This document shows, one piece after another, positions 1-36,834 of a stretch of 36,834 bases of DNA. Source of the DNA: an uncultured Opitutia bacterium (GTDB taxonomy: Bacteria > Verrucomicrobiota > Verrucomicrobiia > Opitutales > UBA953); contig CAIOPO010000153.1 of assembly GCA_903860195.1 (NCBI GenBank), forward strand, positions 1 to 36,834. The letters are read 5' to 3'. Both the position numbers and the translations under genes were made by a program. Positions within the stretch are counted from its first letter, which is position 1, and the number at the start of each line of letters is the position of its first letter. A model generated the notes under the pieces. The model was not told the DNA's origin and did not search any database. It was given only the letters and a program-made list of their open reading frames with translations.

Positions 1-3000
1 AGCGAGCCCTGCGTCCGCCAGCTCTTCCTCGGCCGTCCCGCTTCCTGCGCCACCGACCAGGATTTCGAACGCAAGCTCTTCATCCTGGCCAAGCAGGCCC
101 ACAACCGCCTCCGCGCTTCCGGGCAGGACGGTCACTACTACGCCTGCTCCCTGTCCTGCCGGACCATCATCTACAAGGGCATGCTCATGCCCGAGCAGGT
201 CGGACAGTACTTCCCCGACCTCGCCGACTCGGCGATGGACACCGCGCTGGCGCTCGTCCACTCGCGCTTCTCGACGAACACCTTCCCCAGCTGGGAACGC
301 GCCCACCCCTATCACTACATCGCCCACAACGGCGAGATCAACACCCTGCGCGGCAACGTGAACTGGATGAAGGCCCGCGAACCGCTGCTGGCCAGCCCGC
401 TCTTCGGCAAGGACATCGAGAAGATTAAGCCGGTCGTGAACCCCAACGGCTCCGACTCCGCGATGTTCGACAATGTGCTCGAACTCATGGTCATGGGCGG
501 TCGTGAGCTGCCCGAGGCCATGATGATGATGATTCCGGAGCCCTGGATCGGCCACGAGTCGATGAGCCCGGAAAAGAAGGCCTTCTACGAGTATCAGTCC
601 TGCCTCATGGAGCCCTGGGACGGACCCGCCTCGGTCGTCTTCACCGACGGCACCATGATCGGAGCGACGCTTGACCGCAACGGCCTCCGCCCCTCCCGCT
701 ACTACGTCACCAAGGACGATTACGTCATCATGGGTTCCGAGGCCGGCGTGCTGCCGGTCGACCCCGCCAACGTCGCGAGCAAGGGCCGTCTGCAGCCGGG
801 ACGCATGTTCCTCGTCGACATGCAGGAGGGCCGCATCGTCGCCGACGACGAGGTCAAGGCCCGCTACGCCAAGCAGAAGCCCTACCGCGAGTGGCTGGAC
901 AAGAACCTCATCAAGCTCGCCGACATCGCCGACGCCAAGGAAGTCCCCGGCCCCGACCACTCCACGGTCCTCCAGCGCCAGCTGGCCTTCGGCTATACCT
1001 TCGAGGACCTGCGCAAGCTCATGGTCCCCATGGGCAAGGACGGCGTCGAGGCCATCGGCTCGATGGGCACCGACATCCCGCTCGCCGTGCTCTCGAACCA
1101 GTCGAAGCTACTCTACGACTACTTCAAGCAGCTCTTCGCGCAGGTCACCAATCCGCCCATCGACTGCATCCGCGAGGAGATCGTCACCTCGTCGGTCACG
1201 ACCATCGGACCCGAGCGCAACCTGCTCGACCCCCGGCCCGAGAGCGCCCACCTCATCGAACTGCCCTCGCCCATCCTCACGAACGAGGAGCTGGCCAAGC
1301 TCCGCCACGTCGCCCAGGGGCAGTTCCGTTCAGTCACCATCCCCACCCTCTTCGACGCCAAGTCAGGCGCGAAGGGCCTCGAGCAGGCGATGGAGGACCT
1401 CTGCAAGCAGGCCTCCCTCCAGATCGACGCCGGCATCAACCTCATCATCCTGAGCGACCGCGGAGTCGGACGCGACAAGGCCGCCATCCCCGCCCTGCTC
1501 GCCGTTTCCGGCCTGCACCACCACCTCATCCGCGAAGGCAAGCGCACCAAGGTCGGCCTCATCCTCGAGTCCGGCGAGCCGCGCGAGGTGCACCACTTCT
1601 GCACGCTCATCGGCTACGGCTGCGCCGGCATCAACCCCTACCTCGCCTTCGAGACGCTGGATGACATGATCCGCCAGAAGCTCCTGGTGGGCGTCGACCA
1701 CTACACCGCCTGCAAGAACTTCGTGAAGGCCGCGACCAAGGGCATCGTCAAGGTGGCCTCCAAGATCGGCATCTCGACCATCCACAGCTACCTCGGCGCC
1801 CAGATCTTCGAGTGCGTCGGACTCCGCCAGTCGGTGGTGGACCGCTACTTCGTCGGCACGCCGTCCCGCATCGAAGGCGCCGACCTCGAGGCCGTCGCCG
1901 AGGAGACCCTCTCCCGCCACCGCATCGCCTATCCCGAGCGCGTCGACACCCCCGTCACGCTCGGCGTGGGCGGCGATTACCAGTGGCGCAGCGAAGGCGA
2001 AGCCCACCTCTTCAGCCCGCAGGTCATCCACAGCCTCCAGAAGGCCGTCCGCACCGGCAACTATGAGACGTTCAAGGTCTACTCCGGACTCGTGAACGAC
2101 CAGCAGGCCCAGGTCTTCACCCTGCGCGGCCTGCTCGGCTTCAAGCCCCGTCAGCCCGTGCCCATCGAGGAGGTCGAGCCGGTCGAATCGATCCTGCGCC
2201 GCTTCAAGACCGGCGCCATGAGCTACGGCTCGATCTCGAAGGAGGCCCACGAGAGCCTGGCCATCGCGATGAACCGCATCGGCGGCAAGTCCAACACCGG
2301 CGAAGGCGGCGAGGACCCGGAGCGCTTCACCTGGACCAACGAGCAGGGCGACTCCAAGAACTCCGCCATCAAGCAGGTGGCTTCGGGACGCTTCGGCGTC
2401 ACCAGCCGCTACCTCACCAACGCCCGCGAGATCCAGATCAAGATGGCCCAAGGAGCCAAGCCCGGCGAGGGCGGCCAGCTGCCCGGCGGCAAGGTGTACC
2501 CTTGGATCGCCAAGACCCGCCACTCGACCACCGGCGTGGGCCTGATCTCTCCGCCTCCGCACCACGACATCTACTCGATCGAGGACCTGGCGGAACTCAT
2601 CCACGACCTCAAGAACGCCAACCGCGAGGCCCGCGTCAGCGTGAAGCTCGTCTCCGAGGTCGGGGTCGGCACCATCGCCGCCGGCGTCGCCAAGGCGCAT
2701 GCGGACGTCGTGCTCATCTCCGGCTTTGACGGCGGCACCGGCGCCTCGCCCCAGACTTCCATCAAGCACGCCGGCCTCCCCTGGGAGCTCGGCCTCGCCG
2801 AGACCCACCAGACGCTCGTCCTCAACCGCCTGCGCTCCCGCATCGTCGTCGAGACGGACGGCCAGCTGAAGACCGGACGCGACGTCGTCATCGCCGCCCT
2901 CCTCGGCGCCGAGGAGTTCGGCTTCGCCACCGCCCCGCTCGTGACCCTCGGCTGCATCATGATGCGCGTGTGCCACCTCAACACCTGCCCCGTCGGCGTG

Positions 3001-4155
3001 GCCACGCAGGACCCCGAACTGCGCAAGAACTTCACCGGCGATCCCGCCCATGCGGTGAACTTCATGATGTTCATCGCCCAGGAGGTCCGTGAAATCATGG
3101 CCTCCCTCGGCTTCCGTACCCTCAACGAGATGGTGGGACGGACCGACATCCTCGAGGCCCGCAAGGCCGTCGACCACTGGAAGGTGAAGGGCGTGGACCT
3201 GTCCAAGCTGCTCTACCAGCCCGAAGTCGGACCCGAAGTCGGCCGTTTCTGCACCGAGAAGCAGGATCACTCGCTGGAAAAGGGCATGGACCTGTCGGTG
3301 CTGCTCGAGAAGTGCCGTCCGGCCTACGAAAAGGGCCAGAAGGTCGCCTTGGAGCTGCCCATCCGCAACACTCAGCGGGTCGTCGGAACCATCCTCGGCA
3401 ACGAGATCACCAAGCGCCATCCGGACGGCCTTCCCGAAGGCACGGTCCACATCAAGCTCAAGGGCAGCGCCGGCCAGAGCCTCGGAGCCTTCGTACCCAA
3501 GGGCGTGACCATCGAACTGGAAGGCGACGCCAACGACTACGTCGGCAAGGGCCTCTCAGGAGGACGAATCGTCGTCTATCCGGACGCCAAGGCCACCTTC
3601 CCCGCCCATGAGAACATCCTGCTCGGCAACGTGGCGCTCTACGGCGCGACCTCGGGCGAGGCCTACTTCCGCGGCATGGCGGGCGAACGCTTCGGCGTGC
3701 GGAATTCGGGCGTGACCGCGGTCGTAGAAGGCGTGGGCGACCACGGCTGCGAGTACATGACCGGCGGACGGGTCGTCATCCTCGGCGAGACCGGACGCAA
3801 TTTCGCGGCCGGCATGAGCGGGGGCGTGGCCTACGTCTATGACGAGAAGGGCGACTTCGCCACCCGCTGCAACAAGCAGATGGTCGGCCTCGAGAAGCCG
3901 GACGCCAAGGACGCCGAAGAACTCCGCGGCATCGTGCAACGGCACGCCGAACTCACGGGCAGCGAACGGGCCAAGTCACTGCTCAAGGACTGGGCCGCCT
4001 CCGCCGGCAAGTTCGTCAAGGTGATGCCCAAGGACTACAAGCGCGTGCTCCAGGCCATCGCGGCCGCGCAGGCCAAGGGACTCAGCGGCGACGCCGCCCT
4101 CCAGGAGGCCTTCGAGATCAACGCCCGCGACGAGGCCCGCGTCGGCGGCGGCTGA
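1..4155 (+). CDS. gltB: Glutamate synthase large subunit (5' end truncated by window edge)
   Basis: Frame open from base 1 to the stop at 4155. Motifs include [88 protein letters not shown] and the GXGXG C-terminal domain. Confidence 0.97.
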
Positions 4156-4184
4156 ACCCAACGACGACTCCAAAGCAGACCATC

Positions 4185-5669
4185 ATGGGAAAACCTACCG
4201 GATTCATCGAGTTCCAGCGTGAACTCCCCAAGGACCGCGACGCGCTCACCCGCATCGGCGACTGGAAGGAGATCCACAACCATCACGACGAGGCCAAGCT
4301 CCGCACCCAGGGCTCCCGCTGCATGGACTGCGGCGTGCCCTTCTGCCACACCGGCAAGCTGATCAGCGGCATGGCCAGCGGCTGCCCGATCAACAACCTC
4401 ATCCCTGAGTTCAACGACCTCGTCTACAAGGGCCTCTGGCAGGAGGCGCTCGAACGGCTGCACCGCACCAACAACTTCCCGGAATTCACCGGCCGCGTCT
4501 GCCCCGCCCCCTGCGAAGGCTCCTGCGTGGTCGGCATCAGCCGCCCCCCGGTGACGATCAAGAACATCGAAGTCTCGATCATCGACAAGGGATGGGAGAA
4601 CGGCTGGGTCCAGCCCCGCCCTCCGGCCCGTCGCACCGGCAAGAAGGTCGCCGTCGTCGGTTCCGGTCCCGCCGGACTTTCGGCCGCCGCCCAGCTGAAC
4701 TACGCCGGTCACAACGTCACGGTCTTCGAACGCGACGACCGCCCGGGAGGCCTGCTCATGTACGGCATCCCGAACATGAAGCTCGACAAGCAGGAGGTCG
4801 TGCTCCGCCGCATCAAGCTGCTGGAGGACGAGGGCGTGACCTTCAAGTGCGGCGTGAACGTCGGACAGGACCTTCCGGTCGAGAAGCTCCGCAAGGACTT
4901 CGACGCGGTCGTCGTCTGCACCGGCGCCACCAAGCCCCGCGACCTCACGGTCGACGGCCGGGCCGCCAAGGGCGTGCACTTCGCGATGGAGTTCCTGCGC
5001 GCGAACACCAAGAACCTCCTCGACGGCAAAGCCCCCGACGCGACCATCAGCGCCAAGGGCAAGGACGTCGTCATCATCGGCGGCGGCGACACCGGCACGG
5101 ACTGCGTCGGCACCTCGCTGCGCCACGGCTGCCGCTCGGTCACCCAGGTCGAGATCATGGCCAAATCCCCCCTCACCCGCGCCAAGGACAACCCCTGGCC
5201 GGAATGGCCCAAGACCTACAAGGTCGACTACGGCCAGGAAGAGGCCGCCGCCAAGTTCGGCGCCGACCCCCGCGTCTATCTCACGACCGCCACCAAGGTG
5301 GAGGCCGATGAGAACGGTCAGGTCAAGGCGGTCCACACGGTGCAAGTCGAATGGAAGAAGGACGAAAAGGGCGTCTTCGGCCCCCAGAAGGTCCCGGGCA
5401 CGGAAAAAGCAATGCCCGCCCAGCTGGTGCTGCTGGCCATGGGCTTCCTCGGACCTGAACAGCCGCTCCTCGAGTCCCTCGGACTCGAACGCGACCCGCG
5501 CTCCAACGTCAAGGCGGAGCACGGCAAGTTCACGACCAACGTCCCCGGCGTCTTCGCCGCGGGCGACTGCCGCCGCGGCCAGTCCCTCGTGGTCTGGGCC
5601 TTCAATGAAGGTCGTGGCGCGGCCCGTGAGTGCGACCGCTACCTCATGGGACGGACGGAACTGCCCTGA
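4185..5669 (+). CDS. gltD: Glutamate synthase small subunit
   Basis: 494 aa. Cys-rich N-terminus ([10 protein letters not shown]...[13 protein letters not shown]) and FAD/NAD motifs ([33 protein letters not shown]). Directly downstream of gltB. Confidence 0.97.
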
Positions 5670-5690
5670 GGCGCCCGCAGCTCCCCGACG

Positions 5691-5721
5691 AGGCCCGGCC
5701 GCAAGCCGGGCCTCTTTGTTC
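5691..5721 (+). terminator. Rho-independent terminator after gltBD
   Basis: Perfect 10-bp stem gaggcccggc/gccgggcctc with cgcaa loop, followed by a T-rich tail (tttgtt). Confidence 0.8.
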
Positions 5722-5747
5722 ACGCAGGGAGGGATTGCCCCGGCGGC

Positions 5748-6518
5748 ATGCCAAGTCACTCTGCCGGCATGGCGATCGATGGAAGTCTCAAGGACGCGGC
5801 CCTGGCCACCGCCCTGGCCGCAGGCGACCTGCTCCGCCACGGAGCGTCCCGCAAGGTCAACTCCAGCACCGACGACGACGTGAAGATGCAGGCCGACGTC
5901 GACTCGGAGCAGCTCGTCCGGGACCGACTCAAGGGCACCGGCCTGCCGGTCATCGGCGAAGAACTTGGCGGCGACCCTGCCCTCTTCGAGTCCAAGGAAC
6001 TCTACTGGGTGGTCGACCCTCTGGACGGCACCTACAACTACCTGCGGGGACAGCCGGCCACCTGCGTCTCCCTCGGTCTGATGCGGGGATCCGAGCCCGT
6101 CCTGGGCGTGATCCGGGACTTCACGGCGGACCGTACCTACCTGGGCATCCCCGGCGAAGGAACCACGGTGAACGGCCTCCGTATCACTCCGCGGTGGGCG
6201 GAAACGGTGGCTGACGCCTGCATCATGACCGGATTCCCGGCCGCGGCCGACAAGTCGCCCCAAGCCCTCGGGCTCTTCATGGAACAGGTGAGGCGCTACA
6301 AGAAGATCCGCATGATCGGATCGGCCGCGCTGGCGCTCGCCTACGTCGGAGAAGGAGTGGCGGACACCTATTACGAATCGGGCACGAATCTCTGGGACGT
6401 GGCGGCGGGGCTGGCCATCATCAAGGCCTCGGGAGGACACTACCGGCTGGTGCCGACCGGACGCAGGCCCCTGAACTACGACCTCTGGGCGTCCGCCCGC
6501 GAGGAGTGGACGCGCTGA
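5748..6518 (+). CDS. Inositol monophosphatase family protein (IMPase or histidinol-phosphatase-like)
   Basis: Motifs GEELGG, WVVDPLDGTYNYLRG, GSAALALAYVGEGVADTYYE, LWDVAAGLAIIKASGG. Start could be 5748 or the internal ATG at 5769. Confidence 0.9.
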   Translation: MPSHSAGMAIDGSLKDAALATALAAGDLLRHGASRKVNSSTDDDVKMQADVDSEQLVRDRLKGTGLPVIGEELGGDPALFESKELYWVVDPLDGTYNYLRGQPATCVSLGLMRGSEPVLGVIRDFTADRTYLGIPGEGTTVNGLRITPRWAETVADACIMTGFPAAADKSPQALGLFMEQVRRYKKIRMIGSAALALAYVGEGVADTYYESGTNLWDVAAGLAIIKASGGHYRLVPTGRRPLNYDLWASAREEWTR

Positions 6519-6565
6519 CGGGTTCTGCGTCGACAACGCCACTTACGGCCCCATCCTACGGGTCC

Positions 6566-7033
6566 ATGCTCAACGCATCGGTCGCCGTCGCCGGCACGTC
6601 CTTCGAAGTCTCGCTGGCCAAGCATGCCGAATCGGTCTTCGGACAGCCGGTCGGCTCGATGGGACTCTGGATCGCCGTGGCCATGGCCGCGGTCTACGTG
6701 CCTTTGCTCGGAAGGCTGGCCGCCAGGCACTTCTTCGGCACCGAATCGTCGCTGGTCGGGCTCGGCGCGGCCGGCATCGTCTCCGTCACCCTCACGTTCG
6801 CCGTGGCCTGCATGGCCGACAGCAGCCTGCACGGCCTGATTCCGGCCAGCTTGCACACGCTCAGCGTCTCGCTCTGCACCGCCACCGCTCTGCTGCTCGT
6901 GACCAGCGCCTGCGCACAGGTGCTGAGCATGGGCTTCGGACCCTCGCTCGGCCTGCAGCTGGTATTCTGGAACATCGTCCTCCTCGCACGGCTGGCCACC
7001 CGGTTCCTGACCGAGTTCTGGACCAACGTCTGA
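6566..7033 (+). CDS. Hypothetical multi-pass membrane protein
   Basis: Hydrophobic segments (LWIAVAMAAVYVPLL, LVGLGAAGIVSVTLTFAVACM, SLCTATALLLVTSACAQV, LGLQLVFWNIVLLARL). Start at 6566 chosen over 6506, which overlaps the upstream gene. Confidence 0.6.
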   Translation: MLNASVAVAGTSFEVSLAKHAESVFGQPVGSMGLWIAVAMAAVYVPLLGRLAARHFFGTESSLVGLGAAGIVSVTLTFAVACMADSSLHGLIPASLHTLSVSLCTATALLLVTSACAQVLSMGFGPSLGLQLVFWNIVLLARLATRFLTEFWTNV

Positions 7034-7051
7034 GACCGGAGGGCTTCGCCT

Positions 7052-9805
7052 TCAGCCGGTCGCCTGCAGTCCGGCGGCGATGGCGTTGAGGGAAAGGAGC
7101 ATCTGGGGCAGCAAGGCGTCGGCCTCCTTCTTCTCGCCCGCGGCGACATGACGTCTCCAGTCCTTGAGGATGGCCACCTGCTGTTCGTGCAGGAGGTCGA
7201 TGGCCGACTCACGCAGTCCGATGACTTTCTTGAGCCGGGGACGTCCGGCGGTGAGGCGTCCCTCCGAGACCTCATCCAGCAGGCGGCGGGTCAGGGAATG
7301 CTCCGCCAGCACGCGCCCGAGGAATTCACGCCGCAGCTTGCGGTCGGTCACCATGCCGCCGTAAAGCCGCATCATGGTCCGGTTGGCGGCGAGGACGCTG
7401 GTCGAGGCGTTCTTGAGCATGTACCGGAGGGGAGCCCAGTCGTCGTGGTGCTTCACGATGAGCTCATAACCCTTCGGATCCTCCTCCTTGAGCCGGGCGA
7501 GGGCCGAGCCCACCCCATACCAGCCTGAAAGGTAGAAACGCGCCTGGCTCCAGGCGAAGACCCAGGGGATGGCCCGCAGGTCCTCCAGGGAGGCGGCGCC
7601 GGTGCGCCGGGAAGGACGCGAGCCGATGCGGCTCGCCTCAATCACGTCGATCGGGGTCGCCTGTCGGAAGAATTCGATGAACCGCGGGGTGCGGATGAGC
7701 TCCTGATAGGCTTCGCGTGAGAATTCCGCGAGGCGGTCCATCACCTTGCCCTGGGAGACCTCGCTGCGCACGGAGACTTCGTGCAGCAGGGTGTTCTGGG
7801 TCACGCCCGCGGTCAGCAGCTCAAGGTTGTTCACCGCCGTGATGTGATTGGCGTACTTCTTGGTGATGGTCTCCCCCTGCTCGGTGATGCGGAACTGTCC
7901 GTTGATCGTGCCGGGAGGCAGGGCGTCGATGAAACGGTGCGTGGGGCCGGCTCCGCGGGAGATCGTGCCGCCCCGGCCGTGGAAGAAGACGACGCGGACT
8001 CCGTGCTTGGCCCCGATGCCGGCCAGGTTCTGTTGGGCGCGATAAAGGTTCCAGAGGGAGGCCAGGATGCCGCCGTCCTTGTTGGAGTCGGAATAGCCGA
8101 TCATGACCTGCTGCACGAGGCCGTCGGTCAGTCCGGCGTCACGGCGCGCCTCAAGGGTGCGCCGGGTCATCGGATGGGCGAGGAACTCATCCAGGATGCC
8201 CGTGCTCCTTTCAAGGTCGCCGATGGTCTCGAACAGGGGCACAACCGGCAGGAGGCAGTGGGCCTCGTCCGGCCCGCCGGCCGTCAGTCCGGCCTCGCGG
8301 GCCAGGAGGTAGACCGAAAGGAGGTCGGAGACCGAGCGGGTCATGCTGACGATCAGGGAGCCGATGCCGGCCGAACCATGGGCGCCGACGTGCTCGACGA
8401 GGCCGCGATAACAGGCGATGACGGCGTCCGCCTCCGCGCCTACGCTCACCTGCTCACGCAGGAACGGGCGGGGGGAACGGAGCTCGGAATCCAGGAAGCC
8501 GAGCCGGCGGGATTCCTCCCATTGTCCGTAGTCGTGATCCGACTGCCCGGCGGCGGCCAGGAGCTGGCCGATCGCACGGTCGTGGAAGGCGCTGTTCTGG
8601 CGGATGTCCAGGCAGGCCATGTGGAAGCCGAACGTCCGCAGGAACCGCACCAGCGGGTCGATTTCCGAACGGGCGATGCGACCGGCGCCGACTTCGATCA
8701 GGGTTTCGCGCAGGAAGAGGAGGTCGGCCACCACGCCGTCCGGGGTGGAGTGCTGCCCGGGCTGCACGGCCTCACCCGCGCGCGGCACACGCAGTCGGCA
8801 GAGATTGATGTATTGGCGCCAGGTCTCCCCGAGATTGCGCTTCAGGGCGGCTTCGCCGGCTTCGCCGTGGGCGGCCGCATGCTTCTCGACCTGCTTGATG
8901 AAGACCGGCGGAGGCTCCTGGAGATGGTCCCCCAGTGAAAGCCGCTGGCCGAGCTGGTCCAGACGCTCATGGCAGATGCCGAGGGCCGCGGCCCGGAGCT
9001 GGTCCAGGGCGCCCTTGGTGACCTCGGCGGTGACCAGCGGATGGCCGTCACGGTCCCCGCCCACCCAGGTGCCGAGGGAGATGTGCGGCAGGGCGTCGGG
9101 ATGCTCGATGCGCTCCGGCTCGAAACCGGCCTCCTCCCAGGCCTGACGCAGCCGGAGGTCCATGCTGACCACGGCGTCCGGGAAGACCTTGGTGAGGAAA
9201 TAGAGGACGTTGCGGAGCTCGGACTGCACGTCCGGCTTCTGCTGGTAGAATTCTCCGGTGCGCCAGAGCCGCTCCAGCGCCACTTTGATCTCCTCGCGGA
9301 TGGCGCGCTGCTCGGCGGCGGTCCACATGTTGTTCTCGCGGCGGACGAGGAGCTTGTAGATCTCGCGGTGGATCTCCAGCACGGTGGCGCGCTTGGCCTC
9401 GGTCGGATGCGCGGTTAGGACCGGCTCGATGACGATGCGGGAGAGACGCTTGGCGATCTGACGGTCGGTCAGCTCGGCGTCCTTCATCTCCTTGAGGGCC
9501 CGGCCCCATGAGCCGGGATCGGACGCCAGGCCGTCACGGTCCTCGCGGAGACGCTTGGACTGGGCCGAGGCGTTCTCCTCCACCATGTTCAGGAGCTGGA
9601 AGGCGATGGAGTAGGCCTGCACGCCGCGGTAGGAGAAGATCTGGACGCCGCGCAGCTTGCGCTTGCCCATCCACGGCAAGGTGCCGGCGATGTCCTTGTG
9701 CCCGAGCTGCTCGAGCACCTCGACGAAGCAGGACATCATGAAGTCGAGGTCCTTGTCGACCTTGCGGAGGCCCTTGGCCAGATCGGTGCTGATGGCGGTG
9801 CCCAT
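7052..9805 (-). CDS. ppc: Phosphoenolpyruvate carboxylase
   Basis: Motifs LTAHPTEAKR, GYSDSNKDGG, FFHGRGGTISRGAGPTH, RIGSRPSRR and C-terminal LNAIAAGLQATG. Likely start is MGTAISTDLAKG at 9805, not the ORF start at 9850. Confidence 0.97.
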   Translation of the reverse strand: MGTAISTDLAKGLRKVDKDLDFMMSCFVEVLEQLGHKDIAGTLPWMGKRKLRGVQIFSYRGVQAYSIAFQLLNMVEENASAQSKRLREDRDGLASDPGSWGRALKEMKDAELTDRQIAKRLSRIVIEPVLTAHPTEAKRATVLEIHREIYKLLVRRENNMWTAAEQRAIREEIKVALERLWRTGEFYQQKPDVQSELRNVLYFLTKVFPDAVVSMDLRLRQAWEEAGFEPERIEHPDALPHISLGTWVGGDRDGHPLVTAEVTKGALDQLRAAALGICHERLDQLGQRLSLGDHLQEPPPVFIKQVEKHAAAHGEAGEAALKRNLGETWRQYINLCRLRVPRAGEAVQPGQHSTPDGVVADLLFLRETLIEVGAGRIARSEIDPLVRFLRTFGFHMACLDIRQNSAFHDRAIGQLLAAAGQSDHDYGQWEESRRLGFLDSELRSPRPFLREQVSVGAEADAVIACYRGLVEHVGAHGSAGIGSLIVSMTRSVSDLLSVYLLAREAGLTAGGPDEAHCLLPVVPLFETIGDLERSTGILDEFLAHPMTRRTLEARRDAGLTDGLVQQVMIGYSDSNKDGGILASLWNLYRAQQNLAGIGAKHGVRVVFFHGRGGTISRGAGPTHRFIDALPPGTINGQFRITEQGETITKKYANHITAVNNLELLTAGVTQNTLLHEVSVRSEVSQGKVMDRLAEFSREAYQELIRTPRFIEFFRQATPIDVIEASRIGSRPSRRTGAASLEDLRAIPWVFAWSQARFYLSGWYGVGSALARLKEEDPKGYELIVKHHDDWAPLRYMLKNASTSVLAANRTMMRLYGGMVTDRKLRREFLGRVLAEHSLTRRLLDEVSEGRLTAGRPRLKKVIGLRESAIDLLHEQQVAILKDWRRHVAAGEKKEADALLPQMLLSLNAIAAGLQATG

Positions 9806-9898
9806 GCGACGCGAGTCGTAGCACGGTGCTCGCAATCGCCGCAACCGCAAACGACCCGGCTTGCGTCCGGTCCAAGTCCGCTTTTGGTCACGGTCGCC

Positions 9899-12268
9899 AT
9901 GGCGGCCGAAAGGATCATCCTACCCGACCTCTGGCAGCAGGAGGCCCTGCGGGCGCTCAGACTGGGAAGGGACGTGGTCCTGCAGGCCCCCACGGGCGCG
10001 GGCAAGACCCACGTGTTCGAACTGCTCGTGGAGGGCGGCCACCGGGGGCAGGCGGTGTATACGGTGCCGACCCGGGCGCTGGCCAATGACAAACGGGCCG
10101 AATGGTCAGGCCAGGGCTGGGACGTGGGGATAGCCACCGGCGACCTGAGCGAAAACCTCGGAGCCTCCGTGGTGGTGGCCACGCTAGAGACCCAGCGTCA
10201 GCGCTTCCTGGAGGGACGCGGACCCGACCTGCTGGTGATCGACGAGTTCCAGATGCTGGGAGACCCCCGGCGAGGAGCCGCCTATGAGACGGTGCTGGCG
10301 ATGGCCGGCAAAGGCACGCAACTGCTGCTCATGAGCGGCAGCGTGGGCAACCCTTCAGCGGTGGCCGAATGGCTCCGCTCACTGGGACGCAAGGTGGAGC
10401 TGATCGTGGAGACGGAACGGCCGGTCCCGCTCGAGGAAATCTCCCTGGACGCCCTGGAAGTGGGCGAGACGCCGGGAGCAAGAGGCTCGGTGGCAAGGGC
10501 CGTGGTCAGGGCCGTCCTGGCCGACCTGGGACCGGTGCTGGTGTTCGCCCCGCGGCGCAAGGCAGCGGAACAGTTGGCCGACGCGGTCGCGGCTGGGCTG
10601 CCGATGGGCTGCGGCCCCGAACTTTCGGCGGCGCAAAGATCGTTGGCGGGCGACCGGCTGACGCGTCTGCTGCGACAGGGTGTCGGCCTCCACCACAGCG
10701 GCCTGACCTATTCGCAAAGGGCCGACCTCGTCGAACCCTGGGCCAAATCCGGCCGGCTCAAGGTCGTGGTGGCCACGACGGGCCTGGCTTCCGGCATCAA
10801 TTTCTCGCTCCGCTCCGTGTTGGTCACGGACCGACGCTACATGTCCGAACAGACGGAACGGGAAATACGTCCGGACGAACTGCTGCAGATGTTCGGGCGC
10901 GCAGGCCGACGCGGGCTCGATGAAAGGGGCTATGCGCTGTGGACCGGTGACTCTCCCCGGCTCGGCGAAGCACGCGCGCTGCAGCTCCGTCGGGCGGAAG
11001 GACTCGACTGGCCCGCCTTCCTCTCGCTCATGCGGCGCGCCACGGACCCGATGGCCGCCGCCGAGGGCTTCGCACGCGCGCTCTTCACGAAGGACCCGCC
11101 TGACCTGGCCCTGGACCGTCTGGAGGAACTGGAAGATCCCGGCGCCACGGTGGCCCAGGGGCCCATCAGGAAGATCCGCGAGATCAAAGGGGCTGACGGC
11201 ACTTGGCAGCGGGAACGCCCGATGACCCGCGTGCCGCTTTCGAAGGCGCTCTACCGGGTCAAGGACACGTGGCATCCGGCCCCCACGAAACCCGATTCCA
11301 TCCGCCATCTTCATCACGGCACCCCTTGCAGACTCGGAACGTCGGACGCGGGCGCGACCTACGGCAGAACGGTCACACTGGCCCATTTCCCCTCCGATAG
11401 GAAAGCCGACCGGCTGGTGCCCGCGGAGTGGCTGCTGAAAGGCCTCCGCAAGCTGGACGGAGGTAGAACCCGCAAAAGGGACTGGCGGCTGGAGTCGCTC
11501 GAATCGGAAATCCTTCCCCTGCTCCCCGCCCTCACCGAAGGAGGCGTGGCCCACGGCGGGACCTTCATCGGCAGGGAGAGCGTGCAGGTGAAGCTCGATT
11601 ACTCGGACGTCGTCGTGGAGGCCTTCACGGACGCGTCGGGCGCCGCGCTGCTCAACCCCGAACGTCGCGAGGTCGAGAAGCGGGACATCGTGCTGTCCGA
11701 AGCCCTCGGCGGCGCGACGCTCCATTCAGCACGGGCCGGCCGGCTGTGGCGAAGGCTGGGACTGATCGACCTCAAAGGCCGTCCGACACGTCGAGGTGAG
11801 ATCGCGTCGCTCTTCCTGCACGGGGAAGGCCTGGCCGTCGCGGCCGCGCTCGAGGACGAAGGCTATGACGCCGAGGAACTGGCGTGGGACCTGGCCGAAC
11901 TCCGGGCCGGCGAACGCCTGGGCTCCTCGGGCCGCAACGCCAGCCGACTGGGGGCCCATTGCAGGCTGACCTACCGGTCCCTCACGGCCGAGGGCTATCT
12001 GCGCGACGGACTGCCGCCCGGGTTCGGCGAGGGCTGCGCGGAGACCATGCGCGCCTACGCGCTGCACGGCAAGCTGCCGCCAGCCGGCGAAGACGGCGCC
12101 GGAGCCGGTGACTACGAAAGGGCCGCCCTGGAATGGCGCAGCACCTTGCAGCTGGTGGCGCACGGACCGGACCACCCGTGGGAAAGATGGAGGGCGCTCC
12201 GGCGCGCCGCTTACGACGTGCTGCTGCTCCTCGGCGCGTCCACGCGCACGCGCATCAACGCCGGCTGA
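9899..12268 (+). CDS. Ski2/Suv3-like superfamily 2 helicase
   Basis: Walker A APTGAGKT, motif II VIDEFQM, motif III MSGSVGNP, GVGLHHSGLTYSQRADLVEPWAKSGRLKVVVATTGLASGINF, motif VI QMFGRAGRRGLDERG. Start reset to MAAERIILP. Confidence 0.88.
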   Translation: MAAERIILPDLWQQEALRALRLGRDVVLQAPTGAGKTHVFELLVEGGHRGQAVYTVPTRALANDKRAEWSGQGWDVGIATGDLSENLGASVVVATLETQRQRFLEGRGPDLLVIDEFQMLGDPRRGAAYETVLAMAGKGTQLLLMSGSVGNPSAVAEWLRSLGRKVELIVETERPVPLEEISLDALEVGETPGARGSVARAVVRAVLADLGPVLVFAPRRKAAEQLADAVAAGLPMGCGPELSAAQRSLAGDRLTRLLRQGVGLHHSGLTYSQRADLVEPWAKSGRLKVVVATTGLASGINFSLRSVLVTDRRYMSEQTEREIRPDELLQMFGRAGRRGLDERGYALWTGDSPRLGEARALQLRRAEGLDWPAFLSLMRRATDPMAAAEGFARALFTKDPPDLALDRLEELEDPGATVAQGPIRKIREIKGADGTWQRERPMTRVPLSKALYRVKDTWHPAPTKPDSIRHLHHGTPCRLGTSDAGATYGRTVTLAHFPSDRKADRLVPAEWLLKGLRKLDGGRTRKRDWRLESLESEILPLLPALTEGGVAHGGTFIGRESVQVKLDYSDVVVEAFTDASGAALLNPERREVEKRDIVLSEALGGATLHSARAGRLWRRLGLIDLKGRPTRRGEIASLFLHGEGLAVAAALEDEGYDAEELAWDLAELRAGERLGSSGRNASRLGAHCRLTYRSLTAEGYLRDGLPPGFGEGCAETMRAYALHGKLPPAGEDGAGAGDYERAALEWRSTLQLVAHGPDHPWERWRALRRAAYDVLLLLGASTRTRINAG

Positions 12269-12893
12269 GGACGGAGGCCGCGGCCTTCGCCATCTCGGCC
12301 GCTCCCGCCGTGTTGGGGTGCACGCGGTCCGGCAGCATCTCCGGATGCTCAGAGAGCGCGGCGTGCATGTCGATCACGCCGCAGCCGAGCTCCTTGGCCA
12401 GCGCATCGATGCGGGGGATCAGCTTCTGGACGTTCTCCTCGTTGATCCCGAAGTTCCCCCTGCCGGGCACCGGACACGGACGGCAGACGTAGACCTTGGG
12501 CTTCGACGGCAGGTCCTGAAATGATTTCACGAGATCATGGTAGTCGGCCGCGAATTCCTTCTCATGCTTCCAGTTGTGAGGCTTGGTGTCGTTGGTGCCC
12601 AGCATGATGACGACGACGTCCGGCTTCATCGCCAGGGAGTCGCGATACTTCTGCTCGTTCCAGTAGGGGAAGTCGCCCTTGCGCAGCAGGGTGCGCCCGC
12701 TCACGCCGAAATTCGCGACGACATGGCCGTCACCGAGGATCTGCTGGAGCTGCGAGGGGTAGGACTTGCCCCGCTGCGCGCCCACGCCCTGGGTGATGCT
12801 GTCGCCCACGCAGGCCACTTTGACGGGTTGGGAGGCACGGGCCGGCATGACGAGTGAGAGCAGGAGTAAGGCGAGGAGACGCGACATGGCCAT
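12255..12893 (-). CDS. SGNH/GDSL hydrolase with N-terminal signal peptide
   Basis: Signal-like MAMSRLLALLLLSLVMPARA, then CVGDSITQGVGA, MLGTNDTKPHNW, DRVHPNTAGAAEMA. Confidence 0.88.
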   Translation of the reverse strand: MAMSRLLALLLLSLVMPARASQPVKVACVGDSITQGVGAQRGKSYPSQLQQILGDGHVVANFGVSGRTLLRKGDFPYWNEQKYRDSLAMKPDVVVIMLGTNDTKPHNWKHEKEFAADYHDLVKSFQDLPSKPKVYVCRPCPVPGRGNFGINEENVQKLIPRIDALAKELGCGVIDMHAALSEHPEMLPDRVHPNTAGAAEMAKAAASVLSRR

Positions 12894-12944
12894 GAATAAG
12901 CCCGAAAGGGCCCGCTTTCCAAGGCCTTAAGAGATTTCTGCTCG

Positions 12945-13340
12945 CAGGTCGCCCCGGTACGGGCCATTGAGGAGGGACAGTCGTACACGCGCGTCCGCAC
13001 GGAGCGATCCGTGAGGAAAGTCCGGACACCACAGGGCAGGATTCCCGTCGCAAGCCGGGGCACGACGAAAGTCGTGACGGAAAGTGCCACAGAGAACAGA
13101 CCGCCCCGCAAGGGGTAAGGGTGAAAAGGTGGGGTAAGAGCCCACCGCTCCGAGGGCGACCGAGGAGGCAAGGCAAACCCAATCCGGTGCAAGACAAACA
13201 GGGGCCGTCATCAGGCCGCCCGCCGAGGACCCGGGTTGTCGCACCGCCGCAAGGCGGGTCCGCAAGGTCAGAGAAATGGACGCGCAGGGGGTCGGTGAGA
13301 GCCGCCCCGGACAGAATCCGGCTTACAGTGCGCGACTCAA
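12945..13340 (+). ncRNA. rnpB: RNase P RNA (bacterial type A-like)
   Basis: Conserved elements gaggaaagtccggacacc, agagaacagaccgcc, agggtgaaaaggtggggtaagagcccacc, gcaagacaaacag, ggtgagagccgccccggacagaatccggcttaca. Ends are approximate. Confidence 0.93.
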
Positions 13341-13344
13341 AGAC

Positions 13345-13374
13345 GAAGGGCCGGGCGGAGACGCCCGGCCCTTC
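13345..13374. terminator. Bidirectional hairpin between rnpB (+) and gltA (-)
   Basis: Perfect 13-bp stem gaagggccgggcg/cgcccggcccttc with GAGA tetraloop between convergent genes. No strong T tract on the + side. Confidence 0.7.
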
Positions 13375-13393
13375 CCCTTCTGCCGTCGCAGAA

Positions 13394-14692
<1,299 letters not shown>

Positions 14693-14725
14693 GGCGGGGA
14701 GTTCCGCCAGGACGCAGGGCTGCCC

Positions 14726-15370
14726 TCAGCGGACGGCCAAAGTCACGAAGTTCCGGTACAGTTGCAAGCCTTTGGCCTGACTTTTCTCCGGATGGAACTG
14801 GACCGCGAACACCCTGCCCTTCCGGACGCCGCTGACAAACCTTCCGTCGTAATCGGTCTCGCACCAGATGAGCGACGGATCGGTGTCGGGCACACGGTAG
14901 CTGTGCACGAAGTAAAAGGGCTCGCCGGCGACGCGCAGGCCCTCGGTCAGGGGGGCGCCGGGCCTGAATACGGCCTCGTTCCAGCCCATGTGAGGGATGC
15001 GCAGCCCCGGCCGGGAGGTGAAGCGCACGACCTGCCCGGGGAACACCCCGAGGCCGCGACGGTCACCCTCCTCCGAGCGTTCGAAAAGCGCCTGGAGGCC
15101 CAGGCAGACCCCCAGGAACGGGCGGTCCTCACGGATCCAGGCACGCAGGAAGGCGTCGAAACCGGTCCGCCCCAGGCAGTCCATGCAATCGGCGATGGCC
15201 CCCTGCCCCGGGAACACCACGGCGTCAGCTCCTTCGGCCTGCGCCGGGGCCGAGGCGAGGAAAGGATCAGCGCCGACGGCGGACAGGGCCCGGGCGACGC
15301 TGCGCAGGTTCCCCATGCCGTAATCGATGACGGCCACGCGGGGGCGGCGCTGTGCGTCGCTTCCGCTCAC
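14726..15370 (-). CDS. hisH: Imidazole glycerol phosphate synthase subunit HisH
   Basis: VIDYGMGNLRSVARAL, PGQGAIADCM, FLGVCLGLQALFERSEE, VHSYRVP, VFAVQFHPEKSQAKGLQLYRNF. Confidence 0.95.
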   Translation of the reverse strand: MSGSDAQRRPRVAVIDYGMGNLRSVARALSAVGADPFLASAPAQAEGADAVVFPGQGAIADCMDCLGRTGFDAFLRAWIREDRPFLGVCLGLQALFERSEEGDRRGLGVFPGQVVRFTSRPGLRIPHMGWNEAVFRPGAPLTEGLRVAGEPFYFVHSYRVPDTDPSLIWCETDYDGRFVSGVRKGRVFAVQFHPEKSQAKGLQLYRNFVTLAVR

Positions 15371-15371
15371 G

Positions 15372-15974
15372 TCAGGCCAGCGTGCCCTTGGTGCTCGGGA
15401 CGCGGCCTCCCTGACGGGGGTCGGCCTCGACCGCCTGCCTCAGGGACCTGGCGAAGGCCTTGTAGAGCGCTTCGGCGACATGGTGAGGCTCCTCTCCGTA
15501 CTCCAGACGCAGGTGGAGGTTGCAACCGAGGGCGTTGGCCAGTCCCTGGAAGAACTCGCGGACGAGGGCGATGTTGAAGTCCTTCACCATGTAGTTGGTG
15601 ACTTCGACCTGATAGACGAGCATCGGACGGTTGCTGAGGTCGACGGCGCAGCGAGCCAGGGTCTCATCCATGGGAAGGATGAAGAAGCCGTAGCGGCGGA
15701 TGCCCGCCTTGTCGCCGAGCGCCTGCTTGATGGCCTGACCGAGGACGATGCCGACGTCCTCGACGGTGTGGTGATAGTCGACGTCGGTGTCGCCGTCGGC
15801 CTTGACCTTGAGGTCCACCATCGAATGGCGGGCCAGGAGGGTGAGCATGTGGTCGAAGAAGGCCACGCCGGTGGAGATTTCCGACACGCCGGTGCCGTCC
15901 AAGTCCACCTCAAGGGCGATCTTGGTCTCCGCGGTGTCACGGCGGATGCTGGCCTTGCGGGACCCTGCGCTCAT
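15372..15974 (-). CDS. hisB: Imidazoleglycerol-phosphate dehydratase
   Basis: [61 protein letters not shown]. Confidence 0.96.
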
Positions 15975-16005
15975 GCAGCCAAAATCCCCGCTGCAGGTTC
16001 CGATG

Positions 16006-17103
16006 TCAACCCTCGGCCGACCACTCGCGGGCCGCGGCCAGGAAGGCGTCGGCCTCGGCGTCCGTGCCGACGCTCACCCGGAGGCACCGCTCGGTGAGCC
16101 TGTGTCCCGGGAAACGGCGGACGAGGATGCGACGCGACTTGAGGAACTCGAACGCGTGCGCGGAGGTCTCCGACGAGGCGGGACGGCGTGCGGAAGCGGG
16201 CTCGGCGAGGATGAAGTTGCCGTGCGGCGGCACGCACCGCCAGCCGATCGCCGTCAAGGCGGCCACCATCCTCGCCCGCGTGCCGTTGACGCTGGCGACG
16301 GTGCGACGAAGCCAGGCGTCGTCCAGCAGCGCGGCCGCCGCCGCGGCCTGGGCCACGCGGTCGAGATTGTAACTGTCACGCACACGATGCAGCACGGAGG
16401 CGACCTCTTCGGGGCAGAGCGCATAGCCCGCCCGGAGGCCGGCCAAGGCGTGCCCCTTGGAAAGGGTGCGGGTGACCACGACGTTGGGAAGGTCACGCGC
16501 CAGGCTCACGCAGTCGTCGTCGGAAAAAGCGGCATAGGCCTCGTCGACGACCAGGAGCCCCGGAAACCGGCCCGCCAGCGCCGCGATGCGGGCGGAGGTG
16601 AAACTCACGCCGAGGGGCGCATTGGGATTGGTGAGGAAGAAGACGGCGGCTCCGCAGTCCGCGACGCGCGCGTCGTCGAAGTCCAGGTCATCCGAAATCG
16701 GGACCTTGATCACCGCGGCGCCCTGCGCCGCCGCCAGCACGGGATACAGCGAGTAGCTCGGGTCAAGCATGCCGACGGGACGCCCCGGGCCCGCATAGGC
16801 GCGGATGAGAAGGTTGAGGAGGTCGTCCGAACCGTTCCCGGCCACCACGCGGCCGGCCGGAAAGTCATGCGCCTTCGCGGCGGCCTCGCGCAGAGGCGAG
16901 GCGTCAGGCGAAGGATACAGCCGGAGAAGGGATCCGGCATCGCCCGCCGCCGTCCGCAGGGCCTCGATGGCGGCAGGACTGGGCGGATAGGGGTTCTCGT
17001 TGGTGTTCAGCTTCACCCAGCCTCCGCCCTGCGGCTGCTCACCGGGGACGTAGGCGGACATGGCCGCCACATGGGGATTGGGCTCGGGCGAAGGGCGCTT
17101 CAT
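16006..17103 (-). CDS. hisC: Histidinol-phosphate aminotransferase
   Basis: [65 protein letters not shown]. Confidence 0.94.
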
Positions 17104-18848
17104 CGCGGGCCCAGCTTGGTGTTCACGAAATCCCGCAGCACGGCGCGCGTGCGCGCGGCGTCCGGCGAAGCCAGGACGCGCTGCGCCAAGGCATCAAGCT
17201 CGGGACGCTGGCAGTGGCGCAGCAGGAACCTCACGTCCGGAATGGCGGACGGCGACATGCTCAGCTCGACCGCGCCGAGGGCGAGGAGCAGCGGAGCCCA
17301 TTCGGGATCGCCGCCCAGCTCGCCGCAGACGGACGCCGGAATGCCCGCTCCGCCGGCGGCCGAGAAGATGGCGCGGAGGCTCTGCACCACGGCCGGATGA
17401 CAGGGATCGTAAAGCGAGGCGACCTTCCGGTTGCCACGGTCGACGGCGAGGAGATACTGGACGAGGTCGTTGGTGCCGACGCTGAAGAAGTCGCACTCCC
17501 TGGCCAGTCGTTCCGCGACGGCCACGGCCGAGGGAATCTCAATCATGGCCCCGAGACGCACGCGATGGGCCGGACGCACGCCCTCGGAGGCGAGGCCGGC
17601 CTCGGCCTCACGATAGGCCGCCTTGGCGGCCAGCATCTCCTCGACGCCCGAAATCATGGGGAACATGATGGACACGGGACCGTGCTGGGCGGCGCGGATG
17701 ATCGCGCGCAACTGGGGACGGAACACTTCGGGATGGGCCAGGCAGAGACGCACGGCCCGGAAGCCCATGAAGGGGTTGTCCTCCGGCTCCAGGACGCCCA
17801 GCCGCTTGTCTCCGCCGAGGTCCAGGGTGCGGAAGGTCACGGGCGAGCCCCCGGCCTGCCGGATGACCTCGGAATACTCCCGGTAAAGCTGCTCCTCGGA
17901 CGGCCAGTCATCGATCGTCAGGTAGAGGTTCTCGGTGCGATAGAGACCGACGCCACGGACGTGGAAGCTCCTGACGTCCTCCATGTCCGACGGACCGCCG
18001 ATGTTGGCCCGGAGCTCGAAACGCACGCCGTCCAGGGTGACGTCCTCGAGCCCGACCTCGGACATGATGCGGTCGCGGCGGGTGCGGATGACGAGCTCAC
18101 GCGCCCGGTAGGACTCCAGAGTCTGCGGAGAGGGATTGACGATGACGAGTCCGTCCTCGCCGTCGACCAGCACGAGGTCGGCGTCGGCCACCGCCGCCAT
18201 GAGACCGGTGACGCCCACGACCGAGGGAATGCCCAGCGCACGCGCCATGATGGCCGAATGGCTGGTCCTGCCGCCCTCCTCGGTGACGAAACCGACGATG
18301 CCCGCGGACTCGGCGTGGACGGTGTCACTGGGAGTGAGGTCGCGCGCGACCAGGACTCTGCCGCCGCCGGAAAGGGCGCCGTTCGCAGGACGGGCGCCGA
18401 GGAGATGGTCGAGCACGCGGCCGGTGACGTCACGGATGTCGGCCGCGCGGCCGCGGGTGATCTCCGACTCCATGCTCTCGAACAGGCCGACATAATGCTG
18501 CGCGCTCTCCTTGAAGCAGTACTCGATGTTGCGACGGCTGGAGCGAACCCGTCCCATGACGTCGTCCAGCAGCGCGACATCCTCCAGCACCAGCAGCTGG
18601 GCGTCGAAAATCTGGGCTTCGGCGTCGTTCAGTCGCGCCGCCACTTCGTCGCGCACCTTGATGACGTCGGCACGGGCGGCCGAGATGGCGGCATCCAGGC
18701 GGCGTATCTCGGCCTCCGGATCCTGGTTCTCGAGGCAGGGCACCAACGCCATGCCCCGGAACAGCACGTAGGCCGGCCCCCGCGCCACCCCTGCGGAAGA
18801 CGCGATGCCGGTGAGCCGGACCTCGGACCTGTGGCTTTCGGCCTGCAT
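17100..18848 (-). CDS. ptsI: PTS phosphoenolpyruvate-protein phosphotransferase (Enzyme I)
   Basis: VTEEGGRTSHSAIMARALGIPSVVGV, GVGLYRTENLYL, MIEIPSAVAVAERLARECDFFSVGTNDLVQYLLAVDRGN, SVCGELGGDPEWAPLLLALG. Overlaps hisC start (ATGA). Confidence 0.95.
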   Translation of the reverse strand: MQAESHRSEVRLTGIASSAGVARGPAYVLFRGMALVPCLENQDPEAEIRRLDAAISAARADVIKVRDEVAARLNDAEAQIFDAQLLVLEDVALLDDVMGRVRSSRRNIEYCFKESAQHYVGLFESMESEITRGRAADIRDVTGRVLDHLLGARPANGALSGGGRVLVARDLTPSDTVHAESAGIVGFVTEEGGRTSHSAIMARALGIPSVVGVTGLMAAVADADLVLVDGEDGLVIVNPSPQTLESYRARELVIRTRRDRIMSEVGLEDVTLDGVRFELRANIGGPSDMEDVRSFHVRGVGLYRTENLYLTIDDWPSEEQLYREYSEVIRQAGGSPVTFRTLDLGGDKRLGVLEPEDNPFMGFRAVRLCLAHPEVFRPQLRAIIRAAQHGPVSIMFPMISGVEEMLAAKAAYREAEAGLASEGVRPAHRVRLGAMIEIPSAVAVAERLARECDFFSVGTNDLVQYLLAVDRGNRKVASLYDPCHPAVVQSLRAIFSAAGGAGIPASVCGELGGDPEWAPLLLALGAVELSMSPSAIPDVRFLLRHCQRPELDALAQRVLASPDAARTRAVLRDFVNTKLGPR

Positions 18849-18890
18849 GCGAGGGTCAGTTCACCCCCGCAGGAAAGCGGAGGCAAGGCC

Positions 18891-19598
18891 TTATGCCTCG
18901 CCCTGCCCTGACTCCAGGAGCTCGTCCAGACCGGCCTCAGGGAGGGGCGAGGGCATGGGCATGGGGGGAGCGGACAGGTCGAAGGCGTCGGAGGTCAGAG
19001 GCAGATCGGGCTCATCCGGGGAGACGGACAAGGGGTAGTCTGGCTCGTCGCCGGAACCCACGGCCGATTCGACGTAGAACATCAGGCCGGAATATTCGGC
19101 AGGCACCGTGACGCGGAGCTCCACGAACACCAGCAGGAGCAGGCAGAGGTGGGCCGAAGCGCGGCCGAAACGCTGGGCGAAGGCGCTGAGCGAACGCAGC
19201 GCCTGCGCGACGCCGGCCTGCTGCCGGGAACGGAGATAGGCGGTCTGCGCCCGATGCAGGCGCATGCGCGACTGGAAGCGGGACCTCAGGTCGGCGGAGA
19301 CGCGGATCGCGTCACGGAGCCGGATGACCTGCGAACGGGTGGCCACTCCGTCGAGATAGGCGTAGGAGAGCTGGTCGAATTCGGCCAGCCCGGGAAGGTC
19401 GTTCTCACGGATCACGGCCTCGGCGGCCTCACGACTGGCCATGCCACGCTGCGCCCTGCGCAGGCGGACGCGCGCGCGGAACAGTTCCTTGCTCTTCGGG
19501 GAGGAGGCGACGAAGCCGCGCAGGACCTGCATGTCCTCCGGAGAGGCCGAGCCGTCCACGTAACGGACGATGAGGGACTCGATTTCGATCGGACTCAC
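18891..19598 (-). CDS. Putative membrane-anchored anti-sigma-like protein with duplicated N-terminal module
   Basis: GTG start overlaps the sigma factor stop (GTGA). Two related modules YVDGSASPEDMQVLRGFV...FRARVRLRRAQ and YLDGVATRSQVIRLRDAI...FQSRMRLHRAQ, then TM-like LCLLLLVFVELRV and an acidic/Pro-rich tail. Confidence 0.7.
   Translation of the reverse strand: MSPIEIESLIVRYVDGSASPEDMQVLRGFVASSPKSKELFRARVRLRRAQRGMASREAAEAVIRENDLPGLAEFDQLSYAYLDGVATRSQVIRLRDAIRVSADLRSRFQSRMRLHRAQTAYLRSRQQAGVAQALRSLSAFAQRFGRASAHLCLLLLVFVELRVTVPAEYSGLMFYVESAVGSGDEPDYPLSVSPDEPDLPLTSDAFDLSAPPMPMPSPLPEAGLDELLESGQGEA
19239..19574 (-). repeat. Intragenic duplication encoding two ~44-aa anti-sigma-like modules
   Basis: Residues ~9-52 and ~77-120 align without gaps around Y-V/L-D-G and R-x-R/M-x-R-L-R/H-R-A-Q. 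The repeat is at protein level. Confidence 0.6.
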
Positions 19599-20185
19599 TG
19601 CCTGAACTCCCCTCCCATGAGGTCGCGCAAGGCCTCGCGCGCCCGGTTGATGCGGCTCTTGACCGTGCCGATGGAAAGGCCGAGTTCTTCGGCGATCTCC
19701 TCGTAGGACAGGTTCTGCACGTTCCGCATCGTGAGAATCTGAGCATGCTCGGGCTTCAATTGTTCCATGCATTCGGCCACTTTGCGGACGAACTCATTGT
19801 GCTGGGCCTCTCCGCCCGGACCGTGGGAGCCGTCCGAGAGGATGTCGTGCAGGGTGGCGCCAGGGTCATCCCCCAGGTCGGCGTCCAAGGACATCGACTG
19901 GTCACGCTTGCGACGCCGCCAATACCAGTAGCGGTTACGAGCGAGATTGGTGCCTATCTGGTGAATCCAGGTCGAAAAGGTGGCCGTACCGCGGAAGGAG
20001 GCGAGCACCCGGTGCGCCCGAATGAAGGTGTCCTGAGTGATTTCCTCGGCGTCCTGACGGTTCCGAAGCAGGGAAAAGACCTTCGCGAAAATCCTTCCCT
20101 GATACTTCAGCACAAGCTCGTTGTAGGCGGAAAGGTCGCCCTTTCTGGCCCGGTCGAGCGCGGACTGGTCGGCTTCGGACTCCAT
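19595..20185 (-). CDS. ECF-type RNA polymerase sigma factor
   Basis: Region 2 (YNELVLKYQGRIFAKVFSLLRNRQDAEEITQDTFIRAHRVLASFRGTATFSTWIHQIGTNLARNRYWYWRRR) and region 4 (LKPEHAQILTMRNVQNLSYEEIAEELGLSIGTVKSRINRAREALRDLM). Start reset to MESEADQSA. Confidence 0.92.
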   Translation of the reverse strand: MESEADQSALDRARKGDLSAYNELVLKYQGRIFAKVFSLLRNRQDAEEITQDTFIRAHRVLASFRGTATFSTWIHQIGTNLARNRYWYWRRRKRDQSMSLDADLGDDPGATLHDILSDGSHGPGGEAQHNEFVRKVAECMEQLKPEHAQILTMRNVQNLSYEEIAEELGLSIGTVKSRINRAREALRDLMGGEFRQ

Positions 20186-20197
20186 AGGTCGCCTATG
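20183..20197. promoter_or_regulatory. Inverted repeat CATAGG-TCG-CCTATG over the sigma factor start codon
   Basis: Perfect 6-bp arms with 3-nt spacer. On the minus strand one arm contains the ATG and the other a weak AGG Shine-Dalgarno-like triplet. Confidence 0.45.
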
Positions 20198-20274
20198 AGG
20201 GGAAATGATGCTGACAAAAATGGTCTTTTCAACTGCTCTTTTGGACCTCCCCGGCTTCAAGTCGCCAGGCCCCA

Positions 20275-21975
20275 ATGCTCCCCTCTTTCAAGAAGTCATC
20301 CCAGGTGCGCTGGCTCAACTGCCTTACGGGAACCCGCGGCGTATCCAAGGAGCTGTCCGTCGCGCAACCAGGCTGCTCTGTCCGCGCCGTCCAGGGAGCG
20401 GACGGACTGCACGTCGAACCGGGCGAGCGCCATTCCCTCCTCAACGGAAAACCTTTCCTCGCCCCGGTCACCCTGCGGGAGGCGTCGACGCTCCAGACCG
20501 AGGACGCGCTGCTGATCCTCGCCCCGGAGGAGGACGCCACGATCGCGGCCGCCGACTGCTCACGCTGGGCGCTCTTCGATGCGGGCGCGGGCGAATTGAT
20601 CGCGGAATGTCCTTCGACCGAACTGCTTGACCGCGCCGCCCAGCTCGGCAGGGCCCCCGACACGCTCGCATGCACGCCGGTCGGCATGGAGGTCGGATTC
20701 AGTCTCTCGCAGGCCGCGCCGCTGCTCTGCCCTCCCCCGACGCCGATCAAGCCCGCCGCGCCCGCCCTTGCGGCGGAACAGAACAAGGGAGCGCACGTCT
20801 GCCCGGTCTGCTGGACCCGGTTCGACGCCGGCGACGCGCTGAGCGTGGCGGTCCACGAGGAGCTGCGGGGCGACCCCGTGCTCGGCTCCGACGCACGCCT
20901 GCGCTTCCAGCCCACGCGCTTCAACGACCAGGGGCTGGCGCTCGACCCCAAGGGGCTGGCCTGCACCGACATCGCCTGCCCGCACTGCCGACGTCAGCTT
21001 CCGCCCGGCTACCTGGACCTGCCGCACCGCATCATCTCGCTCATCGGCGCGCCGAGTTCGGGCAAATCCTACTACCTGGCGGTGCTCACGCGGGTCCTGC
21101 AGGAAAGGCTGCCGCTGGACTTCGGACTGGCGTTCCGCGACGGAGACCCGAGCGGCAACATGCTGCTCAATCAGATGCGCAGCACGCTCTTCTCCGCCAC
21201 CACGCCCGAGGAGGCGCTGCTGGGCAAGACGGCCCTCGAAGGCGCGACCTATGAGAAGCTGCCCAGGCTGGGGAAGATGGTGTCGCTGCCGCGCCCCTTC
21301 ATCTATTCGGTCGGCCGCCCCGGTCAGCGCTCGAAGGAGAACTCGATGATCTTCTACGACAACGCCGGCGAGCACTTCGAACCCGGCATCGACATCCATG
21401 ACTCGCCGGGAGCCATGCACGTGGCGACGTCCTCCGGACTCATCTTCCTCTTCGACCCCACCGCCAACGCCCGCTTCAAGTCCAAGCTCGTCGGAGTCGA
21501 GGACCCGCAGCTCACGATGCGCGGACGCGTGGACCAGCAGGACACGATCCTCTCCGAGATGGAGACGCGCATCAAACGGGTGCTCGGGCTTTCCCACGAA
21601 CAGCGCATCGCGACGCCGCTCGCCTTCGTGGTGGGCAAATGCGACACCTGGGCGCACCTGCTCCCCTCGCCCCTGGAGCCCGTCGTGCGCGACGGCGGCC
21701 TCGATCTCGCCGCCCTCGACCGCAACTCCGACCGGGTCAGGCACGTGCTTGCGGAACTCTGCCCCGGGCTGGTCGCGTCCGCCGAGTCGTTGGCGTCGGA
21801 GATGCGCTATTTCGCGGTGACGTCGTTCGGGCACTGCCCGGTGACGGTCGAAAGCGGCCCCAATCGCGGGCGCATCGCGCCCGACCCGCTCCGGCTCGCT
21901 CCCGCTCACGTGCAGGAACCGGTGTACTGGCTCCTCCGGCTGGCCTCGCCCGAACTCATCCCCGCCGCCCGCTGA
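20275..21975 (+). CDS. Zn-ribbon-like P-loop GTPase, TRAFAC/'double-GTPase'-like; operon gene 1
   Basis: CPVC...CPHC cysteine pairs, then Walker A IGAPSSGKSYYLAVLTRVL, DxxG-like IFYDNAGEHFEPG, NKxD-like FVVGKCDTW. Confidence 0.75.
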   Translation: MLPSFKKSSQVRWLNCLTGTRGVSKELSVAQPGCSVRAVQGADGLHVEPGERHSLLNGKPFLAPVTLREASTLQTEDALLILAPEEDATIAAADCSRWALFDAGAGELIAECPSTELLDRAAQLGRAPDTLACTPVGMEVGFSLSQAAPLLCPPPTPIKPAAPALAAEQNKGAHVCPVCWTRFDAGDALSVAVHEELRGDPVLGSDARLRFQPTRFNDQGLALDPKGLACTDIACPHCRRQLPPGYLDLPHRIISLIGAPSSGKSYYLAVLTRVLQERLPLDFGLAFRDGDPSGNMLLNQMRSTLFSATTPEEALLGKTALEGATYEKLPRLGKMVSLPRPFIYSVGRPGQRSKENSMIFYDNAGEHFEPGIDIHDSPGAMHVATSSGLIFLFDPTANARFKSKLVGVEDPQLTMRGRVDQQDTILSEMETRIKRVLGLSHEQRIATPLAFVVGKCDTWAHLLPSPLEPVVRDGGLDLAALDRNSDRVRHVLAELCPGLVASAESLASEMRYFAVTSFGHCPVTVESGPNRGRIAPDPLRLAPAHVQEPVYWLLRLASPELIPAAR

Positions 21976-21977
21976 AC

Positions 21978-24089
21978 ATGCCCCTTCAGCTGATCTTCAC
22001 CTCCGCGCCCCAGGGCCTTGCCGCCGGCAGGTCCGGCTTCTGCACGGTGGCGCGCCACCGCGAAATGCCCGACCGGCTGGCCCAGCTGCTGGAATCGCTC
22101 GGGACGCCGCACGCCTCCGCCACGGGAGAGACTTTCACCTTCCGGTCCGTCGAGGCGGGCGGTTCACGCTGGCTGGTGCTTTCCAGATTCGTCGCAAGGG
22201 GACTGGATTACACGCGACGCGACAACCGCCTCGCGCACCATCTCGTCTTCCGCCCGGAGGAGACCGCCGTGCTTCCGCCGCCCGCAGCGATCGCCTATCG
22301 CTGGAAGGGCTGGAAAGACGAATGGACCGAGCAGGCCCGATGGCTCGACGGAGCCGACCGTCCGATCGAACTCGCCAAGGACGCTCCGCTCACGCCCGCC
22401 ACGGCCTGGAGGGAAGAGACAGGGACCGGCTCCAAGGCCGCCTGGCTCGTCAAAGGCAGCTCGCCCGCGGCGGTGTGCCTGCTCAACGCGCCCTCCACAG
22501 CGCGGACGCTCCGACTGCTGGCCGAATCTTCCGCCCTGCTGGGCGAAGGCGCCTGGTCGGCCGCGTTCACGACGGACGCAGGTGTCACCGGCGGCGAAGG
22601 TTTTGACTGGTGCGTCGGTCACGTCCCCGGCCGCGCGGACACTCTTGACCTGTCCCTGGCCGCCTCGCTCCCCGCACCCACGGGTCCCGCCGCCAAGGCC
22701 GCGGCGATGGGCACGGCGGCTTCGCAGGCGTCAGGCCCCGCGCAACGGCACCGCGAGCCGGCACGCAAGGAATCAGGTCCGTCAGGCCTGCTCATCGGCA
22801 CGACCGCGGTCCTGCTGCTGGCCGTGATCGGTCTCGGCATTTTCTTTTTCAGGACTCCGGAAGCGCCTCCGGCTCCTCCGCCGCCTCCGCCGCCCCGGGC
22901 GCCCACGGCGCAGGAGATGGCCAAGGCGGACGAGATCATGCGCGCCAACAGCGCGCTGGGAGCCATCGAGGGTCTGGTCGCGCGCGAGGAGTTCGTCGAC
23001 GCCGCCAAACTCTGGCTGCAGAGCGACGAAATTTCTCCGGAGTTCAGCCGCAGGCACGCCACCCAGCACCTGCCGGGGCTGAGGTCGAAGTTCGCCGCCG
23101 GCGCCGCGCGCAAGCTCTCCGCCGAACTCGACCGCAAGGGTCTGTCCGGCGCGCGCGAACTCCTCGCGCAGGGCGAAGAGGCCCTGACGGTCGGCGCCCG
23201 GCTCGAAGTGCCCAAGGACGCCGCGTGGGACTCACTGCGCGCGACGGTGGACAAGCTGCGCGTGGCCGCCGGACTTTTCGTCCGTCCGGTCACGGTCATC
23301 CAAGGCGTCTGGGAGACGGCCGACGGCGGACCGAACGCGCCCTCGCAGGCCGACTTCCAGCTTTCACCCGCCGCCGCGGACGCCTTCTCGGAACTCATCA
23401 ACGCCACGACGGTGACCAAGAGCCGCGCGGTGGACGTGCGGCTCAGGATCGTCCCCCTCGAGGGCTTCCACCGCAGGGATGAGACGAAGTTCATCGGCGG
23501 CGAGATCCGCAAGGGCGGCGAGGCCGACTGGATCGAGGCCCGCCCGGAACCCGGCAGGCTCTCGCCGATCACGGTCGGCGTCGGCAAACGGGCGAAGAAG
23601 GTGTCGCTCCAGTTCGCCGACGGACGGGGAGCCGACCGGGACGCCAATCGGCTGCTCGAGATCGAACTGCCCGGCGGCGAACTCAGGGCCTTCGCCCTCA
23701 TCGGTTCGCCGCGCACGCTGCGGCCGTCCAATCTCGGCATCGCCGCGCTCATCGTCGACCCGGACACCAAGGCGGTGCGCGCCGCGCCCTGGGCGGAGGC
23801 GGCGCTCAACGCCTTCGTCTTCGCCGGCGGCGGAGTCGGACTATACCCGGACGGACACGAATTCCCCGACCGCGACCTGCCCTCGGTGAAGGCCACCCGC
23901 TCCCTGCTTGAAACCGACCTCATCCGGCTGGAGCGGGCCACCGGACCCTCCGCGCCTCCGCAGGAGACGGTCACCCGCCGACGTCAGCTGCTCGAGGCCG
24001 GTGACACGGCCGGAGCCGGCGCGCCCTGGACGCTGCGCGCGGTGGACGCACGCGGCCAGGCCGGCCCCGCGCTGCTTGAATTCCGCTGA
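21978..24089 (+). CDS. GAP1-N2-like (GTPase-associated protein 1) N-terminus + TM + poly-Pro linker + uncharacterised C-terminal domain; operon gene 2
   Basis: N-terminus LIFTSAPQGLAAGRSGFCTVARHREMPDRLAQLLESL...LSRFVARGLDYTRRDNRLAHHLVF. TM GLLIGTTAVLLLAVIGLGIFFF, then PEAPPAPPPPPPPRAP. Starts 2 nt after gene 1 stop. Confidence 0.72.
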   Translation: MPLQLIFTSAPQGLAAGRSGFCTVARHREMPDRLAQLLESLGTPHASATGETFTFRSVEAGGSRWLVLSRFVARGLDYTRRDNRLAHHLVFRPEETAVLPPPAAIAYRWKGWKDEWTEQARWLDGADRPIELAKDAPLTPATAWREETGTGSKAAWLVKGSSPAAVCLLNAPSTARTLRLLAESSALLGEGAWSAAFTTDAGVTGGEGFDWCVGHVPGRADTLDLSLAASLPAPTGPAAKAAAMGTAASQASGPAQRHREPARKESGPSGLLIGTTAVLLLAVIGLGIFFFRTPEAPPAPPPPPPPRAPTAQEMAKADEIMRANSALGAIEGLVAREEFVDAAKLWLQSDEISPEFSRRHATQHLPGLRSKFAAGAARKLSAELDRKGLSGARELLAQGEEALTVGARLEVPKDAAWDSLRATVDKLRVAAGLFVRPVTVIQGVWETADGGPNAPSQADFQLSPAAADAFSELINATTVTKSRAVDVRLRIVPLEGFHRRDETKFIGGEIRKGGEADWIEARPEPGRLSPITVGVGKRAKKVSLQFADGRGADRDANRLLEIELPGGELRAFALIGSPRTLRPSNLGIAALIVDPDTKAVRAAPWAEAALNAFVFAGGGVGLYPDGHEFPDRDLPSVKATRSLLETDLIRLERATGPSAPPQETVTRRRQLLEAGDTAGAGAPWTLRAVDARGQAGPALLEFR

Positions 24090-24091
24090 AC

Positions 24092-27001
24092 GTGTCCCCT
24101 GAAAGGCTCATAGCTCGCATCCGCCTGCAGCTGGAACTGGGCACGCCGGACCTGGAATCTCGGTCGCTGGCGTCGGAATACGCCGCGCTCTGCGGAAGGG
24201 CCAGGGAACGGCTCGAGCAGTGCGCCACGCTGATCGGAGCGGGCGACGACCACGCCGCCTTCCAGTCGGCGGAGGCGGAACCCGACCTGCTCGGGCTGTG
24301 CGCCCAGCTCAGTTTCGCCGATGCGGAAAGATGGCACGGCTTCTGCCGGGATCACGGGCTTCCCGCGGGCTTCCCGCTGGATGACCGGCACCTGATGGCG
24401 GTGGAAGGGCTCTACGGCCGGGCGATCGGCGAAAGCCACCCGCTGTACCGCGACTACCGCGACGCGATCCGCCGACGGGACGAGGAGCGCGCGCTGGAGG
24501 TGCTGCGCTCGATCGCGCGCATCAATCCCGACGATCCCAACGCGCGCCAGGAACTGACCCGGCTGTCCGCGAAGTTTCTGCGTGAATCACTCATCCGGGT
24601 CGGAAAGGATTTCGACGCGGGCAAGGACGCCGAGGCGGTGGCGCTGATGGACCGCATGGAAAGGTTCGGAGCCGGCGACCTCGCCGGCGAACCCCGCTGG
24701 GAGGACGCGCTCCGCCGACGTCTGGCCTGGCTGCGGCTCCGCGCCGCCGAACAGGCCTCCGCCCTCGCCGCTGAGATCCGCTCAGCGCGCCGGGCCGGAG
24801 ACTGGGAGGCCTGCGCCGGCGCGCTGCCCAGGCTGCGCGCGCTGGAACGGGACCACCGGCTGGATCCGGCCGGAGAGGATGTCGCCGACATCGAGGTCTG
24901 GGCGGGGACTTTGGCCGCTGAAGCCGCGGCGGAAGCCGCCGCACGCACGGCAGTCCAGGAACTCGAGGACGAACTCGTCAAGCTGCGGGCCGACTCCGCG
25001 CGGGGCGCGCATCCCGCGGCGCTCATCGCCCGGCTGGGCGCCTGGCTTGAGCGCGCCGCCGCCTACGAGGAAAGACTGCCCGAAGGCGCCCTACGCGAAG
25101 CCCGTTCGCTCCGCCAACGCGCCCGCGCCCGTCTGAGCCGACGCTACACGCTGCTGCTCAGCGGATGGGTCGCGGCACTTCTGGTGATCGGGGCCGGCGC
25201 GGTCTGGTGGATCCAACGTCAGGGCGAGGAGCTGCGGGCCGCGCAGACGCTCGAGCAGGCGCGCAATCTGGTGGCCCGGTGGGAACATGCGGCGGCCGCA
25301 CGTACCCTCGACTCCCTGCCCGCCGCGGGAGACGAGGTCGCGAAGCTTCGTTCCGACCTGGAGGCCAATCGCAAGGCCGAGGCAACGCTGCAGGAGGACG
25401 CCGCCTACTTGCGTGGCGCGCTCAAGGCCGGAGTGCGGGCGGAGGACGCGGCCAAGGTCGCACGTCGGCTGCGCGACTACCTGGAAAGGCTTGAGAAGGC
25501 GGGCGCCGCGGCGCGGGAGACGCTGGAGAAGGAATTCACCGAACCCGGTCGTCTCTCCGCGGAATGCGCCCGCGCCCTCGATCAGGCGAGAGCCGAACTC
25601 GCCGCCCAGGCGGCCACCCTCAAGGCGGCCCTCGGCGAAGGCGAAAAGGCCTCCGACCCCTCCGCCGCGGTCGCCGCCCTCGACCGGATGAAGGCCTTGA
25701 TCAGGATTCTCACCGAAGCGGGCGATCGGGACGCGCGGATGGACGCTTATGCGGCCGAGGCGGACCGGGCCTCGGTACGGCTGGGCGATGAACGCAAGGC
25801 CCTCGAGGTCCGACGCGCCCTGGAACAGGCCCCGGACCTCCGGTCCTACCTCGACGCGCTGGCCAAGGTCTCAGCCGAGGCCGCGCCAGATTCCGAGCTA
25901 CGCCGCCGTGCCACGTCCGCCCTGGCCGCCGCCAACGGTCTGCGCGAACTGCCCCGGGCGGCCCTGGCGCCGAGATTCGGCGCGATGTGGGACGCCGCCG
26001 CCCTGCCCGACCCGTCGGGAACCTTCCTTCCCGCCACGCTGAGCGAAGGCGAGGCCAACGCTCTCAGACGGGTCGGCGACGACTCCACCACGCGCCGCCT
26101 GCGCCGGCTCAGCCTCGTCTACCATTCCTCGCAGGGACGCCGTCCGATGCGCCAGATCATCGTGGTCGGGGAGCCGCTGACCCAGCGCAACTCGCTCAGC
26201 AACGGGACGGAGTTCATCACGACGGCCGATGAACTCACGCCTGAAGGCGCGATCCTGCGCGGCACCTGGAAACGCATCGAGTTCAACAATGACGTCAAGG
26301 TGGGGGAGTTCCTCACCGACGAAGGACCCATCGCGGAGGCCGCGCACTTCCGGCAGTTCGCACGGCTGGTCGACGAGTCCGGCAAGGCCTCCGCCCCCGT
26401 GCTGCGCACGCTCGACCTCGTGAGGCGTGCGGAGAAGGCCCCGGTGGAACTCAGGGCCTGGCAGGCGCAGGAGCTCTTCAAGGTCGCCGCCATGCGCCCC
26501 GAAGCCTGGGGGCTCACGTTCTCGCCGTCGGCCCAGCGCGACGCCGAGAAGCTGCGCCGGGTGACGCAGAACGCGATGACGCAGCACGACTTCCTTTTCC
26601 GCGAACGCTGGGCGGCTTCGCTGTCCGACCTCACGCTGGCGATGGTGCGCTCCACCGGACCCGATTACGCGCGGGAAGCCGCCGTCTGGCGCTCGCTCGT
26701 GACGGCCTTGCGCGCGAAGCAGCCGGTCTTCGCTGGCCACGTCGCCCCGGACGGCAAGCCGCTGCTGCGCGAACAGTCCAATGCCGACGCGCTCTACGGC
26801 ATCAATCAGGAGGGCAAGCCCGCCCTGCTCTTCCGGACGGACTCCCAAGGGGTCGCGGAACGCGTCGCCGACCCGGCCCCCTACTCCCCTCTCCTCCGGA
26901 TGCCCGGCTCAGTCGAGGAAAGCGTCAAGGCCGTGGGCGGAGAAGACATCCCCGCTCCGCCCGGAGGCTGGGAATCGATCCTGCAAGGCAGGGACATCTG
27001 A
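24092..27001 (+). CDS. Large alpha-helical/coiled-coil protein with one central TM helix; operon gene 3
   Basis: GTG start 2 nt after gene 2 stop. Helix-rich N-terminal third, TM YTLLLSGWVAALLVIGAGAVWWI, Ala/Glu/Arg-rich coiled coil, distinct C-terminal domain. Confidence 0.72.
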   Translation: MSPERLIARIRLQLELGTPDLESRSLASEYAALCGRARERLEQCATLIGAGDDHAAFQSAEAEPDLLGLCAQLSFADAERWHGFCRDHGLPAGFPLDDRHLMAVEGLYGRAIGESHPLYRDYRDAIRRRDEERALEVLRSIARINPDDPNARQELTRLSAKFLRESLIRVGKDFDAGKDAEAVALMDRMERFGAGDLAGEPRWEDALRRRLAWLRLRAAEQASALAAEIRSARRAGDWEACAGALPRLRALERDHRLDPAGEDVADIEVWAGTLAAEAAAEAAARTAVQELEDELVKLRADSARGAHPAALIARLGAWLERAAAYEERLPEGALREARSLRQRARARLSRRYTLLLSGWVAALLVIGAGAVWWIQRQGEELRAAQTLEQARNLVARWEHAAAARTLDSLPAAGDEVAKLRSDLEANRKAEATLQEDAAYLRGALKAGVRAEDAAKVARRLRDYLERLEKAGAAARETLEKEFTEPGRLSAECARALDQARAELAAQAATLKAALGEGEKASDPSAAVAALDRMKALIRILTEAGDRDARMDAYAAEADRASVRLGDERKALEVRRALEQAPDLRSYLDALAKVSAEAAPDSELRRRATSALAAANGLRELPRAALAPRFGAMWDAAALPDPSGTFLPATLSEGEANALRRVGDDSTTRRLRRLSLVYHSSQGRRPMRQIIVVGEPLTQRNSLSNGTEFITTADELTPEGAILRGTWKRIEFNNDVKVGEFLTDEGPIAEAAHFRQFARLVDESGKASAPVLRTLDLVRRAEKAPVELRAWQAQELFKVAAMRPEAWGLTFSPSAQRDAEKLRRVTQNAMTQHDFLFRERWAASLSDLTLAMVRSTGPDYAREAAVWRSLVTALRAKQPVFAGHVAPDGKPLLREQSNADALYGINQEGKPALLFRTDSQGVAERVADPAPYSPLLRMPGSVEESVKAVGGEDIPAPPGGWESILQGRDI

Positions 27002-27004
27002 ACC

Positions 27005-27592
27005 ATGAGCCAGGAAAACTCGCACAGGCTGAGATGGAAGGGCACGGTGAGCGGACCGCATCCGGCCTCGCGCATCGCCGAGATGCTGCGCGCGGGCGAG
27101 ATCAGCCTGGCGCACGGCGTGGAATCGGAAGGACGCTGGATGACCGTGCGGGAGTTCCTGCGCGGCGGCCGGGCGCCGAGGGAGTTCGCGCCCGCCCGCA
27201 GTCAATCGACCGATCACGCCGCCCCCGCGAGCGCGGCCGCCGAAGTCTCCGAACGCCAGCAGACGGACGACTCGATCGAACGTTCGGCGCGCGAAGGCTA
27301 CCTCTGGTGCGGCTCGACCTTCCTCCTTCCTCCCGCCTTCGGCCTGCTGGTCTGGCTCTGGGTGCAGGCGGTGCCGGAGACGCAGCCCATCTCCCGTTTC
27401 GTGCTGCTGGCCTTTTGCGCGGCGCTGGGCTGCCTGCTCCCGGTCGCGATGGTCCGTCGTGTCGGGGCGGTCCTGGAACAGGAAGGCCTGGGCGAACTCC
27501 GGCAGGCCCAAGGCCGGCTATCGGTCATGCTGGCCGGGCTCGGTTTCGTCTTCTGGCTGGCCATGTTCTGGTTCCTCAAGGGGGGTTCCTGA
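27005..27592 (+). CDS. GYF_2-like domain + about three TM helices; operon gene 4
   Basis: N-terminal RLRWKGTVSGPHPASRIAEMLRAGEISLAHGVESEGRWMTVREFL resembles GYF_2. Hydrophobic segments STFLLPPAFGLLVWLWVQAV, FVLLAFCAALGCLLPVAMV, SVMLAGLGFVFWLAMFWFL. Starts 3 nt after gene 3 stop. Confidence 0.65.
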   Translation: MSQENSHRLRWKGTVSGPHPASRIAEMLRAGEISLAHGVESEGRWMTVREFLRGGRAPREFAPARSQSTDHAAPASAAAEVSERQQTDDSIERSAREGYLWCGSTFLLPPAFGLLVWLWVQAVPETQPISRFVLLAFCAALGCLLPVAMVRRVGAVLEQEGLGELRQAQGRLSVMLAGLGFVFWLAMFWFLKGGS

Positions 27593-27604
27593 GCCGCAAA
27601 GGGC

Positions 27605-27633
27605 TTGACGGAGAGGCGTGGCGCAGGTGGACT
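27605..27633 (+). promoter_or_regulatory. Possible sigma70-like promoter for the tRNA gene
   Basis: TTGACG, 17-nt spacer, weak -10 TGGACT. 16 nt between the hexamer and the tRNA 5' end. Confidence 0.3.
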
Positions 27634-27649
27634 CCGCTTCCGGCCGAAC

Positions 27650-27726
27650 GGTAGCGTAGCTCAGTTGGTTAGAGCGAGGGACTCATAAGCCCTAGGTCGG
27701 CGGTTCGATCCCGCCCGCTACCACCA
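27650..27726 (+). tRNA. tRNA with CAU anticodon (elongator Met or Ile2); CCA encoded
   Basis: Acceptor GGTAGCG/CGCTACC, D arm GCTC..GAGC, anticodon loop CTCATAA, T arm GGCGG-TTCGATC-CCGCC, 3' ACCA. Confidence 0.95.
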
Positions 27727-27735
27727 GCCGGTGAA

Positions 27736-28254
27736 TCAGGCCTTCAGCAGCGCCGCCACCGGCACGTCCAGTCCGTCCTTCCAAAGGGACTCCAGGGCGT
27801 AATCACGCCGCACGTCCGCACGGAAGATGTGGAAGACGGCGTCAAAGGCGTCGACGACGGTCCAGCCGCTGTCCTTGTGGGATTCGACGCCCCGAGGGCG
27901 GGAACCGGCCTCTTCCAGGGCGCGCTCCAGCTCGATCCGCAGGGCGCGCAGATGCGGCTCGGAATTGCCGGTCGCGACGACCAGCCAGTCGGCCACTGAA
28001 GAGAGCTGGCCGAGCCGCAGGACGCGGATGGCCTCGGCCTTCTTGTCATCAAGGGCGCGCACGGCGGCCAGAACGTGGGCGGGCAGCGCGGGCAGTTCGG
28101 CCGCCGGAGGCCTGACGGGGGAGGAAGAACGGCCACGGGCCTTGGAAACGGCGGGTTTGGAAGCGGGCTTCCTGACGGGCTTGGAGGCGGTCCTGCGCGC
28201 CGTCTTGCGGGCGGGCTTGTTCTTGGCGGCGGCTTTCTTCTTGGCGGGGGACAT
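27736..28254 (-). CDS. rsfS: Ribosomal silencing factor RsfS with Lys/Ala/Arg-rich N-terminal extension
   Basis: KKAEAIRVLRLGQLSSVADWLVVATGNSEPHLRALRIELERALEEAG...SGWTVVDAFDAVFHIFRADVRRDYALESLWKD. Extension MSPAKKKAAAKNKPARKTARRTASKPVRKPASKPAVSKARG. Confidence 0.93.
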   Translation of the reverse strand: MSPAKKKAAAKNKPARKTARRTASKPVRKPASKPAVSKARGRSSSPVRPPAAELPALPAHVLAAVRALDDKKAEAIRVLRLGQLSSVADWLVVATGNSEPHLRALRIELERALEEAGSRPRGVESHKDSGWTVVDAFDAVFHIFRADVRRDYALESLWKDGLDVPVAALLKA

Positions 28255-28256
28255 CT

Positions 28257-28847
28257 TCAGTCGCGGTAAAGACCGCGCTCCTCGATGAGTGCCGCCACGG
28301 CCGGGGGCAAGCCGTTTCGGGAACGGACCGGCGAACGCAGTGCTTCACGGATGAGGGTGGATGACCAAGGAGACTCGGGCTGGCGCAGCGGAATCACGCG
28401 CGCCAGGCCGCGAAGGGAGGCGGGTGGCTCCGCCCTGAGTCCGTCACGGGCAAGGACGGCGAATTCCACGAGCCGGCACAGTTCGGCGACGTCCTTCCAG
28501 CGGTCGAGCCGGAGAAGTTGGTCGGAACCGAGGATCCAGATGAGCCGGACGCCGGCGTGCTCCGCGGCGAGTTCACGCGCCGTGTCGATCGACCAGCTGG
28601 TCCCGCCCCGGCGCATCTCCCGGGCGTCAACCCGCGCCCAGGGCCGATCGGCGAACGCAAGCGCGACCATCGCGAGGCGGTCCGGGTCGGATGCGCGCGG
28701 AGGGTCGTCCCTCAGCGGCGCATGGGCGGCCGGAATGACCAGCAGGGAATCGAGCCCGAGCGCGGCATGCGCCGCATCCGCCACGGCCAGATGGCCGAGG
28801 TGCGGAGGGTCGAAGGTCCCCCCGAAGATTCCGATCGTCGGCGGCAT
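28257..28847 (-). CDS. nadD: Nicotinate-nucleotide adenylyltransferase
   Basis: IGIFGGTFDPPHLGHLAVADAA, SWSIDTARELA, WILGSDQLLRLDRWKD, SSTLIREALR. Start reset to MPPTIGIFGG. Confidence 0.94.
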   Translation of the reverse strand: MPPTIGIFGGTFDPPHLGHLAVADAAHAALGLDSLLVIPAAHAPLRDDPPRASDPDRLAMVALAFADRPWARVDAREMRRGGTSWSIDTARELAAEHAGVRLIWILGSDQLLRLDRWKDVAELCRLVEFAVLARDGLRAEPPASLRGLARVIPLRQPESPWSSTLIREALRSPVRSRNGLPPAVAALIEERGLYRD

Positions 28848-28928
28848 CAGCCTTTTCTTGCCCGTGCGTCGCAAGTGGCAACCCAAAGCAGGCTTGTCCC
28901 CGGCGGCCCGCAGGCCGACTATGCGGAC

Positions 28929-29786
28929 ATGGCGCCGGCCTCACGCTTCCTCCCCAGCGACTTCGGTCCGGAAAGGACCGTCGCCATCATCGCCGGAAAG
29001 GGCCGCTACCCCGCCCTGCTGGCGGAATGCGCCCGGAGCCGCGGCGCCAAGGTCGCCCTCGTCGCCTTCGAGGACGAGACCGATCCGGCGCTCTTCGACT
29101 CCTTCCCGGAGGACCGGCGTCGCTCCGTGGCGGTCGGCAAGCTGGGACGGCTGCTCGAGGCGCTGTCGGAACTCGGCGCAGGGGGCGCGGTGATGGCCGG
29201 ACAGGTCACGCCCCGCAAGCTCTTCTCCGGCATGGTGCCCGACCTCAAGCTGGTGGCCCTTCTGGCGCGGCTCAAGCAGCGCAATGCCGAGACGATCTTC
29301 GGCGCGGTGTCCGCCGAGATCGAGGCGACGGGCGTCCGCATGCTCGACGCGCGCGCCTTCCTCGACGACCACCTTGCCTCGGCGGGATGCATGACGGGCC
29401 GCTCCTTCGGAGCCGACGCCGAAGAGGTCGCGTTCGGCGTCCGGATGGCCCGCGAAATGGCCCGGCTCGACGTCGGGCAGTCGGTGGTCACGGCCAAAGG
29501 AACGGTCATCGCCGTGGAGGCCTTCGAGGGGACCGACAACATGCTCCGCCGCTGCGCCGCCACGGGCGGAAAGGAGATGCTCCTGACGAAGGCTTCCAAA
29601 CGCGGTCAGGACTGGCGCTTCGACGTGCCCTGCTTCGGACTGCGGACGCTCGAGAGCATGGCGGAAGGCAAGGTCGCGCGCGCGTCGCTGGAAACCGACG
29701 GCGTGCTCATCCTCGACCGGCCCGCGGTCATCACGCGGGCGCGGGAGCTCGGCATCGAACTGAACGGCTTCGCTCCGCTCACCTGA
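28929..29786 (+). CDS. lpxI: LpxI-family UDP-2,3-diacylglucosamine pyrophosphatase
   Basis: VAIIAGKGRYPALLAECARSRG, AGGAVMAGQVTPRKLF, VVTAKGTVIAVEAFEGTDNMLRRCA, DVPCFGLRTLESM. Confidence 0.92.
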   Translation: MAPASRFLPSDFGPERTVAIIAGKGRYPALLAECARSRGAKVALVAFEDETDPALFDSFPEDRRRSVAVGKLGRLLEALSELGAGGAVMAGQVTPRKLFSGMVPDLKLVALLARLKQRNAETIFGAVSAEIEATGVRMLDARAFLDDHLASAGCMTGRSFGADAEEVAFGVRMAREMARLDVGQSVVTAKGTVIAVEAFEGTDNMLRRCAATGGKEMLLTKASKRGQDWRFDVPCFGLRTLESMAEGKVARASLETDGVLILDRPAVITRARELGIELNGFAPLT

Positions 29787-29798
29787 ACGGGAGCGGCG

Positions 29799-30065
29799 TC
29801 AGTCGAAGAAGCCCCAGCCGGGCACGCTCTGCGCGATCACCCAGCCGGCGGCGAGCGCCAAGGCGACCAGCATCAGTCGACGACGTCGCACGGACGCGCC
29901 GGCATCCTCTTCGTCCGCATAGTTGATGCCTTGGCGGGCGGAGAGGGACACGCGCACTCTCACATACCAAGGCAGGCGGGTCTGTTCGGAGAGATCCCGG
30001 TGCACGTAGGCGCCTTCGCGGTAATCGCGGCGCTTCCAAAGGCGTGCATCGAGCAGTCGGACCAT
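29799..30065 (-). CDS. Small hypothetical protein with one C-terminal TM helix
   Basis: 88 aa, TM-like LMLVALALAAGWVIAQSV near the C-terminus. Confidence 0.5.
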   Translation of the reverse strand: MVRLLDARLWKRRDYREGAYVHRDLSEQTRLPWYVRVRVSLSARQGINYADEEDAGASVRRRRLMLVALALAAGWVIAQSVPGWGFFD

Positions 30066-30124
30066 CCCTTCCTCTATGAACCTCTCCCGGACGCTTTACA
30101 AGCGAAGGCTGCGCGGGTAGTCAC

Positions 30125-30898
30125 TTGCCCGTGAAGTCCACCGCCAGGTCCGTCCGAGCCCTCAAGGGGGTCCGGCCCGTCGTATGCCTGACGGCCTACG
30201 ACACCCCGACGGCCCGGATGGCCGCCGAAGGGGGCGCCGACCTCATTCTGGTCGGGGACTCGCTCGGAAACGTCGTCCTGGGCCTGCCGGACACGGTCGG
30301 CGTGACGATGGACATGATGGTCCACCACACGGCCGCCGTGACCCGCACGATCCAGGACCGTCTCGTGGTGGCGGACCTGCCCTTCGGCGTCGCCCACGAG
30401 GGTTTCTCCAAGCTGCTGGGCTGCTGCCGACGGCTGCTCCAGGAAGGGGGAGCCCAAGCGGTCAAAATCGAGGGGGGCGCGACGCTGGCCAAATCGGTCG
30501 CCCGCCTGGTCGACGCCGGAATCCCGGTGATGGGGCACGTCGGGCTGCTGCCCCAGCGCTCCCGGGCCAAAGGGTTCCGCAAACAGGGACTGACACCCGA
30601 GGACCAGGCCCGCCTGCTCGAGGACGCCCGGTCCATCGCCTCGGCCGGGGTGTTCTCGATGGTGGTGGAATGCGTCGAGGCCTCCTTTATGCCGACCATC
30701 ACGGCCGCCGTCCCGGTCCCGACGATCGGCATCGGATCCGGCAAGGGGTGCGACGGCCAGATCATCGTCATCCACGACCTCCTCGGTCTGACTCCCGTGC
30801 CCCCGCCCTTCGTGCGCCCCGAAGCCCGGTTGCACCGCTCGGGTGTCGCCGCCATCCGTCGCTGGGCCCGCAAGGTCCGCAGCCGCTCTTCCCGATGA
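30125..30898 (+). CDS. panB: 3-methyl-2-oxobutanoate hydroxymethyltransferase
   Basis: VVCLTAYDTPTARMAAEGGADLILVGDSLGNVVLG, VKIEGG, PVMGHVGLLPQ, TIGIGSGKGCDGQIIVIHDLLGL. Start is TTG 30125 or GTG 30131. Confidence 0.95.
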   Translation: MPVKSTARSVRALKGVRPVVCLTAYDTPTARMAAEGGADLILVGDSLGNVVLGLPDTVGVTMDMMVHHTAAVTRTIQDRLVVADLPFGVAHEGFSKLLGCCRRLLQEGGAQAVKIEGGATLAKSVARLVDAGIPVMGHVGLLPQRSRAKGFRKQGLTPEDQARLLEDARSIASAGVFSMVVECVEASFMPTITAAVPVPTIGIGSGKGCDGQIIVIHDLLGLTPVPPPFVRPEARLHRSGVAAIRRWARKVRSRSSR

Positions 30899-31896
30899 AC
30901 TGCGTCGTATTCGGAGCCGGAGCCTGGGGCACGGCCATGGCCATCCACCTTCGCCGACAAGGCCATACGGTCACGCTCGTGCCCCGCAGGTTGGAACAGG
31001 CGCTCGCCATCTCCGACGCGCGCGAGAACCGGGACTACCTCCCCGGCCGACGTATCGACGACAGCATGCAGATCGGGCTGGAGCCGGCACCGGCGCTCAT
31101 GGACGCCGAACTGGTCTTCCTGGCCTGCCCCTCCAAAGGGCTCCCCGAGCTGCTCTCCCGCATCGGACCGGCCGCGAAGTCGGCCAAGGTCCGCATGGCC
31201 ATCTCCCTCATCAAGGGCCTCGACCAGTCCACCCTGCGCCGTCCCTGCGAACTGATCGCCGAGGCGTTCGGTTCGACGCCGGTGGCCACCCTGAGCGGCC
31301 CGAGCAACGCCGACGAGGTCGCGCAAGGCCTGCCCACGGCGCTGGTGCTGGCCGCTGAACGGGACGACGACCTGCTGCGCGAGGTTCAGGCCGCGGTGAG
31401 CGGACCGACGCTCCGGGCCTACACTTCCTCGGACCTCATCGGGGTCGAGATCGGCGGCACGATCAAGAACGTCTACGCGGTCGGCGCCGGCCTGTGCGAC
31501 GGACTGGGACTGGGCTCCAACGCCAAGGCGGCGCTGCTGACGCGCGCGATTCAGGAGATGATGCGCCTCGGCCAGGCGGTCGGCGGCAAAGCCGAGACGT
31601 TCCTCGGCCTCGGCGGAGTCGGTGACCTGATGGCCACGGCGCACGGCCCCTGGAGCCGCAACCGCGCGCTCGGGGAGGCGCTCGCCGCGGACGCGCCCAA
31701 GGCCCTCGCGGCCCTCGCCGGCAAGAAGGAGGCGGTCGAAGGGCATCGCGCCACGGAGACCCTCACGCGTCTCGCCAAGTCCCGCGGCATCGACGCCCCG
31801 ATCCTCTTCTGCCTGCACGAGATTCTCTACGGAGGTCTCGACCCGCGCGCAGGAGTGACGGCGCTCATGACCCGCGACCTCCGCTCGGAGTCGTGA
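30895..31896 (+). CDS. gpsA: Glycerol-3-phosphate dehydrogenase [NAD(P)+]
   Basis: VVFGAGAWGTAMAIHLRRQGH, LSGPSNADEVAQGLPTA, VEIGGTIKNVYAVGAGLCDGLGLGSNAKAALLTRA. ATGA overlap with panB. Confidence 0.96.
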   Translation: MNCVVFGAGAWGTAMAIHLRRQGHTVTLVPRRLEQALAISDARENRDYLPGRRIDDSMQIGLEPAPALMDAELVFLACPSKGLPELLSRIGPAAKSAKVRMAISLIKGLDQSTLRRPCELIAEAFGSTPVATLSGPSNADEVAQGLPTALVLAAERDDDLLREVQAAVSGPTLRAYTSSDLIGVEIGGTIKNVYAVGAGLCDGLGLGSNAKAALLTRAIQEMMRLGQAVGGKAETFLGLGGVGDLMATAHGPWSRNRALGEALAADAPKALAALAGKKEAVEGHRATETLTRLAKSRGIDAPILFCLHEILYGGLDPRAGVTALMTRDLRSES

Positions 31897-32354
31897 TGCC
31901 GGAAGGGGTCGAGAACCGGCCCTCGGCCATCGAGGGCGCAGGACTCTTCGCGACACGGGACTTCCGGACCGGGGAACGGATCGCACCCTATTCCGGTCCG
32001 GCATCCTCCGCTCCCGTCGCGTCCCCCGACGGCAAGGTCTTCAGTCTGGAAATCCGGCCGGGGCTCTGGATCGACGGCTCAGGGCAGGATAACGCGGCCC
32101 GCCACGCCAACCACTCCTGCGACCCCAACGCGGAACTGGTCTGGGATCACAAGGAAGGCGCCGGCTGGCTGACGGCCCGACGTGAGATACTGCCCGGCCA
32201 GGAGATCACCTTCGATTACGGGTTCAGTCTCGCCGAATCACTCGCCCACCCCTGCCGCTGCGGCAGCCCGGCCTGCGCCGGTCGCATCATCGCGGCCCCC
32301 TTGAGAGCGGCCCTGCGGCGCCACCTCCGGCCCCCCGGGACAAGGAGGGATTGA
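31893..32354 (+). CDS. SET-domain protein (putative lysine methyltransferase) with post-SET-like cysteines
   Basis: AIEGAGLFATRDFRTGERI, ARHANHSCDPNAEL, EITFDYG, PCRCGSPACAGRI. ATGA overlap with gpsA. Confidence 0.88.
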   Translation: MMPEGVENRPSAIEGAGLFATRDFRTGERIAPYSGPASSAPVASPDGKVFSLEIRPGLWIDGSGQDNAARHANHSCDPNAELVWDHKEGAGWLTARREILPGQEITFDYGFSLAESLAHPCRCGSPACAGRIIAAPLRAALRRHLRPPGTRRD

Positions 32355-33805
32355 CCCCTCCCCCGCCGACAGTCACTTTTCAGGAAGCCGTTTCCGACCC
32401 TTTGTTCATGAAAAAAGTCGCCCTTACCGAGCTCGACCCGCGCCTGCAGAAACAGGTGACCCTGGCCGAACAGCAGATCCGCACCAACCCGCAGTATGCG
32501 ATCGAGATCCTCACCGGCATCCTCGCCCGCAACCCGGGCTGCGTCGAGGTCCGCCGCGCCCTCCGGCAGGCGCAGAAGGCCGTGCTGGGCACCCGCAAGG
32601 GGCTGTTCGACGGCGTGGTGGGGGCCCTGACCTCCAGCAAGATCGCCAAGGCGGTTGAAGCCGACCCGGTCGCCGCCATCAACGAAGCCGAGGCCGCCCT
32701 GGCCAAGAAGCCCACCGACGCCAACGCGAACAAGACCATCGCGCTGGCCGCCACCAAGCTCGGCTTCCACGCCCTCGCCGCCTTCGCCTACGAGGAGCTC
32801 GCCGCCAACGACCCCAAGGAGGTCCAGCATTTCGTCGATCTCGCCAACACCTGGATCGCCGGCAGCGAATACGACAACGCGCTGCACGCGGCCGACGCCG
32901 GGCTCAAGCTGTTCCCCGGCAACGGCGACCTGCAGGAGGCCGTGCGTCGCGCCTCGGTCAGCAAGACCATGAAGAAGGGCAACTGGGAGGACAAGGGCGA
33001 CTTCCAGTCCAAGCTCAAGGACAAGGAGGAGGCGCTCCGGCTCGAACAGGCGGCCCGCAAGGTCACCGACGCCACCACCGCGGCCGAACAGATCGCCATC
33101 CTCGCCCAGAAGCTTCAGGAGCAGCCCGACAGCATCGACCTGTACCGTGACATCGTCCGGCAGTTCATCGCCGTCGGCGACCTGGACAACGCCATCGCCT
33201 GGCTCCAGCGCGGCCGCATGACCACGCTCGGCAAGGCCGACACGTCCCTCGAACGTCAGGAGACCGACCTGGTGGTCCAGCGCTACGAGGCCCGTTCGAA
33301 GCAGCTGCGCGAACGCGCCGCGGCCTCCCCGGGAGACGCCGCCGCCCAGGCCGAGCTCGCCGCCAACGAGGCGGAGCTCGCCGACTACCGACTGCGCATG
33401 GCCGCCAGCCTGGTCGAACGCTATCCGAACGACTACTCCTTCCGCTACGAGTACGGCACGATGCTGCTCGCGGCCGGCCGCACCGACGAGGCCGTGCAGC
33501 AGCTGCAGTACGCCCAACGCAATCCGAAGTACCGCCAGCCGGCGCTCCTCGCGATCGGCCGGGCGTTCGTGGTCTCGGGCAAGTTCGACCTCGCGGTGGA
33601 GCAGCTCACGGCCGCCAAGGGCGAGATCCAGGTGATGAACGACCTCAAGAAGGACGTGATCTACGAACTGGGGCTCGCCTACGAGAAGATGGGCAAGGCC
33701 AAGGAGTCCGTCGACGAGTACAAGGTCATCTACATGGCCGACTCGGGCTTCCGCGACGTGGCCAAGAAGATCAACGATTTCTACGAGCGCCAGAAGGGCG
33801 CCTGA
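32351..33805 (+). CDS. Tetratricopeptide-repeat protein
   Basis: Repeated helical units ([80 protein letters not shown]). TTG start at 32351 overlaps the SET stop; ATG at 32408 is an alternative. Confidence 0.75.
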
Positions 33806-33858
33806 ACGACCCAGCCGGCCACCCGGTCGGCGCGACGCGCCGCCGCCCTCCCCTGCCC

Positions 33859-35406
33859 ATGGCACTCACTCCTTTCCGCAGCCGCCTCATCGCCGACGTC
33901 GGCATCAGCATGGGGGACGAAGGCAAGGGACGCCTCATCCCTGAGATCGTCCGCGAACTGCAGGCCTCCACGGGCCGCCGCGACGCGGTCGGCACGGTGA
34001 TCAAGGTCAACGGCGGAGCCAACTCCGGCCACACGGTCGCCGGCCTCAAGCTCAACCTCCTCCCCGGCGGAGTCGCCGAACGGGACGTGCCCTGCCTCGC
34101 GCTGGGCGCCGGAGTGGTCGCCGACCCTCGCAAGGCCCTCTGGGAGGCGCTGCCGCTGGAAAAGGCAGGCCTGCCGGTGCTCAACCGGCTGCTCATCGAC
34201 GAACGCTGCATGATCAGCGACGTCGCCCACCGCATCCTCGACCTGGCCTGGGAAGACTACCGGGTGGAAAGGCTCGGCCAGGAGCCGCGCGGCTCCACGG
34301 GACGCGGCATCACGCCGGCCTACGCCGACGAAGTCGGGCAGTTCCAGATGCACTACGCGGAGTTCCTTTCGGACCGCACGGAATACGCGGCGCGGCTCTC
34401 GGCCCGGCTCGACCGGGCCGCGGCCACGGTCCGCGACGTCTGCCGCCTCGCCCCCGAAAAATGGGCCGGCCTCTTCCTCCGCCTGACCGAGGCGGAACAG
34501 CGCGCCAACAAGGGGGCGATCGATTCGGGGGTCTTCCGCGCCGCGGAGTTCGACTTCACGCGCTTCGCCGGCAAGGAGCCCTTCACGTTCGACCACGCCG
34601 CGGTGCTCGCCGCCTGGTGGGACGCGGGCTCCCGGCTCGCCGGCTGCGTGGGCGACGTCCGGGAAAGGGTCCTGGGCGACCTCTCGGCGGGACGCACGGT
34701 GCTCGGAGAATTCGGCCAGGCCTACTGGCTCGACAAACGCGCCGGGTTCGCGCCCAACGTCACGGCTTCGCACACCTACGTGCCGGAGTTCTTCCAGTCG
34801 GCCGGCATCCCCGCCCAGGCGGTCCACACGGTGGGCTGCTGCAAGGCCTACGACACGAAGGTGGGGACGCACGTGTTCCTCACGAAGATGCCTGACGGAC
34901 ATCCTCTGCAGGAGGCGCTCTCCCGCCTCGAATTCGGCACCAGCACGGGACGGCAACGCATGGTCGGCTGGTCCGACCTGGTCGAGAAGGCCGACGCGCT
35001 CCGCTACGGCGGCTATGACGACCTGGTCATCAACAAGCTCGACGCGCTCTCGCCCCACGGCGCCTGGAAGGGCGGCGACCTCCAGGTCTGCACGGGCTAC
35101 GCCGACGAGTCCGGCAAGGTGCTGCCGGGAGTGCCCCGCAATGACGCGGTGCGCCGCCGGCTCCGTCCGGTCTACGCGACGCTTCCCGGCTGGACGGAGG
35201 ACATCTCGAAGGTGCGCTCTTTCGCGGCCCTGCCCGCCGCCGCCCGACGCTACGTGGCCTTCACGGTCGCGGAAATCGTGCGGCTGGCCTCCCGCGGCGG
35301 CTCGCTCGCGGTCCTGCCCAATCTCCGGTATGTCGGGGTCGGGCCGGACCCTGAGCAGATCATCTCCGACGTGCCCGCCACGGCCGAACTGATCCGGCAG
35401 GCCTGA
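33859..35406 (+). CDS. purA: Divergent adenylosuccinate synthetase
   Basis: [87 protein letters not shown]. 515 aa, with several non-canonical motif residues. Confidence 0.85.
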
Positions 35407-35410
35407 GAGG

Positions 35411-35731
35411 ATGGAGGAGCGTTTCCATACGTTCGCGTTCCCGCTGACGGCCTTGGTCGACGTCTCCAAGGTCGAGCCGGGCGTCTCCGACCTGCGCATG
35501 CTCGCCAAGCAGCTGGGGCGCTGGTTCGTCTCGGAGTTCTCCCTGACGCACAAGGGGGTCACGATCGAAGGCACTCCTGACGGGGCGGTGTTCATCATCG
35601 CGGGAATCGGCGAATCTCACTGGCCGAAGATGATCGCGCTCGCCCAGTCGCAGTCCTGCGCGCTGTTCCTGGTCCTGCCCGACGGCAACGGCTCGCATCG
35701 GCTCAAGCCGCTCGACGTGCCCAAGGCCTGA
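35411..35731 (+). CDS. Hypothetical protein, 106 aa, directly downstream of purA
   Basis: ORF starts 5 nt after purA stop. No recognised motif. Confidence 0.6.
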   Translation: MEERFHTFAFPLTALVDVSKVEPGVSDLRMLAKQLGRWFVSEFSLTHKGVTIEGTPDGAVFIIAGIGESHWPKMIALAQSQSCALFLVLPDGNGSHRLKPLDVPKA

Positions 35732-35734
35732 GGA

Positions 35735-36613
35735 TCAGGCGGCGAAAGCCCGCACGGTCTCGAGATGGAGCTCGGCCACCTGCTCCAAGGTCAGGCCGCC
35801 CCACTTGTAGCCGCCCGCCAGGACGAAGGCCGCAGGCACTCCGTGGCGCTGCGCCCACTCGACGACGCGGCGCTCACGCTCACGGATGACCTCGTTGTCG
35901 ACTCCCTCGAGGCCTCCGGCGCGGCCATGGGCGTCCATGCCCGCGTTATAAAGGAGGAAGGCCACTCCTTTCAGGTGCGACAAGGCACGGTCGACGGCGC
36001 GGAGATAACGGCCGGGCTGCCGCACGATTTCAGCCAGGTGGCGCTTGGGATCGGAGGGGTTCCAGAGGTCGAAATCGACCACGCTCACGTCCGCCAGCCG
36101 GACACGTCCGTCCGCGGCGAGGATGTCGGCGGTGCCGCCTCCGAAATGGGCGTCCAAGTCAAGGATGCCGACCTCAGGGACGCGCTCCAACGCCCTGAGG
36201 GCGCCGAGAGCCAGTCCGTTCAGGGTGCAGTAGCCGGTGCCATAGGAACGTCCGGCATGGTGCAGTCCGCTGGAAAGGCTTCCGGAGCGCCCTGACTCCA
36301 AGGCTTCGTCCACGGCATCCCTCACGCCGCCGGTGCTCGCCAGAACGCTCCGAAGGAGCGGTTCAGACCAGGTGCCGACGGCCAGCGATCCGCCCTGGGC
36401 GCCGAAGACACGGTCTAGGTAGGAACGGTCGTGGATGCGGGAGAGCTCCTCGATTTCCGCCGGTCTGGGCGCGACGAGACGCACCTGCGGGAGCTCGCGT
36501 CGGACGGCTTCCGCCACGAGCCGGGACTTGGTCACGGTCTCCGGTCCTTTCTCCACGGCGTAATCATCGGAGTAATGGACGCGCAGGGCGCGGCGGGAGG
36601 GCGTGGTGTTCAT
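35735..36613 (-). CDS. Histone deacetylase superfamily (AcuC/HDAC-like) protein
   Basis: SSGLHHAGRSYGTGYCTLNGLALGA, VGILDLDAHFGGGTADI, YNAGMDAHG, LAGGYKWGG retain the catalytic His pair, Zn ligands and Tyr. Confidence 0.87.
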   Translation of the reverse strand: MNTTPSRRALRVHYSDDYAVEKGPETVTKSRLVAEAVRRELPQVRLVAPRPAEIEELSRIHDRSYLDRVFGAQGGSLAVGTWSEPLLRSVLASTGGVRDAVDEALESGRSGSLSSGLHHAGRSYGTGYCTLNGLALGALRALERVPEVGILDLDAHFGGGTADILAADGRVRLADVSVVDFDLWNPSDPKRHLAEIVRQPGRYLRAVDRALSHLKGVAFLLYNAGMDAHGRAGGLEGVDNEVIRERERRVVEWAQRHGVPAAFVLAGGYKWGGLTLEQVAELHLETVRAFAA

Positions 36614-36703
36614 GTCATTCTTGTATCACCCGGTACGGCCGGAGGCAAATCCGGCGCCTGTCATAGAGTTGCGCGTCGCGCCGAAACCGGCACCATTCCA
36701 CCC

Positions 36704-36834
36704 ATGTCGAACTTCGAAGTCAGGATTCCCCGCGATCTGGCGCGCCAGCTGGGTGAAGAGGCCGTGCAAGTGGCACGGCGCGGTCGCTATGTCCGGACCG
36801 ACGGCACGGAGGTGGTCATCGACGCCGACATCGC
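36704..36834 (+). CDS. 3'-truncated ORF; N-terminus resembles microbial-type PARG/TIGR02452-like proteins
   Basis: MSNFEVRIPRDLARQLGEEAVQVARRGRYVRTDGTEVVIDADI... resembles the helix plus 'GRY..pdG..V.i..' opening of that family. Open to the window end. Confidence 0.45.
   Translation, partial: MSNFEVRIPRDLARQLGEEAVQVARRGRYVRTDGTEVVIDADI

Follow-up and report, generated by a model that had tools for sequence, protein, structure and literature searches.

A conserved GTPase–GAP1 membrane operon of freshwater Opitutales resembles a resident machine of the envelope more than a phage-defence cassette

Introduction

The closest described systems are those of Kaur et al. (2020; PMC7159879), who reported a zinc-ribbon (ZnR) GTPase paired with a GAP1-N2 protein and proposed for the pair a role in biological conflict. 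A GAP1 protein fused to a C-terminal transmembrane (TM) helix was already part of that report, as was, for planctomycetes, the fusion of GYF with a region rich in TM segments, and Verrucomicrobia lie within the stated range. The current view of GAP1-N2 systems, that they serve conflict in multicellular bacteria, was reached without experiments. In Myxococcus, the Agl-Glt system combines a GTPase switch with an envelope-spanning complex; MglA is the GTPase, MglB the GAP, and the AglRQS motor has one homologue of TolQ/ExbB and two of TolR/ExbD (PMC3169522). A 2025 survey (PMC12204202) described uncharacterised loci of PVC bacteria with tolQ and paired tolR-like genes, together with vWA (transducer) and TPR genes. 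These loci differ from the ones presented below in that their description names neither a GTPase nor GAP1 or GYF.

Here we analysed a stretch of 36,834 nucleotides (the window) from a freshwater lineage of Opitutales (Verrucomicrobiota). It belongs to a 2.1 Mb draft assembly, one of 55 genomes compared within the genus, whose members are freshwater Opitutae MAGs. An earlier note on this DNA had proposed a conflict-type, membrane-anchored GTPase/GAP1 system of four genes, possibly in an undescribed configuration.

Results

The operon consists of four genes on the forward strand, g1 (20275..21975, ATG start, 566 aa), g2 (21978..24089, ATG start, 703 aa), g3 (24092..27001, GTG start, 969 aa) and g4 (27005..27592, ATG start, 195 aa). 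They span positions 20275–27592, and when the coordinates were recomputed the intergenic gaps were 2, 2 and 3 nt, as had been claimed. Its right border is a tRNA-Met (CAT) gene identified by ARAGORN (27650..27726, +), which is followed by rsfS and nadD. The upstream neighbour is a divergent gene for an ECF sigma factor (19595..20185, −), and next to it lies a putative membrane anti-sigma factor (18891..19580, −), so named from its position and a TM-like segment. The latter matched no Pfam family and its start is uncertain, as homology begins in its second repeat. Within the genus the ECF sigma factor has a mean identity of 92% and a dN/dS of 0.03, a conservation far above that of its neighbours, and the putative anti-sigma factor is only 33–50% identical in most members. 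Among the four operon proteins, NCBIfam offered no useful family, no FN3 match was found with Pfam, and PADLOC returned a single chance-level match (E 0.14), with no Zorya component matched.

The alignment of g1 with its homologues showed a conserved P-loop (GAPSSGKS) and the motifs DxxGE (DNAGE) and GKxD (GKCD). The zinc-ribbon cysteines CPxC...CPHC (CPVC/CPHC) and DNAGE are invariant or nearly so; the protein has one four-cysteine ribbon rather than the usual two of GAP1-N2-type systems. The Pfam profile DO-GTPase2 matched g1 with E 8e-5 and 22.8 bits, under the curated cut-off of 27 bits, and it matched 20/20 of the g1 relatives. The AF2 model of g1 (pLDDT 84.7) retrieved atlastin, EF-Tu, YcjX and Ras structures when searched against the PDB with Foldseek. 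The motifs, the cysteines and the fold agree with the zinc-ribbon P-loop GTPase described in the earlier note. FHA matches at the N-terminus were weak (afadin, KIF13B, KIF1B and EssC; E 0.1–0.7). In the homologue from locus L140 all three profiles matched significantly (FHA 7e-13, GYF_2 4e-10, and DO-GTPase2 1e-7, the last over its threshold), and because of this homologue a layout of FHA-like domain, GYF-like domain, zinc ribbon and DO-GTPase2-type G domain is supported for the cytosolic g1 protein, in which it appears degenerate. Elsewhere, two GTPases (L063 6433–8289 and L064 6648–8516) have no zinc-ribbon cysteines and also no adjoining GAP1 gene, so that loss of the cysteines and loss of the partner go together in them.

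The product of g2 carries a GAP1-N2 domain (PF20013) at residues 4–122, with E 5.1e-18 and 65.9 bits against a cut-off of 24. According to the AF2 model, a TM helix (residues 271–291) is followed by a Pro-rich linker, a helical stalk and a beta-rich C-terminal domain, and by the positive-inside rule the stalk and the beta-rich domain are predicted to be periplasmic. Neither GAP1-M nor GAP1-C of Pfam matched g2 at E values up to 1; its C-terminal half is taken up by the TM helix, the stalk and the beta-rich domain. The profile and the helix fit the earlier description of a GAP1-N2-like TM protein. No PDB match was obtained with the g2 sequence profile, and the fold search against the PDB gave none at E ≤ 1e-3. 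The best bacterial match by fold was TagF (E 9e-3, probability 0.98), which was too weak to use.

From the alignment and its homologues, g3 is a large bitopic protein with a conserved helical N-terminal region and a single TM segment at about residues 345–370; the long coiled coil and the C-terminal domain that follow are predicted to be periplasmic. This is the large helical/coiled-coil TM protein of the earlier reading, and the g3 profile found homologues adjoining GTPase and GAP1 genes across the phylum. The g4 protein has an N-terminal GYF_2-like domain and a C-terminal multi-TM region. By themselves, neither g3 nor g4 matched a Pfam family above its curated cut-off. The GYF_2 match of g4 alone is not significant; its homologues match GYF_2 with E values of 1e-12 to 1e-15, and also RDD, and it is through them that the proposed GYF_2-like multi-TM identity of g4 is supported. 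With TM helices predicted in g2, g3 and g4, the count of three membrane proteins among the four was confirmed. In the g4 proteins of several members of the genus (L036, L040, L042 and L045) the linker after the GYF-like domain contains a PPPPG motif, which is absent from the window's g4 and which we take to resemble a GYF ligand and possibly to be bound by a GYF domain.

We then compared the locus within the genus. g1 was present in 47/55 genomes, including some of only 1.3–1.5 Mb. Where contigs were long enough (35 loci, the window itself excluded), the order g1–g4 was identical in every case, and all 35 occupied one chromosomal site, between the sigma factor and rsfS. Mean pairwise amino-acid identities were 74, 56, 58 and 52% for g1, g2, g3 and g4, as compared with 75% for ptsI and 66% for rsfS, and the median dN/dS values (0.18, 0.38, 0.33 and 0.44, respectively) indicate that the four genes are under purifying selection. 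This conservation rejects the possibility that the reading frames are chance artefacts. In three genomes (G043, G045 and G049) g1–g4 have been cleanly deleted together, with the flanking sigma factor and rsfS genes and the tRNA-Met intact. This loss, which takes all four genes or none, is the strongest argument for one dispensable unit, and we regard it as almost certain that g1–g4 constitute a single conserved GTPase–GAP1 membrane unit. In one further locus (L053, genome G016) g1 is broken by a frame disruption or an assembly error, and g2–g4 remain.

A neighbourhood survey, which the earlier note had named as a check, showed that the four genes also occur together in several other families of the order; the lack of co-occurrence that the note had given as a refutation of its reading was thus not observed in the genus or in these families. 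Across the phylum, GAP1-N2 was found above the cut-off in 66/384 genomes; judged by these searches, the system is patchy at phylum scale and nearly fixed in the window's genus. A scan of GTDB with the GTPase profile yielded 511 confirmed relatives, and among the best 80 of the 511 were numerous MAGs of Verrucomicrobiota, together with the cultured species Brevifollis gellanilyticus and Akkermansia glycaniphila. Two deviating loci were noticed as well. One, in a genome of a sister genus of the same family (L149 10100–11503, G055), is an orphan GAP1-N2-TM gene with no GTPase or g3 gene nearby. The other, in another member of Verrucomicrobiota (L147, G302), has GAP1-N2 and an HSP70-like gene ('GIDLGTTYSCVAYV') together with a GTPase that is highly divergent, and so recalls the theme of HSP70 in systems of actinobacteria and firmicutes.

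In 39 homologous loci across the phylum, among them those of Brevifollis gellanilyticus and Prosthecobacter, the same cluster contains genes for a TolQ-like protein (a MotA/TolQ/ExbB homologue) and/or TolR-like proteins. The usual set is one TolQ-like protein and two TolR/ExbD-like single-TM proteins, encoded mostly after the core GTPase–GAP1–g3(–GYF) and less often before or flanking it. The TolQ-like proteins match Pfam MotA_ExbB with E values from 1e-8 to 5e-12 and keep the TolQ/ExbB hallmark segment. In one of the single-TM, TolR-like families an Asp at the start of the TM helix is invariant, the position used by TolR, ExbD and MotB. Next to the TolR-like genes of loci L144 (433–1230) and L153 (1343–1957) we also observed a small protein with a TM segment, a disordered linker and a globular domain. 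Its three-part layout is like that of TolA/TonB, and it may be a force transducer.

Outside the genus, 26 loci had room for motor genes and contained none there; this is our own count, restricted to loci with enough downstream sequence. The homologous operon of Akkermansia glycaniphila likewise had no motor in the retrieved stretch. There are no motor genes in the window, and profile searches for both single-TM families found TolR-like subunits in 0/55 genomes of the genus. As a positive control, the profile of the first of these families found its target in 6/10 other genomes, which were exactly those with motor loci. The idea that the motor is kept elsewhere in the window's genome was also considered. 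None of its five MotA_ExbB homologues matched the operon-type TolQ profile at E ≤ 1e-3 in the whole-genome search, which gave nothing at all; a laxer search of genome stretches with the TolQ profile gave 1.8e-5. No operon-type TolR-like subunit was found elsewhere in this genome, where only general ExbB/TolQ homologues are present. In a quick tree of the GTPases, with moderate supports (85–91) on the relevant nodes, motor-bearing loci fall into both deep halves, and the clade of the window, in which the motor is missing, has as its sister a clade of Opitutales that carries it. Loss of the motor in the window's lineage is the simplest reading, with moderate support.

Discussion

Judged by its domains, the operon is a GAP1-N2 GTPase system of the kind described by Kaur et al. 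Its ZnR DO-GTPase carries the Walker B Glu and is encoded immediately before GAP1-N2; the GAP1 protein has a C-terminal TM helix, and there are further TM proteins and a GYF/TM partner. The family assignment of the earlier note (GAP1-N2, a DO-GTPase2-type GTPase and a GYF-like TM partner) held in Pfam and among homologues. Its suggestion of an undescribed configuration stood only in part: the GAP1-TM and GYF-TM fusions had been published, and the arrangement is overall only partly new. Unlike the published systems, the window has no FNIII-repeat protein and no recognised effector, and its composition is not variable, the same four genes being found in 35/35 loci of the genus. It also has a conserved g3 component and an FHA-like N-terminus on g1, and operons of its relatives contain a TolQ/TolR-like motor. 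The text of Kaur et al. does not report such a motor, and TolQ, ExbB, MotA and Zorya do not appear in it; the supplementary source data may list motor genes. In a literature search we found no paper linking GYF, GTPase and TolQ.

One explanation of the operon is an anti-phage or altruistic-death module, in which the GTPase–GAP1 pair would sense invasion and trigger g3 and g4 as membrane effectors. GAP1-N2 systems were classed in this way by Kaur et al., the several TM proteins could be such effectors, and the patchy distribution in the phylum would fit. A defence system with an ion motor, Zorya, is also known (PMC11890865); its ion-driven 5:2 motor and a possible defence setting are points of likeness, whereas the window has neither a motor nor a Zorya match. 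Against this reading, PADLOC gave nothing above chance and the four proteins have no known effector domain. The genes are under purifying selection with no hypervariable component, and they are kept even in reduced genomes. Their fixed composition and near-core inheritance are not like those of a hypervariable conflict cassette. We consider a conflict role unlikely, and the earlier classification as a conflict-type module is weakened by the near-core vertical inheritance, the fixed composition and site, the missing recognisable effector and the recurrent motor link.

The divergent sigma factor suggests another possibility, namely that the operon belongs to an envelope-stress response under the ECF sigma/anti-sigma pair, with the GTPase complex as its membrane sensor or effector. 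The sigma gene lies beside g1 throughout the genus and also in other families (L058, L060 and L239), and for one DO-GTPase a connection with PspF operons and membrane stress has been reported (PMC11237479). It stays, however, where the operon is deleted, and it is far more constrained than the operon; both points indicate that the sigma factor has other targets. Moreover, conservation of the intergenic region is poor and no shared promoter stands out in it, and in most motor-bearing relatives the stretch retrieved contains no sigma gene of this kind. A sigma-controlled promoter was looked for, and the intergenic alignment contained no convincing motif. The sigma factor is associated with the operon by position, its regulation of the operon is putative, and this explanation seems to us rather improbable. 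More doubtful again is a motor-less GTPase scaffold whose task has nothing to do with a motor, such as organisation of the cell surface or the division site, the motor of the relatives being a separate add-on. It would account for the 26 motor-less loci outside the genus and for the whole window lineage, and the core GTPase–GAP1–g3 recurs alone in marine Verrucomicrobiales (L201, L204 and L205). But in distant families, from either side of the GTPase tree, this core is directly adjoined by the same three motor genes, and the recurrence favours an old functional link between core and motor.

Overall, the operon has more in common with a resident machine of the envelope than with a phage-defence cassette, and we put the chances of its being an envelope machine, as opposed to a defence effector, at about even. 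Our best explanation is that g1–g4 form one vertically inherited, GTP-switched complex in the inner membrane. The cytosolic switch would be g1, the GTPase with FHA, GYF and zinc ribbon, and its partner, tethered to the membrane, would be the GAP1-N2 domain of g2. Through their single TM helices, g2 and g3 would relay the GTP state to long periplasmic stalks, and the GYF-like domain of g4 may dock the switch to the membrane. In the ancestral machine, GTPase cycling most likely engaged or gated a motor that was driven by the proton-motive force and acted on the cell envelope, with force transmission, envelope maintenance or surface movement as candidate tasks. In the window lineage the dedicated motor would have been lost, leaving a GTP-regulated envelope scaffold or a complex that borrows a general ExbB/TolQ motor. 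As the window has no motor gene, an envelope-machine function for it is extrapolated from the relatives. The patchiness of GAP1-N2 across the phylum also fits an accessory system.

In its widest form, which we offer tentatively, this explanation sees the GAP1-N2/DO-GTPase2 systems of Verrucomicrobiota as GTPase-gated envelope machines driven by the proton-motive force, composed of the FHA-GYF-ZnR GTPase, GAP1-TM, g3, GYF-TM, one TolQ-like and two TolR-like proteins. They would be an independent counterpart of Agl-Glt, and the window a derivative without the motor. In Agl-Glt, the zinc-finger and GYF-type cytosolic domains of GltJ read MglA-GTP. The differences are a different GTPase family and the fact that no Glt proteins were identified; TolQ/ExbB and TolR/ExbD proteins encoded together with the complex, as in Agl-Glt and Tol-type systems, were found in the 39 loci of the relatives and not in the window.

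For a family hitherto viewed as conflict systems, a lineage in which one of them is near-core and invariant and a recurrent motor link together provide an alternative that can be tested, namely that the GTPase controls a motor of the envelope. The cultured carriers Brevifollis gellanilyticus, with the motor, and Akkermansia glycaniphila, with none in the retrieved stretch, make the system approachable, and little is known of the cell biology of the phylum that the alternative concerns.
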